A stretch of DNA of 64,000 nt from an uncultured Gammaproteobacteria bacterium (lineage in GTDB: Bacteria; Pseudomonadota; Gammaproteobacteria; Pseudomonadales; Pseudohongiellaceae), in contig CAJXRP010000013.1 in assembly GCA_913060495.1 (NCBI GenBank), forward strand, positions 1 to 64,000, in the 5' to 3' direction. A program made the position numbers and the translations under genes. Position 1 is the stretch's first letter. Every line of letters starts with the position of its first letter. Below, one piece after another: positions 1-64,000 of the stretch. A model generated the notes under the pieces. That model had not been told where the DNA came from and searched no databases. It worked only from the letters and a program-made list of their open reading frames with translations.

Positions 1-929
<929 letters not shown>

Positions 930-1160
930 AATCTCTCAAGTGGTTTGTTAATCCTCTACTACTGTCAGTACTACTTAACCCGACAAGATTCTCAACAAAC
1001 CGGTACTTCGCTCAAAATAACAACTACTGTACTTTCCCTACCCTTGGAAGAGTAGAGAACGCTTAAAAATTTATAACGCAGTTGCTTACTTTGATTTATC
1101 GTTTCTATGAAGATTCACAGAAACCATCAACAGCAAGCATCCACCTCTATTACTTAATCT

Positions 1161-1174
1161 AATTTTTAAAGAAC
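1161..1174 (-). promoter_or_regulatory. boxA antitermination element of rrn leader
   Basis: Minus-strand GTTCTTTAAAAATT closely matches the boxA core of rRNA leaders (GCTCTTTAACAATT in E. coli) and lies at the expected place, between the promoter and the 16S gene. It should load NusB/NusE for antitermination. Confidence 0.75.
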
Positions 1175-1184
1175 GGTAAATCGA

Positions 1185-1203
1185 CTGAGTCTCTTCGACT
1201 CAG
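1185..1203 (-). other. Leader hairpin next to rRNA promoter
   Basis: Perfect 7-bp inverted repeat CTGAGTC / GACTCAG with a 5-base loop, just after the predicted transcription start. It could act as an early leader stem next to boxA, as in other rrn leaders. Confidence 0.6.
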
Positions 1204-1212
1204 AGCCGGCGT

Positions 1213-1240
1213 ATTATACGGACAAAGCCGGATATGGCAA
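1213..1240 (-). promoter_or_regulatory. rRNA operon sigma-70 promoter
   Basis: On the minus strand a -35 TTGCCA (1235-1240) is separated by 16 bases from a perfect -10 TATAAT (1213-1218), followed by a GC-rich discriminator (ACGCCGGC). A 16-bp spacer plus GC-rich discriminator is typical of stringently controlled rrn promoters. It points at the 16S gene about 285 bases downstream. Confidence 0.85.
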
Positions 1241-1326
1241 GGCTTTATGACAGGTTTCTACTAGTTTATTTGCCTCATCGATTTGAGGCTAGATTTTGCC
1301 GAAATCTGGCTAATAATTGAGCAAGT

Positions 1327-1935
1327 CTAGCCCTGCGCTGCAGACGCTCGGCTGCGTCTAGCTCGCAGGCTAAACCATGCCCGATAACCCAGCAGGAACG
1401 CCGTCAGCGCCCCATAGAACACGGCTGGGCCGATATCCAGACGCAGTATCCATAATAGGTGCAGCACGCCTAGTATCGCCGCTAGATAGACTAGCTTATG
1501 TAGTCGCTTCCAATTCTTCCCTAGCTTCCTCACCATGAACTTCGGCGAAGTAATACCTAACGCCAGCAAGATTAGATAGGCGATGAAGCCGACTGTGATG
1601 TAAGGACGATCAAGAATCTCTTCTGCGATGGCGAACCAACGGAACTCCAACACGAACACAGTCCATACCAATAAATGCGCGGTAGCATAAAACAAGGCAA
1701 ACAAGCCCATCATGCGACGATGACGAGTAAACTCAATCTGATTAGTTATGCGCCGCAAGGGAGTCATTGCCAAAGCAATAATAAGGAAGCGCAAGGTCCA
1801 TTCCCCCGTCTCTAACGAAAGCTCTTGCACGGGGTCGGGGCCGAGATTGTTCTGGAAGATTCTAAGCACTAATACCGCGAACGGCAGCAATGCAAAAACG
1901 AAAACCATCGGCTTAATCAGCTTTTGCATTTGCAT
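1327..1935 (-). CDS. msrQ: MsrQ, heme-binding membrane subunit of MsrPQ
   Basis: 202-residue inner-membrane b-type cytochrome of the ferric-reductase-like transmembrane superfamily (YedZ). It passes electrons from the quinone pool or flavin reductase to periplasmic MsrP, which reduces methionine sulfoxide in proteins. Five to six hydrophobic segments are visible. His72 and His87 (in RHRRMMG and ATAHLL) and His146 and His159 (RLHKL, VLHLL) are the likely heme ligands. It lies 42 bases downstream of msrP on the same strand, the usual msrPQ order. A second ATG two codons in is possible as start. Confidence 0.93.
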   Translation of the reverse strand: MQMQKLIKPMVFVFALLPFAVLVLRIFQNNLGPDPVQELSLETGEWTLRFLIIALAMTPLRRITNQIEFTRHRRMMGLFALFYATAHLLVWTVFVLEFRWFAIAEEILDRPYITVGFIAYLILLALGITSPKFMVRKLGKNWKRLHKLVYLAAILGVLHLLWILRLDIGPAVFYGALTAFLLGYRAWFSLRARRSRASAAQG

Positions 1936-1977
1936 CTACAACGATTCAAAAACTTAACTAGCACGTAGTTGGCCGAC

Positions 1978-3021
1978 TTAGTAATAACGCGACAGGTCCA
2001 TTCCTTCGTACATAGATGCCACCTGATCCCCATAGCCATTGAACGGCTGAGTGGCGATTCGTGACCGGCTAAACAATGTCTGCGGCAATCTGCGTTCGGT
2101 GTCTTGTCTCCAGCGCGGATGATGCACGGCAGGATTAACGTTTGCATAGAAACCGTATTCTTGAGCCTGGAGATCAACCCAAGTTGTATCCGGCATGGTT
2201 TCTCTGAAATTTATTTTGACGATGGCCTTGATGCTCTTAAAGCCATATTTCCAAGGAACAATCAAACGCAGTGGTGCACCGTTCTGTGGTGGTAAATAAT
2301 CACCATAGACCCCTACCGCCATCAACGTTAGAGGGTTCATTGCCTCATCCATTCGCAGGCCTTCTCGATACGGCCAGTTGACGATTGCGAAGCGTGAACG
2401 AACACCCGGCATCGTCTCCGGATCGACTAGAGTTTCGAACTCTACGTACTTCGCCTTAGAAGTGGGCTCGAAACGTTTAATTAAGTCTGCTAAGGGAAAG
2501 CCAACCCAAGGAATAACCATCGACCACGCTTCTACACAGCGCAGGCGATAAATTCTTTCCTCTAGGTCATGGGGCTTCAAAATATCCTCTAGATTATAGA
2601 CGCCCGGCTTCGCCACCTCGCCAGAAATTTCGACTGACCAGGGGTCGGCCTTGTAATCGCCTGAATTAGAAGAAGGATCTCCCTTATTCATTCCAAACTC
2701 ATAGAAGTTGTTATAGCTAACAACGTCTTCATATGGAGTGAGCGCCTCACCGGTATAGAATGGGGCAGAGTCTGGCGCAGGCTTTATGTCAGCGAATTTA
2801 TCTGCCCACCATGCTGCCGGAGGAGATCGCCGCATAGTCGCAGGCGCCCTCGCCTTTAGACCAGCTCCCGTCTGCGCGTTAGCGATTGATGGCAACGCGC
2901 TAGCTGCAGCCGCCCCTAGCAATAGCTTGCCACTATCCTCAATAAATTGTCGTCGGTTTTTGTATACACTTTCCGGTGTAATCTCCGAAGGATTTATGTC
3001 AGATGGCTTTTTAATTAGCAT
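1978..3021 (-). CDS. msrP: MsrP, periplasmic methionine sulfoxide reductase catalytic subunit
   Basis: 347 residues, molybdopterin enzyme of the sulfite-oxidase fold (YedY), repairing oxidized methionines in periplasmic proteins. The N-terminus has a twin-arginine signal (NRRQFIE, Arg23-Arg24, then a hydrophobic stretch ending in an ANA-like cleavage site near residue 49), consistent with export of the folded cofactor-loaded protein. Cys162 in RLRCVEAW is the expected molybdenum ligand. Length matches the family (about 330). First gene of the msrPQ operon; pssA lies upstream on the same strand after a 171-base gap. Confidence 0.95.
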
Positions 3022-3192
3022 GGTAAAGTTCCTAAAAATTTGGGTTTTAGTTCCTGCTTCATAACAAACTAGACAGCTTATGAAGCACTTTTCTTTCGCT
3101 ACTCAACTTCAGATAGAATTGTCGCGGCCTAACTATTCAAAAAACTGTATCTCTGGCAATCAAACTTAATTATTGCAAAAACTGCTCGGTCG

Positions 3193-4107
3193 CTATTTTT
3201 CAGCTTCTTCTTTTGAAGTTTTTGGCTTCTCGGACTTCTCCGCCTTCGGCTTAACGGCTCGAGTCTTCTTAACACTAGCCACTTTTTTATCTGGCACTTT
3301 ACGTCGCACCGAAGCTTTCGCCGGCTGCTTTTTGTATATCCACATGATGGGCCCCGAAAGCGCATAGACCACACTCATGCTTAGCAATACTTCGTGTGGG
3401 TTTTGCGCCACCACAACCAACATTATTACTACAAACACAAATACCATATAGGGGACCGTCCCCTTGAATTGCAGCTCCTTGAAACTGGAATAATTGTAAT
3501 TCGAGATCATTAGGAAGCCGATGAATACAGTTAATATGGCACAGAGGTAGGAAAGCAGTGGAGTAATTTCCATCCCATATTTGTAGCCAACCCAAGGAAG
3601 AAAGGTAACCACACCCGCCGCTAGCGGACTCTGCAAACCTACGAAGAAACGCTTATCTACCGTTCCAAGCTGCACATTGAAGCGCGCAAGACGCAGTGCA
3701 GCACAGGACATATAAATAAAACTAGCAGCCCAACCTAATCTACCCAACGGTGCAAAGGCCCAGCTAAACATAATCAGCGCAGGCGCCACACCAAAGGAAA
3801 CCATATCCGAGAGGCTATCGAACTGCGCACCAAACGCACTCTGGGTATTGGTTAGTCTGGCAATCCTGCCATCCAGGCCATCCAAAATACCAGCTATCAG
3901 GATCGCCCAGCCAGCCTCGTTAAAATCACCTGACATGCCAGCTATTATGGCGTAGAAGCCAGAAAAGAGTGCGCCGAGGGTAAGCATATTGGGCAGCAAA
4001 TAAATTCCACGGCGGCGCACTTTACGGCCATCCTCGGATACGATCTCCTCGTGCTCGTCGAAAGGTAATAAGCTATCTGCCTGCTGATCCTTCTCTTCTT
4101 TGCTCAT
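3193..4107 (-). CDS. pssA: CDP-diacylglycerol-serine O-phosphatidyltransferase
   Basis: Makes phosphatidylserine from CDP-diacylglycerol and serine, the first step to phosphatidylethanolamine. The CDP-alcohol phosphotransferase signature is complete: D79-G80-x2-A83-R84-x8-G93-x3-D97-x3-D101. Several membrane segments follow, and the final 45 residues are a Lys/Glu/Ala-rich tail with low complexity, absent from minimal homologues. This is the integral-membrane PssA type, unlike the peripheral E. coli PssA. Transcribed divergently from ilvC; in Pseudomonas-like genomes pssA also sits by ilvC/ilvHI. Confidence 0.93.
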   Translation of the reverse strand: MSKEEKDQQADSLLPFDEHEEIVSEDGRKVRRRGIYLLPNMLTLGALFSGFYAIIAGMSGDFNEAGWAILIAGILDGLDGRIARLTNTQSAFGAQFDSLSDMVSFGVAPALIMFSWAFAPLGRLGWAASFIYMSCAALRLARFNVQLGTVDKRFFVGLQSPLAAGVVTFLPWVGYKYGMEITPLLSYLCAILTVFIGFLMISNYNYSSFKELQFKGTVPYMVFVFVVIMLVVVAQNPHEVLLSMSVVYALSGPIMWIYKKQPAKASVRRKVPDKKVASVKKTRAVKPKAEKSEKPKTSKEEAEK

Positions 4108-4222
4108 GCTTTCCTGCTGAAATTCAGTTATTTAGGAGAATTCGTGATTATACAGCCCAATTTGTATGGCTGGGGGACTAATTCCCTGTTAATTCACCCC
4201 CAATACCCCATAAAAGATACCA

Positions 4223-4251
4223 TTTACGCAAGATTACGGATGCTATATGAT
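4223..4251 (+). promoter_or_regulatory. Candidate ilvC promoter
   Basis: TTTACG (4223-4228), a 17-base spacer, then TATGAT (4246-4251), with a GC-rich stretch after it. This would give a leader of about 85 bases before the ilvC ATG. No leader peptide rich in Ile/Leu/Val codons was seen in it. Confidence 0.4.
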
Positions 4252-4343
4252 CGCGCCTCACTGAAAATAAGTCTTCAGCTCTCTCAAAGAACTACCAAAT
4301 ACAATACATTTAACAATTACGATGAAAAGATCGGAGTGGATTC

Positions 4344-5813
4344 ATGAATTACTTTAATACCTTGCCCCTGCGCCTCCAACTAGAACAATTGGGGAAATGC
4401 CGCTTTATGGACCGCAGCGAATTTAGCGATGGCGTAAACAAACTAAATGGCAAGAAAGTAGTTATCGTGGGTTGTGGAGCCCAGGGCCTAAACCAGGGCC
4501 TGAACATGCGCGATAGCGGCCTAGATGTCTCCTTTACACTCAGAGATGCGGCCATCGCCGAGAAGCGCGATTCCTGGAAGAACGCCACAGAGAACGGCTT
4601 TAACGTCGGCACTTACGAAGAGCTAATCCCAAGCGCTGATCTAGTATTAAACCTAACTCCCGATAAGCAGCACAGCCCTGTTGTCAGCCAGATAATGCCT
4701 CTTATGAAGAAAGACGCATGTCTCGCCTATTCTCATGGTTTCAATATTGTCGAAGAAGGCATGCAGGTACGCGAAGATCTCACTGTAGTTATGGTTGCAC
4801 CAAAATGCCCAGGCACTGAGGTTCGTGAAGAGTACAAGCGCGGCTTCGGCGTACCTACATTGATAGCAGTCCACGCAGAGAACGACCCTAAAGGCGAAGG
4901 TATGGATATTGCCAAGGCCTATGCTGCAGCTACCGGCGGACACAGAGCGGGCGTACTACAGTCCTCTTTCATCGCCGAGGTGAAGTCTGACCTAATGGGC
5001 GAACAGACGATTTTGTGCGGCATGTTGCAGACCGGATCTATCCTTTGTTACGACAAGATGGTCGAGAAAGGTATCGACCCTGGATACGCTTCGAAGTTGG
5101 TTCAGCACGGCTGGGAAGTTGTCGCGGAAGGTCTTAAGCATGGTGGAATCACGAATATGATGGACCGCCTGTCCAACCCATCAAAGCTAGTTGCCAACTC
5201 ACTCGCTGAAGAACTTAAAACTATCATGGCTCCTCTGTATCAGAAGCACATGGATGACATCATCACCGGAAATTTTTCCGAGGGCATGATGGCAGACTGG
5301 GCCAATGACGATGCCAAGCTGCTTGGCTGGAGAGAAGCGACTGCTGAGTCAACATTCGAAAAATCTACAGCAGGCGACATGGATATTCCAGAACAGGAAT
5401 ATTATGAGAACGGCATCCTTATGGTCGCCATGGTTAAAGCTGGTGTTGAGCTAGCATTCGAATCCATGACAGCTAGCGGCATAATCAAAGAATCTGCTTA
5501 CTATGAGTCACTGCACGAAGTACCGTTGATCGCCAATCTTATTGGCCGCAAGAAACTGTACGAAATGAACAAAGTGATTTCTGACACCGCAGAATATGGC
5601 TGCTACCTGTTCTCTCACGCATGCGTTCCTCTTCTAGAGGATTTCATGAAGACTGTAGACACAGACGTCATCGGCAAGGGTTTGCAGATTTCGGACATGG
5701 GCGTAGACAATGCCGAATTGATTAGTGTGAATGACGACATACGTTCACACCCGATCGAAGTTGTAGGCAAGCAACTACGCAAGTACATGACAGCGATGAA
5801 GAAACTAGTTTAA
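4344..5813 (+). CDS. ilvC: Ketol-acid reductoisomerase (NADP+), class II
   Basis: Converts acetolactate or acetohydroxybutyrate to the dihydroxy acids of valine and isoleucine synthesis, using NADPH and Mg2+. At 489 residues it is the long (class II, E. coli-like) form with a duplicated knotted domain. The N-terminus (NYFNT...LGKCRFM) aligns with E. coli IlvC from its start, which fixes the ATG; a GGAG precedes it by 6 bases. The Rossmann motif VGCGAQG is at about residues 42-48. It converges with ilvN/ilvI across a shared terminator, so three branched-chain genes lie together on opposite strands. Confidence 0.98.
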
Positions 5814-5834
5814 GAATAAACCTATTCTTCATAG

Positions 5835-5870
5835 CAAATAAAAAAAGGGCCTAGGCCCTTTTTTTATTTG
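5835..5870. terminator. Bidirectional intrinsic terminator between ilvC and ilvN
   Basis: Perfect 36-base palindrome with 18-base arms: GGGCCTAGGCCC flanked by seven A on one side and seven T on the other. In either direction a GC-rich hairpin is followed by a U tract. It lies 21 bases after the ilvC stop and 23 bases after the ilvN stop, so it can serve both converging transcripts. Confidence 0.92.
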
Positions 5871-5893
5871 TGCTAATTTCCTTCTGCTCTAGA

Positions 5894-6385
5894 TCAGAGA
5901 GCTAACACCTTCTCTCCGCGAGATATTCCCGAAACTCCAGTGCGAGCAACTTCTAACACTACGCTTTCACCCAGTGTTGCAATAAATGCATCAAGCTTAT
6001 CAGTAGTGCCAGTCAACTGAATACTGAACACACTGTTCGTTAAGTCCACGATCTGCCCACGAAAAATATCCGTGGTTCGCTTTACTTCGGCACGCTGGGC
6101 ACCCGACGCCTTAACCTTAATCAACATCAATTCACGCTCAATGTGAGCACCTTCCGTGAGGTCGACAAGCTTAACCACATCAACCAGCTTGTTTAGATGC
6201 TTCGTGATCTGTTCGATCCGCCTTTCGTCACCAGTAGTCGTTAACGTAAGACGCGAAAGTGACTGATCCTCTGTCGGAGCAACCGTCAAAGTATCGATGT
6301 TGTAGTTGCGCTGCGAAAACAAACCAACGACTCTAGACAGAGCCCCAGGTTCATTTTCCATCAGAACTGAAATTATATGTCGCAT
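5894..6385 (-). CDS. ilvN: Acetolactate synthase small (regulatory) subunit
   Basis: 163 residues, the size of IlvH/IlvN. An N-terminal ACT domain (about residues 2-78, [19 protein letters not shown] with the effector-binding turn) should bind valine for feedback inhibition; the C-terminal half is the ALS_ss domain. Its ATG overlaps the ilvI stop by one base (TAATG), implying translational coupling and equal subunit supply. Could equally be called ilvH. Confidence 0.96.
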   Translation of the reverse strand: MRHIISVLMENEPGALSRVVGLFSQRNYNIDTLTVAPTEDQSLSRLTLTTTGDERRIEQITKHLNKLVDVVKLVDLTEGAHIERELMLIKVKASGAQRAEVKRTTDIFRGQIVDLTNSVFSIQLTGTTDKLDAFIATLGESVVLEVARTGVSGISRGEKVLAL

Positions 6386-8112
6386 TAGGTTCGCTCCGAT
6401 TTACTCAAAATCATATCTTTCATTGCACCACCCTTAATAGCCATCGGATACACATGCTCCTCTGGGTCCACTAAGACATCTACAAACACTAATCTATCTT
6501 TCAGCGCGAACGCCTCAGCCAGCTTGGAATCCAAGTCGGACTTGTTCTCGATTCGAATTCCAACGTGTCCGTATGACTCGGCAAGCTTTATAAAGTCCGG
6601 CAACGACTCCTCGTAGGTGCTGTGAGAATGTCTTCCACCGTACTGCATATCCTGCCATTGCTTCACCATGCCCAAGGCACGGTTGTTAAGACAAATTATT
6701 TTTACTGGCAGCTTATACTGCATGCAAGTTGCTAGTTCCTGCAGGTTCATTTGAAAACTGCCCTCCCCTGTTATGCACACTGAAACCGCATCGGGAAACG
6801 CAAGCTGAATACCCATTGCTGCCGGAAAGCCGAAGCCCATAGTGCCAAGGCCGCCAGAATTGATCCAACGACGCGGCTTGTCAAAACCGTAGTATTGCGC
6901 AGCAAACATCTGATGCTGACCCACATCAGATGAGACATAGGCATCACCCTTAGTGATCTTATGCACAGCCTGAACAACTTCCTGTGGTTTGATTGTGCCA
7001 TCTTCACATGGCGTAACGGCTAGACTGTCTTTCTCCCGCCACTGCTCTATCTGATCCCACCAAACCTTCAAGGATTTCTGATCAACCTTCTCCTTAGAGG
7101 AAGCGATCTGTGAAAGCATCTCCTCTAATACGGATGTCACCGAGCCAACAATAGGAACGTCTGCAGACACTGTCTTTGAGATAGAGGCAGGATCAATATC
7201 CACGTGCAGGATAGTTGCATCAGGGCAAAATTTAGTTACATCGGAATTGGTTACTCGGTCATCAAAACGAACGCCTATCGCCAGCAACGCATCGCAGTAA
7301 TGCATCGACATATTCGCTTCGTAGGTACCATGCATTCCTAACATTCCAACGAATTGCTTGTCGGATGCAGGATAAGCGCCCAAGCCCATTAGCGTATTTG
7401 TAATCGGAAAACCCAGCTCACGCGCCAGCTTAGTTAGCAGCTCGGAGCCCTCACCTTGAATTACACCACCACCGGCATAGATCATCGGGCGTTTCGCCGC
7501 CATCAATACATCTACCGCTTTCTTAATTTGACCCGAGTGCCCCTTCGAAGGAACCGCATAGGAACGCATCTTGATTTCAGTAGGATATTTATAGTCGAAC
7601 TTCGTTTTCGGATCGGTTACGTCTTTTGGAATATCGATAACAACAGGGCCAGGTCGCCCAGTCGTAGCAATATGAAAGGCCTTTTTAACAATGTTCGGAA
7701 TTTCAGCCGGATTTTGAACCATGAAACTGTGTTTCACAATTGGGCGAGAGACGCCCACCATATCAGTCTCCTGAAAGCCGTCGGAACCTATCAGCCTGCT
7801 TTCCACTTGACCCGAGATTACCACCATAGGAATTGAATCCATGTAGGCTGTTGCGATTCCAGTTATCGCATTGGTTGCACCTGGACCCGAAGTCACTAGC
7901 ACTACACCTGGCTTACCTGTGCCCCGAGCATAACCATCTGCAGCATGCGTAGCTGCCTGCTCATGCCTTACCAATATATGTTCGACCTTGTCTTGATTAA
8001 AGATCGCGTCATAGATGTGCAATACGGCTCCACCAGGATAACCGAATAAAAATTCTACGCCCTCATCGTGTAGAGCACGTATGAGCGCTTCACCACCAGA
8101 TAATTGATCCAC
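6385..8112 (-). CDS. ilvI: Acetolactate synthase large (catalytic) subunit
   Basis: 575-residue thiamine-diphosphate enzyme condensing two pyruvates, or pyruvate and 2-oxobutyrate, in branched-chain amino acid synthesis. Glu51 in [15 protein letters not shown] is the catalytic TPP-activating glutamate. The TPP/Mg motif begins at TGEGSF and ends near CLNNRALG; the FAD domain lies in the middle. First gene of the ilvI-ilvN operon, preceded by a 421-base spacer after clpB that may contain its promoter and leader. Confidence 0.97.
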
Positions 8113-8533
8113 TTTGCTTTGCCTCTAAACTATTTTTCGTCGTATTCCAGCTAAGTAAATAGCAGGAAAAAATGTAACAGCACAACCGACCAGATGGCCC
8201 GCTGTCTATTGAATATTTCTAAGATTTTCTTATAACAATCCACAAGTCACGGATAAAAAACCGTCAATTCTTGCTTCTTGTCGGCCCCGTACGCGATAAC
8301 GTGATAGAGGCTCGTAGGTGGATGTTTTCTGACACCTAGATGGCAATCTGCCGATGTGCCTGTTGCGGCGAGTGCAGATTACTGCAGAAAGGCTGAAGGT
8401 TGACCTAGCCACTCTGCTTAAACAAGGCGGAATTCTGCCATTAATACGAGGAAAGTCAAGCTCTTCCGTGCCGTATCGCACGGAAGAGCTGGTGTGAATA
8501 CAAATATCAGAGCTAGAAAAATATGGGAGTTGC
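8113..8533 (-). other. Long spacer between clpB and ilvI
   Basis: 421 bases without a convincing gene. It holds a 13-bp perfect hairpin close to the clpB stop (listed separately) and, just after it on the minus strand, TTGACT (a possible -35) 17 bases before a poor -10. An 83-codon frame at 8230-8481 has no recognisable motif and starts inside the hairpin, so I do not call it. No Ile/Leu/Val-rich leader peptide was found. Confidence 0.6.
8459..8490 (-). terminator. 13-bp perfect hairpin after clpB
   Basis: AGCTCTTCCGTGC (8459-8471) pairs perfectly with GCACGGAAGAGCT (8478-8490) around a 6-base loop, 43 bases past the clpB stop. The following bases (TGACTTTCC) are only weakly T-rich, so it may be a terminator needing other factors or an mRNA 3'-end stabilizer. 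Confidence 0.55.
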
Positions 8534-11161
8534 TTAAGCTACCGCCAAATTCTCGTCAGCATTAGGCGCTGCTTTCGAGAAAGATAACTCCCCATCACCG
8601 TCTAGATCTATAGCAATCACATCGCCGGCCACGAAGTCTCCCTGCAGCATTTGCTGTGCAAGCTGGTTCTCGATGCGGTTTTGAATGACACGCTTAAGGG
8701 GCCGTGCACCATAGACAGGATCATAGCCAAGGGCAGCGATCTTATCCAGTACCGCATCAGAAACTTCTAAACCCAGATCATTGTCTTGCAGGCGCTGATG
8801 CAACAACTGAATCTGTATATCCGCGATGCCACGTATCTGATCTCTCTGCAATGGATGAAACACAACGGTCTCATCGATACGATTCACAAACTCTGGAGAG
8901 AAATGCTTCACGACGCGCTCCATCACCGCCGATTTAACAGACTCATAAGCCTCCTCGTTGTTCACGCCGTCAGCCATCATATCCTGAATGCGATCCGACC
9001 CTAGGTTAGACGTCATCACCACGACCGTATTTCTAAAGTCGACCGTTCTACCATGGCCATCAGTCAAACGTCCGTCATCCAATACCTGCAAGAGAATATT
9101 AAATACATCGGTATGGGCCTTCTCAACCTCGTCTAACAATAGAACCGAGTAAGGTCTCCTGCGCACAGCTTCAGTAAGATAGCCACCTTCTTCATAGCCG
9201 ACATAGCCCGGAGGAGCACCGATGAGTCGAGCTACCGAATGCTGCTCCATGAATTCTGACATATCAATTCTGACCATCGCCTCTTCAGTATCGAAAAGAA
9301 ATTCAGCCAAAGACTTACACAACTCCGTCTTACCAACACCTGTTGGCCCCAAAAATAGAAAAGATCCATTAGGGCGATTTGGATCAGATAGTCCTGACCT
9401 CGATCGTCGCACCGCGTTCGCAACAGCTTGAATCGCCTCATTCTGACCGATAACCCGTTTGTGCAGAGCATCTTCCATTTCAAGCAACCTAAGCTTGTCG
9501 CCCTGCAGCATCTTACTTACCGGTATGCCGGTAGAGCGCGATACCACATCGGCAATCTCTTCTTCGGTTACCCGATTGCGTAGCAGATGTTTCTCTGTCG
9601 TCTCCGCTTCGGCCGCTGCCTCAAGCTTTGTCTCAAGATCTGGGATTAATCCGTATTGAATTTCCGACATACGGGCAAGATCGCCAGCTCTCTGCGCAAG
9701 CTCCATGTCGTTGCGGGCCTGCTCAAGCTTACTTCTGATTGACTGTGCATCTTGCAAGGATGCCTTCTCGGACTTCCAGATATCTTCTAAATCTGCAAAC
9801 TCCTTCTCGAGCTCCGCAATATCTTCCTCCAACTTCTCTTTACGTTTCTTAGAAGCTGGGTCTTCATCTTTCTTTAGTGCCTCGCGCTCAATCTTCAGTT
9901 GAATCAGCCGCCTTTCTAACTTATCCAGTTCCTCGGGCTTGGAATCTATCTCCATGCGAATCATGCTGGCCGCCTCATCGATGAGATCGATTGCCTTATC
10001 TGGCAATTGCCTATCGGGAATGTAACGCTGTGAAAGCTTGGCTGCTGCTATTATCGCACCGTCAGAAATATCGACACCATGATGCACTTCGTACCTTTCC
10101 TTTAAGCCGCGTAAAATTGCAATCGTATCTTCTTCGCTGGGCTCTTCCACCAACACCTTCTGAAATCTACGTTCCAGAGCGGCGTCCTTTTCTATATGTT
10201 GACGGTACTCATCAAGTGTTGTTGCGCCAACGCAGTGAAGCTCACCGCGAGCCAATGCAGGCTTTAGCATATTGCCCGCGTCCATTGCGCCTTCTCCCTT
10301 TCCTGCGCCTACCATGGTATGCAGCTCATCTATAAACAAGATCACCGAACCACCAAGCTTGCCTAGCTCACTCAGAACACCCTTGAGTCTTTCCTCAAAC
10401 TCCCCTCTGAACTTCGCTCCCGCTATCAAAGCACCCATATCTAAAGACAGGACTTTTTTGTCCTTTAAGCCTTCAGGAACTTCGCCGTTAACTATTCGCT
10501 GAGCAAGCCCTTCGACGATAGCCGTCTTGCCGACACCCGGCTCGCCAATTAGTACAGGATTGTTTTTCGTACGGCGCTGCAACACCTGAATGGTGCGTCG
10601 TATTTCTGCGTCGCGCCCGATAACAGGATCAAGCTCGCTTTTTTGTGCACGCTCGGTTAGATCGACGCAATATTTTTCCAGCGCCTGCCACGAGTCTTCG
10701 GCGCCGACATCATCAACATTTGCACCGCCGCGCAAATTCACGATCGCATTTTCAAGCGCCTGCGCAGACACACCATATGAGTTCAGCAGCTTTCCAACCG
10801 CGCCAGAATCCTTCATAGCAACGAGCAATATCGTCTCGCTGGAAACAAAAGAATCACCTTTTTGTTGAGAAATTTTGTCCGCCTGATTCAACATTTTTGC
10901 CAGATCGCTGGACACCGAAATCTCGCCAGAACTATCTTGCAACTTCGGCAAGTCATCCACTAGCGTTTGCAGCTTAACTCGCAGATCGGCGATATCAAAT
11001 CCCGTCTGAGATAGCAAAGGGCGGACGGAGCCACCCTTCTGATCCAATAGAGTTAGTAAGAGATGACAAGGTTCAATGAAATTGTTATCCCCGCCCAAAG
11101 CCATAGACTGCGCGTCTGCTAGAGCTGACTGCAACTTGCTTGTTAATTTATCAATTCGCAT
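8534..11161 (-). CDS. clpB: ClpB, ATP-dependent disaggregase
   Basis: 875 residues (E. coli 857). A hexameric AAA+ unfoldase that rescues aggregated proteins together with DnaK. Domain order: Clp_N repeat domain (1-150), first AAA+ module with Walker A GEPGVGKT at 206-213 and Walker [10 protein letters not shown], the long charged coiled-coil middle domain (about 405-530) for DnaK contact, then the second AAA+ module ([20 protein letters not shown]) and C-terminal D2-small domain. Lies downstream of rluD-pgeF on the same strand, as in pseudomonads, but has its own sigma-32-like promoter. Confidence 0.98.
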
Positions 11162-11220
11162 AACGATTCCACATGAGCCCGACTTAACGGACGCTATTAA
11201 AATGTATTCACTGAGTTAAA

Positions 11221-11247
11221 TAATTGGGTCTTTGGTCTGAATTTCAA
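11221..11247 (-). promoter_or_regulatory. Sigma-32 (heat-shock) type promoter of clpB
   Basis: Minus strand: CATTGAAA with core TTGAAA at 11242-11247, 13 bases, then CCCAATTA at 11221-11228. The RpoH consensus is CTTGAAA, 11-16 bases, CCCATNTA. It ends about 60 bases before the clpB ATG and lies in the pgeF-clpB gap, so clpB can be induced apart from rluD-pgeF. Confidence 0.62.
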
Positions 11248-11321
11248 TGACTGAGGAGGAATTTTATTGAGGGAGATCAAAACTAGCGAAGTTAAGCTAG
11301 AACACCAATCAAGAATTGGAA

Positions 11322-12083
11322 CTAAGCTTCAATATAGATGGCGTTCAACATCCGGCCGGTGACGCCATCGCGTCGATAGGAGAAAAACTTGTCATCATCA
11401 CAATGGGTGCAATAATCACCACCACTTATTTTATCGACTCCGATGGCGGACAATCTTAGTCTTGCAATGGCGTACAAGTCTGCCATGAATTTTCCCTCAT
11501 TCTTGCTCGAGATGAAACAAGCCTCCATAGCAGGAACGAAAGATGACGATTCAACCGCAGCAAGAAAATCATCCCTGACTTCTCCTCCCACTTCAAAATG
11601 ACAAGGACCGATCGCGGGCCCTAACCAAACTGCCAGATTAGAAATAGAAGTCGACATGCGGGAAACTGTGTTTTCAATGACACCTGACGCCAGGCCTTTC
11701 CAACCGGCATGAATTACAGCTACTTCTGATCCATCCATAGCTGCTATAAACACCGGGAGACAATCTGCTGTTTGTACGCAGCAAACCAGATTCGCCCTTG
11801 TAGTCAACATGGCGTCGGCGGTAAGCGCGGGACCAGCCTTATTGACTACCACCACATCGCTACCATGAACCTGATCTAACCACTGCCATTCTAATTTTTG
11901 CGACAACTGCTGTTGCAGCAGCACTCGATTTGACGCTACTCGATGTGGGTCATCCCCAACATGAGTCGCTAGATTAAACGAGGCATAAGGAGGCTCACTC
12001 ACCCCACCCAGCCGAGTCGTAGAAAAGGCATGGATACTAGGCGAGACAAGCCATTCGGCGAAGATTTTCTGCTCAACTGTCAT
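11322..12083 (-). CDS. pgeF: PgeF, peptidoglycan editing factor (laccase-domain)
   Basis: 253 residues of the YfiH/multi-copper polyphenol oxidoreductase family. In E. coli the protein removes L-Ser misincorporated in place of L-Ala in peptidoglycan precursors, and other members show purine nucleoside or polyphenol activity. The conserved metal-site residues are present: His in QVHGSDV, Cys/Asp in QTADCLPV and His in VIHAGWKGLA. Its start overlaps the rluD stop by 4 bases (ATGA), so the two are translationally coupled. Confidence 0.94.
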   Translation of the reverse strand: MTVEQKIFAEWLVSPSIHAFSTTRLGGVSEPPYASFNLATHVGDDPHRVASNRVLLQQQLSQKLEWQWLDQVHGSDVVVVNKAGPALTADAMLTTRANLVCCVQTADCLPVFIAAMDGSEVAVIHAGWKGLASGVIENTVSRMSTSISNLAVWLGPAIGPCHFEVGGEVRDDFLAAVESSSFVPAMEACFISSKNEGKFMADLYAIARLRLSAIGVDKISGGDYCTHCDDDKFFSYRRDGVTGRMLNAIYIEA

Positions 12084-13030
12084 GCACCGTCTCTGCGGAG
12101 TTGCTCAATTAGCTCGACCATATCCGCAGGAGTGTCCGCACTCCAACTCATCCGCTCTCCACTTTCGGGGTGGTCCAGCTCCAACTTCCGAGCGTGCAAG
12201 GCCTGCCGCTTAAACCCTCGCAGACAATCACTCAGCTCTTTGGAGCAGGCTGCGGGCAACTTAAAACGCCCACCATAAAGCTGATCTCCGACTAGAGGGT
12301 TACCGAAGTGCGCCATATGTACGCGAATCTGATGAGTGCGCCCGGTTTCTAAATTCACTTGCACGTGGGTATGACTGCGAAATCGCTCAATAACCCTGTA
12401 GTGAGTTACCGCTTCCTGGCCAGACTCTACAACAGCCCTTTTCTTTCGATTGACCGGATGCCTGCCTAGCTCTCGATTGATAGTGCCGCCACCCGTTAAA
12501 ACACCTTGTACCACGGCTTCGTATTCTCTACTTACCGACCTCTCTTGCAATTGATTTACCAAGTCGGCATGGGCGGTCAGCGTCTTAGCAACCACCATAA
12601 GACCGGTAGTGTCTTTATCGAGACGGTGCACAATGCCAGCACGAGGCAACTCCTCCTGATTTGAGTTGTGGTGCAAAATGCCATTCAGCAGTGTTCCCTG
12701 ACTGTGCCCTGCCGCAGGATGCACCACAACATCGGTGGCCTTGTTAATTACCAGCAGATGCTCATCTTCAAAGACGATTTCCAGCGGCATCGCCTCTGCC
12801 ACCCAAGACTCCGCTGCCTCTAGCTGCGCCTCGACCACTAGGCAATCCCCCGGCTCGAGTCGGTCACGGGGCCTTAATTGCTTGCTGTTGACCAGTAACG
12901 CCCCCTCTCGAATCCAGGTTTGTAGCCGCGCACGTGAATATTCAGGAAACAATTTGGCTGCAATCTGGTCTAATCGATTGCCCGATAACTCTTCGGTAAC
13001 TTCTGCTTTAAGTGATATATGACTTGTCAT
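12080..13030 (-). CDS. rluD: RluD, 23S rRNA pseudouridine synthase
   Basis: Modifies 23S rRNA helix 69 (positions 1911/1915/1917 in E. coli), needed for normal ribosome assembly. An S4 RNA-binding domain (about 15-75) precedes the RluA-type catalytic domain with the signature HRLDKDTTGLMVVAK, whose Asp is the nucleophile. The open frame reaches back to a GTG at 13063, but homologues begin near the ATG at 13030 (MTSHISLKAEV), which I prefer; no clear ribosome-binding site decides it. Divergent from bamD. Confidence 0.95.
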   Translation of the reverse strand: MTSHISLKAEVTEELSGNRLDQIAAKLFPEYSRARLQTWIREGALLVNSKQLRPRDRLEPGDCLVVEAQLEAAESWVAEAMPLEIVFEDEHLLVINKATDVVVHPAAGHSQGTLLNGILHHNSNQEELPRAGIVHRLDKDTTGLMVVAKTLTAHADLVNQLQERSVSREYEAVVQGVLTGGGTINRELGRHPVNRKKRAVVESGQEAVTHYRVIERFRSHTHVQVNLETGRTHQIRVHMAHFGNPLVGDQLYGGRFKLPAACSKELSDCLRGFKRQALHARKLELDHPESGERMSWSADTPADMVELIEQLRRDGA

Positions 13031-13209
13031 GGGGGCATGATACTTGATTAAGCCGCCACACACAGCAGGCCTAACGGAAGAGTTGGCGAGTTACCGCGTC
13101 ATAGCACAGGTTGGGATTGCAGCCAGTGCTGTGGTTAAATAGCGTTTTTTGCGGGCTGGCGACGGCATAGTCCCCAGACCACACGATAGACCTAACAACA
13201 GGAAGAACA

Positions 13210-14193
13210 GTGCGCGCCTCAGCTTTGAAATTACCCCTAATTATCTCTCTATCCCTACTTCTTGGGGCCTGTGGTTGGTTCGATAGCGGCGAAAGAGATG
13301 CGTTCGCAGGCCTATCAACCGAAGAACAGTTTTATCGCCGTGCGCTAGAACAACTAAACTCGCAAAATTTTACCGGCTCCATCGCCACATATCAGGCGTT
13401 GGAGTCACGCTTTCCTTTCGGTAGGTTTGCAGCCCAAGCACAGATCGAAATCGTCTACGCCTACTATAGAAATGGAGATTCCGAGGCCGCAAGAGCTGCA
13501 GCCGATCGCTTTATCCGACTTCATCCGGATAACGAGAACATTGATTACGCCTATTATATGAAGGGGCTGTCTTCATTCACCGATGATCGCGGGCTAATCA
13601 ATCGCTTTGTACCTATCGACCCGACGAAACGAGACCCGGGCCGGGCTAGTGAATCGTTTGCAGACTTCTCACAATTGCTCGCAATTTACCCCGACAGCCC
13701 TTATGCAGCAGATGCTAGGGCGCGCATGGTTTTCCTGCGCAACAATCTAGCTGCCTACGAAATTCACGTCGCGAACTACTACCTTGATCGCCGCGCATAT
13801 GTTGCAGCGCAACGACGTGGCCAATACGTGGTCGAAAATTTTCAAGGCACCCCAGCCGTAGCCGATGGTGTGGCTATAATGGTGGAGTGTTATTTGAGAC
13901 TGGGTCTGAACGATCTTGCAGACACATCACTCGCTTTGTTGAGAGAAAACTATCCGAATCATGCCTCTATCGACGAGAATGGTGAATTCATCATTCGCAC
14001 AGAGATCACTAATCCCTCTCTGCTCTATACTGTCTCGTTTGGCTTAGTCGGTGACAATCGCATCGAACCTCCACTTGCGCCAACAACGCGGCCGCAAAAT
14101 TCTGGTAGTCAGCAGATAATTAACACCCAGACGCGCGCGGAAGCAGAGCGTCGCTCTTGGTTTAGCATCCTTACCTTCGGCCTGTTTGACTAA
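13210..14193 (+). CDS. bamD: BamD, outer-membrane assembly lipoprotein
   Basis: Essential lipoprotein of the BAM complex that inserts beta-barrel proteins in the outer membrane. A signal peptide ends in the lipobox LLGAC with lipidated Cys21. TPR-like repeats fill residues 35-245 ([26 protein letters not shown]). At 327 residues it has a C-terminal extension of about 80 residues beyond E. coli BamD (245), ending in [11 protein letters not shown]; Pseudomonas-type BamD is also long. GTG start with AGGAAG 7 bases upstream. Divergent from rluD, as in pseudomonads. Confidence 0.95.
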
Positions 14194-14207
14194 ATTACCC
14201 AGCAAAA

Positions 14208-14231
14208 CCTTCGTCGGACCCACGACGAAGG
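14208..14231 (+). terminator. Possible bamD terminator hairpin
   Basis: CCTTCGTCG (14208-14216) pairs with CGACGAAGG (14223-14231), 9 bp perfect, 6-base loop, 15 bases after the bamD stop. There is no run of T after it, so termination efficiency is doubtful. Confidence 0.4.
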
Positions 14232-14380
14232 CCGCACTCCTATAATATCTCCTATTTTCTGCCCTCTCGGGTAAACCGTTGTTGAGCTGATGCGTTTGTA
14301 TTACTGGGAAAGAGTAATATTGAGTATTAATTAGCCGATATAGTGAAGTAGACGGCCAAACCTAGCGAAACAAACAACCT

Positions 14381-14947
14381 ATGAACATGGCCCTCTCTGG
14401 AGATTTGATTCTGAATAGTTCGCTATTGCTAGACAAATTCCTTGAAGGCGTTCAAACACGCGCTTTCCGCATAGCTCAGATCGCGACAGGGAATCCAGAA
14501 GATGCGCTAGATTTAGTGCAGGATGCCATGTTCAAACTTGTGGAGAAATACTCTGACCGCAGCGAACAAGAATGGGCGCCTTTGTTTTATCGTATCCTAA
14601 ACAGCCGCATTCACGATTGGTATCGCCGTAACTCCGTTAGAAATCGACACAGAAGCTGGCTGAGCGGCACAGATGAAGAGGGAGAAGATCCTATTCAAAC
14701 CGCACCCGACCCCTATGGTCGCTCTCCCGATGAAGAAACAGTTACCAACGAAGGCATGGAAAAATTACAGATCGCTCTAGAAGGACTGCCCGCGCGCCAA
14801 CAACAGGCTTTCCTGCTGCGCGCATGGGAGGGACTAGACGTAAGGCAGACCGCAACAGCCATGGAATGCGCCGAGGGAAGCGTCAAGACTCATTATTCGC
14901 GAGCCATTCACAGCCTTAGGGCGCAACTAGGTGAACACTGGCCATGA
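14381..14947 (+). CDS. Sigma-70 family (ECF-like) RNA polymerase sigma factor
   Basis: 188 residues. Region 2 covers about 20-90 (DALDLVQDAMFKLVEKY, then FYRILNSRIHDWYRR); region 4 covers 130-185 with a helix-turn-helix (LPARQQQAFLLRAWEGLDVRQTATAMECAEGSVKTH, read in two halves). There is no region 1.1 or 3, so it is ECF-sized. Its stop overlaps the start of the next gene by 4 bases, the coupling typical of a sigma factor with its regulator. The following DUF3619-like membrane protein is thus the likely anti-sigma partner. Target genes cannot be read from this window. Start: first ATG; a second lies two codons in. Confidence 0.9.
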   Translation: MNMALSGDLILNSSLLLDKFLEGVQTRAFRIAQIATGNPEDALDLVQDAMFKLVEKYSDRSEQEWAPLFYRILNSRIHDWYRRNSVRNRHRSWLSGTDEEGEDPIQTAPDPYGRSPDEETVTNEGMEKLQIALEGLPARQQQAFLLRAWEGLDVRQTATAMECAEGSVKTHYSRAIHSLRAQLGEHWP

Positions 14948-15483
14948 ACAAATTAAATGAAGATATATTCCTGCAAGAAGTTTGCAAGCACTTAGATGCC
15001 AGCATTGCCCACCTGCCTCAAGCTATCGAACAACGTCTAACCGAGGGCAGGCAAGCTGCGCTGTTACAGAAAGCACACCTCATGCAGGACACCGAAGGCC
15101 TTGCCCTGACTGTCAGTAGGGAGCTAGATGACAATAGCCCTCTATCGCCAGATATTGAAGCGCGACTCGATCAGATCCGAGACAGCGCAGTCGCTAGATT
15201 CGAGCAGCTACAAGAAAAGACCAAAAAACCCAGTCGTTTATCACTACTCGTTTGGACTAAAACCCAATTCAATTCATTCAATTTTTCTGCATCAGCGGGT
15301 ATGCTTGCTACAGCCTGCGTGATGGTTACTGTTATATCGATTTTTTATGTAAATTCCAGACCTACAGGCAGCCTGACACTTGAAGAAGAGATTAGCCTTG
15401 TTGCCACAGCCGAAGACATCGAGCTCTATGAGAATTTGGAATTTTATTTATGGCTCGTCGAAAACGAATCTCTCACGTTGTGA
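14944..15483 (+). CDS. DUF3619-like membrane protein, possible anti-sigma factor
   Basis: 179 residues. About 110 residues of Glu/Gln/Leu-rich, probably helical cytoplasmic sequence are followed by one membrane segment (about 118-136, LATACVMVTVISIFYV) and a short acidic periplasmic tail. This topology and the 4-base overlap with the sigma gene suggest an anti-sigma factor, though the family has no established function that I can state. The next frame overlaps its 3' end. Confidence 0.7.
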   Translation: MNKLNEDIFLQEVCKHLDASIAHLPQAIEQRLTEGRQAALLQKAHLMQDTEGLALTVSRELDDNSPLSPDIEARLDQIRDSAVARFEQLQEKTKKPSRLSLLVWTKTQFNSFNFSASAGMLATACVMVTVISIFYVNSRPTGSLTLEEEISLVATAEDIELYENLEFYLWLVENESLTL

Positions 15484-15781
15484 GTTTCGAGACATTCGAA
15501 TCAAGCATAAGAATAAAAGCTATTTCGAGCGAATCTTGTTATTCGCCTGTATGGCTGGAGCGCTATCAAACACATATGCTGCCGAGAGCGAACAGAGTGA
15601 GGACGCACCCGATTTAGAGTTTTTGGAATTTCTAGGTCAATTTGAAACAGATGCTGGCGAATGGATAGATCCCGATAGCTTATTAACTGAAGAATTTACT
15701 GAATTGCTAGAGACTTCGACTGAAGCCAACTCATCAAATGATTCATCGAATACTGATACTGTAACAAACGACAAGCTATGA
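15428..15781 (+). CDS. Small secreted or membrane protein in sigma operon
   Basis: I do not recognise a family. The reading frame is open from 15380; the ATG at 15428 gives 117 residues but overlaps the previous gene by 56 bases. The hydrophobic stretch RILLFACMAGALSNTYA looks like a signal peptide ending near AYA/AAE; after it comes an acidic Ser/Thr/Asp/Glu-rich region (DAPDLEFLEFLGQFET). A later non-ATG start just before the signal peptide is possible. Its stop overlaps the DUF3106 start by 4 bases, so it is very likely translated as part of the operon. Probably periplasmic. Confidence 0.6.
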   Translation: MRIWNFIYGSSKTNLSRCEFRDIRIKHKNKSYFERILLFACMAGALSNTYAAESEQSEDAPDLEFLEFLGQFETDAGEWIDPDSLLTEEFTELLETSTEANSSNDSSNTDTVTNDKL

Positions 15782-16377
15782 CTAAGCGAACACACATAAA
15801 CAAGCTACTCTTTCTGGTGATATTTTTCGCTCAGATTAGTCTCGCTCAAGAAAAGGCGCCATGGTCAGATTTATCCCTCGAAGAAAGGCAAATACTGCAA
15901 CAGCTCGAACCACAGTGGGAAAACCTCAGCGCCGAGAGACAGCAGCGTTTACGTCGAGGAGCGAATCGCTTTCAGCAGATGCAACCCGCAGAGCGCTCAC
16001 AAGCAAAAGATCAGCAGCAGCGATTTCAAAATTTATCGCAGCAGCAGCAACAAGTGATCAATCAGCGGTTTCAGCGTTTCAATAGCCTCAGCAGGCCCGA
16101 GCAGCGGCGGCTTAGGAACATACAGAGACGCTTTCAGAATATGCCAGAGACCGAACGCTCTAGACTGCGAGAACAATTTGAGCAACTACAGCAATCGAAT
16201 AGCCGCCCCAACAGGGATGACCCGACGCGTAGCACGCAGAACCAGCAGCGTATTCGCGATGTGATTCGACAGAATCGAGATGTACTGCGACAGAACAGGA
16301 ATCAAACGCCGCAGGTGCGCCCACAAACACCGCAGCGCCCCAGCGCGACGAGACCGCCACCGCCTGCACCTAGGTAG
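15778..16377 (+). CDS. DUF3106 protein, secreted Gln/Arg-rich helical
   Basis: 199 residues with a signal peptide (cleavage near SLAQ, residue 23). The mature part repeats a unit of the type W-x-x-LS-x-ER-Q-x-L-x-x-L, with recurring RFQ-x-(M/L) blocks, rich in Gln and Arg. This resembles the LTxxQ repeats of periplasmic stress proteins such as CpxP/CnrR-type sensors, so a periplasmic chaperone or sensor role is plausible. The last 35 residues are Pro/Arg/Gln-rich and probably disordered. Last gene of the sigma operon, ending 31 bases from the convergent nadE. Confidence 0.75.
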   Translation: MTKRTHINKLLFLVIFFAQISLAQEKAPWSDLSLEERQILQQLEPQWENLSAERQQRLRRGANRFQQMQPAERSQAKDQQQRFQNLSQQQQQVINQRFQRFNSLSRPEQRRLRNIQRRFQNMPETERSRLREQFEQLQQSNSRPNRDDPTRSTQNQQRIRDVIRQNRDVLRQNRNQTPQVRPQTPQRPSATRPPPPAPR

Positions 16378-16408
16378 TAGCTGCCTAGCCTAGAGGAAGC
16401 GACGAAGA

Positions 16409-18064
16409 TCATTCACCTATTGGCCAGGCATTCGTGATCGGATAACGTCGGTCTCTACCAAATCCGCGCTTCGTTAGCCGGACTCCTATCGGACTCTGCC
16501 TACGCTTATACTCATTTAGATCCACGAGTCGAAGTACGCGTTTCACTACTTGCTCATCAAAACCCTGTTCAATGATGGAGGCAGCGCTGTGGTCATTCTC
16601 TACATACAATTCTAAGATTCGATCCAATATGTCATACGGAGGCAAATTGTCTTGATCCACTTGATCGGGAGCGAGTTCCGCCGAGGGAGGACGATCTATA
16701 ACCCTCTGAGGGATGACCTCATCAGCCACCGCTGAGTATTCGGTATTGCGGTAGCGGGCCAAGCTATAGACCAGCGTCTTGGACACATCTTTTAGCACAT
16801 CGAATCCGCCAGCCATGTCGCCATACAGCGTTGAATAGCCGACCGCTATTTCACTTTTGTTACCGGTGGTGAGAACCAGCAAGCCCTTCTTGTTGGAAAT
16901 GGCCATCAAGAGAACGCCCCTGCATCTTGCCTGCAAATTTTGCTCGCTGACGTCTACTTCCGTATTAGCGAACTGTTGCTCAAGGGCCTGCATAAATGAG
17001 GAATAGATTCCCTCAATTGATATCTGTTGATAATCGACCCCAAGCTTTTTAGCCTGCTCAGCAGCCGCATCGAGACTCAATTCGGAAGTGTACGCGAACG
17101 GCATCATTACAGCCTGAACACGGTCGCTACCGAGAGCATCCGCAGCAATTGCAAGAGTAAGCGCCGAATCGATTCCTCCAGACAAGCCTAGAACAGCGCC
17201 CTTAAAGTGATTCTTACTGGCGTAATCTCTAACTCCCAGCACCAAGCTTTGATACACCTGTGCCTCCAAGGACATGGGGGGCGCTATCTGCTGCAGAGGA
17301 ATTACACAGGGACTATTTGAACTCTCACCCGCCTGAATCAAGACTGGCACTAGAGCCTCTATATAGCTAGGCGCCAGACAGTGACATTCGCCAGTTGCTG
17401 TAACCACCATCGAACCACCATCAAATACCAACTCATCCTGCCCTCCTACCATGTTCACATAAATTATCGGGAAGCCACCCTCAACAGTTCTTTTACGAAG
17501 CAGGGCCTGCCGGTCACTTAACTTATTTATGTGATAGGGAGAGGCATTAATGTTAATCATCAATTGTGCTCCCGCTGACCGAGCTTGGATGACAGGCGCC
17601 TGCTCCCACATGTCTTCACAAATCGTAAAGGCAACTTTTTGACCAGCAATTTCGAGCAGACAAGCGTCAGCACCGCTATTGAAATATCTCTCCTCATCGA
17701 ACACCTGATAATTTGGCAGGTGTTGCTTGCGATAGTTCGCAATTTGCTTTCCATTTTTGATAATCGTCAGCGAGTTAAATAGCTTGTCGCCCACTCTTTC
17801 TGGATAACCGACTACCAGATAAGCAGCTAAATTCTCACCGCAAATTCGCTGCAGGGCGTTCTCTATTCGAACCGTTAGACTGGGGCGAAAAAGAAGGTCC
17901 TCTGGAGGGTAGCCAGTCAATGACAGCTCGGGATAGGCTACAATATCTGCCGAATTTTCCTGAATCGCTACCTTCGCCTTCTCAATAATCAGGGAAGTAT
18001 TGGATGCAATATCCCCGACCAAGAAATTAAGTTGCGCCATTACGACGTTAATTTGCTGCGCCAT
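16409..18064 (-). CDS. nadE: Glutamine-dependent NAD+ synthetase
   Basis: 551 residues. Last step of NAD synthesis: amidation of nicotinic acid adenine dinucleotide with glutamine and ATP. The N-terminal nitrilase-type glutaminase domain has its triad: Glu46 (YPELSLTGYPPEDLL), Lys in RKQHLPNY, Cys in FTICEDMWE. The C-terminal synthetase domain has the PP-loop LGLSGGIDSAL and ends in the conserved KRRQSPIGVRLTKRGFGRDRRYPI block. The fused form, unlike the E. coli ammonia-dependent NadE. Single gene between convergent DUF3106 and divergent pilS. Confidence 0.97.
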   Translation of the reverse strand: MAQQINVVMAQLNFLVGDIASNTSLIIEKAKVAIQENSADIVAYPELSLTGYPPEDLLFRPSLTVRIENALQRICGENLAAYLVVGYPERVGDKLFNSLTIIKNGKQIANYRKQHLPNYQVFDEERYFNSGADACLLEIAGQKVAFTICEDMWEQAPVIQARSAGAQLMININASPYHINKLSDRQALLRKRTVEGGFPIIYVNMVGGQDELVFDGGSMVVTATGECHCLAPSYIEALVPVLIQAGESSNSPCVIPLQQIAPPMSLEAQVYQSLVLGVRDYASKNHFKGAVLGLSGGIDSALTLAIAADALGSDRVQAVMMPFAYTSELSLDAAAEQAKKLGVDYQQISIEGIYSSFMQALEQQFANTEVDVSEQNLQARCRGVLLMAISNKKGLLVLTTGNKSEIAVGYSTLYGDMAGGFDVLKDVSKTLVYSLARYRNTEYSAVADEVIPQRVIDRPPSAELAPDQVDQDNLPPYDILDRILELYVENDHSAASIIEQGFDEQVVKRVLRLVDLNEYKRRQSPIGVRLTKRGFGRDRRYPITNAWPIGE

Positions 18065-18150
18065 ATCTATCTCTTCGCTGTTATCCTAAAATCCACATAT
18101 AGACAATCGTTTAAAAACCGCGACCAATAAGCTTTACTGATTCCACTTAT

Positions 18151-18159
18151 TGGTATACT
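18151..18159 (+). promoter_or_regulatory. Candidate extended -10 promoter of pilS
   Basis: TGGTATACT fits an extended -10 (TGN-TATACT) 32 bases before the pilS ATG, with TTTACT 15 bases upstream as a poorly spaced -35. Confidence 0.4.
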
Positions 18160-18190
18160 GCCCGCCAACGTTCTAATTGTAACGGAAACC

Positions 18191-19810
18191 ATGAACGAAA
18201 GAACCGCACAATATCCCGGCCAGATACACAACGTCTCAGTCGTTTACAATATCTATCGCATTATCCTGCCTTTAATATTACTGGTTTCCTCTCTTGGCCA
18301 GAACTCGACTTTGCTCGGCGCCCTCGATACAACCCTCTTTATTCAGGTTTGTACTGGCTATGCAATTTTCGGCGTAGCTACCACCTTCTTTATACCGGCT
18401 AGCACGCGTTTTATTAAAAGTTCTCATATTCTTACCGGCAGCCTGATTATCGACATTTTCACCATCACCCTTCTCACTTACAGTAGCGGTGGGATGATAA
18501 GCGGTTTGGGATTGCTGCTATTGGTGACAGTTGCTGCGGGCGGCATTTTGATTAGAGGCAGGATTAGCACGTTTCTGGCTGCTGTGGCTGCTCTCTCGTT
18601 AATCTACAGTGAACTGTATCTAGCGCTCTCCGTAGACAATTCTGCGAATCAATTTGTACAGACAGGGATTCTCGGTGCGATATTGTTTGCAACCTCGCTC
18701 TATATCCAAACACTGACAAACAGAATCTACAAGGCCGCTGTTCTTGCTGACAAACAAGCCAGCGACATTATTGACCTCGAAAAGCTAAACAACGAAATCA
18801 TTCAACGCATGCGCACTGGAGTTGTAGTGGTGAATACTGAACATCGGATCGTAAGCATGAATAGCGCGGCCCGCAGCATTCTTCTTCCGACATTAATAAT
18901 AGATAAAGAACAGGAAGAACATCCATACAAAATTCCTGCCGCACTTTCAGAACAGTTAGAGCTTTGGAAGATTAATTCGAAGCGTCAGCCACAACCAATA
19001 GTCATTCCCAATTCCACGCGTCAAGTGCAACTAAACTTTGCCTTCTTGAATCCAGAGTCGGATTCGGATGTACTTATCTTTCTCGAGGATAATCGACAAA
19101 TAGTACAGCGCGTACGACAGATGAAGCTTGCATCACTAGGCAAACTTACCGCCAGCATCGCCCATGAAGTGCGCAATCCACTAGGCGCAATTAGTCATGC
19201 TAGCCAACTGCTTCGCGAGTCGGTAACGGTCACTGACGATGACAAGAGAATGATTGAGATAATTCTCGATCATTGCAACAGGGTTAACTTAATCATCGAG
19301 GACGTGCTCGACGCATCGCGACATGACGACACCACGGCCGGCCTTATAAGTTTAGATGCATGGCTTTCGAAGTTTATAGCGAGCTATAGATCCACACATG
19401 AATTATGTGATGAAATTAAACTTGAGATAGTCACCCCTGAGGTAAAGGTAAAAGTGATTCAGGGCCAGCTCGAGCAAGTCCTAAATAACCTCTTCGACAA
19501 CGGGCTACGCTATAGTCACAAAAATACCGGCAGCGCGACCCTATTGGTACAGGCCGGCATAGAGGCTAAAGATGGCGACGAGTTGCCTTACCTACACATC
19601 ATAGACGAAGGTGCAGGCATTAATGAAGAGGACGAAAGCCGCCTATTCGAACCCTTTCACACCACGGAATCGAGCGGCACTGGTCTAGGCCTTTATATAT
19701 CAAAAGAACTGTGCGAAGCTAATCAGTCACAATTAATATACAGCAGAACTGCTTTGGGCAAGAGCAGATTTAGTATCTATTTTGGCAATCCAGATCGAGT
19801 AATGACATAA
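18191..19810 (+). CDS. pilS: PilS, sensor histidine kinase for pilus genes
   Basis: 539 residues. Partner of PilR in sigma-54-dependent pilin expression. Six hydrophobic segments (about 20-170) form the membrane sensor that in Pseudomonas monitors pilin levels; a PAS-like domain follows (205-300); then HisKA with His325 in SIAHEVRNPLGAI, and the HATPase with N box LEQVLNNLFDNGLRYS, G1 DEGAGI and G2 GTGLGLYI. All catalytic boxes are intact. pilR follows after 36 bases. Confidence 0.95.
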   Translation: MNERTAQYPGQIHNVSVVYNIYRIILPLILLVSSLGQNSTLLGALDTTLFIQVCTGYAIFGVATTFFIPASTRFIKSSHILTGSLIIDIFTITLLTYSSGGMISGLGLLLLVTVAAGGILIRGRISTFLAAVAALSLIYSELYLALSVDNSANQFVQTGILGAILFATSLYIQTLTNRIYKAAVLADKQASDIIDLEKLNNEIIQRMRTGVVVVNTEHRIVSMNSAARSILLPTLIIDKEQEEHPYKIPAALSEQLELWKINSKRQPQPIVIPNSTRQVQLNFAFLNPESDSDVLIFLEDNRQIVQRVRQMKLASLGKLTASIAHEVRNPLGAISHASQLLRESVTVTDDDKRMIEIILDHCNRVNLIIEDVLDASRHDDTTAGLISLDAWLSKFIASYRSTHELCDEIKLEIVTPEVKVKVIQGQLEQVLNNLFDNGLRYSHKNTGSATLLVQAGIEAKDGDELPYLHIIDEGAGINEEDESRLFEPFHTTESSGTGLGLYISKELCEANQSQLIYSRTALGKSRFSIYFGNPDRVMT

Positions 19811-19846
19811 AATGACTTCCCCTTTCCCGACATTGATTACCTACTT

Positions 19847-21244
19847 ATGACAAATCGCATTCTGATTGTAGATGATGAGCCAGACATCCGTGAATTATTA
19901 GAAATCACGCTAGGTAGAATGTCTTTGGCTACAAGTAGCGCCAAAGACTTGGCATCAGCACGACACCTACTCTCCACTGAAAACTTTAATCTTTGTCTTA
20001 CTGATATGCGCCTTCCTGATGGAAATGGCATCGAGCTTGTCGAATACATACAGAAAGAATACAACCAGATACCAGTTGCTGTAATAACAGCCCATGGCAC
20101 AACAGAAACGGCTATCAAGGCATTAAAAACCGGCGCCTTCGATTTCGTCTCAAAGCCGGTCGACCTACAAAAACTTCGAGACATGGTGAAGTCCGCATTG
20201 CGACTTCCACAAGAACGAGGTGATGAAGCCCTAGCTGCTGACTCTCCTCAAGCTCAAAGCGGACCATCGATAACCGGCCAATCTAGCCGCGTTAAAGAGC
20301 TTCGCAGTCAGATAGCTAAACTAGCACGCAGTCAGGCGCCAATCTATATCAGCGGAGAGTCAGGCAGTGGTAAAGAACTAGCTGCACGGGCGATTCATCA
20401 GAAAAGTTCACGCGCTAGCGAACCTTTTATTGCAGTTAATTGTGGCGCGATACCTCGAGATCTAGTAGAGAGTGAACTATTCGGCCACGTCAAAGGTAGC
20501 TTTACCGGCGCTGACAACGACAAACAAGGTCTATTTCAAGCCGCACATGGAGGTACTCTATTTCTTGATGAAATCGCCGATCTACCTCTGCATACGCAGG
20601 TAAAATTACTTAGAGTTATACAAGAAAAATCTATACGGCCTGTGGGCTCACAGAATGAAAACCCCGTCGATGTAAGAATTTTAAGCGCAACACACAAAAA
20701 CTTAGCCAAGGAAGTTGAATTAGGACATATGCGTCAAGATCTCTATTTCAGGCTCAATGTAATAGAACTTGCTGTACCCAGCCTGAGAGACCGAGTAGCT
20801 GATATCCCAGAGCTTTGTCTCGCCATTTTGAACAAAATCGCAAAGGAAAACTCCGACGAAATCTGCCAGCTCAGCGATGAGGCTCAAGAGGCGCTATTGC
20901 AATATAACTTCCCTGGCAACGTGAGAGAGCTGGAAAATATTTTACAACGTGCCGCCACACTCTGCGAAAAAAATACAATTCAGGCCTCGAATCTTGAATT
21001 CATTAGCGCACCAAGTTCGGCTCCGAACCCTGCAGTTGTAGCTGAACCCACAAGTTTGGAAATCGATGACGGCGTAGAGATCGGTAAAGACTTTTCACTC
21101 GAGAAACATCTAGAATCTATAGAGATAGAGGCTATCGAGAAAGCACTAGAAGAGACACGCTGGAACAAGACTGCAGCCGCCAAGAAGCTAGGCATGTCAT
21201 TTAGGTCCCTACGCTATAGACTGAAAAAACTAGGCCTTGACTAA
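19847..21244 (+). CDS. pilR: PilR, sigma-54-dependent response regulator
   Basis: 465 residues of the NtrC family. Receiver domain with phosphoacceptor Asp53 (LCLTDMRLPDG), AAA+ domain with Walker A GESGSGKEL, the sigma-54 contact loop GSFTGA (Ser in place of the usual Ala, as in other PilR proteins) and Walker B GGTLFLDEI, and a Fis-type DNA-binding helix-turn-helix at the end (WNKTAAAKKLGMSFRSLRYRL). Activates pilin transcription when phosphorylated by PilS. The pilus genes beside it are the natural context. Confidence 0.96.
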   Translation: MTNRILIVDDEPDIRELLEITLGRMSLATSSAKDLASARHLLSTENFNLCLTDMRLPDGNGIELVEYIQKEYNQIPVAVITAHGTTETAIKALKTGAFDFVSKPVDLQKLRDMVKSALRLPQERGDEALAADSPQAQSGPSITGQSSRVKELRSQIAKLARSQAPIYISGESGSGKELAARAIHQKSSRASEPFIAVNCGAIPRDLVESELFGHVKGSFTGADNDKQGLFQAAHGGTLFLDEIADLPLHTQVKLLRVIQEKSIRPVGSQNENPVDVRILSATHKNLAKEVELGHMRQDLYFRLNVIELAVPSLRDRVADIPELCLAILNKIAKENSDEICQLSDEAQEALLQYNFPGNVRELENILQRAATLCEKNTIQASNLEFISAPSSAPNPAVVAEPTSLEIDDGVEIGKDFSLEKHLESIEIEAIEKALEETRWNKTAAAKKLGMSFRSLRYRLKKLGLD

Positions 21245-21392
21245 GAAGGCTTCCCCCATCGGAGCAGCCATTCCCTAAAGGCCTGCTTCGCTCGACGTAA
21301 TTCACACCATGATCTAGACAATATTTTTGCTGAAGTATCTCTATATTCTGAAATCACACCTACACTTAATTAGGGGTTTAGATCAGCAATAC

Positions 21393-21400
21393 AAGGAGGT
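21393..21400 (+). promoter_or_regulatory. Perfect Shine-Dalgarno deciding a TTG start
   Basis: AAGGAGGT lies 6 bases before TTG at 21407 and 15 bases before the first in-frame ATG at 21416. The spacing favours the TTG as start of the FimT-like pseudopilin. Confidence 0.7.
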
Positions 21401-21406
21401 GCGATC

Positions 21407-21967
21407 TTGAAGTCCATGGCAGGCTTGTCACTACTTGAACTATTTATTTCTCTGGGCATATTGTCGATACTGCTTAGTATCTCGTTACCCGACCTCAGTG
21501 AGTTCACAGGGTCTATATCTGGGGATGTGACTCTGAGAAAACTGGCAAGCGCAGTGCAGCTCAGTAAATCCACCGCAATTGCAACGGATACTACGGTTAC
21601 GTTATGCCGCTCGATTAGCGGCTTAACCTGTGGCGGGCGCTGGCAAGACGGCGTCATTATTTTTACCGACCGAAACCAAGATCAGCTTATCAACGAAAGC
21701 GACAGATTAGTCCGCCACATTACGCTCCCGAATGGGAATGGTCATATTAAATTCAGGGCATTTCAGAACAAACAGACCTTACAACTTACGAGTCTAGGCA
21801 CGACTGTGTACCAGAATGGAAATTTCACTTACTGCCCTTTTTCAGGCAACCACCTGTTCGCGAGGCAATTAATTATTAGTCGAACTGCCAGAATGCGATT
21901 CGCTCAAGACAAAGATGGGGATGGAGTAAGGGAAGATAGCCGCGGAAGGCCATTGAATTGCGATTAA
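21407..21967 (+). CDS. fimT: GspH/FimT family minor pseudopilin
   Basis: 186 residues from a TTG start (see the upstream Shine-Dalgarno). A very short leader MKSMAG is followed by the prepilin core LSLLELFISLGILSILL with the usual Glu at +5, the PilD cleavage site lying after Gly6. The rest is a GspH-like beta domain with paired cysteines (CRSISGLTC; CPF...NCD) and an Asp-rich tail (DKDGDGVRED) that could bind calcium. Minor component of type IV pilus initiation. Lies 162 bases after pilR, on the same strand, and converges with pilE 9 bases away. Confidence 0.85.
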   Translation: MKSMAGLSLLELFISLGILSILLSISLPDLSEFTGSISGDVTLRKLASAVQLSKSTAIATDTTVTLCRSISGLTCGGRWQDGVIIFTDRNQDQLINESDRLVRHITLPNGNGHIKFRAFQNKQTLQLTSLGTTVYQNGNFTYCPFSGNHLFARQLIISRTARMRFAQDKDGDGVREDSRGRPLNCD

Positions 21968-21976
21968 AGCTGCAAA

Positions 21977-22411
21977 CTATCGCTGCCAACACTCGTCGGT
22001 AGTATCACCGGTTGCGCCGCGAGCGCCAGTATCCGAATAGGTTAATGTTGTACAAGTATCTGCTGTCTGATCATTCTGCGCAGTAGCAGTGGCTAGAAAA
22101 CAAGTAGCAATCGTTCCAGCCCCACAGGCGCTAACACTGATTGCATAAAAACCGTTCTGCGTAGTGCGATCGCGACCTGCCACTACAGGACTATTAAGCG
22201 GGGTTGCGTCGTCAACATAGGTATTGAAATTCGAAAAATAGCGCTCTTGATCTGAAGCCACTTGCAGCAGTTCAGTCTTGGCTTCAGCACGAGCAGATCT
22301 CCGCACGCTATTTTGATAGGCGGGCAAGGCGATGCTCGTTAGGACTCCCATAATAGCGACTACTATGAGCATCTCTAGCAGGGTAAATCCATTCGATCTT
22401 GTTTGCTGCAT
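21977..22411 (-). CDS. pilE: PilE-type minor pilin
   Basis: 144 residues. Prepilin signal MQQTRSNG followed by FTLLEMLIVVAIMGVLTSI, with Glu at +5, cleaved by the prepilin peptidase. The globular part carries four Cys (SACGAG, ATCFL, DTCTT, DECWQR), probably two disulfides, one closing the C-terminal D-loop. Last gene of the inverted minor-pilin operon, the same place pilE has after pilY1/pilY2 in Pseudomonas. Minor rather than main pilin is inferred from this context. Confidence 0.9.
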   Translation of the reverse strand: MQQTRSNGFTLLEMLIVVAIMGVLTSIALPAYQNSVRRSARAEAKTELLQVASDQERYFSNFNTYVDDATPLNSPVVAGRDRTTQNGFYAISVSACGAGTIATCFLATATAQNDQTADTCTTLTYSDTGARGATGDTTDECWQR

Positions 22412-22468
22412 ATCTAAGCGCCTAGGGCATAGTTCGGTTTACAACTGCAATTCTTACGAACTAAAGTA

Positions 22469-22822
22469 TCAACTTTCTTCGAGAGCTTCAATTAAATTGA
22501 GCGGCCCCAGAACTTCAATTCTGGCCAATACCCCACTTCGATTCAATACGAAGCGGACAACTAGGCCTCTGTTTAGAAAATCGGAGCCCACTTCTTCGCC
22601 GTCGTAGAACACCTGTGTTACGTCAAAATTAAAGCCATGATCTCGACCAGATATCACGAGAACACCTTCGCTTCGCCGAATATCCTCGATGGTACCGGTC
22701 TGCGCACCGGAAAGCACACTCTGTGCCGATAGTGTCGTGGAGCTTACCAACACAATTAACAACAGCCACCGGCGAACATTTATTTCGAGGATCAACTTCA
22801 TTATTGCAATAGTTTTTCTCAC
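22469..22822 (-). CDS. Small secreted protein in PilY2 position
   Basis: 117 residues with a signal peptide (WLLLIVLVSSTTLSAQ). The mature part, about 80 residues, looks like a small beta domain (TGTIEDIRRSEGVLVISGRDHGFNF) similar to OB-fold or PilY2-type sequences. It lies between pilY1 (25 bases) and pilE (57 bases), exactly where Pseudomonas has pilY2. I call it PilY2-like from position and size; sequence similarity is not certain. Start could be the eighth codon (MKLILEIN). Confidence 0.7.
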   Translation of the reverse strand: MRKTIAIMKLILEINVRRWLLLIVLVSSTTLSAQSVLSGAQTGTIEDIRRSEGVLVISGRDHGFNFDVTQVFYDGEEVGSDFLNRGLVVRFVLNRSGVLARIEVLGPLNLIEALEES

Positions 22823-22847
22823 TGCATTACTCCCATCACTATCTCAC

Positions 22848-25800
22848 CTACTCTAGTTGTCGCCACGATTGCCTCCCGAAAGATTCTACTCCGACACTTA
22901 ATTGAATCACATCGATGTCGCCACTAGCTCCACTACCGAATGCCACATCTGCTGCGCCATTCGAAAGTATACTGACCGTAGGCATAATACCCACGTCTGA
23001 GGCTCTACCAGATGCATCAGTGTCGTCGCCATCATACTCGCCGTCGTTATTCAGATCGAAGGCTGGAAATTCAAGAGCACCACCACTCCTAAAATCAAGC
23101 TCCATCAAGAAACTAGTTCCACCGAACTCACATTCAACCGATGAGGGCACCAGCGTGGTAAATATCACGCGTCCGCCCCTGACGATTGCATTAGTGACCT
23201 GTCGTTCACCAAAATTACTGGCATTTGGAGCTCCCTCGACCTCCTCAGGCATCAGATCAAGCTTCCACCCTAAATGGCTATCCCAATTAATCTCATTATC
23301 AGACACATCCCGAAGCGTGTATGTTTCATCATCAACGCCGTCATCGTCGGTATCGAACGCCTGCTGATATTGATCAGTTATTGTCTGCACCAATAAGTTT
23401 GAACTATCGAATGGCGTGAGAGATCCCGCATTCTTATCCCAAATACCATAGAACGATTGCGTAGTTTGCCCTGTAGGATCATTGTCGAGAATTTCGACGT
23501 ATTTCCCTGTGCCGAAGAAAACCATAAAACCTCCCAAGTCATCAGGGTGCAACGTTGCTTGAGGTTGAGACGTAATTGGCTGATTTGCAGTTGCTGTGAA
23601 CAAAGGATCCGGTGTGCCCGCTGAAACAAAATCACTATCCCAAGCGTTAGGGTTTGAGTTTGTAACATCGAACTTCCACATATTACCTAGAAGGTCGCCC
23701 CCATAAATATAGTCAACGATTGAATCCCCATCTGCATCGATCATCAGCGGAGTGGCCAAACCATTTGGCGTAGCAACATCACCCGCCAATGTGTCGATTT
23801 TCTTAATGAGATTGCCTGTTTCTATATCAACGATGTATAGCACGGCATGTCCAGTCACACTCGCATTACCATCGGCTTCTGTATTGTTATAGCCATTACC
23901 AAATACTGCCGCCCAGGTACCATCGGCCATCTTTGCTATCTGCGGCCTGCCATAGGTGTAGCCAAGATCCGCATCATCAGTATCATCGAATTCCCACAGA
24001 GCAATATCCGCTGCATTAGCCTCGCTGTATATAGAGGGATCGGTCACATCGAGTGCATATACGCCCTGGCCTCCGCCTCCTAATCCACCAGCTAATACAG
24101 TTCGCCACAATCCTGGCGAGACACTACCCGGATCATTCATATTCGGCATAAAAACATCGATGATATTCGGGCCGGCATCAACAAAATAGCGGTGCTCATA
24201 ATCTTCAGAAGTCAGTTCTGATAAATACTTATAGGCTGCATTAGGCACATACGCTATAACCTCTTCGCCAGTATCCTCGGCAAAGCCATGCAACATACCG
24301 TCATTTGCACCCACGTATACAACTCCGTCGCGCGTCGCATTTTGTGTTACAAAATCATTGTAAGACTTTGCCTCAAAATCATCCGCATAACGTCCCGTGG
24401 GTTCCTTAACAAATTTAGGGTCAGAGTTTACGATGTCACCGAGTACGCTGCCTCGAATTCTGAAATCCTGCCCTTGCCCTTCATTAGATTCATCGCCGCG
24501 CAAGAAGTTTACAAGAGCTGACCCATAGTCCTGATTCGTAGAAATTTCGCTTACATCTACCGTAGCGATATCCTCGGGTGGAGTGGTCATCAACGCTGCA
24601 ATCTGGCTCGATGTCATTTCTACAAGCGAGTCAGGAGACGTGTAGTCTGCCGGGAATCTAAATGGAATGCCTTGACCCTCCGGATCACCTCCAGGAACAA
24701 CATCGGCTTCGGGGTTGTAGGTGATGATCTCTCTGCCAGTATCGTAATTCTGAGCGTTCACCTTAGAGCCAGCTTCCCAGTCAGATGTTGGTTCGATGCT
24801 TCCATCAAGATTAATCTGGAACGCAAGCAACTGCCCCTTCCAGTCTGAGCTATCAAAACGCGCCTGAAACAAATGGCTTCCCGCATTCAGCGAGCCCGTA
24901 TTCGTGGCAACCGATGCAGCGGAACCGATCCGGTCGGAGATTTCCAGCAACGCCTCACCTATCGCCGCAGCCACACCCTCTGTGGTCTGTGCGGACACAA
25001 AGGTGCCAGCACTATTGAACGCAGCGTGCCAGGTATCATCGATCTTTTCTGGCTCTGTATTAATAGCCCCAATAGTCCAAGGAGAACTAGGTAGCAGCTC
25101 GGCTGGCGGGGTCACAATATCGTCGGGCCAGCCATCACCATTTGTATCTACCCGATTACCCACAACACCAAACGCCACACTGAACGTCACCATATGTTGA
25201 GTATCTTTCTGATCGGCCGGTGAAGTTGGCACATCATTAGGCAAAGGACTAAGGTCTTCATCGTAATAATAATACGCAACATCAGCTAAGGTATCGTGAT
25301 TGCCATCGCCATCGTTATCCACAATTCTTGAACTTAGACTATCACTGCTTGACCAATACCCATCGGTAAACAATACCGTATAGTTTTGCTGACAGGCCGA
25401 AATAATGGGGTTTGTCCTGCCAGAAAGCTCGTCAGAATAATAGCGACCTGCCAATTCCAATCCGCTACGTAGTCGAGTACCTCTAGCACGCTGTCGGTAA
25501 GCGAAAAGAGCATCCAGTGCAGCCGTATTGTGAGCCGGAAAATCTTCCTCTAGCACGCTTTCTAGCGGCACTTCCCGAAATAGACTACCGGGATCGTACA
25601 GTATACTCAGACCGAATCGAAACGTATCATTGGCTTCTATAACGCGCGCAACCGCAGCCTTCATCACGAAGGCGCGACGACGATGGTATTGATACCAGTT
25701 TGCAATGTTCTGCTGCGCCTCGGTGACAGTTCTTCCCCAAGGGTCTTCTTCGACGCCGCTAAGATTGTCTGTGCTTCCAACTGTGCCAAAACAATCTTCA

Positions 25801-26606
25801 TACTGCCAATCAGTGGTATCAGCAGCATCGTTATCGTCACACCTTGAAGATGACGCATTGTCAACACTATCAAAAGTTGTAGTCAGATATACCACATCGA
25901 TATCCGATGCATTGACTTGGTAGGTGGTATGACTATCCCAAAGGTCCACTATGCCATTAGCGCCGTCTGTAACATCGCTAGTCCCATAGACTCTTCCGTC
26001 TGGATCGTCATCCTCATCATAACCAAGATTGTCGATCCACACATCGTACTCAAAGCCTGCCAGATTGCGTCTTCTGCTATAACCTGGGTTACTTGACTCT
26101 GGATGACTTCTAACGTTGTTGAAAACTGCGTCAGGAAAATCCGGCCAAGGCTGGTAAGTCGCTGCAGGGTTGTAATACATGATATTAAAGTCGGAGTTAC
26201 GTACCCGCCAATCTCTTAATGCTGCGCCGGATTCGTCTTCTAGAACACAACTGTTGTAGACATCATCATTGTTGTCGAAGATATAGTAATACGTTGCCCC
26301 ATCACCGCAGTCCCAACTTCTGTAGGACCCTGATTCGCCACGAAAAGTACCACCAGTTATAGCGGCGCGAGTGTTATCGCTCCTCCAATAATTTCTGTGA
26401 TACTGGAACCTTGGAGTCAAGGTTTCCCAATCCATGGAACCGGAGTCGTCCAGCATGAAGAAAATATTTGGAGGGATTGACGTTCCCAAAAATAGAGGGC
26501 TACGAGACAGCGCCATCTCTGCCGCCTGCACCGTAGTAGCAGCCGCCATTAGATACAGTGAAGCGATCCATGATAGAAATAGTCGAATATGTAATTTTGA
26601 GCTCAT
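22848..26606 (-). CDS. pilY1: PilY1, pilus tip adhesin / assembly protein
   Basis: 1252 residues with a signal peptide (cut near VQAAE, about 29). The N-terminal half has a von Willebrand A-like domain with the MIDAS start LDDSGSMDW (D-x-S-x-S) and several Asp/Asn-rich calcium-type loops (DNDGDGNHD, DTNGDGWPDD). The C-terminal half is the PilY1 beta-propeller (YVGANDGMLHGF; DADGDSIVDYIYGGDLLGNM, the regulatory calcium site). An RGD occurs in FLRGDESNEG. Acts at the pilus tip in adhesion, surface sensing and pilus extension/retraction balance, with the minor pilins encoded around it. Confidence 0.95.
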   Translation of the reverse strand: MSSKLHIRLFLSWIASLYLMAAATTVQAAEMALSRSPLFLGTSIPPNIFFMLDDSGSMDWETLTPRFQYHRNYWRSDNTRAAITGGTFRGESGSYRSWDCGDGATYYYIFDNNDDVYNSCVLEDESGAALRDWRVRNSDFNIMYYNPAATYQPWPDFPDAVFNNVRSHPESSNPGYSRRRNLAGFEYDVWIDNLGYDEDDDPDGRVYGTSDVTDGANGIVDLWDSHTTYQVNASDIDVVYLTTTFDSVDNASSSRCDDNDAADTTDWQYEDCFGTVGSTDNLSGVEEDPWGRTVTEAQQNIANWYQYHRRRAFVMKAAVARVIEANDTFRFGLSILYDPGSLFREVPLESVLEEDFPAHNTAALDALFAYRQRARGTRLRSGLELAGRYYSDELSGRTNPIISACQQNYTVLFTDGYWSSSDSLSSRIVDNDGDGNHDTLADVAYYYYDEDLSPLPNDVPTSPADQKDTQHMVTFSVAFGVVGNRVDTNGDGWPDDIVTPPAELLPSSPWTIGAINTEPEKIDDTWHAAFNSAGTFVSAQTTEGVAAAIGEALLEISDRIGSAASVATNTGSLNAGSHLFQARFDSSDWKGQLLAFQINLDGSIEPTSDWEAGSKVNAQNYDTGREIITYNPEADVVPGGDPEGQGIPFRFPADYTSPDSLVEMTSSQIAALMTTPPEDIATVDVSEISTNQDYGSALVNFLRGDESNEGQGQDFRIRGSVLGDIVNSDPKFVKEPTGRYADDFEAKSYNDFVTQNATRDGVVYVGANDGMLHGFAEDTGEEVIAYVPNAAYKYLSELTSEDYEHRYFVDAGPNIIDVFMPNMNDPGSVSPGLWRTVLAGGLGGGGQGVYALDVTDPSIYSEANAADIALWEFDDTDDADLGYTYGRPQIAKMADGTWAAVFGNGYNNTEADGNASVTGHAVLYIVDIETGNLIKKIDTLAGDVATPNGLATPLMIDADGDSIVDYIYGGDLLGNMWKFDVTNSNPNAWDSDFVSAGTPDPLFTATANQPITSQPQATLHPDDLGGFMVFFGTGKYVEILDNDPTGQTTQSFYGIWDKNAGSLTPFDSSNLLVQTITDQYQQAFDTDDDGVDDETYTLRDVSDNEINWDSHLGWKLDLMPEEVEGAPNASNFGERQVTNAIVRGGRVIFTTLVPSSVECEFGGTSFLMELDFRSGGALEFPAFDLNNDGEYDGDDTDASGRASDVGIMPTVSILSNGAADVAFGSGASGDIDVIQLSVGVESFGRQSWRQLE

Positions 26607-26636
26607 AATGGTCTCCCAGGTTTTACGCCAGAAATT

Positions 26637-27209
26637 CTAGTTATAGGATTGAACAAAAGTGGATTGCACGCGCACAGCCGTGTTTGGATTAACACCAACG
26701 CCACGCGCAGTAATTCGATGAAAAGTCCTCGACCGAGGAGTCTCACCCGAGCCTGTGGCAAGCGACTCTCCACTATCTACGGTACGGTATTCTTCAATGA
26801 CGTAACCAGGTTGGGAAGAAACACCTGCTACCCCGGCGATAGCGTCAGCATTTGTGCCCCACCATGCCCCATCGATATTTGAGTGATCCCACCAGTACTT
26901 GCCATCAGCCGCCGATGGATCCATCGAGTTCTCCGACCAAACTCTAGTGCTACCATCGCCACTTACGATTGGGACTGTTGTCTGTGTAAGCAACCAAGCT
27001 TCTGCGTTCTTCAAGGCCGATTCAGCCGATTGAAATGCCAATGTATGATCGCGCATATTGCTAGACATACGCTCTTCCAAAACCGTGGTCTCCATACCCG
27101 ATGTCCCCATTACTGTCAAAATGGACAGAAACACCAAACAGAACACCAGAATCGCGCCGCTTTGCTGACGAGGTAAGGGGGATTGTGGATATTTTTGCAT
27201 TTTCTTCAT
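26637..27209 (-). CDS. pilX: PilX minor pilin
   Basis: 190 residues. Basic leader then SGAILVFCLVFLSILTVMG, which lacks the +5 Glu, as in PilX and its GspK counterpart, followed by the PilX signature MSSNMRDHTLAFQSAESALKNAE. Part of the priming complex with FimU, PilV and PilW that places PilY1 at the tip. pilY1 follows after 30 bases. Start may be the ATG at 27200 instead. Confidence 0.92.
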   Translation of the reverse strand: MKKMQKYPQSPLPRQQSGAILVFCLVFLSILTVMGTSGMETTVLEERMSSNMRDHTLAFQSAESALKNAEAWLLTQTTVPIVSGDGSTRVWSENSMDPSAADGKYWWDHSNIDGAWWGTNADAIAGVAGVSSQPGYVIEEYRTVDSGESLATGSGETPRSRTFHRITARGVGVNPNTAVRVQSTFVQSYN

Positions 27210-27292
27210 AAACTCAACTTTACTCGATTCAATCTGGAATACCGTGACGAAACTCTAGCTTCCGAGCGATAATAGCCCCTTCAAAGCCCTAT

Positions 27293-28477
27293 TTACGTGC
27301 CAAGAGCCCGATTTCGCAGGCTAATGGTATTGGTAAAAACCCGCCGCACCCTCGTATCCGCAGGTAAACTACCATTACCGGTTCCCCCGTCGTAGATTAC
27401 TCCGTCGAAGGTATATGCCTGCGGCGCAGGTACTGAGCCGTCTTCAATCGACTGCATAAGCAAGCTTATTCTGACGCTAATAACCTTGGAAAACTCAGTA
27501 ACAAGATTCGCTGGAACGTAAGCATCTACGGTGTTGCGAACATCCAAGTCTATATTTATGCCATACAAAATCTGCATGCTCTCCACGCCTTCAATCAGCT
27601 CTTCAGCGACTCCGGCTGTGCCAGTAGCACTCAGTTGGCGGCGAAAAAGCGAAGAAGGGTTGGTAGCAACATCACCTCTCTTACCGACATAAAATATAGT
27701 GCCTTCGAGTCGGACTACTTCCGCCGGATCGGCTACCGAGGTAACCGAAGAAATAGTTGCAGGTGAATCGTTGCCGGGATTACATGCGCTTGAAAGCGCA
27801 ATGGTACTGGTAGTCGCCGGACCAGCGTCGGCAGTGACAGAACAGGCCTGCACGAAGTCCGCCTGCTCGCAATCGGATATTATAAGGAAATCGTTAGCGG
27901 CAATTCCTGCATCTGACTCGGCCTGAATCGACGCTGCGAGGCCCTCAGTTATTGAAGTAACAAGCCCTGGGGTCCCTGCTGCATTCCAAATACGAATAAT
28001 GTCTGAGTTAGGCACCGCATTAAACGTTGGAATAACATGCCCCGCCTCGCCGTTGGTCCATTCTGCAGTGTTAGTTGAAACAACGGCCGCATTCAGAGCG
28101 CCATTGTTGATAACTCCCGGATTAGTCCCAGCAGCTTCCCAGCCCTGAACACCGAATTGCGGCTGAAACGTAGCCGGAGGTCCATCGAGTATATTATTTA
28201 CGCTAATCCCCTCTATAGAACTCAGGCAGCCCAAATAACCAGCCATGCGGACTTCCTGGGACAAGAAGTTAGTAGCAAAGCGCCCATTTTCCTGAATGCG
28301 TTGCCGCGCCTCTCTATCTCTTTCCGTAGTATTGCTACCCGTATAGATCTGCACGACACCTGTCGCCAGTGTTAGCCCCAACACCATGCTTACCAACAAC
28401 TCTATCAAGCTGAGGCCGTGACTTTTTGAAATGTCTATTGCTGTTCTTTGCATCATATTTATTACTATCACGCCCAC
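27293..28477 (-). CDS. pilW: PilW minor pilin
   Basis: 394 residues. Prepilin core HGLSLIELLVSMVLGLTL with the +5 Glu, then the PilW block (RQRIQENGRFATNFLSQEVRMAGYLGC). Large beta-rich C-terminal domain. The open frame begins with GTG at 28477, directly at the pilV stop; ATGs at 28456 and 28453 are alternatives, and no clear ribosome-binding site chooses. Minor-pilin subunit of the tip complex. Confidence 0.92.
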   Translation of the reverse strand: MGVIVINMMQRTAIDISKSHGLSLIELLVSMVLGLTLATGVVQIYTGSNTTERDREARQRIQENGRFATNFLSQEVRMAGYLGCLSSIEGISVNNILDGPPATFQPQFGVQGWEAAGTNPGVINNGALNAAVVSTNTAEWTNGEAGHVIPTFNAVPNSDIIRIWNAAGTPGLVTSITEGLAASIQAESDAGIAANDFLIISDCEQADFVQACSVTADAGPATTSTIALSSACNPGNDSPATISSVTSVADPAEVVRLEGTIFYVGKRGDVATNPSSLFRRQLSATGTAGVAEELIEGVESMQILYGINIDLDVRNTVDAYVPANLVTEFSKVISVRISLLMQSIEDGSVPAPQAYTFDGVIYDGGTGNGSLPADTRVRRVFTNTISLRNRALGT

Positions 28478-28999
28478 TTATAGCGGCTGAAATGTCGTTC
28501 GAAAAGCCTGATCTGCCGTACCATTTCGATCATCGTCCCACCACAGCTTTATCGCATAAATACTGCCAGCACCATCGCAGGCATTTGCCGCGGCTGTTCC
28601 ATCGGTCGGTGTCGAATCCAAGCAAACTACAGAGGCTCCCAGTGGAAGTGCAGCTGCTGCCGTCGCTGACCAATCCAGAATGTCTTGCCTCGCCATCTGC
28701 GCAGAGCTACAGCCGATTGCAGTAAAGCAATTAGCTGTTGCAGCGCCTGTGGCATCGTCGTAATCCCCGTCAGCAACACCAACGATATTTGCGCGCATTC
28801 TCTCCACCATATCGACACTCAAGGTTGTCGCGATGGTGCGGAAATAGGAAGCTTGATTCCCACGAAGGCTAACCGCTTGCACTCCTGCCATACCCAACAT
28901 ACCGAAAGACAGCACAAGCAGAGACACTAGCACCTCTATTAGCGTGCTACCGAGTTGAAAAGAGAGAACCCCATTTGAATTATGTTGTCTCAAGGACAT
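28478..28999 (-). CDS. pilV: PilV minor pilin
   Basis: 173 residues. Prepilin core GSTLIEVLVSLLVLSFGMLG with +5 Glu, followed by GVQAVSLRGNQASYFRTIA and VERMRAN, typical of PilV. Four Cys in the globular domain. Its start overlaps the fimU 3' end by 10 bases, so the two are coupled. Confidence 0.92.
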   Translation of the reverse strand: MSLRQHNSNGVLSFQLGSTLIEVLVSLLVLSFGMLGMAGVQAVSLRGNQASYFRTIATTLSVDMVERMRANIVGVADGDYDDATGAATANCFTAIGCSSAQMARQDILDWSATAAAALPLGASVVCLDSTPTDGTAAANACDGAGSIYAIKLWWDDDRNGTADQAFRTTFQPL

Positions 29000-29529
29000 A
29001 CCAACCCTCCTTCAATGCGCCGGCCTCGACCTGAAAGGCCAATCTCAACTGAGCGTGCATTGGCTGAATTTGCCGTTGATGGGCAGAGCAGCATCGTTTG
29101 AACCCCTGCAGTAGCACTGAACCCCATGCTATTGTATTCCATAAAATTTGTTGTGACGGTGAGTACGCTGTTTGCACCCAGTGCATCAAATACACGGATT
29201 ACGACGTCACCAGCATCTATTGAGCCAGATGCTCCATCGGCATCGCCATTCACGTCTACAAAGACTATCCACCCTGTCGACCAACTCGCCGCGTCACAAT
29301 CTATACCGTCGTTGCTAGGACAAATGCCTACGTTCGTGCCGCGCTTGATCGCTTCGCTACGTGCTAGATTAAGCGTAGTCACAAACATCTTTGCTTGCGA
29401 ATTAGTAACATTACTCTCAATCGTGTCCTGAAAATTAGGCAGCGACACAGCAATCAAGATGCCCAATATTCCTACTGTTACCAGCAGCTCAATCAGAGAA
29501 TAACCCTTGTTATTATTACAGTTTCTCAA
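28990..29529 (-). CDS. fimU: FimU/FimT-family minor pilin, first gene of operon
   Basis: 179 residues. Prepilin core KGYSLIELLVTVGILGILI with +5 Glu; GspH-type globular domain (LNLARSEAIKRGTNVGICPS) with paired Cys. Position before pilV makes it the fimU equivalent. Heads the operon fimU-pilV-pilW-pilX-pilY1-(pilY2-like)-pilE, which runs toward pilR. The other GspH/FimT gene at 21.4 kb is on the opposite strand. Confidence 0.9.
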   Translation of the reverse strand: MRNCNNNKGYSLIELLVTVGILGILIAVSLPNFQDTIESNVTNSQAKMFVTTLNLARSEAIKRGTNVGICPSNDGIDCDAASWSTGWIVFVDVNGDADGASGSIDAGDVVIRVFDALGANSVLTVTTNFMEYNSMGFSATAGVQTMLLCPSTANSANARSVEIGLSGRGRRIEGGLVCP

Positions 29530-29959
29530 TTTTTCATAGTCCGTTTGATACGCAATTCAACTGTAAAACATCTATCTACATACACAGATTACAGCGCTTC
29601 TTGATACACCAAGATTAAGCTGCAAACTGCAATTTTCAGGTCAATTAATACAACTGCACAAGTAATTTGTCGGTTATCTACGCTGGAATTAAATAGCTGT
29701 TGGTAGTTCTATCGATGCTAAGCATATAGAATCCCTTGCACAAGACTGTGAATTGGCTAAAAGAACTAGTAAATTCAGGCACTTAATTGATTAGAGTGTG
29801 ACAGAATTCACATCACCGCGACTTCTAGACAGGCCAAGGTCGAAACTAAGGTCGCGTGATGCGGGTGATTGACTCAGAACTAGGCCGCAGTATACCTTTT
29901 TTACCGCTCTATCGCTTACAAACTGCGGCATACAGCCCCCTCAGTAACAGGGAATACTC
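29530..29959. other. 430-base divergent spacer between fimU and TSUP gene
   Basis: AT-rich, no gene seen. It contains a good sigma-70 promoter toward the TSUP gene (listed separately) and, on the minus strand toward fimU, TGACCT-N5-TTGCA at 29628-29643, which resembles but does not fully match a sigma-54 site (the -24 GG is GA). No repeats of note. Confidence 0.6.
29869..29896 (+). promoter_or_regulatory. Sigma-70 promoter of TSUP gene
   Basis: TTGACT (29869-29874), 16-base spacer, TATACC (29891-29896), ending about 63 bases before the ATG-equivalent GTG at 29960. Confidence 0.55.
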
Positions 29960-30718
29960 GTGGAAATTACACTCGGCTCAGTGCTATTGCTAAGCATCAC
30001 AGGCTTTCTCGCAGGCGGAATTAATACCGTTGCCGGTGGCGGCTCTAACCTAACCCTCCCAGCACTGATGATCTTAGGTCTGCCGGCGGATATCGCCAAT
30101 GGCACCAACCGTGTAGCTATAACCCTGCAATGCGTTGTCGGGCTTGCAGGCTACGACAAACACGAAACACTAGACCGGCCAGCACTCATACCGATACTCA
30201 TCCCTTCCATAGCAGGAGGTCTAGTTGGAGCAATCGCTGCGGCGCTGATGCCTAACCTTTACCTTAAGCCGATCCTACTCGGTACGATCTTACTCATGGC
30301 TTTAATCATATTGATCAGACCTAGCGTGATAGCCCCGCCTCCGGGCACTCAAAGCCTGAGCCCAAACGACAGTCGCGGCGCCTGGTGGGGATTATTCGCA
30401 GCCGGTGTTTACGGAGGCTTTGTGCAAGCTGGAGTGGGCTTTATCCTTCTCGCCGCCTTAGCTGGAGGCTTACGTTATGACTTGCTACGGGCGAATGCGC
30501 TCAAGACAGCCTGTGCACTCGCTTTTACGAGTGTCGCGCTACTTGTCTTTATTGCTTTTGATCAAGTCTGGTGGATACCAGGCCTGATTTTAGCCTGCGG
30601 ATCAATGGCTGGCGCGCACCTAGCAGTAAAAGTTGCTGTGCGCGCATCTCAGGAAAGCATTAAGTGGTTTCTGTTCTTAATGACGCTCTGCGCCGTAGTG
30701 GCTGGACTTGTTTTCTAG
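29960..30718 (+). CDS. TSUP (TauE/SafE) family permease
   Basis: 252 residues, seven to eight hydrophobic segments in two halves, each beginning with the family's conserved loop: GFLAGGINTVAGGGSNLTLPAL near the N-terminus and GVYGGFVQAGVGFILL in the second half. Members export or import sulfite, sulfoacetate, taurine-derived sulfonates or other organic acids; the substrate here cannot be told. It stands alone and overlaps the convergent kinase gene by 4 bases. GTG start. Confidence 0.88.
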   Translation: MEITLGSVLLLSITGFLAGGINTVAGGGSNLTLPALMILGLPADIANGTNRVAITLQCVVGLAGYDKHETLDRPALIPILIPSIAGGLVGAIAAALMPNLYLKPILLGTILLMALIILIRPSVIAPPPGTQSLSPNDSRGAWWGLFAAGVYGGFVQAGVGFILLAALAGGLRYDLLRANALKTACALAFTSVALLVFIAFDQVWWIPGLILACGSMAGAHLAVKVAVRASQESIKWFLFLMTLCAVVAGLVF

Positions 30719-32142
30719 ACAGTCTGCTGAGGTGCGCCGAAACGCATAGTAATCTTCGCACCGCCCAAGCCGCTTGCCCCAACTACTATCGTTCCGTCAT
30801 AGCTACTAACGATATCGGTTACCACAGCCAGGCCAATCCCCTGTCCTTGCACCAAGGTATCCGCTCTAGCTCCGCGCTGCAGGACGAACTCTTGCTTCTC
30901 CTCGCTTATGCCGTGGCCATTGTCTTCAATTACTATCTCTAATCCCTGAAAATAAGCAACTCTAGAATTCGTTTTAATGCTGACTTCGCCTCGACCGTAC
31001 TTAAACGCGTTATCGAGCACATTACCAAGAACCTCCAGCAGGTCCCGCTCATCACCATAGAAAAGCGCGCCGGGGTCTAAATACTTCGCGACTGAAACAG
31101 ACTTATCTCTGTACACTTTTGCTAAGGCATCGAGAACCTTCTCAACAACCGGCTTCACCAAAACCTGTCGCGCTAATGCTGAACTGTTGTTGGATTGTAC
31201 TGCTCGTTGCAACTGATAAGAGACTATCTGATTCATACGGCCCAGTTGTTCTTCAACAGCACCAAGTTGCTCGTCACTGTCACCCGGTTTCTTCGATAGC
31301 GTTTGCATGACTCCAGCGATTACAGCGAGCGGGGTTTTCAAGCTATGGGCAAGATCTCCCAGAGTGGTTCTATATCGCTCTTGCTGCTTTCTCTCCGTCT
31401 CAATCAACACATTGAGATTCTTTGTGACTCCCTGTAGTTCCTGAGGATAGTTTTCGGCGAGTTGGTTTTTCTCTCCCGTCTCAATATGCTTCAAATCGCG
31501 CGCCATCCTATGCAGAGGCGACAAACCCCAGCGCATAAGAAAGTATTGAATAAGCAATAACAGCAATGCCACCCCGCCCAACCATGACCAAAGACTGGTG
31601 CGGAAATTTGAAATTTCCGAATAGTACGGCGCGGCATTTTCCATCACGGTGAAGTTAAATTCACTAATACCATCCTCCCAAAGAATGCCGTAGCTCAGCA
31701 CAAAATACTCTTCATTGTCTGCGCTCATAGTTTTCGAAAACTGCGTCTCGCCGATCTGAACCGACTCACGCAAAACTTCTGAGTCAAGCAAACTAAAAGC
31801 ACGCGCAGATTCGCTTCGCCACAACTCACCAAGACTAGGCCGACTGATAAACCCATAGAGGCCCGAATTAAGCTGACCAAACCTAGGCTCCCTCAGGTCT
31901 CCTAAAAAATAAAATTCTCCGTCGGAGAACTCTGCCGCCGCCAGCAAGAGGTAAATCTGGACCTGCAGACGCTCTGACGCACCGGCTTCGATGCTATTTC
32001 TGAACGCACGATCCAATACGACGCTAGTCAAACCTAGAAACACAAACAATAAAATACTGAACGAAATGACAAGTCGTGTCTGTATGGAGTAATTGGAGGG
32101 ATTTGCAGGCGTGGTCATGGGATGGCGCCCGTGCCAGCTCAT
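30715..32142 (-). CDS. PhoQ-like sensor histidine kinase
   Basis: About 475 residues from the ATG at 32142 (or 467 from 32118); the longer frame back to a TTG at 32202 would overlap the regulator gene by 50 bases and I reject it. Two membrane segments flank a periplasmic sensor domain of about 150 residues; a HAMP-like linker, HisKA with the PhoQ-type box GDLAHSLKTPLAVI, and HATPase with VLGNVLDNAFKYGRG, EDNGHGIS and GQGIGLAV follow. PhoQ-type kinases sense divalent cations, acid or antimicrobial peptides; the signal here is unknown. Operon: PepSY, response regulator, kinase. Confidence 0.9.
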   Translation of the reverse strand: MSWHGRHPMTTPANPSNYSIQTRLVISFSILLFVFLGLTSVVLDRAFRNSIEAGASERLQVQIYLLLAAAEFSDGEFYFLGDLREPRFGQLNSGLYGFISRPSLGELWRSESARAFSLLDSEVLRESVQIGETQFSKTMSADNEEYFVLSYGILWEDGISEFNFTVMENAAPYYSEISNFRTSLWSWLGGVALLLLLIQYFLMRWGLSPLHRMARDLKHIETGEKNQLAENYPQELQGVTKNLNVLIETERKQQERYRTTLGDLAHSLKTPLAVIAGVMQTLSKKPGDSDEQLGAVEEQLGRMNQIVSYQLQRAVQSNNSSALARQVLVKPVVEKVLDALAKVYRDKSVSVAKYLDPGALFYGDERDLLEVLGNVLDNAFKYGRGEVSIKTNSRVAYFQGLEIVIEDNGHGISEEKQEFVLQRGARADTLVQGQGIGLAVVTDIVSSYDGTIVVGASGLGGAKITMRFGAPQQTV

Positions 32143-32152
32143 ACAACTAGGG

Positions 32153-32830
32153 CTAGGATTCTTCAAGATTAAACCGATAGCCCTGTCCGCGAACAGTTTC
32201 AATCGGCTTAAGTGTTTGCTCTGGATCTAACTTCTGCCTTAAGCGGCGCACAAAAACCTCTAAAACATTGCTATCACGATCGTAATCTTGTGCGTAGAGG
32301 TGCTCGGTGAGTTCGGTCTTAGAGATCACCTGCCCCGGATGCAGCATTAGATACTCTAGCATCTTGTATTCATAGGCAGTGAGATCAACGCTCTGCTCGT
32401 CCACCAACAAACGTTTTGCAGCGATATCGAGACTCAGACTGCCGAATTCGAGCTTAGGCTTAGCAAACCCTGCAGCGCGCCTTAGCAAGGCATTCAACCG
32501 AGCTACTATTTCTTCCAGTTGAAAAGGCTTAACAACATAGTCATCGGCGCCAGCATCTAGCCCGGCCACCTTATCTTGCCAGTCACCACGCGCGGTCAGA
32601 ATCAAGATCGGATACTCTTTGCCCGCAGAGCGAATCTGCTGAATAAGTGAAATCCCATCTATTTCCGGCAAGCCCAAGTCGATGATAGCTGCATCGAAAT
32701 CATGCTCAGTTGCATAGAACAAACCCGACCTTCCATCTTCAGCGACATCGACAACATATCCTTGCTTGCTGAGCCCTTGCTCAAGCTGTTGCCGCAACAG
32801 GCTTTCATCTTCTACTACAAGTAGTCGCAT
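32153..32830 (-). CDS. PhoP-like OmpR-family response regulator
   Basis: 225 residues. Receiver domain with acidic pair Glu7-Asp8, phosphoacceptor Asp51 (IIDLGLPEIDG) and Lys in VVKPFQ; winged-helix OmpR DNA-binding domain (about 125-222) ending in the typical VRGQGYRF. Pairs with the PhoQ-like kinase 10 bases downstream; the PepSY gene lies 5 bases upstream of its start, so all three form one operon. Confidence 0.94.
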   Translation of the reverse strand: MRLLVVEDESLLRQQLEQGLSKQGYVVDVAEDGRSGLFYATEHDFDAAIIDLGLPEIDGISLIQQIRSAGKEYPILILTARGDWQDKVAGLDAGADDYVVKPFQLEEIVARLNALLRRAAGFAKPKLEFGSLSLDIAAKRLLVDEQSVDLTAYEYKMLEYLMLHPGQVISKTELTEHLYAQDYDRDSNVLEVFVRRLRQKLDPEQTLKPIETVRGQGYRFNLEES

Positions 32831-32835
32831 AAGTT

Positions 32836-33162
32836 TTATCCACCACCGCTAATTCTGCCAGTCGCGACATTCACGAAGACGGTAAATACCTTGCCTTCAT
32901 TTTCCATGCGAATCTGGTAGCGCTGATTATTGCCCTCACCCACGAGACTGATACGAAGCACATTGCCAGCAAACCGCTGCTTGGCTATTGCTACAGCCTG
33001 CTGCTGGGTAACCCGAGGATTAGCCTGCACATTGTTTCGACCACTGTCGTTTCTATTGATGTCGATCTGGGGTGGAGGAATAGGAACATTTTGGGCGTAG
33101 GCGAACTCTCCTGCACTGAGGAGTAGTATCACCAAAAAACTAAGCATCATTGTTTTGCTCAA
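32836..33162 (-). CDS. Secreted PepSY-domain protein
   Basis: 108 residues: a signal peptide (cut after FAYAQ, about 24), a Pro/Asn-rich linker and one PepSY domain (about 50-108, VTQQQAVAIAKQRFAGNVLRI ... VFVNVATGRI, read as two blocks). Periplasmic. PepSY proteins are common first genes of PhoPQ-like operons and may modulate the sensor or a protease; the exact role is not known. Confidence 0.87.
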   Translation of the reverse strand: MSKTMMLSFLVILLLSAGEFAYAQNVPIPPPQIDINRNDSGRNNVQANPRVTQQQAVAIAKQRFAGNVLRISLVGEGNNQRYQIRMENEGKVFTVFVNVATGRISGGG

Positions 33163-33215
33163 AATATCCCTCTATCCCTGGGAACCGCATAGTATTATTC
33201 AAGGGCATGTAATAC

Positions 33216-33746
33216 TTACAATACCGGCTGAACACTGACTCTAACCCGAATCTCATCACCCGGGTCAGTATTGGTTCTTACAGAGTATTCTTCACCATTG
33301 TAAAGATAAGTCACCTGATAACCTACCAGCCTCTCTTCCTCGTGCTGCTGATAGACGGTCTCACAGCGCTGAACAGTCTGATATTCGCGGCTGCTAGCAC
33401 GCTCATTGCGACGCATAATATCACGTCCTATAGAGTGGCCCAACACAGCACCGATAACTACCCCAACACGTCGATTTGATTTGTTATGGCCTACCGCGTT
33501 ACCGATTGCACCTCCAAGGATTGTGCTGACTACTACGGGTGTATTCGAGCGATTGTCATTGCCGTACCGATCGACTACCGTTTCCTCTTCCCAGCACTGC
33601 TCCTGCGGGGTTGAGATCTCGACAACTTCATATATAGCACGCGATTCAACCACCGATGCAGTTTCAAAAGAAGTTTCCGCAAACGCCTGAACGGATACTA
33701 ATCCTAATACAGCTACTGTGCCTATCATCTTAGTGTTCATGCTCAA
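33216..33746 (-). CDS. Glycine-zipper 2TM-domain envelope protein
   Basis: 176 residues with a signal peptide (VSVQAFAET). The middle part contains a glycine-zipper pair (STILGGAIGNAVGH and GVVIGAVLGHSIGRD) typical of Rick_17kDa/2TM surface proteins; flanking regions are beta-rich with two Cys. Likely periplasmic or outer-membrane associated. GAGGAT precedes the ATG. It lies 53 bases upstream of the PepSY gene and may be co-transcribed with the two-component operon, which suggests envelope stress, but that is inference. Confidence 0.8.
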   Translation of the reverse strand: MSMNTKMIGTVAVLGLVSVQAFAETSFETASVVESRAIYEVVEISTPQEQCWEEETVVDRYGNDNRSNTPVVVSTILGGAIGNAVGHNKSNRRVGVVIGAVLGHSIGRDIMRRNERASSREYQTVQRCETVYQQHEEERLVGYQVTYLYNGEEYSVRTNTDPGDEIRVRVSVQPVL

Positions 33747-34078
33747 TCCTCGCTCATCAAAATCGCATTAACAGCTGGGATAATGCGTTCCATGCGTCAC
33801 TATTCCCAACCTAGGCAGACAATTTAACAACAACAAGCTGAATTGAAGCTGAAGAAAAAGCGAGGGCTCCAGAGAGCCCCAAGATACGCCTAGACTATTT
33901 TATTTGTCTCGGCAGTAGTGTACTTTACTAGCGTGAGAACGCGTCCTACTATGTACATCAGAGCATGCATTCAACCAATAGTGAACTAGCTTCCCTATAA
34001 CTAACAGGAGGAACCCTTACCCTTCGAACCATCAGCTACCAACCAAAACAGAGCATCAACTATAAAACCAATAAGAGT
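33747..34078. other. 332-base divergent spacer, glycine-zipper / cold-shock genes
   Basis: No gene seen. On the minus strand TTGGGA and CATTAT 18 bases apart could be the glycine-zipper promoter. A 6-bp GC hairpin (GGGCTC/GAGCCC, 33864-33879) lies in the middle. The cold-shock gene would have a long 5' leader, as many csp mRNAs do, but no cold-box could be identified by eye. Confidence 0.5.
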
Positions 34079-34504
34079 ATGAACATGTTCAAAAAGCCAT
34101 TTTTTATTTCAATCGTCATTACAGCATTAGCCTGCATTCCACTCTACTTTCTCAGCGCGCAGGAGTATTCACTCACTCTTTCCAATTTTCCAATAATTGC
34201 ACTCACCCTATTCATCATAGTATTAATCAGTGCTTTCAGCGCTTACCAGAACTCCACCCAATTGGGAGATGACATCTATGAAGATGGATATAACTCGGGC
34301 CGAGAACGAGGCAGCGTGAAATGGTTCAATGCCAACAAAGGATTTGGCTTCATCACTCGCGATAGCGGTGATGATGTATTCGTTCACTTTCGCTCAATCC
34401 GTGGAGAAGGACATCGTGTTCTGCACGACGGCCAGCGCGTCGAATTTGAAGTCAGTGAAGGGGACAAAGGCTTGCAAGCAGACGATGTGGCCGCGGCCAG
34501 CTAA
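34079..34504 (+). CDS. Membrane-anchored cold-shock domain protein
   Basis: 141 residues. Two hydrophobic segments (about 8-27 and 38-58) precede a complete cold-shock domain (about 76-139) with RNP1-like KGFGFIT and RNP2-like VFVHF, the nucleic-acid-binding aromatic patches. With both termini in the cytoplasm the domain could bind RNA at the membrane. Ordinary Csp proteins are about 70 residues and soluble, so the N-terminal half is an addition. Convergent with slyX. Confidence 0.88.
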
Positions 34505-34526
34505 GAGAAACGCACCCTAATATTGC

Positions 34527-34557
34527 GAGAACCTTCTCAATAATGAGGAGGTTTCTC
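34527..34557. terminator. Imperfect hairpin between cold-shock gene and slyX
   Basis: GAGAACCTTCTC and GAGGAGGTTTCTC face each other around AATAAT with one bulge and one wobble. It overlaps the last codons of slyX. It may terminate the cold-shock transcript; weak evidence. Confidence 0.3.
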
Positions 34558-34746
34558 CATTTGCTCTGCTTGCCCTACCGCAGGACCGCGCTCGAGCGCG
34601 CCTTGCAACTGCTCTTTCATTCCAGACATCTCACTTATCAGTTCATCTAACTGGCGCTGCTGCTTAGCCACTATCGTATTGAGGTCTGACAAAAGATCCT
34701 CCTGATAGCTAAATTTCGTTTCCAATTCTATTAGTTTCTCATCCAT
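34537..34746 (-). CDS. slyX: SlyX family protein
   Basis: 69 residues, almost entirely a coiled coil with heptad Leu/Ile (LIELETKFSYQEDLLSDLN, then VAKQQRQLDELISEM) and the family's C-terminal PPHY. Small cytoplasmic protein of unknown function, often near fkpA/slyD in enterics; here alone. Confidence 0.92.
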   Translation of the reverse strand: MDEKLIELETKFSYQEDLLSDLNTIVAKQQRQLDELISEMSGMKEQLQGALERGPAVGQAEQMEKPPHY

Positions 34747-34977
34747 TTTACTTACCTCGGAACTCTAGCGCTCCCATTTTACCCAGACTCTTCATCAGCG
34801 ATTGAGTTATCGGTGACACTTCTGCATTATGTCTGTTAATACTAGCCCTTATATTACTACAAGCTGTCGATTAAACTTTTTAAATAACAATTCAATCGAG
34901 GAATACTTGAGCGACTTGTTTTAAAATACTCACTCGCGCAGTGATGCAGCCAAGCGACTCAAGCAGGAACGGAAATA

Positions 34978-36123
34978 ATGGAAAAAGCACCTATCAACTG
35001 GACAAATATGTTGCTGTTTAGCCTGACCCCAGCGTTTGCCCTAGTAATCGTACCTCTGTATGGCTATTTTTATGGCTACGACCTCTATGAGTGGATGGTA
35101 TTCGTACTGCTGATGGGGTTTTGCGGCATGTCCATAACTGCTGGCTACCACCGCCTCTGGTCGCACAAGGCCTATAAGGCACACCCATTTATTCGAGCCG
35201 TCTTTGCATTAGGAGGCGCCTGTGCACTGCAGAACGACATATTAACTTGGGCATCGGGGCATCGCCGCCATCATCAATTCGTCGATAACAACGATCGAGA
35301 CCCTTATTCCGCCGGACGTGGCTTCTGGTTTTCTCATATTGGATGGATTCTGCGCAACTATGAAAGTGGCGCAGAAGACTATTCGAATGTTAAAGATCTA
35401 ATGAAGGATCCAATCGTAGTTTGGCAGAAGAAAAACTACCTAAGCCTACTCTTGTTAATGAATATTGGGCTCCCCGCATTTCTAGGATTTATTCATGGGG
35501 ATGTTATCGCTGGGCTATTACTCGGCGGCCTACTGCGCTTAGTCTTGAGCCAACATGTTACCTACCTAATTAACTCCATAGCACACATGTGGGGTCGACA
35601 ACCTTATAGCGAGAATAGTTCGGCTAGAGACAATCCAATTTTAGCCTTTTTTACTTATGGCGAGGGATATCATAATTATCATCACACTTTTCAATGGGAC
35701 TATCGAAACGGTATTCGCTGGTGGCACTTCGACCCAACGAAGTGGATGATTAGCCTACTCTCTTTCGTTGGCTTAACTCGCGATCTCAAACGCTGCAATC
35801 CTGCGCAGATCGAGAAAGCACGACTCGAACTTCAATACCTCAAAGCGACTGAGAAATGTGAGCGCTTCGATATTCCGGAAAGCTGGCGACTGCGACTGGA
35901 AACTGAATACGAACAACTCCTGCAGACCCTCCAATTGTGGACCGAACACAGGCAAGCCTGGTACGAGGCCAAGGGAATACAGTTGCAAGAAAGTCTCAAC
36001 TCATTGGATCGGCTTCAGCTGAAGCATGGTTACCAAGAAGTCCAATACCGACTAAAGGCGCAAAAACAGCGCTGGCAATACCTACTGCGCGACCTGGCGC
36101 AGCCAAACCCACAATTGATCTAA
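34978..36123 (+). CDS. Acyl-CoA / lipid delta-9 fatty acid desaturase
   Basis: 381 residues, integral-membrane di-iron desaturase that introduces a cis double bond into saturated acyl chains. The three histidine boxes are present: H58-RLWS-H63, H95-RRHH (95-99) and HNYHHTFQWD (about 233). Four membrane segments in two pairs. After the catalytic part there is a 110-residue C-terminal tail, Leu/Gln/Glu/Arg-rich and probably helical, longer than in minimal homologues. Stands alone; likely membrane-fluidity function, with a cold-shock gene nearby, but co-regulation is not shown. Confidence 0.92.
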   Translation: MEKAPINWTNMLLFSLTPAFALVIVPLYGYFYGYDLYEWMVFVLLMGFCGMSITAGYHRLWSHKAYKAHPFIRAVFALGGACALQNDILTWASGHRRHHQFVDNNDRDPYSAGRGFWFSHIGWILRNYESGAEDYSNVKDLMKDPIVVWQKKNYLSLLLLMNIGLPAFLGFIHGDVIAGLLLGGLLRLVLSQHVTYLINSIAHMWGRQPYSENSSARDNPILAFFTYGEGYHNYHHTFQWDYRNGIRWWHFDPTKWMISLLSFVGLTRDLKRCNPAQIEKARLELQYLKATEKCERFDIPESWRLRLETEYEQLLQTLQLWTEHRQAWYEAKGIQLQESLNSLDRLQLKHGYQEVQYRLKAQKQRWQYLLRDLAQPNPQLI

Positions 36124-36343
36124 TTACTCTTTACTCGCGTAAACGGATTAGTGATTACCGCGTTATGGTCTATAGAGCTACCCCACCTCGCAAGCTGAGT
36201 GGGGCGAATTTAGGTGTCTATTTGTCGCGGCTATCACAAGCAATGAGATTCTGGCAGAATTAGCTACTCGTTAGGACTCAATAGTCCGCAGACTAAAGAC
36301 TCATAATACTCACCAGCTCAATGACTTATCGGAAGGAAATGAC

Positions 36344-36853
36344 ATGAATATCAAGCAGAAATCACAAATGCTAGCCCTAATGGCGCTTACAGCAGCTAGC
36401 AACTCTGCCTGGGCTGTGGAAGAAGGCGATACCGCACCTATCTTCGACCTGCCTTCGATCTATGCTGATCACCCAGCTATAAGCACGGCTAGCCTCGAAG
36501 GAAAGACGGTTTACGTGGACTTCTGGGCCTCTTGGTGTGCCCCCTGCCTCACTTCGCTGCCACTTTATAATGACATGTATCACAAATATAAAGACCAGGG
36601 CTTGGAGATAGTCGCTATTAACGTAGACAATCCAATAGAAGATGGACTCGACTTCCTACTCGATACGCCTCTGGATTTTTTGATTCCGGCAGACCCTGAC
36701 GGCGAAGCTGCGGAGTTATTCGAAGTAATAGGTATGCCAACGTCTTACCTGATCGAGCCTGATGGCACGGTCAAACTTGTGCACATGGGCTTCCGATCCG
36801 GCGACATCGAAATGATTGAAGAAGCTATACAAGATTCTTTAGGTGGCAACTAG
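36344..36853 (+). CDS. TlpA-like periplasmic thioredoxin
   Basis: 169 residues with a signal peptide (NSAWAVEEG, cut near 24). Thioredoxin fold of the TlpA/ResA group with active site W64-C65-A66-P67-C68 and the cis-Pro loop IGMPTSYLI. Periplasmic thiol-disulfide reductase. First gene of the tlpA-DUF4266-DUF3570-apbE set; the next gene encodes a lipoprotein with a Cys pair at its C-terminus, a possible substrate. Confidence 0.9.
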   Translation: MNIKQKSQMLALMALTAASNSAWAVEEGDTAPIFDLPSIYADHPAISTASLEGKTVYVDFWASWCAPCLTSLPLYNDMYHKYKDQGLEIVAINVDNPIEDGLDFLLDTPLDFLIPADPDGEAAELFEVIGMPTSYLIEPDGTVKLVHMGFRSGDIEMIEEAIQDSLGGN

Positions 36854-36885
36854 CCATCTAAAGACCTAATGAGGGAACAGTTCCA

Positions 36886-37104
36886 ATGCGACAGCTACGC
36901 AACACCTTACTCCTGTCGATTTGCAGCCTACTACTGATTTCCTGCGCGGATGTTCGTGCCTGGGAGCGAGGCTACCTCGCTCGGGAGGAAATGGCCTGGG
37001 ATACCGACGCGCTAGAGAGCGCTCTCAACGACCACATCTTCTTTAGCAAAGAGGCCTCCTCAGGGGGCAACAGCGCTGCAGGTGGCGGCTGCGGCTGCAA
37101 TTAG
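36886..37104 (+). CDS. DUF4266 small lipoprotein
   Basis: 72 residues. Signal peptide with lipobox LLISC, lipidated Cys20; the residue after it is Ala, not Asp, so sorting to the outer membrane is expected. The mature protein is only 53 residues: a conserved WERGYLAREEMAWD block, then a Ser/Gly/Ala-rich linker and a terminal GGGCGCN with two Cys. The function of the family is not known. The Cys pair could be a metal or cofactor site, a disulfide handled by the upstream thioredoxin, or a modification site. It lies 32 bases after the thioredoxin gene and 12 before the DUF3570 gene. Confidence 0.88.
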   Translation: MRQLRNTLLLSICSLLLISCADVRAWERGYLAREEMAWDTDALESALNDHIFFSKEASSGGNSAAGGGCGCN

Positions 37105-37116
37105 GCCCTGCTCCGC

Positions 37117-38274
37117 GTGAAGAACAACGCCTCTCTCAACATTATTGCCCTATCTAGCACAGCTCTGGCGCTGCCCGGCATAGCCTTGGCGGATGCTCCT
37201 CCTACCCAGAGCACGATTTCCTATAAATTATCCAACTATCAAGAAGACGATCTTTCTCGATCAGAGGCTCCGCTCGGAGAACTGGATCGCTATGACATCG
37301 ACGTACATCAATTTCAACTAGTCTCTCCTCTCGGCCGTAATATGTCTTTGCATGTTGACGCGAATTACGAGTCACTGAGTGGCGCTTCGCCCTGGTTCAC
37401 GAGTCGCAGCCTAGATGGCGAACCCGTAGTGAACTTAAGTGGACCGAGCGGAATTAATGACCGACGCACAGAACTCAGTGTCGGCAGCCGCTACTATCTA
37501 GAAAATGGCAGCTTTGCAGGAAACATCGGCTATTCTGAAGAGAATGACTATCGCGCCAGCTACTTTAGCTTGAACGGAGAACGGCATTATAACAACGACT
37601 TAACCACAGTCTCGGCGGGCCTCAGCTATTCATCCGATGAAATATTTCCCACCGATGCCGAACTCTTCAATCGCGTTCAAGACGAAGATAAGCAGAGTAC
37701 CTCTCTCTTCATCTCCGTCAGTCAAATTATTAATCAGCTATCCAGCTTTCAATCTGCGTTAAGCTTTACCGAACAGTCTGGCTTTCTAAACGACCCCTAT
37801 AAGCTCAGAGACATCAGGCCAGATGACAAAACACAGATAGCTTGGAGTAATTCCTACAGGAGGTTCTTCGTTTCTGCGAATGCCGCACTCCATGTTAACT
37901 ACCGTTACTACCACGATGATTTTGGCATTAGCTCTCACACCAGCGACCTTTCCTGGCACCAGAATCTCGGACGTACATTTCAACTCGTTCCACAATTACG
38001 TTATTACAGCCAATCTGCAGCGGATTTTTTTACTAACGTTGACGACTTTCTTAGCCCGCTTAGCGAGTACCAATCTAGCGACTATCGCCTCTCGGCATTT
38101 GGCGCGGTTAGCGGAGGCTTTTCCGTGATTGCGGATATGGGTTCTTGGAAGGCAACACTGACAGCAGAACGCTATCTCGCCAACGACAAGTATTCCGCCT
38201 ATGAGGTGTCGGAGCCCAGCACTGCGCTAGTTAAATACAACCGCCTATCACTAGGCATCGATTTCAAGTTCTAG
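37117..38274 (+). CDS. DUF3570 protein, likely outer-membrane beta-barrel
   Basis: 385 residues from a GTG. Signal peptide cut near ALADA (about 25). The rest is an alternating beta pattern with many aromatic residues and ends in Phe (SLGIDFKF), as outer-membrane barrels do. Near the N-terminus is DANYESLSGASPWF (residues 81-94), with SGAS at 88-91 (37378-37389). This resembles the FMN-attachment motif D-x-x-SGA-(S/T) used by ApbE transferases, with Glu85 at the acidic position. The apbE gene follows 50 bases downstream, so this protein is a candidate flavinylation target, which is inference. Confidence 0.85.
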   Translation: MKNNASLNIIALSSTALALPGIALADAPPTQSTISYKLSNYQEDDLSRSEAPLGELDRYDIDVHQFQLVSPLGRNMSLHVDANYESLSGASPWFTSRSLDGEPVVNLSGPSGINDRRTELSVGSRYYLENGSFAGNIGYSEENDYRASYFSLNGERHYNNDLTTVSAGLSYSSDEIFPTDAELFNRVQDEDKQSTSLFISVSQIINQLSSFQSALSFTEQSGFLNDPYKLRDIRPDDKTQIAWSNSYRRFFVSANAALHVNYRYYHDDFGISSHTSDLSWHQNLGRTFQLVPQLRYYSQSAADFFTNVDDFLSPLSEYQSSDYRLSAFGAVSGGFSVIADMGSWKATLTAERYLANDKYSAYEVSEPSTALVKYNRLSLGIDFKF

Positions 38275-38324
38275 CCAATGCCTGCCTTGTACGCCATAAC
38301 TTTCTATCGAATTAAAACTTGACC

Positions 38325-39236
38325 ATGAGTCCGGAACCAAAGCGCTTCTCATTCAAGGCCATGGGAAGTTTTTGCGAGATTCAACTGTTCGATGAATCCC
38401 CCGTCCGCGCAAAAAATATCGCCAAACAACTTATCGACGAAGTTGCACGATTGGAAAAAAAATACTCTCGCTTTCGAGAAGATAGCTTGCTGAGCAGAAT
38501 TAATTCATCAGCGGGAAACAAAGCTGGCCTAGCCATTGATGAGGAAACACAATCGCTGTTTAACCATGCTCTAAATTGTTTTGAGCAGAGCGATGGACTT
38601 TTTGACATCACCTCTGGCGCACTGAACCAACTCTGGGATTTCAAGAAGGCTCTCGTTCCTAGCCAGGAAAAAATCGACGCAGCACGCGCTCATGTTGGCC
38701 TACACAAAGTATCTTGCCAAGACTCTCACATACGACTGCCGCGCTATATGCAAATAGACTTTGGGGGCATCGTGAAGGAGTATGCCGCCGATTCTGCAGC
38801 GAGCTTGGCGCGCAGCTTAGACGTAGAACATGGCTTAGTAAATTTGGGAGGGGATTTCAGCGTCATAGGGGCGCAACCTGAGAACACTCCTTGGACTATA
38901 GGCATCTCTAGCCCAGAATCTAAAAACGACATCATGGCAAAGATCGACCTCATCAACGGCGGCCTTGCCAGTAGCGGAGACTATGAGCGCTTCTTCATGC
39001 ACGAGGGCCATCGTTATAGTCACATTCTAAACCCCCTAACAGGCTGGCCCGCCAGCGGCTTGCGTGCGGTAAGTATTGCTGCAAATCTATGCAGCGTCGC
39101 TGGCTCGGTAGCAACAATTGCGATGCTGAAGGAGGAAGTAGAAGCTAAAATCTGGCTTAAAGATTCGGGACTTGGACATGTCTACATGGACAGTCAGGGC
39201 ATAGTTGCAGGCGCGGACCTGAAAAACAAAAATTAG
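38325..39236 (+). CDS. apbE: ApbE-family FAD:protein FMN transferase, atypical
   Basis: 304 residues from the ATG at 38325; an upstream TTG two codons earlier is less likely, and an in-frame stop at 38313 rules out a longer N-terminus. ApbE enzymes move FMN from FAD to a Thr/Ser of exported flavoproteins. Family features: KAMGSFCEIQL, LEKKYSRFREDS, IDFGGIVKEYAAD, LVNLGGDFSVIG and SHILNPLTGWP. Two oddities: there is no signal peptide or lipobox although most ApbE act outside the cytoplasm, and the usual Mg-binding Asp of the ADA-x-x-T motif appears as Gly260 (VAGSVATIAML). Last gene of its operon; overlaps convergent srkA by 4 bases. Confidence 0.9.
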   Translation: MSPEPKRFSFKAMGSFCEIQLFDESPVRAKNIAKQLIDEVARLEKKYSRFREDSLLSRINSSAGNKAGLAIDEETQSLFNHALNCFEQSDGLFDITSGALNQLWDFKKALVPSQEKIDAARAHVGLHKVSCQDSHIRLPRYMQIDFGGIVKEYAADSAASLARSLDVEHGLVNLGGDFSVIGAQPENTPWTIGISSPESKNDIMAKIDLINGGLASSGDYERFFMHEGHRYSHILNPLTGWPASGLRAVSIAANLCSVAGSVATIAMLKEEVEAKIWLKDSGLGHVYMDSQGIVAGADLKNKN

Positions 39237-40222
39237 ACGAGACGCAAGGCTGGCTCATCTAGCAGAAAGAGTTGTTCACGCAACTCCTGTATATGCTCCG
39301 CCCAATAACGCTCGGTATTGAACCAGGGAAAGCTCATCGGAAAGGCTGGATCCTCCCAGCGCCGCGCCAACCAGGCTGCGTAGTTCATCAAGCGCAATGT
39401 CCGCATTGATTCCACTAATTCCAACTCCGAAGCTTTGAAGTTATGAAATTCGTTGTAGCCTTCTACTAGCTCTAATAACTGCCCCTGTCGCTGATTGCGA
39501 TCACCTGACAGCATCATCCACAGATCTTGGATCGCCGGCCCCATCATAGTGTCATCGAAGTCGACAAAATTGGGAGTCTCGTCTTTCCACAATACATTCC
39601 CAGGATGGCAATCCCCATGAATGCGCAACTTGCTTAGCTCACCGTGGCCAGCGAAACGTTGTTGAATCTTATCAATCAAATCTTGAGAAACAGTTTCATA
39701 AGCAGGACGCATATCTCGGGAAAGAAAGTCATTCTCTAGAAGAAACTGTCTACTTCGCACAGCGAAGCGCTCAACCGTGAGCTCTATCCGATGCTTAAAA
39801 CCATGTAGCGCGCCAACCGCATGAATGCGCCCGACAAAACGCCCCATAACCAACAAATTATCCAGGTTATCTAACTCGGGTGGACGCCCCAAGAACTGTT
39901 CGAACACTGAGAAACGAAAGTTGTTGAATTGCTGAAGCGTGCCGCCATCTGCAAAAGAAATTGGGGGCACAACGGGGATCTCTAAATCCACCAACTCCTG
40001 AGTATAACTATGCTCTTCGAGTATCTGCTCGTTGCTCCAACGTTCGGGGCGATAGAACTTGACGATTATCGAGGGACCGTCGACAAGCCCAACCTGATAG
40101 ACACGGTTCTCATAACTGTTGAGAGGAAAAATTCGCGCGTCAGTCTCATAGCCGAGACTCTCCACAGCTTCCAATACGGTAACTGGAGATAATTCAGCAT
40201 AAGGGTGGCTAGAGGATTCCAT
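39233..40222 (-). CDS. srkA: SrkA, stress-response Ser/Thr kinase
   Basis: 329 residues, YihE/RdoA family with the aminoglycoside-phosphotransferase-like fold. Catalytic loop HGDCHPGNVLW and metal-binding FVDFDD are intact; the ATP-binding Lys lies in IIVKFYRPERW. In E. coli it protects cells from death pathways under envelope (Cpx) stress. Monocistronic, convergent with apbE. Confidence 0.95.
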   Translation of the reverse strand: MESSSHPYAELSPVTVLEAVESLGYETDARIFPLNSYENRVYQVGLVDGPSIIVKFYRPERWSNEQILEEHSYTQELVDLEIPVVPPISFADGGTLQQFNNFRFSVFEQFLGRPPELDNLDNLLVMGRFVGRIHAVGALHGFKHRIELTVERFAVRSRQFLLENDFLSRDMRPAYETVSQDLIDKIQQRFAGHGELSKLRIHGDCHPGNVLWKDETPNFVDFDDTMMGPAIQDLWMMLSGDRNQRQGQLLELVEGYNEFHNFKASELELVESMRTLRLMNYAAWLARRWEDPAFPMSFPWFNTERYWAEHIQELREQLFLLDEPALRLV

Positions 40223-40287
40223 CTATTCAGAGAATCCTGTCAGAGTGCTCAATGGAAGTGCGCTGCAGTAAAATCGATGAGTTAATT

Positions 40288-40623
40288 TCAAGAATCTTTT
40301 CGATCTACCTTATTGCCCACGATAGACACAGGGAAAGGAGACACATTGTCGCCGCTTGAGATCTTGCTAACCCCACTCTTCTCGACTTCATCGATACGGA
40401 TGATTGCCTGAATGGGAATGAAGCTTCTTTTCACTCCATTAAACTCTGCCTTCAGCTTCTCTTCAGACGGGTCCACTACAACTTGGGAGCGCTCATCGAA
40501 CACATAATCTTCGATCTCGACAAAGCCATACAAATCGCTCTGATAGACCTGTTTTACGAATACTTCGTAGACCTTTCCCTTGTTAAGGAAGGTTATCTTG
40601 TATATTTCTGAGGGATTTCCCAT
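40288..40623 (-). CDS. DUF1820 family protein
   Basis: About 111 residues from the ATG at 40623 (frame open to 40632). Strongly conserved gammaproteobacterial family with IYKITFLNKGKVYEVFVKQV, then YQSDLYGFVEIEDYVF and VDPSEEKLKAEF...SFIPIQAIIRIDEVEK. Function unknown; cytoplasmic. It lies divergent from miaB, the neighbour it often has in this group. Confidence 0.88.
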   Translation of the reverse strand: MGNPSEIYKITFLNKGKVYEVFVKQVYQSDLYGFVEIEDYVFDERSQVVVDPSEEKLKAEFNGVKRSFIPIQAIIRIDEVEKSGVSKISSGDNVSPFPVSIVGNKVDRKDS

Positions 40624-40792
40624 GTATATCAATCTCTTATACTTTGGTCTGCAACACTGCGATGAAGCACTTTCAGGCGCCCTTGGTGCTTTTATAGGGG
40701 CTTGCTCGAACGAGTAGAGCTAATATCAGGCTTGAAGCCCGAATTTCAAGTCATTATGCGTCAATTCGTTGTTAAGTACTGCTGATTTTTGC

Positions 40793-40801
40793 TGTTATAA
40801 T
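40793..40801 (+). promoter_or_regulatory. Extended -10 promoter of miaB
   Basis: TGTTATAAT is a perfect extended -10 (TGN-TATAAT) with a GC-rich run after it. TTAAGT 18 bases upstream is a weak -35. It ends 38 bases before the GTG at 40840. Confidence 0.5.
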
Positions 40802-40839
40802 TCGCCCCCTTTTGAAAATAGCCACTGCACGGAAATACT

Positions 40840-42225
40840 GTGAAATCTGAACAGAGTGAAATCCATCCGGAAAAAGCACCGGAAATAGCGGACAAGCCAA
40901 CAATGGAGACTAAGAAAGTCTTCATTAAGACTCATGGCTGCCAGATGAACGAGTATGACTCGGATCGCATGTTGGACCTGCTAAAGGAAACGCACCACGC
41001 AGAATTAGTTGATGATCCAGCGGACGCCGATTTACTGCTACTTAACACCTGCTCTATCCGTGAAAAGGCCCAGGAAAAGGTTTTCCATCAGCTGGGGCGA
41101 TGGCGCAGCCTGAAAGAAGCAAAGCCAGATATGAAAATCGCCGTCGGTGGCTGCGTAGCGAGCCAAGAAGGAGCGGCAATTGGCAAGCGCGCGCCCTACG
41201 TTGACGTTGTTTTCGGTCCACAGACCCTGCATAAGCTACCTGCAATGCTTGATGCCAGTGGCAAGGGCAAGCCAGTAGTCGATATTAGCTTCCCTGAGAT
41301 CGAGAAATTCGATCACCTACCACAACCCGATGCCAGTTCCTGTCAGGCCTTTTTAACTATCATGGAAGGTTGCAGCAAATACTGTAGTTTTTGCGTCGTA
41401 CCCTATACGCGCGGTGAAGAAGTCAGCCGACCATTAGATGATGTGCTAGCAGAAGCTGTCCACCTAGCCGAACAAGGCGTGCGAGAAATCAATCTTCTAG
41501 GCCAGAATGCAAATGCCTATCGCGGCCTGAGTCACGAAGGCAGCATCGTAGACTTGGCAACATTAATTCAGTACATCTCCAGCATAGACGGGATAGAGCG
41601 AATTCGCTTTACCACATCCCACCCTATTGAGTTCTCTAATTCATTGATCGAAGTCTACGGGCAGGTTCCTGAACTCGCAGATCATCTACACCTACCCGTA
41701 CAGAGCGGCTCAGATCGAATCTTGGCTGCTATGAAACGAGGACACACGGCGCTCGAATATAAGTCGATAATCAGGAAGATTCGCGCTATCCGACCGAACA
41801 TCAGTCTCTCGTCGGATTTTATCGTGGGGTTTCCTGGCGAGACTAACGCCGATTTCGAGGACACCATGAAGCTGATAATCGAAATAGGCTTCGACACTTC
41901 GTTTAGCTTTATCTATAGCGCGAGACCGGGCACGCCTGCCGCAGATCTAGTCGACCTAGTCCCTGCACAGGAAAAGAAGCATCGACTGGCAACCCTGCAA
42001 TCACAGATCATTCAGCAGGCGAGCGCGATCAGTGCCGCTATGGTTGGCAGCGAGCAACGAATCTTGGTTACGGGCAGGTCTAAGAAGCATACCGGCGATC
42101 TGCAGGGGCGGACCGAAAACAACCGAGTAGTAAACTTCAAGTGTGACGATGCCTCGCTCATTGGTAACTTTACGAACTGTAAGATTACCGATGCACTGCC
42201 AAACTCCTTGCTCGGCTACATTTAG
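40840..42225 (+). CDS. miaB: MiaB, tRNA-2-methylthio-N6-dimethylallyladenosine synthase
   Basis: 461 residues from GTG; the ATG at 40903 ([20 protein letters not shown]) matches the E. coli start and may be the true one, since the first 21 residues (Glu/Lys/Pro-rich) are not conserved. Methylthiolates i6A37 in tRNAs reading UNN codons. N-terminal UPF0004 domain with three cluster Cys ([23 protein letters not shown]), radical-SAM motif CSKYCSFC, and a C-terminal TRAM domain. Followed by ybeZ-ybeY-corC. Confidence 0.97.
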
Positions 42226-42229
42226 CATC

Positions 42230-42257
42230 TTGTGATAGTGCAATTGCTTGCTATACT
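42230..42257 (+). promoter_or_regulatory. Candidate promoter of ybeZ-ybeY-corC
   Basis: TTGTGA (42230-42235), 16 bases, TATACT (42252-42257), directly after the miaB stop and 42 bases before ybeZ. Confidence 0.45.
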
Positions 42258-42298
42258 GAATCCAACATTTTTCCCCCTTTGAGGTAAGCTTCTACTGC

Positions 42299-43315
42299 AT
42301 GACAACTCACACCCTCAGTTTGACTCTTATGCCAGACAACGCCCAGCGACTCTCCAACCTCTGCGGGCGCTTGAATGAACACATACACCAGATAGAGAGC
42401 TTTCTTTCACTCAACATTCAACAACGTGGCAATATTTTTCAATTGTCCGGCAGTGAGTCGGCGACCGCTGACGGCGGGCATGTTCTTGAAACCCTTTATC
42501 AGGCTACCTCGCAGGGCAATCTGCTAAGTCCCAACCTAGTACACCTCGCTCTCCAGGAGACGATGCCCTCAGAGTCCAGCGAAAATGCCAGCGAGTTCGA
42601 GCAGTTACTCATCAAGACACCAAAGTCCTCGGTCAAACCCCGTGGCAAGCACCAGTGCGACTACGTGCGCAGTATCCACCAACATGACATAAATTTTGGC
42701 ATCGGCCCGGCGGGTACTGGCAAGACTTACCTCGCAGTCGCTTGCGCAGTCGAAGCACTGCTTAAAGAAGAAGTCAGTCGCATACTACTCGTTCGCCCTG
42801 CCGTGGAAGCGGGAGAGAAATTGGGCTTTTTGCCCGGAGATTTGGCACAGAAAATCGACCCGTATCTGCGCCCTCTCTATGATGCACTCTACGAGATGCT
42901 TGGCTTCGAAAAAGTTTCCAGGCTCATCGAGAAGAATGTAATTGAAGTCGCTCCGCTGGCCTATATGCGTGGCCGAACACTGAATAATTCATTCATCATC
43001 CTGGATGAGAGCCAAAACACCACTACCGCACAGATGAAGATGTTTCTAACTCGCATCGGCTTTGGCTCCACCGCGGTAATAACCGGCGACGTAACTCAGA
43101 TAGACCTACCCAAGGGAGAGCGTTCCGGCTTGATACATGTGAGCACGGTACTCGAAGGCATAAATGAGATCGGATTTACCTATTTCGAGGCAAAGGATGT
43201 AGTACGCCATCGTCTCGTGCAAAGGATTGTCGAAGCTTATGATGAGTTCGATCGTAAGTCTGTTTCCACACTAAGCAGCAAGGATTCCCAACAGGCCAAT
43301 GAACGCGACAGTTGA
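42299..43315 (+). CDS. ybeZ: PhoH-like ATPase YbeZ
   Basis: 338 residues. PhoH-type RNA-binding ATPase that works with the endoribonuclease YbeY in rRNA maturation and stress. Walker A GPAGTGKTYLAV, Walker B FIILDESQNTT, sensor TGDVTQIDLP. The N-terminal 100 residues form the family's small accessory domain. Its end overlaps the ybeY start by 17 bases. Confidence 0.96.
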   Translation: MTTHTLSLTLMPDNAQRLSNLCGRLNEHIHQIESFLSLNIQQRGNIFQLSGSESATADGGHVLETLYQATSQGNLLSPNLVHLALQETMPSESSENASEFEQLLIKTPKSSVKPRGKHQCDYVRSIHQHDINFGIGPAGTGKTYLAVACAVEALLKEEVSRILLVRPAVEAGEKLGFLPGDLAQKIDPYLRPLYDALYEMLGFEKVSRLIEKNVIEVAPLAYMRGRTLNNSFIILDESQNTTTAQMKMFLTRIGFGSTAVITGDVTQIDLPKGERSGLIHVSTVLEGINEIGFTYFEAKDVVRHRLVQRIVEAYDEFDRKSVSTLSSKDSQQANERDS

Positions 43316-43772
43316 TATCAGTAATAGCTGCGCGGATAAATGGGTACCCAGCATCGAGCAATGTGAAGATTGGCTCAACTGCGGTTTGCAGATAGCGGCA
43401 CAGAGCAAACCTTGCAGCATTAGCCTGAGTTTCGTTGACCCGACAAGCTCACAATCTCTCAATAAGCAATTTCGAGGTAAGGACAAGCCCACCAATGTCT
43501 TGTCCTTCCCGGCGGAATTTCCCAGCGAACTTCGAGAGCAAGTAGATACCTACCCCTTAGGCGATATCGTGATCTGTGCGGCCGTAGTCGAGGAAGAGGC
43601 TCGCGAGCAAGGCAAGGAGCTCAGCGCACACTGGGCACACCTTACAATACACGGGCTATTCCACCTCTTGGGGTATCTGCACGACCAGCAAAGCGATGCC
43701 GAGAAGATGGAACAGCTGGAAATTAATACACTGGAAAAACTTGGAATCCCCAACCCTTATTTGTTAGTGTGA
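43299..43772 (+). CDS. ybeY: YbeY endoribonuclease / rRNA maturation factor
   Basis: 157 residues. Zinc metalloprotein needed for 16S rRNA 3'-end maturation and ribosome quality control. The metal motif H-G-x2-H-x5-H is complete (IHGLFHLLGYLHDQQ) together with the conserved RGKDKPTNVLSFP. Overlaps ybeZ, giving translational coupling. Confidence 0.97.
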   Translation: MNATVDISNSCADKWVPSIEQCEDWLNCGLQIAAQSKPCSISLSFVDPTSSQSLNKQFRGKDKPTNVLSFPAEFPSELREQVDTYPLGDIVICAAVVEEEAREQGKELSAHWAHLTIHGLFHLLGYLHDQQSDAEKMEQLEINTLEKLGIPNPYLLV

Positions 43773-43854
43773 TTACCGAGAGCCAAAGCCGTCTTCTACA
43801 AATCCACCGAATACCGAAGACACGCTCAAAAAAGAGAGAAAGAGAACGCAGAGA

Positions 43855-44712
43855 ATGACTGACGACGAATCAAGTATCGATTCAAGACCTAAGTCCTGGA
43901 TCGATAAAATTGCTCAAGTGTTTTCCGACGAGCCCACCGACACCAAAAGCCTTCTCGAACTCATTCGAAATGCAGAAGCTGACCAAGTCCTAGATGCTGA
44001 CGCGCTCAGCATCATGGAGGGTGCGCTGCAGGTTTCTAGCATGCAGGTGCGGGATATAATGATCCCCAGATCTCAGGTAGTCACTGTTCCAGCAGACCTC
44101 GCCGCCGTAGAGATAATAGAGCTCATCACCAAAGCCTCCCACTCCCGCTTTCCGGTAATAGGAGACAACGTAGACAATGTCTTAGGCATACTTCTAGCCA
44201 AAGATCTGCTGCCACTCGCGCTGAATAACGCTACAGACAAGTTTCGAATTAAAGATGTTATTCGGCCAGCCACCTTCGTCCCTGAAAGCAAGCGCCTAAA
44301 TGTACTACTTAGAGAGTTTCGCGAAACACGCCAACACATGGCAATCGTCATCGATGAGTATGGCAGCGTCTGCGGCGCAGTAACTATCGAGGACGTTCTG
44401 GAGCAAATCGTAGGCGAGATTGAAGACGAGTACGATGTAGACGATGACAGCTATATTAAGAAATTCGACGAAGACAACCACATCGTCAAAGCATTAACTC
44501 CGGTGGATGAATTCAATGACTACTTTAACACCGAGTTCAGCGACCAGGAATTCACCACCGTTGGCGGTCTCGTGCTGCAGAAATTTGGACATATTCCAGA
44601 ACGCGGCGAAACTATTAAAATTGGAAATTTCTTGATTAGCGTCCTCAATGCCGATAGCCGACAGATAAAACTGATCAAGGTTACATCGACAAAATTGAGC
44701 AATCAGGACTAG
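43855..44712 (+). CDS. corC: CorC/YbeX CBS-domain protein
   Basis: 285 residues. Two CBS domains (about 60-185, VRDIMIPRSQVVTVP and VIRPATFVPES) and a CorC_HlyC domain (about 200-280). Linked to Mg2+/Co2+ efflux and, with YbeY/YbeZ, to ribosome function. In many gammaproteobacteria lnt follows directly; here leuS is next, with no lnt between. Confidence 0.95.
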   Translation: MTDDESSIDSRPKSWIDKIAQVFSDEPTDTKSLLELIRNAEADQVLDADALSIMEGALQVSSMQVRDIMIPRSQVVTVPADLAAVEIIELITKASHSRFPVIGDNVDNVLGILLAKDLLPLALNNATDKFRIKDVIRPATFVPESKRLNVLLREFRETRQHMAIVIDEYGSVCGAVTIEDVLEQIVGEIEDEYDVDDDSYIKKFDEDNHIVKALTPVDEFNDYFNTEFSDQEFTTVGGLVLQKFGHIPERGETIKIGNFLISVLNADSRQIKLIKVTSTKLSNQD

Positions 44713-44729
44713 GCAATCGCCTAAGTTTT
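44710..44729 (+). terminator. Weak intrinsic terminator after corC
   Basis: TAGGC-AATC-GCCTA, a 5-bp stem overlapping the corC stop codon, then AGTTTTT. Short, so efficiency is uncertain. Confidence 0.35.
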
Positions 44730-44827
44730 TGCTCTCCACCCCTACCTGTTAGCAGCGGTCTGCGGTATGCTTGCAGGCATCGCAACACCCTAAATAAATC
44801 CAGTTAATTCACATAGTTAGAGATCAG

Positions 44828-47308
44828 ATGAGCAGCATCGACCCACAGTACCCTCCCCAGGCAGTTGAAGCCGAGGCACAGTCCTATTGGCAAGAACACG
44901 AAAGTTTTAAAGTCAGTGAAGACAAGACTCTTGAAAAGTTTTACTGCCTTTCTATGTTCCCCTATCCAAGCGGACATCTACACATGGGGCATGTACGTAA
45001 CTACTCCATAGGCGATGCAATCTCGCGCTACCAACGCATGCTAGGCAAGAATGTATTACAGCCGATGGGATGGGATGCCTTTGGACTCCCTGCGGAGAAC
45101 GCGGCCATCGCGAATGAAGTACCTCCTGCCAAGTGGACTTATAGCAACATCGATTACATGCGCGAGCAGTTACAAAGACTTGGCTATGCCTATGACTGGA
45201 GCCGAGAGATCGCAACCTGTCACCCGGATTACTACCGCTGGGAACAATGGTTCTTTACGCGGCTCTTCAAGAAAGGCTTGGTTTACAAGAAATCCTCAGA
45301 AGTAAATTGGGATCCAGTCGATCAGACAGTGCTCGCTAATGAGCAGGTGGTCGATGGGCGCGGCTGGCGTTCAGGTGCAGTTGTCGAGCGCCGCGAGATT
45401 CCACAATGGTTCATCAAGATTACCGATTTCGCCCAAGAACTCTTAGATGACCTAGATAAGTTAGATGGCTGGCCGGAAAAAGTCCGCACCATGCAAGCAA
45501 ATTGGATCGGCCGTTCAGAAGGTGTCGAGCTAGATTTTACAGTTGCAAACGAGAGCGACGAATCTCTAAAGAAGCTAAGCGTCTACACCACAAGACCAGA
45601 CACCCTGATGGGCGTTACCTATGTAGCGCTAGCCGTGCAGCATCCACTCGCCAGCAAGGCCGCCGCATCAAACCCAGAAGTGGCGCAATACATCGAACAA
45701 CAAGGCAATATCAAGGTAGCCGAGGCAGAAATGGCGACCATGGAGAAGACCGGTATAGATACCGGCCTAAAAGCAATACACCCTATTAGTGGTGAAGAGC
45801 TGCCGATCTTTCTAGCGAACTTTGTACTCATGAGTTATGGCTCTGGTGCCGTTATGTCGGTGCCTGCACACGATCAGCGCGACTGGGAGTTTGCTAAAAA
45901 ATATCAGCTTCCTATTCAACAGGTGATCCAAGCAAATAGCGACGATGAAAGCTGTGATATAGATAAGGAAGCTTTCACCACGAAAGGAACACTAATAAAT
46001 TCTGGAGAATTTGACGGCCTAGATTTTGAATCGGCTTTCATAGCCATGGAGAAACACCTAGGCGAACGCGGGCAAGGGCATAAGAAGGTTAACTTCCGTC
46101 TGCGTGACTGGGGTGTATCCCGCCAACGCTATTGGGGCGCACCAATCCCCATTATCAATTGTGAGAAATGCGGCTCTGTAGCAGTTCCCGATGAAGACCT
46201 GCCAGTCATTCTTCCTGTGGATGTCGAGATAGATGCCAGCGGATCGCCTTTAGGCAAACTAAAAGACTTCGTAGACGTCGATTGCCCGCAATGTAAGTCC
46301 AAAGCGAAACGAGAGACTGACACCTTCGATACATTCATGGAGTCCTCCTGGTATTACGCGCGCTACGCCAGCCGCGACCAAGATGAAGCCATGTTGGATG
46401 AGCGAGCAGACTATTGGCTTCCGGTAGATCAATACATCGGCGGTATCGAGCACGCCATTTTGCACCTGCTATACGCGCGCTTCTTTCATAAACTTATGCG
46501 TAACGAAGGACTGGTAAATTCAGACGAACCGTTTGAGCATCTGCTAACACAAGGTATGGTACTCAAAGACGGCACCAAGATGTCGAAGTCTAAAGGTAAC
46601 ACTGTTGACCCTCTGTCATTGATCGAAAAATACGGTGCCGACACGGTACGCATGTTCACCATGTTTGCATCACCGCCAGATCAGTCGCTCGAATGGTCGG
46701 ATAGCGGCGTAGAAGGTAGCTATCGTTTCCTAAAAAGGCTTTGGAAAATTATTGCGAATCATGAACCAATAGCTCTTAAAGATTTTTCCAGCCTTGAGCT
46801 CAATGAGGAACAGACCAAGTTGCGTCGAAAAACTCATCAAACTCTTGAGAAAGTAACTGACGACTATGGCAGACGACACACATTCAACACTGCAATCGCT
46901 GCCACGATGGAATTATTAAACGCGGTTACCCGCTTTGCTGACTCCCAAGATAGCGAGAACGATAGATTAGTTATTCAGGAATCTTTGGAGACAGCGATCT
47001 TAATGCTTGCTCCTATCGTGCCACATTTCTGTCATGCTCTGTGGCAGCATCTCGGCCATGAAGGCACAGTAATGAATGCTTCCTGGCCCATCGTGGACGA
47101 ATCGGCATTAACCGAGAGTTCGATCACTGTGGTACTGCAGGTAAATGGAAAATTGCGCGACACGGTAGAAGTAGCGAAAGACATCAGCAAAGAAGAGCTT
47201 GAGAAATTGGCACTAGACAATGCTGCCGTCAAACGCTTTATCGCTGACAGCACTGTAAGAAAAGTCATTGTTGTTCCTGGCCGCCTGGTCAATATCGTTG
47301 CTAACTGA
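44828..47308 (+). CDS. leuS: Leucyl-tRNA synthetase
   Basis: 826 residues, class I synthetase charging tRNA-Leu. HIGH-type motif HMGH at residues 52-55 in [19 protein letters not shown] motif [10 protein letters not shown], a CP1 editing domain (about 220-420, with [12 protein letters not shown]) and a C-terminal tRNA-binding domain. The zinc ribbon region has CEKCGS and CPQCKS. lptE begins 12 bases after the stop and holA follows, a conserved operon. Confidence 0.99.
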
Positions 47309-47320
47309 ATACTGAAAACC

Positions 47321-47836
47321 ATGAGCTACGGAACAATCCTCAAAACATTTATCCTCTCGGCACTTCTGTTAGCCCTCAGTAGTTGTGGATTCAGTCTACG
47401 TGGAAGCGATGTGCTCTCGGCCAATTTTAGCGAACTGCAGCTTTATAGTGAGCAACCCAACAGTGAACTGTCTCGACTATTACGCCGCAGCCTCGATGGC
47501 GCAGCAGTGGATGTCACCGAAGTGGCTCTAGGTGAGGCAGATTCAAACATTGCTCTACTGGGCATAGCCAACGAACAGCTTATTTCCCGGCCTGTAACCA
47601 TTAATCCCCGTGCACGAGCGGCGCAGATTGAATTGCGCCTTTCGGTGGACATGGCTCTCATGTTAGGCGAGCAAGCCCTATCAGAATCTGAAACGCTGTT
47701 TGTTGAGAGAACCTACTTTCAAGATGTTGAAAACATCAGCGGCAATCAGGAAGAGGCGGAGATCATTTCTGCGGAAATGCGTAGAGAGTTAATCAACCAG
47801 ATGATGCGGCGAGTAGCTGCAATCGGCCCAATCTAG
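47321..47836 (+). CDS. lptE: LptE, LPS-assembly lipoprotein
   Basis: 171 residues. Signal peptide and lipobox LALSSC with lipidated Cys22, followed by GFSLRG, the family start. Outer-membrane lipoprotein that plugs the LptD barrel and helps place LPS at the surface. Lies between leuS and holA as in most gammaproteobacteria. Confidence 0.95.
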   Translation: MSYGTILKTFILSALLLALSSCGFSLRGSDVLSANFSELQLYSEQPNSELSRLLRRSLDGAAVDVTEVALGEADSNIALLGIANEQLISRPVTINPRARAAQIELRLSVDMALMLGEQALSESETLFVERTYFQDVENISGNQEEAEIISAEMRRELINQMMRRVAAIGPI

Positions 47837-47850
47837 AATATCTGGTTACT

Positions 47851-48897
47851 ATGAAAATAAAGCCAGAACAACTTTCCCGCACCCTCACTAGCCAAGATCT
47901 TCCCCTATACTGGCTGAGCGGCGATGAACCCCTGCTGATGCAAGAAGCAGCAGACCTGATTCGAGGCCAATACAGAGAAAAGGGATATACAGAAAGAGAA
48001 ATTCTCAATGTCGATAAGAGCTTCGACTGGGGTCAGTTTTTGCAATCGACCGGGAATCTTTCTTTGTTCGCAGAGAAAAAAATCATTGAGCTGAGACTCT
48101 CGACCGCAAAATGGGAAGATGCCGGAAAAAAAGCGATACAACACTATCTAAGCGACCTTAATCCTGACTACCTCATCTTGATAAGCGGACCTAAGATGGA
48201 CGCTGGCACACTTAAAACTAAATGGTTCACTGAAATCGAGAAACATGGTGCATTTCTCCAGATTTGGCCAATTAATAGAGAGAACCTCAGCTCTTGGCTA
48301 GAACAGAGACTTCTGCGCGAAGGAATCCAAGCGGACACCGAGGCTGTGCACCTGCTCGTCGACAAGGTAGAAGGAAACTTACTCGCCGCTATGCAGGAAA
48401 TCGAAAAGCTAAAACTACTTTCCGCAGACACAAGTGGAGCGCCGATACGGTTGGACGCCAAAACTGTCATGCAAGTGGTAGCGGACAGCTCACGCTACAA
48501 CGTCTATCAATTGATAGATGCCGCCTTGCTTGGCGATGTAAGCCGGACACAAAAAATGCTAGCAGGACTTAGGAATGAGGGCATTTTCCCTCTCATCATT
48601 TTGGCTGCTGTCTGCCGCGAGTTAAGAGCCTTGCTACCCATGTTAGAAAAGAAACGCGAGGGCCAGGGTGTCAACGCCATTATTCAATCGGCACGGGTTT
48701 GGTTCAATCGGAAGCAGGCAGTAGCTGCCGCATTAGCACGACTCGATACAGAACTTGTTTGGAAACTTTTGGACCATAGTCGCCTGATTGACCAGAGCAT
48801 CAAGGGGCTTTCCAAGGCGAACCCATGGGATGAGCTCAGCCTGCTTCTCTTACAGCTTAGCGGCGCTAGGCCTGGCAAGAATCACCGGGCGGCCTAG
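47851..48897 (+). CDS. holA: DNA polymerase III delta subunit
   Basis: 348 residues. Clamp-loader subunit that opens the beta clamp. N-terminal AAA-like domain without a functional P-loop (LYWLSGDEPLLMQEAADLIR), middle domain, C-terminal collar domain (from about 215). Length and order of blocks match E. coli HolA (343). Last gene of leuS-lptE-holA. Confidence 0.96.
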   Translation: MKIKPEQLSRTLTSQDLPLYWLSGDEPLLMQEAADLIRGQYREKGYTEREILNVDKSFDWGQFLQSTGNLSLFAEKKIIELRLSTAKWEDAGKKAIQHYLSDLNPDYLILISGPKMDAGTLKTKWFTEIEKHGAFLQIWPINRENLSSWLEQRLLREGIQADTEAVHLLVDKVEGNLLAAMQEIEKLKLLSADTSGAPIRLDAKTVMQVVADSSRYNVYQLIDAALLGDVSRTQKMLAGLRNEGIFPLIILAAVCRELRALLPMLEKKREGQGVNAIIQSARVWFNRKQAVAAALARLDTELVWKLLDHSRLIDQSIKGLSKANPWDELSLLLLQLSGARPGKNHRAA

Positions 48898-49070
48898 CCA
48901 ATGTCGCAAAAGTAGCGTTGTGTCTTTAATACTAATCATTTCCCACCTTAATAGCGGGCTCCGCCAACAAACAGCCCAAAAGTTTCAACTGTCTCTCAAT
49001 TTTGCATGACATCTGTCGAAACCTGCCCCAGATCCCCCCGTTCTTACCCCAATCTGGGTTTGGCTTATCA

Positions 49071-49076
49071 TATAAT
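49071..49076 (+). promoter_or_regulatory. -10 element upstream of 7TM sensor gene
   Basis: Perfect TATAAT 12 bases before the GTG start. No good -35 is visible. The 22 bases around it (49062-49083) resemble 54795-54816 upstream of the Hsp70-like gene (18 of 22 identical). The short distance to the GTG would leave almost no leader, so a later start for the protein is possible. Confidence 0.35.
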
Positions 49077-49087
49077 ATGCGGGAAAT

Positions 49088-51082
49088 GTGCATTTAGGCG
49101 CTTATGAGACATCGAGTGATTTCTTGAACTATCTTCTACAAAACTTTTCTTCGATACGCGCCGCATCCGCCAGCTCATGTCTGGCATTGGCGCTTCTATT
49201 GCTCCCGGTTTCATTTGTTTCGGCAGCGGAACTCAATGTCACACAGAATCAACTACCAGTGAACCTGGGCCCCTACCTAGATTACTTCGAAGATCCAGAA
49301 CGCTCATACACGATTGAGCAGATGAGCTCTGACTCTATTGAGTGGCAACGATCCACCCAAACGATTCCTACCCTGGGCATGAGCAAGTCTGCACACTGGT
49401 TCTGCATAGTCCTCAGTGGCGAAAACATGTTAGATGAAGATTTAGTGCTTGCTTTGGATAGCACTACTGTGGATCGCGTAGAATTCTATTTCGTAAGTGG
49501 CGATACGGTATTACGCACCTCCGTAGTCGGAGATACTATCCCGATGTCTCAACTCGACTACCCCTATAGATTCCCAATAGTACCGTTCGAGCTTGCCGAA
49601 GAAGGCCAATACAATAAGATTATTTTTCGTGCCGTCTCGTCAGTAGGTGTAGAGATCCCCCTCACTCTTACAACTATCTCGCTATTGGCAGAAAGCCAAC
49701 AGAGCGTCCTAGCATTTAACGGGGCATTACTATCGATGTTCCTATTCTGCTTCGGCATCACGGTGATTCTCACAACCTATACGCGAGACCCACTCTTCTT
49801 CGGCGTCACTTTATTTTTTGGCACTTGCACCGTCTTCTTACTCACTCAAACAGGGCTAGGCAGAGTTTGGTTCTGGCCCGAGAGTATTGACGCAAACACC
49901 AGAATATCTCTTATCTCAGCGACGGGCCTAGCAGCCAGCCTCTGCTTGATTGGGAGAGCACTACACTTCGAAAATCGCTATCGAGATTCGATTAATATAG
50001 TGCTGCGGTTCCTCACCTATTCTATGATTCCGTTTGGCTTATACTATTTAATAATCCCCTTTGATCAGGTTAGTAGTGACAACGTAATTCCTCTAATGGT
50101 AATTGGTATGTTAGTTGCGCTCGTTGTCCTTATCATGGCATCAGCCACTGCAATCCAAGGATCGAAAGCCGCTATCTATCTAGTCACGTCTTGGGTACTG
50201 ATAGTCTTAGCCTATAGCACGTTACTAGTTTACAAGTTCGAGATCATCGAAAGGTCAGCCTCATCATCAATCATCGGTCAAGCGCTTGCGATTTGTGCTG
50301 TAGTATTCTTATTGATGACGATGGCTGAGTTTGTTCGATCCAAAAGCGACGAACTTGTAGATGCCCGCCTAGAAACAAAAGCTAAGGCAGACTTCCTAAA
50401 GAATGTATCTAGAGAGTTTCTAACGCCAGTCCATCTGATTCTTGCCAATTCTAAGCGATTAATGGCGACGCAATCGGATGATCTGGACGATCCAACAAGA
50501 CAACATATAACGACCGTCATAAAGCAGAGCGATCATTTACACAACCTGATTAACGATTTGCTGGAAATGGCGGAGCTTGAATCTGACAGCTTCGAACCCG
50601 AATTTGAGTTGCTTGAAATGTCGCAATTTCTCGGCGATATTAAAAACACGATGTCACCCACTATTATGGAGAAAGGACTTCAGCTAGAAACTGAATTCGC
50701 TTCGGCTAATCTGTTAGTACAGACCGACAAGTCACGTCTGCAACATATATTGATTAACATTATCACCAACGCAATCAAGTTCACGGAGAAAGGCAGTATC
50801 TTGCTCGCCTATAAGGCGATCTATTTTCAACGCCGGCTAGGCATTGAAATATCCATTGAAGACACCGGGAAAGGCATGAGCCAAGAATTCCAACAGCTGT
50901 TATTTCATGAATTCTCTCAAGAAGAAGATGGCGCGGAGAAAGATCCGCAAGGCACCGGGCTCGGATTAGTCATCGTCAAACGTATGGTAGAGAAGTTAGG
51001 TGGTGAGATTACTTTCGAATCAAAAAAGAATGCTGGCAGCCGATTCTTTATTCGACTTCCACTTCGGGTAGCGAAAGACTAA
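49088..51082 (+). CDS. 7TMR-DISM sensor kinase with missing phosphoacceptor His
   Basis: 664 residues from GTG. Signal sequence (about 25-46, ending VSAAE), extracellular 7TMR-DISMED2-type beta domain (about 48-205), seven membrane segments (about 215-415), then a HisKA/HATPase region. The expected H box S-H-E-(L/I)-R-T-P reads S441-R442-E443-F-L-T-P447, so the phosphorylated His is Arg (codon AGA at 50411-50413). The ATP-binding boxes look intact: LINIITNAIKFTEKG, EDTGKGMS, GTGLGLVIVKRM. It may be a pseudokinase, a phosphatase or a partner of another kinase. No response regulator is adjacent. Confidence 0.88.
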   Translation: MHLGAYETSSDFLNYLLQNFSSIRAASASSCLALALLLLPVSFVSAAELNVTQNQLPVNLGPYLDYFEDPERSYTIEQMSSDSIEWQRSTQTIPTLGMSKSAHWFCIVLSGENMLDEDLVLALDSTTVDRVEFYFVSGDTVLRTSVVGDTIPMSQLDYPYRFPIVPFELAEEGQYNKIIFRAVSSVGVEIPLTLTTISLLAESQQSVLAFNGALLSMFLFCFGITVILTTYTRDPLFFGVTLFFGTCTVFLLTQTGLGRVWFWPESIDANTRISLISATGLAASLCLIGRALHFENRYRDSINIVLRFLTYSMIPFGLYYLIIPFDQVSSDNVIPLMVIGMLVALVVLIMASATAIQGSKAAIYLVTSWVLIVLAYSTLLVYKFEIIERSASSSIIGQALAICAVVFLLMTMAEFVRSKSDELVDARLETKAKADFLKNVSREFLTPVHLILANSKRLMATQSDDLDDPTRQHITTVIKQSDHLHNLINDLLEMAELESDSFEPEFELLEMSQFLGDIKNTMSPTIMEKGLQLETEFASANLLVQTDKSRLQHILINIITNAIKFTEKGSILLAYKAIYFQRRLGIEISIEDTGKGMSQEFQQLLFHEFSQEEDGAEKDPQGTGLGLVIVKRMVEKLGGEITFESKKNAGSRFFIRLPLRVAKD

Positions 51083-51091
51083 GAAAGGCTC

Positions 51092-51343
51092 TCAGCCTGT
51101 TTCTTTTTCCAGCTGGTAGACCAACTCACCCACGTCTTCCATCTTGCTCTCAAAGCTCTTGAGGGCATCAGCCAGACCTTGGTTGTAATAGTAGGCACCT
51201 ACCTCTTTCGAGAAAAAGTCCAACAGAAACTCCGCATCAAAACTGCCAATCTCTTGCTGTAACTCATCTTCAAAATACTTTTGCAGTTTCGCTACAACCT
51301 CAACCTTAACAGCATCATCAAGTTTAATTTCCGCCAACATCAA
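51092..51343 (-). CDS. DUF2164 family protein
   Basis: 83 residues, acidic, mainly helical, with the family's ELQQEIGSFDAEFLLDFF and GAYYYNQGLADA. Cytoplasmic, function unknown. Its start overlaps the stop of the upstream HAD hydrolase gene by 4 bases, so the two are co-translated. Converges with the 7TM kinase gene. Confidence 0.87.
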   Translation of the reverse strand: MMLAEIKLDDAVKVEVVAKLQKYFEDELQQEIGSFDAEFLLDFFSKEVGAYYYNQGLADALKSFESKMEDVGELVYQLEKETG

Positions 51344-52197
51344 ACTCCTAGTTGTCGCGCCAAATCGTTGAAGTCTTCTGCTGTATAGTCGAACTCGCCG
51401 TCTGGGTTCCTGTTTACAGGTCGCCCCGGGCCGCGCTCTAAGGGACGAATCACATAAGCCGTCTTAAGGCCGGTTCGCGCAGCTGCCCGTAAGTCCCCAG
51501 GGTGAGCCGCAACCATCATCACTTGCTCTGGCCTCAAGCTCAACAAATCGGCTGCCTTTAGATAGGCTTCTGGATCAGGTTTATAATGTCCGGACAGCTC
51601 TGCTGAAAGAATAGCATCCCAAGGCAATCCGCCATTTTTCGCCATATGCGTCAGCAAGGAAACATTTCCATTAGAAAGTGTCGTGATCACATATTTACTT
51701 TTCAGCTTGTTCAAACCCGACACGGTATCAGGCCAGGGGGAAAGTCGCTGCCATGCCTCGTTAAAATGCACGAGTTCCGCTTCACTCATTCCAGTCAGGC
51801 TATATTCCTCGACCAAGTCATCTAGAATCATACGATGCAGATCGTCGATCTTCGTCCAAGGCAACTCGCCCGAGCGAACTTTATTCATGGCGGGGCCATA
51901 ACCGGAACGCCAACTATCCGCAAACCTTGCCCAGTCGACGTTGTAACCCTTCTTCGCCGCAAGCAATTCACCCTCGCGAATAATTGACCCGCGCCAGTCG
52001 ACAACCGTTCCAAAAACGTCAAAGGTTAATGCCTTTACACTATTTGCTACTGAATTATCATCCGCTGCATGAGAGACCAAGGGCAGCACACCTAAACCGA
52101 AGCCCACAGGCAACAGTGAAAGCTGACTCAAAAATTGTCTTCTGTTGGATCTATGGGCGGGAGGTGATTGGATCGAATGTATAGGAATTTTCAGCAT
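51340..52197 (-). CDS. Tat-exported HAD-superfamily hydrolase (haloacid dehalogenase type II-like)
   Basis: 285 residues. Twin-arginine signal SNRRQFLSQLSLLP (Arg19-Arg20) with a cleavage site near SHAAD (about 45). HAD core: nucleophile Asp60 in TFDVFGTVVDW, Ser/Thr motif TTLSNGN, Lys in YKPDPEAY, and VAAHPGDLRAA where the acidic motif lies. This layout is that of L-2-haloacid dehalogenases, which hydrolyse 2-haloalkanoic acids, though related phosphatases look alike. Export by Tat is unusual, since characterised L-2-haloacid dehalogenases are cytoplasmic. Confidence 0.85.
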   Translation of the reverse strand: MLKIPIHSIQSPPAHRSNRRQFLSQLSLLPVGFGLGVLPLVSHAADDNSVANSVKALTFDVFGTVVDWRGSIIREGELLAAKKGYNVDWARFADSWRSGYGPAMNKVRSGELPWTKIDDLHRMILDDLVEEYSLTGMSEAELVHFNEAWQRLSPWPDTVSGLNKLKSKYVITTLSNGNVSLLTHMAKNGGLPWDAILSAELSGHYKPDPEAYLKAADLLSLRPEQVMMVAAHPGDLRAAARTGLKTAYVIRPLERGPGRPVNRNPDGEFDYTAEDFNDLARQLGV

Positions 52198-52261
52198 GGC
52201 TATTCTCCTAGGTCCGGCTCTTTCAGCCTAACTTAGCATACTGCCTGTTCTAAAAGAACGC

Positions 52262-53599
52262 CTACTGGAAATAAACAGCGAGGATAGCTAGCGGACAAAT
52301 AAACTTGACATAGAAGGGCCAGATCTTCCAAAAAACGCCCTGCTCCGCCTCTGGACTGCCTTGGCGAATCTCGTCGAGTATGTCATTTCGACGCCATATC
52401 CAAGCGGCAAAAATACAGATGAATAGGCTTAGTAACGGCTGACTTCGCTCGGTAGTGAAGTTCACAACCATATCGAAGAGAGGGTCAAAATTGAACACAA
52501 TAACTAAGGAGATTGAAGTAATTATAGCGCCGACAATAATTGCCGCCTTCGGCCTGGGCATTCCTTGGTTTTCAACACTGTACGCCACCGGCACCTCCAA
52601 CATTGAAATGGAAGAAGTGAGCGAGGCAATGGTCATCAACGCAAAGAATGCCGTCGCAACTAGCAAACCTATAGGGCCCATATTATTGAACAATGCAGGA
52701 AGCACCGAAACAATCAGACCTGGACCGGCAATTAGTCCGCCGGCATCGTCATAGATTTGCACGCCACTCTCCAGCGCCACATACATGGCTGGCAGTATTA
52801 ACAACCCGGCTAGCACCGCAATTCCAACATCTAGCAATGCAACGAGCCCCCCCACCACCGGCAAGTTCTCATCCTTGCTGATATAGGACCCATAGACCAA
52901 CATAGTACCGACACCGAGCGAAAGCGAGAAGAATGCCTGCCCCATTGCATTAACTAATAATTGCGGATCAGTGACGCGGGAGAAGTCTGGCACTAGGTAG
53001 GCACGCAACCCGTCCATTGCTCCCGGCAGGGTAAAAACATACATAATTAGTAACAACAGAATGCCGACTAACGAAGGCATAAGTCTTGATGCCCATTTTT
53101 CAATACCATCCTTCACGCCAGCGGTAATAATAAGAACCGTCAGCACCATGAAGACAACAACAAACAGTGCATTGCGAATTTCAGTATCCGTTGTTAGCCA
53201 CTCTGACAGACTAGCCAAACCTAACAACCTGGAGAGAGGATCTAGAAAGAATGCCATCATCCATCCGCTAACAATAGCGTAAAAGCTGAGAATCAAACTC
53301 ACTGTCACTATGCCAACAAAGCCAATGGCGAGCGCAAGAAATTGACTCTTCTTTCCAGTTGATATGGTTTTCAATGCCGCTACGGCATTAGACCGCGTAT
53401 GCCGGCCAATAATGAGTTCAGCCATCAATGCCGGATAGCCTAAAGCGAACGCCAACACGAGGTAGGCAACAAGAAACGCCGCACCGCCATTACTTGCAGT
53501 GTTTGTAGGAAAGCCCCAGATATTACCAAGACCAACTGCCGATCCCGATGCGGCCATAAGAAAGCCAAATCTGGATGAAAATTCTCCACGTGCTGCCAC
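52262..53599 (-). CDS. Sodium-dependent transporter, SNF/NSS family
   Basis: 445 residues, about eleven membrane segments. Family signature in the first helix, GSAVGLGNIWGFPTNTASNGG, read as AVGLGNIWGFP plus NGGAAF; sodium- and substrate-binding unwound helices are expected there. LeuT-like symporters import amino acids or related amines with Na+. The substrate is not evident. Stands alone, fitting a marine sodium-based physiology. Confidence 0.93.
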   Translation of the reverse strand: MAARGEFSSRFGFLMAASGSAVGLGNIWGFPTNTASNGGAAFLVAYLVLAFALGYPALMAELIIGRHTRSNAVAALKTISTGKKSQFLALAIGFVGIVTVSLILSFYAIVSGWMMAFFLDPLSRLLGLASLSEWLTTDTEIRNALFVVVFMVLTVLIITAGVKDGIEKWASRLMPSLVGILLLLIMYVFTLPGAMDGLRAYLVPDFSRVTDPQLLVNAMGQAFFSLSLGVGTMLVYGSYISKDENLPVVGGLVALLDVGIAVLAGLLILPAMYVALESGVQIYDDAGGLIAGPGLIVSVLPALFNNMGPIGLLVATAFFALMTIASLTSSISMLEVPVAYSVENQGMPRPKAAIIVGAIITSISLVIVFNFDPLFDMVVNFTTERSQPLLSLFICIFAAWIWRRNDILDEIRQGSPEAEQGVFWKIWPFYVKFICPLAILAVYFQ

Positions 53600-53624
53600 T
53601 ATGCTGGGTGCCCCTTAAAACTAT

Positions 53625-54581
53625 CTATTGATCGAACGATTCCAAGGTGAAGCTTGCAGTTACCGCATCGGTGAGAAGAAAGACAACATTTGTCACAACA
53701 GAAACAGACCCGTTTAAATTCACCTCTAATGCTGGAATTCGCAAGCGCCCATCTACCGTAGAATACTCGGCGATTCCTTCAAAGCTATCCCTGCGGGGAA
53801 TTGCACTCTCTGGATTTGCACGGATAACCACATTCGGCGAAGACGCCACTGCATTAAAATTCATACTGATCAAATCGGCTCCAGAATCGATGCTGACAGA
53901 TGTAATTAATAATCCAGTCGCGGATTCAAAAACATGGGGTGCCGCACTAAAACGCTGTGTGACCTCAGCATTGATGTAGAGGAAGTCTCCAGGATCATTG
54001 TAAACCGGTGTAATATGAGGTGCTTCCGGCGCCTTCACACCGAGTGAGACGAATGGCAATGCATCGATCTCATCAACAGTATCCATGCCATCGCCTAGCA
54101 CAGTCGCAAAAACCGTGAAGCCACCATTGCTCATATCCAACGATGCACTATTGTCTCTGACATTGACGAACCACTGATTCGTGGCGCTGTTTGGGTCGCC
54201 GTCCAATTTAGCCATGGCAACTGTGCCACGGGTATTGGAGACACCAAACTCGTTTTGGATGGGCGGATCTGAAGGCACGTCTATCGGCCCTTCAAACGAG
54301 CGAAAGCGGAAACCTCCCCCCTGAACTACGAAATTATCGACGGCACGATGAATATAGGTGCCGTTATAGTCGTTACGGTTAACGTAGTTTAAGAAATTCT
54401 GCACTGTGCCTGGCGCTGTATCATCCAATAACTCCATCGAAAAATCGCCAATACCGGTACTGATACGGACTATGGTCCCCGCCAGAGCTGCTGGGGCATA
54501 GGCAAAGACGAAACAAAGGGCTAGGGGAATTGAGGCGCTGACAAATCTTTTGCCTAGGCTGCGCCGACTAACTGCGGTCAT
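53625..54581 (-). CDS. Secreted cyclophilin-type peptidyl-prolyl isomerase with extra C-terminal domain
   Basis: 318 residues. N-terminal signal (SIPLALCFVFAYAPAALA, cut near 35). Cyclophilin domain at about 36-205 with TYIHRAVDNFVVQGGGF (catalytic Arg present), NQWFVNVRDN and GFTVFATVLGDGMDTVD. Residues about 206-318 form an unassigned beta-rich domain ending FTLESFDQ. Periplasmic or outer-envelope folding helper. The C-terminal half is not part of minimal cyclophilins. Confidence 0.88.
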   Translation of the reverse strand: MTAVSRRSLGKRFVSASIPLALCFVFAYAPAALAGTIVRISTGIGDFSMELLDDTAPGTVQNFLNYVNRNDYNGTYIHRAVDNFVVQGGGFRFRSFEGPIDVPSDPPIQNEFGVSNTRGTVAMAKLDGDPNSATNQWFVNVRDNSASLDMSNGGFTVFATVLGDGMDTVDEIDALPFVSLGVKAPEAPHITPVYNDPGDFLYINAEVTQRFSAAPHVFESATGLLITSVSIDSGADLISMNFNAVASSPNVVIRANPESAIPRRDSFEGIAEYSTVDGRLRIPALEVNLNGSVSVVTNVVFLLTDAVTASFTLESFDQ

Positions 54582-54882
54582 GGAGACTCCTGAAACTAAG
54601 ACTATTATAGGCCTTTTTAATACCTATCTGACCGAGGCAGCATAGGTTAAGTTCCGTTAAGATTCAACTCCCATTCCGAATCCCCAGACTCCCTCAGGAG
54701 GTGCTCATGGTAGTGCAACACATATTCGCTTCAGGCCCTAATTCCGGAGCCCTCGGGCCACCGAGCTGAGATCTTTAGCTGGCGATTCATAAGTGGTTTA
54801 TGATATAACATGCGGCCTTTCTAGATACTCCAACCAGAAAGTTTTTATCTAATCGTTCAGTAAAAATGGATCCGTTTCTTCA
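54582..54882 (+). other. 301-base spacer, cyclophilin / Hsp70-like genes
   Basis: Divergent spacer. No gene seen. It has a -10-like TATAAC (54804-54809) with a GCGG stretch, no obvious -35, and no convincing sigma-32 site despite the Hsp70-like gene downstream. Confidence 0.5.
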
Positions 54883-56403
54883 GTGCAAAATCATCAAGAC
54901 TCACTTCCCGGTTTCGAAACGCCAAATCAAGATTCTCCTGAAGAGAAAGGCGACGCTTTACAAGAAAATAAGCGCCCTTCTATCGGCATCGGAATAGACT
55001 ACGGCACAAGTAATAGCGCCGCTGCCATATTTGATGGCAGCACAGTTCACCTTGTACAACTTGAACGGCATTCCGTCATCATGCCTTCCGCGACTTATAT
55101 AGATAAAGACTTCAGGATCAGCACTGGCCAAGGTGCGATCAATCACTATATAGAGAGCAACACAGGAAGAACCGTTGAATTAAGCGCGGAGATCCTAGGC
55201 GAAGGCAGAACGACCACCGGCCAGATCGGCGACAAGGGTCTGCCCGAAGAAGGCAACACACAACTTGTATATGGACAATCATTTGTAGATGGCGGTCAAC
55301 AAGGCAGACTCTTTAGAGGCATAAAAAGGTTGCTAGGCAGCACGGACTCACCACGGCTGATGGTGTTCGACCGGGCATTTCGACTAGTCGCTCTAATCAC
55401 TCCGCTGCTGCTTAGAATACGAAAGAGTATCGAACTCCAACTTCCCAGCGCAGTAACAGCCCCAGTCATAATCAACCATGCGTGTATTGGACATCCAGTA
55501 AATTTCGAAGGCAGCGCTGAGAATCGCAATCGGGCTGCTCTCGACATGCTATCTGAAGCCTATGGCTACGCTGAATTCGTTAATCAGGCCTATTATCCAG
55601 AGCCAATCGCTGCCGCCCTAAGCTATCTTCATGAAAATCAGGAGCAGTCGGCACAATCTCAAATTCTGCTCGCCGTCGATTTTGGTGGAGGCACGCTCGA
55701 TTTATGCCTTATTCGCCGCGAACAGTCAGAATTTGAAGTCATGGCAACTCACGGCATTGGCCTGGGTGGAGACCACATCGACCAGGTGCTGTTTAAGAAA
55801 CTTCTGTTTCCACTTCTCGGAAAAGGCGAACGCTGGAAGCGCGCAGGAGAAGACAGAGAGATAGAGACACTGTTCCCCTTTGAGGAATATGAAGACCTTT
55901 TGCTAAACTGGGCTATCAGCTACATGCTCAATCAGAACAAGTTCACCACGCCACTGATGAAGAGAATTAGCGTGGGCGACGAAGCATCTATCAAGTTTCA
56001 ACGTCTCTACGATATGATTAAGAGCAACTATAGCTACTTGGTTTTTCAATGCATTAAGGAATTGAAGGCAGAACTGTCCGAGGCTGAAACAGCTAAGTTA
56101 GACATACCTGAGCTCGATATTGAATTCGAACTAAGTCGACAAGAGTTTGAACTGATGATTGGCGATCTACTCGACAAGTTTAGCCAGTCGATATCCGACC
56201 TATTACAGCGCGTCGACTTGCAAAGCAGTGATATTGATCTGGTGATTCGAACAGGGGGCTCTTCGCTAATACCCGCTGTAAAACGCATTTTGGAAGCGCA
56301 GTTTCCTGGCAAAGTGATCGAACACGACCCTTTTACTAGCGTAGCCGCGGGGCTTGCTATAGCTGACTATGAAGGATTGGGAGAAAAATTAGCGCAGGCA
56401 TGA
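54883..56403 (+). CDS. Hsp70-family protein, YegD-like
   Basis: 506 residues from GTG. Actin-like ATPase: phosphate-1 motif GIDYGTSNSAAAIF (about 38), PEPIAAALSY, phosphate-2 VDFGGGTLDLCLI, adenosine motif IRTGGSSLIPAV and SVAAGLAIA. No C-terminal beta substrate-binding domain follows, so like E. coli YegD it is an Hsp70-type ATPase without the peptide clamp. It has an insertion with a basic helical stretch (FRLVALITPLLLRIRKSIEL). No J-protein is adjacent. Partner and substrate unknown. Confidence 0.9.
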   Translation: MQNHQDSLPGFETPNQDSPEEKGDALQENKRPSIGIGIDYGTSNSAAAIFDGSTVHLVQLERHSVIMPSATYIDKDFRISTGQGAINHYIESNTGRTVELSAEILGEGRTTTGQIGDKGLPEEGNTQLVYGQSFVDGGQQGRLFRGIKRLLGSTDSPRLMVFDRAFRLVALITPLLLRIRKSIELQLPSAVTAPVIINHACIGHPVNFEGSAENRNRAALDMLSEAYGYAEFVNQAYYPEPIAAALSYLHENQEQSAQSQILLAVDFGGGTLDLCLIRREQSEFEVMATHGIGLGGDHIDQVLFKKLLFPLLGKGERWKRAGEDREIETLFPFEEYEDLLLNWAISYMLNQNKFTTPLMKRISVGDEASIKFQRLYDMIKSNYSYLVFQCIKELKAELSEAETAKLDIPELDIEFELSRQEFELMIGDLLDKFSQSISDLLQRVDLQSSDIDLVIRTGGSSLIPAVKRILEAQFPGKVIEHDPFTSVAAGLAIADYEGLGEKLAQA

Positions 56404-56420
56404 GTTGCTGCAGCTAATCA

Positions 56421-56984
56421 TTAGAATTCGACGCGAAGTGATTCGGCGGAATCGGCGAAGGACATTGAGTGAATCTGCCCGTCACGCTGGACGTTTACTA
56501 AATTGGCCTGATCTGGCCATACATCTCTTAAAGCAACATGCACCACCGACAGAGCATTTATGTCCTGAAGTTGTACTGTCTCCTGATAGACCCAGAGAAA
56601 TTGACCATCGATCTCCTCGCCTACGTACTCAAGGTTCAATTCAATAGCCTCACCTTGCGAATCTTCAGCAGCAACTGCAAACCGGTTCATCACATAGTTG
56701 CTGAAAAGCTTTCTCGAATCAGCCGATTCCATTAAATTCTGCGATTCGCCAAAAACTACACCCGCCGCATGCTCGGCGTCGTGTATAAAAAAGCGGTGCA
56801 TGACTTCGATATTGCCAGTGCTATCGTTGAATAGAATGCGTGTTACAGCCGTCTTCTGCTGGTGTGCAGCGCTTAGACTAGGTACGAGACAGCACGAGAG
56901 TGTTAGCAGCGCGAGAACAAGCGCTCGCAACTTATCTCGCACCGCCTTGATGCTTAGACTAGTTGTCTTGCTCATCATCTTCAT
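56421..56984 (-). CDS. DUF6702 family periplasmic protein
   Basis: 187 residues with a signal peptide (LTLSCCLVPSLSAAH). Mature part starts HQQKTAVTRILFNDSTGNIEVMHRFF (two blocks) and contains HDAEHAAG with two His, a possible metal site. Family function unknown. It overlaps the end of the M1 peptidase gene by 26 bases from this ATG (internal ATGs at 56978 and 56975 also overlap), so it is translationally tied to it. Converges with the Hsp70-like gene. Confidence 0.82.
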   Translation of the reverse strand: MKMMSKTTSLSIKAVRDKLRALVLALLTLSCCLVPSLSAAHQQKTAVTRILFNDSTGNIEVMHRFFIHDAEHAAGVVFGESQNLMESADSRKLFSNYVMNRFAVAAEDSQGEAIELNLEYVGEEIDGQFLWVYQETVQLQDINALSVVHVALRDVWPDQANLVNVQRDGQIHSMSFADSAESLRVEF

Positions 56985-59388
56985 CGGTCTTTAGTTCTGT
57001 CTTGATATCTTGCATGACATCACGACCAATCAAGCCGCCACCGCCTTCAGATTTAAAGCTCTCGATGCGCGAAGGAATTATGCGCCGTGGATAATAGTTA
57101 TTCTCTATATCCGCGTCGGCTGTTTCCTGCATTGGGTCGATCGTTATACTGCGCAACTCATTTTCACTGACGATCAGCTTCTTGACTTGAGCTGCATCTC
57201 TGCGCCATATCTCAGCGGGTAGCCGCATCTCTTCCTTGCTTCCATCGGCGTATTCCATCTCCAAAATTACTGGCATGACCAGACCTCCCGCATTGGAAAG
57301 CTCCAGAATGTAATAGTTCAGATCTTCCGAAACAGCTCTATCGAGAACTTCGCGCTCCCAATCTTCGAGACCATCTAAGAAGCTGTTGTAAGCGTTTCGC
57401 TCCTTGTTGGTAACAGTAAACTGGTCGTTGTCATCGTAGAAATCGCGTATGTCAGTATTGCGCTCAACCCAGGTCTGCTTTCCCTCTTCACGATTACGCT
57501 GAATGTACAGCGAAGGAGGCAATGCCTTCTCGGTCTCGCGCTGACGGGCATAATCGATATCTGGATTCTCAGTATCCATACGCATCTGATAGACACGATC
57601 AAGAGAGATATCTACGTGATCGGTAGTGTAAAACCAACCTCTCCAGAACCAATCCAGATCGATACCCGACGCCTCTTCCATGGTGCGGAAAAAATCTGCT
57701 GGCGTAGGGCGCTTAAATTCCCACTGTCGCGAATATTCTTTGAAGGCGAAATCGAAAAGCTCGCGACCCATAATAGTCTCACGCAGGATATTGATCGCAG
57801 TAGCTGGCTTTGAGTAAGCGTTAGGCCCCAAACGCAGCACGCTATCGGACTGCGTCATGATTGGAACCTGCCGCTCGGAAAGCATGTAGTCAGTGATGTA
57901 CCTAGGTTCCACACCCCACGGTATCTCTGCATCCCATTCACGGCCAGCTACGGAATCTAAGTAGCTATTGATCCCCTCATCCATCCAGGTCCACTGACGC
58001 TCATCTGAATTAACGATCATTGGGAAATAGAAGTGTCCCACTTCATGAATGACGACTCCAATTAGGAAGCGCTTCTCTGCCAACGAGTAGGTTCGAGACC
58101 CATCGTCCTGCAGCGTAGTACGCGGTCCATTAAAGGTAATCATTGGATATTCCATGCCGCCGACAAAACCAGCGTTCAGGGAAATTGCCGTCGGATAAGG
58201 GAAATCGAAAGAAAAGCGACTATAGACTTCAAGGGTATGGATGACGACTTCGGTGGATAAATCCGACCAGAGCGTTCCACCCTCTTTCGGATAATAGGAC
58301 ATGGCCATGACCATTTCCTGATCAGCGCCTTCTTGATGGTGCCCTTTCGCGTCCCAAATAAACTTTCTTGAAGAACCCCAGGCAAAGTCACGTACATTCT
58401 CCGCAGCGAACCGCCAAGTCTTCGTGTCATCTACTCCTTCGCTCTCATTCTCGAGGGCTTCTTCGGGAGTAACGATGAATACGGGCCTGTCGGCTGTCTC
58501 AGCCTCTTGCAGACGGTCGCGCTGTTCTCTTGTTAGAACTTGATTAGCGTTCTGTAGCTCACCTGTAGCTGCCACGATATGATCAGAGGGCACGGTAAGC
58601 GCAACTTCGTAGTCACCAAATTCTAATGTGAACTCACCTGAGCCTAGAAACTCTTTATTCGTCCATCCTTCGTAGTCGGTGTAGGCAACTAGGCGTGGGA
58701 ACCATTGAGAAATCGCAAACAGATAGTTGCCACCTTCGTTCTCATCGTCCGGAAAATATTCATAACCACCGCGAGGTCGAAGCACATCTCCATTTACGAC
58801 GTTATAGGCATAATCAATTTCGAATTCTACATCCTGGCCAGAACTCAGCGGGCGCGCTAGATCGATGCGCATCAGCGTGCCGACTACGGTATGTGGAAGA
58901 TCATTACCGGAACTGTCACGGACCGAGTTGATTTCATAGCCAAGATCGGCATCTTCATTGTATTGAATAGTACGCAGCTGGCCTAAGCTGATGCGTGCAG
59001 GAGAATCGGAATCGGGGCTGCTACCGTTAAACGTAGAACTCATATTGCCAATTGAATCGCTGCGGAAACGGTTCTGGTCTAGTTGCAACCAAAGATAACC
59101 TAGCGTATCGGGGGAATTATTTTGATAGCGTATCGTCTCGGTGCCTGAAATTCGCTGAGCATCTTCGTCGAGGGCTACATCTATCTCATAGTCTACCTCT
59201 TGCTGCCAATATTGGTGACCGGGCTGACCGGATGCGTTCCTGTAAACATTTGGAGTGGGTAAGACTTCATCCAATTGACGAAACTTATCCTGGTACGATC
59301 CCTTGGTTTGCTGAATGCCTTGTGCAAATAATAGTGAACTGCTGAATAGCGCGCTGATAGCAGCTGTAAGCAAGACGATTCTCTTCAT
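56959..59388 (-). CDS. Secreted M1-family zinc metallopeptidase
   Basis: 809 residues with a signal peptide (ISALFSSSLLFAQG). Aminopeptidase-N type: N-terminal beta domain, then HEVGH in GVVIHEVGHFYFPMIV, with the third zinc ligand Glu in WTWMDEGINSY 19 residues after the second His. The GAMEN-type exopeptidase motif appears as GGMEYPM. The last 200 residues are beta-rich and end in an acidic tail. Probably cleaves peptides in the periplasm. Operon with the DUF6702 gene. Confidence 0.92.
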   Translation of the reverse strand: MKRIVLLTAAISALFSSSLLFAQGIQQTKGSYQDKFRQLDEVLPTPNVYRNASGQPGHQYWQQEVDYEIDVALDEDAQRISGTETIRYQNNSPDTLGYLWLQLDQNRFRSDSIGNMSSTFNGSSPDSDSPARISLGQLRTIQYNEDADLGYEINSVRDSSGNDLPHTVVGTLMRIDLARPLSSGQDVEFEIDYAYNVVNGDVLRPRGGYEYFPDDENEGGNYLFAISQWFPRLVAYTDYEGWTNKEFLGSGEFTLEFGDYEVALTVPSDHIVAATGELQNANQVLTREQRDRLQEAETADRPVFIVTPEEALENESEGVDDTKTWRFAAENVRDFAWGSSRKFIWDAKGHHQEGADQEMVMAMSYYPKEGGTLWSDLSTEVVIHTLEVYSRFSFDFPYPTAISLNAGFVGGMEYPMITFNGPRTTLQDDGSRTYSLAEKRFLIGVVIHEVGHFYFPMIVNSDERQWTWMDEGINSYLDSVAGREWDAEIPWGVEPRYITDYMLSERQVPIMTQSDSVLRLGPNAYSKPATAINILRETIMGRELFDFAFKEYSRQWEFKRPTPADFFRTMEEASGIDLDWFWRGWFYTTDHVDISLDRVYQMRMDTENPDIDYARQRETEKALPPSLYIQRNREEGKQTWVERNTDIRDFYDDNDQFTVTNKERNAYNSFLDGLEDWEREVLDRAVSEDLNYYILELSNAGGLVMPVILEMEYADGSKEEMRLPAEIWRRDAAQVKKLIVSENELRSITIDPMQETADADIENNYYPRRIIPSRIESFKSEGGGGLIGRDVMQDIKTELKTDEDDEQDN

Positions 59389-59520
59389 AACGACCGATCT
59401 CCAAATAGTACGTTCTACCTAGGCTTGTCCTAGTATCATGGCTGCGAATAATACCGCGTTTTGTTCTATTTGTGGCCATCCATTTAATATCCTTCTTTGT
59501 TCTGATGTAAACTGAATCTC

Positions 59521-60744
59521 ATGGACCTCATCCTCATCGCAATTCCGTTTTTCTTCCTGCTAATTTTTATCGAATTGGCTTACGGCTGGCTACGTGGAAA
59601 CAATACATATCGCCTCAATGACAGTATAAACAGCCTTTCGATGGGTAGTCTAAGCCGTCTTCAAGGGCTTGTAATACTTGGTTTTTCTGGCTCTATCTAT
59701 GAAATCGTAGTGGCTAAGTGGCAACTCACACAGCTGGCAGACGACGCCCTATGGGTCTGGGTAAGCTGCTTCATACTCTACGACTTCGCCTATTACTGGA
59801 AACACCGCTTCGGACACGAGGTCGCCCTATTCTGGGGCTCTCACGTAGCACATCATCAGAGCGAGGATTACAATCTAAGCACTGCTTTGCGTCAAACCAG
59901 CATCGATTTCCATGGCTTCTTATTCTACCTCCCCTTCTTCTTTCTAGGCTTTCCGGCAGAAATCCTTTTCACTGTTGTAAGCCTGAACTTGATCTATCAA
60001 TTCTGGGTTCATACCGAGCATGTGCCCAAACTTGGCCCAATCGAATGGTTATTCGTCACTCCCTCGAATCATCGCGTTCACCATGCTCGAAATAAAATCT
60101 ATGTCGACAAAAATTACGGAGGCGTATTCATCCTCTGGGATCGATTGTTCGGCAGCTTTCAGGACGAGCTCGCAGAAGAAGCTGCCGTCTATGGATTACG
60201 CAAACCGTTGAATAGCTGGAATCCAATCTGGGCTAACGTACACGTGTACTGGAGACTAGCCTTGGATTTCCTTTCGATGCCGGGGATAACTAACAAACTA
60301 AAACTCTTATTCAAACCGCCAGGTTGGGGCAGTGAGCTACAGCAGAGCAACTGCAAACTCGGCAAAGGAAAGGTCGACCTCAGCGCGCGATTCGACCCAG
60401 AAATATCAACATTTAGCCTAGTTTATACCTTCATCCAATTTCTATTTACTGTCGTTTTAAGTTTGGCAGTACTTCTTGGGGCAGCATCACTGAGTTACAC
60501 GCTGCTAAGTCTAGCCGTGGTTTATCTGTTCTTCGCCTACTTCGTTGCTGGAACTTTGCTCGAGGGTAAGGAATTCGCACTTACTCTTGAAATAGTGCGA
60601 TTAGTATTTCTGCTGCCCTGTCTATTATTACTGGAACTAAACCCAGTAGTAACGGGGCTGCTGATCGTCAATGTGATCATCTCCCTGCCTTTACTGCTAA
60701 CCATTGGGTCGAAGCGGATTCAAATTTTAGCGACAAACCAATAA
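59521..60744 (+). CDS. Sterol desaturase / fatty acid hydroxylase family protein
   Basis: 407 residues, integral-membrane di-iron enzyme. Eight-His pattern: H95-RFG-H99, H108-VA-HH (111-112), and HTEHVPK with NHRVHHARN. Four to six membrane segments plus about 120 C-terminal residues with three or four more hydrophobic stretches (from FSLVYTFIQFLFTVVLSL). Family members hydroxylate or desaturate lipids, sterols or alkylglycerols; this layout is like the bacterial alkylglycerol-monooxygenase-type subgroup. The substrate is unknown. Divergent from the M1 peptidase gene. Confidence 0.9.
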   Translation: MDLILIAIPFFFLLIFIELAYGWLRGNNTYRLNDSINSLSMGSLSRLQGLVILGFSGSIYEIVVAKWQLTQLADDALWVWVSCFILYDFAYYWKHRFGHEVALFWGSHVAHHQSEDYNLSTALRQTSIDFHGFLFYLPFFFLGFPAEILFTVVSLNLIYQFWVHTEHVPKLGPIEWLFVTPSNHRVHHARNKIYVDKNYGGVFILWDRLFGSFQDELAEEAAVYGLRKPLNSWNPIWANVHVYWRLALDFLSMPGITNKLKLLFKPPGWGSELQQSNCKLGKGKVDLSARFDPEISTFSLVYTFIQFLFTVVLSLAVLLGAASLSYTLLSLAVVYLFFAYFVAGTLLEGKEFALTLEIVRLVFLLPCLLLLELNPVVTGLLIVNVIISLPLLLTIGSKRIQILATNQ

Positions 60745-60992
60745 CAACCGATGCCGCTCTTTCTCAGTGGCACTCTCTGAATTCGTCGATAATTCTGACT
60801 TAGCCACTTACTAGCAACAACAGAAAAAAGAGGCAGAAATTCCGATTAGACCCCGAGGATGAGGCCTAGATCAGAATACCTGCCCCCTCGCCAGCGAGCA
60901 CCACTCGCAGAAAAAAATCTAGGGGAATAGAAATTCTTATTGAGATTACATCGGGGTTGCAATCGGTTGATTACGGACTAAGGCGGATACTG

Positions 60993-61733
60993 CTAAATTC
61001 TAGTGAGGGGAAAATCCAATAGCAATTCGCCGGTTACTGGATCGCGTAATTCGAATTGCGCCTGCTGCGCTTTATCCAATGCATCAGTAAAAGTCGAACC
61101 ACTTTCAATATTGCTCAAAATAAATGCTACTCGCGTGGTGATACTGCCCGCTGGAGGTATATTTAGCGGAATAAATTCATAGCCTTCGGATTCACTCAAC
61201 ATGCCCTGCACAGTGGACTCGACGCTAAGGCTTGAGCCGGGAATTCTGCTCCTCACAGCTCTAAATAGAAAAACCTCGCCATCACCATCGGTCATCCTCA
61301 GGAAAACATTGACCTGCTTCGTAAACAATTCAAGATTCCCCACTCGCAATGAAGGCGTATAGATCGGGTAACTAAAGCCCACCTCGATAATTCCATTGCT
61401 AGAGCTATCGGTAATCAGCTCGTTACTAATCTGCTCCCCGGTTAGACCCGTTCCTACCTGACTGGGTAGCAAGATAAAATAGTACGCAATTACCGGGACC
61501 AGTGCGGGCACACAAACAGTCAGCCCGTATATACCTGGCCTTCCAGAAAAAAGTGGATTAAAAGGGTAAGCTGCGATTAGCGCCGACATTATCGCTAGTG
61601 ATAATAGTGCAGCTCGAATAAATAATGGCTCGCTGCCGATTCTAGCGGGATTCTGGGCGATAAAGATCACCAACGCTACAGCGATAAGAAGCGCTGTAAC
61701 ACAGATGATGATTTTTTTAAGCGTGGTATTCAT
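60993..61733 (-). CDS. Membrane protein of unknown function
   Basis: About 246 residues from the ATG at 61733 (frame open to 61751). Three membrane segments (IIICVTALLIAVALVIFIAQ; IRAALLSLAIMSALIAAYPF; VCVPALVPVIAYYFILL) lead to a periplasmic beta-rich domain of about 150 residues (VGFSYPIYTPSLRVGNLELFT in part, FIPLNIPPAGSITTRVAFIL in part). I do not recognise a family. It lies 27-45 bases after lipA on the same strand and may be co-transcribed. No catalytic motif seen. Confidence 0.7.
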   Translation of the reverse strand: MNTTLKKIIICVTALLIAVALVIFIAQNPARIGSEPLFIRAALLSLAIMSALIAAYPFNPLFSGRPGIYGLTVCVPALVPVIAYYFILLPSQVGTGLTGEQISNELITDSSSNGIIEVGFSYPIYTPSLRVGNLELFTKQVNVFLRMTDGDGEVFLFRAVRSRIPGSSLSVESTVQGMLSESEGYEFIPLNIPPAGSITTRVAFILSNIESGSTFTDALDKAQQAQFELRDPVTGELLLDFPLTRI

Positions 61734-61778
61734 GACTGCCTTAACGAGCAATTCAGAAAGGGTGCAGGAACAACAGTC

Positions 61779-62741
61779 TTAGACTTGCTCACCCTGGGCC
61801 TGCTTATCCGCGTGGTAGGAAGATCTCACTAAGGGCCCACTAGCAACATGTTTGAACCCTAACTTCTCACCATAAATGCGCAGCTCTTCGAATTCATCCG
61901 GATGTACAAAGCGGTCTACCTTGAGATGATCCTTCGAGGGCTGTAAATACTGGCCCAATGTCACCATGTCGATGTTGTGTGCAAACAGATCATCCATCAC
62001 CTGTTTCACCTCACTCAGAGTCTCACCTAGCCCGAGCATCAAACCAGACTTTGTCGTCACCTCGGGTCTAAGAGCCTTGTATCTTTTTAGTAATTCCAGA
62101 GACCAAGCATAGTCGGCGCCGGGCCGGGCTTGCTTATACAATCTAGGAACCGTCTCCAGATTGTGATTAAACACATCCGGTGGTGTGTCCTTGAGAATAT
62201 CTAAGGCAATTTCCATCCTGCCACGAAAGTCGGGCACCAATACTTCTACTTGGATGTCTGGAGTCAACCTGCGAGTTTCACTGATACAGTTCGCAAAATG
62301 TTGCGCGCCACTATCTTTCAAGTCATCACGATCAACGGAAGTAATCACCACATAACTTAAGCCCATTTCACTAATGGCAGCAGCAAGCTCTGTTGGCTCA
62401 TTCTCATTCAAAGGGTTTGGTTTCCCGTGGGCTACATCGCAGAATGGGCAACGACGCGTGCAAATTTCCCCCATGATCATGAAAGTGGCGGTTCCGTTGC
62501 TAAAGCATTCCCCTAAATTCGGGCAGGAGGCCTCCTCACAAACTGATGCAAGTTTATGCTCTCTCAACTTCTGTTTGATGTGATTAATTTTCGGCGACGC
62601 GGGAATCTTTACACGGATCCAACTAGGCTTAGTAGGTAGCTCTGTGGTGGGAATGACCTTAACAGGGATGCGCCTAACCTTATCTGCGCCCCTCAGCTTC
62701 TCGCCTTCCACTAAGGTATTTCTTCGCTTTCTTTCAGCCAT
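61779..62741 (-). CDS. lipA: Lipoyl synthase
   Basis: 320 residues. Radical-SAM enzyme inserting two sulfurs into octanoyl-lipoyl domains. Auxiliary cluster Cys in [16 protein letters not shown]-cluster motif [10 protein letters not shown], and the C-terminal [10 protein letters not shown]. Length matches E. coli LipA (321). Follows lipB by 16 bases. Confidence 0.98.
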
Positions 62742-62757
62742 TAGATCAGTATCTCAA

Positions 62758-63456
62758 TCAGTCAGATTCGTAATATTCAGAATAACCTAGTTCACTCAGT
62801 AACTTGTTGCTGAGCACCTTACTCACCCTCTGCATGAGCGTGTCAGACGCTTCCACATGATCGGCAATCTGTGTAACGGCGAGGTTCTCATAGCCGCAGG
62901 GGTTGATGCGTGAGAATGGCTCTAGATCCATCTGCACATTCAAGCTCATACCGTGATAGCTCCAGCCATTACGTATACGCAAACCCAAGGCCGCTATTTT
63001 AGCATCATTCACGTACACACCGGGAGCCTTAGGTCTATTGCTCGCCGCTATGCCAAATTCACCGAGAGTTTGAATGATAGCCTGTTCGATAAGATCGACC
63101 AGATCACGCACGCCCATCCCGCGCCGCCGCATATTAAGTAATAGATACACCACCAATTGGCCAGGGCCATGATAGGTAACCTGACCACCACGGTCTATCT
63201 GTACGACGGGGATTTGAGCTGGGCTTAGGATATGCTCCGCTTTACCGGCCTGCCCCTGAGTAAAGACCGGCTTGTGGCTTAGCAACCAAATTTCGTCGTC
63301 GCGCTCATCGATGGCATTTTCAACCAGATAACGCATGGACTTCCAGATTGGCTCATATTCCTGCAGGCCTAATCTACGGACGATAAGCGAAGGATGGGCT
63401 TCACTGCCACCGTGCTTCGATTCTACTTTAAAGTGCTTATAACTGGTGAGTATCAC
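62758..63456 (-). CDS. lipB: Lipoyl(octanoyl) transferase
   Basis: 232 residues. Transfers octanoate from acyl carrier protein to lipoyl domains, supplying LipA. Signature RGGQVTYHGPGQLVVY, catalytic Lys in NDAKIAALGLRIR and catalytic Cys in RINPCGYENLAVT. Begins 1 base after the ybeD stop side, in the order dacA-ybeD-lipB-lipA. A later start at a downstream Met is not evident; N-terminal 20 residues (SYKHFKVESKHGG) may be an extension. Confidence 0.97.
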   Translation of the reverse strand: MILTSYKHFKVESKHGGSEAHPSLIVRRLGLQEYEPIWKSMRYLVENAIDERDDEIWLLSHKPVFTQGQAGKAEHILSPAQIPVVQIDRGGQVTYHGPGQLVVYLLLNMRRRGMGVRDLVDLIEQAIIQTLGEFGIAASNRPKAPGVYVNDAKIAALGLRIRNGWSYHGMSLNVQMDLEPFSRINPCGYENLAVTQIADHVEASDTLMQRVSKVLSNKLLSELGYSEYYESD

Positions 63457-63457
63457 C

Positions 63458-63748
63458 CTATAAGACCATCTTCACGCTTTCGAGGGCCTTTAATTCATCG
63501 AATAGATTCTGCAATTGATCCACGCCGGTTGCAGCTATAGTGACTCTTACCGAAATATAGGTATTTTTCTTACTTGGCCGCAGCTCGATTAAATCGGAAG
63601 GTATTTTTCCTGCGTGTCTTTCTACAACCATTATTACTTCTTCATGAAACTCTATACTTGCCACCCCAATAATCTTGATCGGGTAGAGGCAAGGGAATTC
63701 AATTTTAGGCGCTGTCTGCTCGGCGCTCGGGTCTAGCTCTTTTGACAT
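63458..63748 (-). CDS. ybeD: YbeD (DUF493) family protein
   Basis: 96 residues. ACT-like ferredoxin fold (IEFPCLYPIKIIGVAS ... KNTYISVRVTIAATG). Small cytoplasmic protein, conserved between dacA and lipB; suggested link to lipoate metabolism by context only. Confidence 0.93.
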   Translation of the reverse strand: MSKELDPSAEQTAPKIEFPCLYPIKIIGVASIEFHEEVIMVVERHAGKIPSDLIELRPSKKNTYISVRVTIAATGVDQLQNLFDELKALESVKMVL

Positions 63749-63752
63749 TAGC

Positions 63753-64000
63753 CTATCCCGAAAACAAATTACTGAATAAAAGAGTAATCCAATCGACGAA
63801 GCGCTTGAGAATGCCGCCCTGCTCCACAGCCTGCATAGAGACTACATCGCCTTGGTAAAGAATATTGTCATCTAGTACTACCCGAACCTCACCCATAATT
63901 TGTCTATCACTAAGTGGCGCACGAATCACCTCATCCACATCCACAGTGGCCGTCATGGACTCAGCCTGACCTCTTGGGATAGTAATATAGACTTCATCTT
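63753..64000 (-). CDS. dacA: D-alanyl-D-alanine carboxypeptidase, C-terminal end (cut by window edge)
   Basis: Only the last 82 residues are inside the window; the frame is open through the edge. They include VYITIPRGQAESM, matching the C-terminal domain of PBP5/6-type carboxypeptidases, and end in an amphipathic membrane anchor (GGILKRFVDWITLLFSNLF). The active-site domain lies outside. Trims pentapeptides in peptidoglycan. ybeD starts 4 bases after its stop. Confidence 0.94.
   Translation of the reverse strand, partial: DEVYITIPRGQAESMTATVDVDEVIRAPLSDRQIMGEVRVVLDDNILYQGDVVSMQAVEQGGILKRFVDWITLLFSNLFSG

Follow-up and report, generated by a model that had tools for sequence, protein, structure and literature searches.

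The locus described here lies in the window, a 64,000-nucleotide stretch of DNA from an uncultured gammaproteobacterium of the family Pseudohongiellaceae, and is made up of four genes in a row on the forward strand. The first (36344..36853, +) encodes a TlpA/ResA-like periplasmic thioredoxin of 169 residues, recognized by Pfam and NCBIfam, with a signal peptide and a WCAPC active site. This is followed by a DUF4266 lipoprotein (36886..37104, +; PF14086, 2.9e-22) of 72 residues as a precursor and 53 when mature, and by a DUF3570 outer-membrane β-barrel of 385 residues that starts with GTG (37117..38274, +; PF12094, 5e-63). The last gene (38325..39236, +; PF02424, 3e-73) encodes an ApbE, an FAD:protein FMN transferase, of 303 residues from its ATG. 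Pfam matches exceed the cut-off for all four, the thioredoxin through AhpC-TSA/Redoxin (6.8e-20) and the ApbE domain with 247 bits against a cut-off of 25.6. The genes are separated by 32, 12 and 50 bases, with a fatty-acid desaturase gene upstream and a convergent APH-family kinase gene downstream. These positions, families and gaps agree with a preliminary description of the same DNA. The arrangement is not a product of chance, as most members of the genus share this gene order and it turns up again across Gammaproteobacteria.

The CxxC of the thioredoxin is kept in all homologues aligned. The lipobox cysteine of DUF4266 is residue 20 (36943-36945, +), and homologues also carry lipobox-like signals. 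At its other end the protein has a C-G-C-N tail (37090..37101, +) that is conserved among homologues, the mature lipoprotein ending in GGGCGCN as originally read. A CGC followed by exactly one residue closes 121 of 123 distinct DUF4266 homologues, the exceptions being L074, which is apparently frameshifted, and L092, discussed below.

The third product had been called a likely outer-membrane barrel, and modelling bears this out. The AlphaFold model of DUF3570, built from 45 sequences, has 16 main strands (pLDDT 88.2, pTM 0.84), and its Foldseek matches are general outer-membrane barrels. The protein displays the hallmarks of this class, namely a signal peptide (residues 1 to about 25), an even number of strands, a C-terminal aromatic residue (Phe), and short inner and long outer loops. 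With the two faces assigned from strand parity and loop length, and both termini taken as periplasmic, the predicted outer loops span 16, 23, 2, 13, 14, 4, 28 and 16 residues and the inner turns 4, 2, 4, 2, 4, 3 and 2. Outer loop L2 (residues 90-112) contains both flavin motifs, motif 1 starting at the end of strand 3. By alignment, motif 1 (S88-G89-A90-S91; 37378..37389, +) is an intact, conserved SGAS that fits the published [S/T]GA[S/T] pattern, and motif 2 (S108-G109-P110-S111; 37438..37449, +) is degenerate. The second motif is SGAS in most of the genus, but two close relatives, L064 and L066, share the SGP. Several gammaproteobacterial DUF3570s carry TGSS or TGST in place of [S/T]GA[S/T] with the operon still kept, which speaks against the mechanism proposed below. 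FMN is predicted to be attached at Ser91 in loop L2.

Conservation in DUF3570 is concentrated in the outer half of the barrel, which holds 16 of the 16 invariant and 35 of the 38 near-invariant residues (Fisher p 2.7e-5). Ordinary porins display the reverse pattern, as their outer loops are variable. In the model, the flavin motifs and the conserved residues would together line the extracellular mouth of the barrel. The idea that the DUF3570 signal peptide is a docking site for ApbE is speculation; its identity among homologues resembles that of the mature part, and low complexity confounds the comparison.

A new module can be rejected, as the same one was published in 2021 (PMC8238504). Clusters of DsbD, thioredoxin, DUF4266, DUF3570 and ApbE were found there to be recurrent; DsbD is included in 227 clusters that have DUF3570 and is absent from 316 others with the remaining families, and it was proposed that the DUF4266 CXC redox-cycles while DsbD feeds the system (Méheust 2021, PMC8238504). 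The same work demonstrated that DUF3570 of Chlorobium luteolum, with two [S/T]GA[S/T] sites, is a substrate of ApbE, being flavinylated on both when co-expressed with its own ApbE in E. coli; mutant data imply that one site is enough for some flavinylation (PMC8238504). The adjacency of DUF3570 and ApbE in these clusters is present in the window operon, and the window genome carries one DsbD_TM gene, located outside the operon. The operon very probably encodes an electron-transfer module of the outer membrane that carries a covalent flavin. The preliminary description had arrived at an envelope redox unit involving a flavin and a cysteine pair; this is correct and matches the published module, but it is not new, and it overlooks that the ApbE itself is probably no envelope protein.

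Co-occurrence, which the preliminary description had put forward as a check, favors a shared system. Of 369 gammaproteobacterial genomes, 95 have DUF3570 and 90 have DUF4266, and all 90 genomes with DUF4266 carry DUF3570. The trio of DUF4266, DUF3570 and ApbE also persists without the thioredoxin in some members of the genus (L083, L084, L087-L089). The loci fall into two subtypes. Type A, to which the window operon belongs, has SGAS at the flavin-motif position, whereas type B, with lower-scoring DUF3570s, mostly has SSAS. Type B loci also carry a thioredoxin and DUF4266, and their ApbE gene, which is either next to the others or a few kb from them, encodes a hydrophobic N-terminal signal together with the canonical residues. 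Of the 50 genomes in which DUF3570 scores high, 47 have a type-A ApbE, and DUF3570 lies within 8 kb of 42 of the 51 ApbE genes closest to that of the window, all of these being counts that ignore shared ancestry. Related type-A ApbE genes from named genomes, 65-77% identical to that of the window, come from MAGs, one labelled Pseudohongiella.

The type-A ApbE is leaderless. Signal peptides had been reported along the operon, and they are present on the thioredoxin, the lipoprotein and DUF3570, but not on ApbE. An in-frame TAA (38313..38315, +) ends the upstream frame of the window gene two codons ahead of the earliest possible start, a TTG at 38319, leaving no room for a signal peptide. The open frame ahead of the ApbE core is 25 residues or fewer in 81 of 129 type-A genes versus 2 of 52 comparison entries, and both of the latter (L228 and L232) are themselves type-A sequences. 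A mis-called start that hides a signal peptide can be rejected, given the stop codon directly upstream and the 81 homologues that likewise lack room for one.

The active site has changed as well. In E. coli ApbE, D280, T284 and the carbonyl of T166 bind metal 1, and E169 binds metal 2 (PMC4767422), while the only residues of the catalytic centre described as conserved are D285, S241 and H257 in V. cholerae numbering (PMC12052999). By alignment, the window enzyme keeps the Ser (S217) and His (H233) of this triad and T264 in place of T284, but the Asp (E. coli D280, V. cholerae D285) is replaced by G260 (39102..39104, +), so that the Ser-His-Asp centre is incomplete. At the metal 2 site, E169 corresponds to K151 and the following G170 to E152 (38778..38780, +), the latter position being the Gly of a K-G-Y motif in other ApbEs. 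The absence of the triad Asp marks the window ApbE as a member of a divergent clade of the family and not as a canonical ApbE. Position 260 is Gly in all type-A ApbEs and position 152 is Glu in all but one, which has Lys; the 43 other ApbEs all have Asp and Gly, respectively. The scan patterns used for the 80 named loci omitted both positions, and best matches were picked by similarity to the window, which leans the sample toward type A.

In a midpoint-rooted tree of 173 distinct ApbEs, the 130 Gly and 43 Asp sequences form two exact clades; the branches on either side of the root have supports of 0.84 and 0.999. This points to one origin, with the co-variation of E152 and G260 arising in a single event, and repeated independent loss of the Asp is not supported since one change explains both clades. 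Sequencing or alignment error can be rejected too, as all 130 distinct type-A sequences, drawn from many genomes, have the Gly; carriers include the isolates Nitrosomonas ureae and Methylomonas koyamae. Type A ranges over Gamma-, Beta- and Alphaproteobacteria and, by database annotation, Nitrospirae, Nitrospinota, Myxococcota and Chlorobiaceae. The Chlorobiaceae sequence (L216) is both type A and leaderless, and it matters because the only experimentally tested pair of ApbE and DUF3570 comes from that family. As E152 sits four residues after the equivalent of the T166 ligand, our guess from the alignment is that its carboxylate may take over the role of the lost Asp.

The loss of this Asp raises the question of whether the enzyme works at all. 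It might not be a full flavin transferase but a protein that binds or hydrolyses FAD, or a chaperone, leaving the barrel unflavinylated. The missing residue is, after all, one of only three called conserved (PMC12052999) and a metal 1 ligand in E. coli (PMC4767422), and Gly replaces it in every type-A ApbE examined. We consider this very improbable, as the triad Ser and His and the Thr metal ligand are kept, a Glu has been gained beside the metal 2 position, and the type-A L216 belongs to the same family as the C. luteolum ApbE, which is active (PMC8238504).

If the type-A ApbE is an active transferase, its lack of a leader bears on where the barrel acquires its flavin. Flavinylation most likely precedes insertion, because a folded and inserted barrel would present loop L2 to the outside. 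The C. luteolum constructs had truncated signal peptides and the DUF3570 was mostly insoluble, in the pellet (PMC8238504), which indicates that ApbE can modify a chain that is not exported. Export of an FMN-bearing chain is plausible by analogy, as SecYEG translocates proOmpA carrying fluorescein-maleimide in vitro (PMC11131593), a label that by our own comparison is similar in size to FMN. Alternatively, an exported ApbE may flavinylate DUF3570 in the periplasm while the leaderless enzyme modifies some other, cytosolic protein. The window genome does contain a second, canonical and exported ApbE in an nqr-like cluster that could act in the periplasm; the envelope substrates characterized so far receive their flavin outside the cytosol from secreted ApbEs, and the cytosolic ApbE of Klebsiella serves a cytosolic fumarate reductase (PMC12052999). 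This alternative nonetheless seems unlikely. A leaderless type-A ApbE is the only one in two genomes that are 100% complete, G091 and the single-contig G323, and likewise in the nearly complete genomes G006 and G313. In addition, type-A ApbE tracks DUF3570 in those 47 of 50 genomes, usually as a neighbor, and the operons contain no candidate cytosolic substrate. Type-A ApbEs without a neighboring DUF3570 mostly lie near unrelated genes (RecG, chorismate lyase, glutathione synthetase and others); these neighbors are ordinary, so no alternative partner emerged, one TonB receptor excepted. For cytoplasmic flavinylation before export by the type-A ApbE, we see the odds as roughly even.

The mechanism we propose would begin with the leaderless ApbE transferring FMN onto Ser91 of the unfolded DUF3570 precursor in the cytoplasm. 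Sec would then export the flavinylated chain, and BAM would insert this chain to form a barrel of 16 strands, its extracellular mouth carrying the flavin. Reducing equivalents would pass from DsbD, where encoded, to the thioredoxin and on to the C-terminal CGC thiols of DUF4266, and from these to the DUF3570 flavin and finally to a partner on the surface of the cell or beyond it. A relay from the thiols of thioredoxin and CGC to the flavin has an even chance of being correct, its direction and final acceptor being conjectural. One case, L092, suggests that the DUF4266 tail and the flavin work together, because motif and tail were lost together. Here the DUF4266 gene stops before the Gly-rich tail, the DUF3570 partner has no [S/T]GA[S/T] and there is no adjacent ApbE; that genome's second copy, L090, is intact, with a type-A ApbE located elsewhere. 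Docking of the tail into the barrel found no support in an AlphaFold model of DUF4266 and DUF3570 joined by TAG read-through, in which the CGC tail is disordered (pLDDT about 25) and the result is uninformative.

It is also conceivable that the thioredoxin and DUF4266 do not carry electrons but help in assembly or form a metal-binding arm, and that the module serves reductive Fe/Cu uptake or surface sensing. A C-terminal CGC could bind a soft metal, and some operons or type-A ApbE genes have a TonB receptor gene next to them. Methane and ammonia oxidizers depend on copper enzymes, and in these organisms DUF3570 reaches about 900 residues, with a second, Met/His-rich domain in L163. An iron transporter, VIT1, accompanies 25 of the published clusters (PMC8238504). 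Still, we regard such a role as improbable, since DUF3570 of the window and of most of its genus contains no Cys that would require help with disulfides, and no metal transporter recurs among the neighborhoods sampled.

If electrons do reach the surface through the thiol-to-flavin relay, their outer partner may differ between lineages, as the accompanying genes differ among operons. A DUF1592/DUF1588 cytochrome gene together with a DUF1501 gene is found in six operon loci, and other operons include DsbD, a RoxA-like cytochrome or a TonB receptor. For haem-motif genes, the difference between the surroundings of the operons (5 of 81) and other places (10 of 364) is too weak to claim an enrichment.

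The best explanation of the whole is a module of the published type combined with cytoplasmic flavinylation and an electron path from thiols to the surface, to which we assign a probability of about 0.6. The more specific proposal must be tentative: that a clade with a relocated metal-site carboxylate, the Asp lost from A-D-x-x-x-T and a Glu gained in K-E-Y, flavinylates the barrel in the cytoplasm and that Sec and BAM then make of it a surface redox centre. To our knowledge, the covalent flavins of envelope proteins are generally held to be added after export by an exported ApbE. If a cytosolic clade instead pre-loads the barrel, cofactor insertion and outer-membrane biogenesis would be coupled in an unexpected order, and Sec would have to transport an FMN-modified chain. 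It would also represent a minimal, cytochrome-free way of placing a redox cofactor on the outside of the cell, and would call into question whether the 'catalytic' Asp of ApbE is essential.

Compared with the clusters of Méheust 2021, the window operon has the same four families and neighborhood and resembles the 316 without DsbD, and flavinylated DUF3570, the DUF4266 CXC and a thiol-fed electron path were already proposed there. The window DUF3570 differs in retaining one of the two flavin motifs. As far as we have found, neither the leaderless ApbE clade with its Asp/Gly and Gly/Glu changes nor the two DUF3570 subtypes and the conservation of the extracellular mouth has been described. DUF3570 is not mentioned in a 2025 review of ApbE (PMC12052999), nor is it modelled in a 2024 structural survey. 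What appears new against the literature found, as judged from sequences and models, is the leaderless ApbE, its separate clade with a changed active site, and the conserved mouth.

Canonical ApbE/Ftp proteins of E. coli, V. cholerae and T. pallidum share with the window ApbE the fold family, the SGDY and H(I/L)xP motifs, the triad Ser and His, and the metal-ligand Thr. Unlike these, the window protein has neither a lipoprotein nor a Sec signal, has Gly for Asp, and carries Glu in the KGY motif. The cytosolic ApbE of Klebsiella, which modifies fumarate reductase, similarly lacks a signal peptide and acts inside the cell, but its substrate is a cytosolic enzyme, while the partner in the window is an exported outer-membrane barrel. 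By analogy only, the module resembles MtrCAB-type and Gram-positive flavin-based extracellular electron transfer in moving electrons across the envelope to the surface. In contrast to those systems, the window operon has no multihaem cytochrome, and the proposed surface cofactor is a covalent flavin on a barrel.

The loss of the lipoprotein tail, the flavin motif and the adjacent flavin transferase gene in L092 is a natural coordinated loss. In this paralogous operon (L092:8200-8560 and the DUF3570 gene of the same locus), the C-terminal tail of DUF4266 is truncated, the DUF3570 outer-membrane barrel is devoid of the flavinylation site, and no ApbE gene adjoins the operon. The other copy carried by the same genome, L090, is intact. 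An additional substrate may be encoded at L168, where a TonB-dependent receptor gene (L168:3275-5749) lies immediately 5' of a type-A ApbE gene, a member of the same clade as the window's operon ApbE. The receptor contains the sequence YLTGASPNGA, a motif shared with many DUF3570s, making it a possible candidate for flavinylation.

Many methanotrophs and Nitrosomonas have a DUF3570 protein of approximately 850 to 1000 residues (e.g., L163:2974-5940, L189:3202-5979, and L094:6965-9625), with an extra C-terminal region that has no Pfam name. In L163, the single example read, this region contains many Met and His residues and resembles another barrel.

The genes beside the operon vary among loci. 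A DUF1592/DUF1588-type cytochrome c gene and a DUF1501 gene adjoin it at six loci (L091, L119, L121, L196, L210, and L219), mostly in the same orientation, and a RoxA-like cytochrome c gene (L204:1646-4057) lies immediately 5' of it at another. At L189 (2018-2455) and about 20 similar loci from methanotrophs and nitrifiers, this position is occupied by a gene for a secreted protein of about 150 residues without a Pfam match. In the window, a fatty-acid desaturase gene (34978-36123) is found upstream, and roughly 20 loci from the genus retain this gene next to the operon. The second ApbE of the window genome (G000:C36; L123:2916-3974) is encoded within an nqr-like cluster and is of the exported, canonical type.
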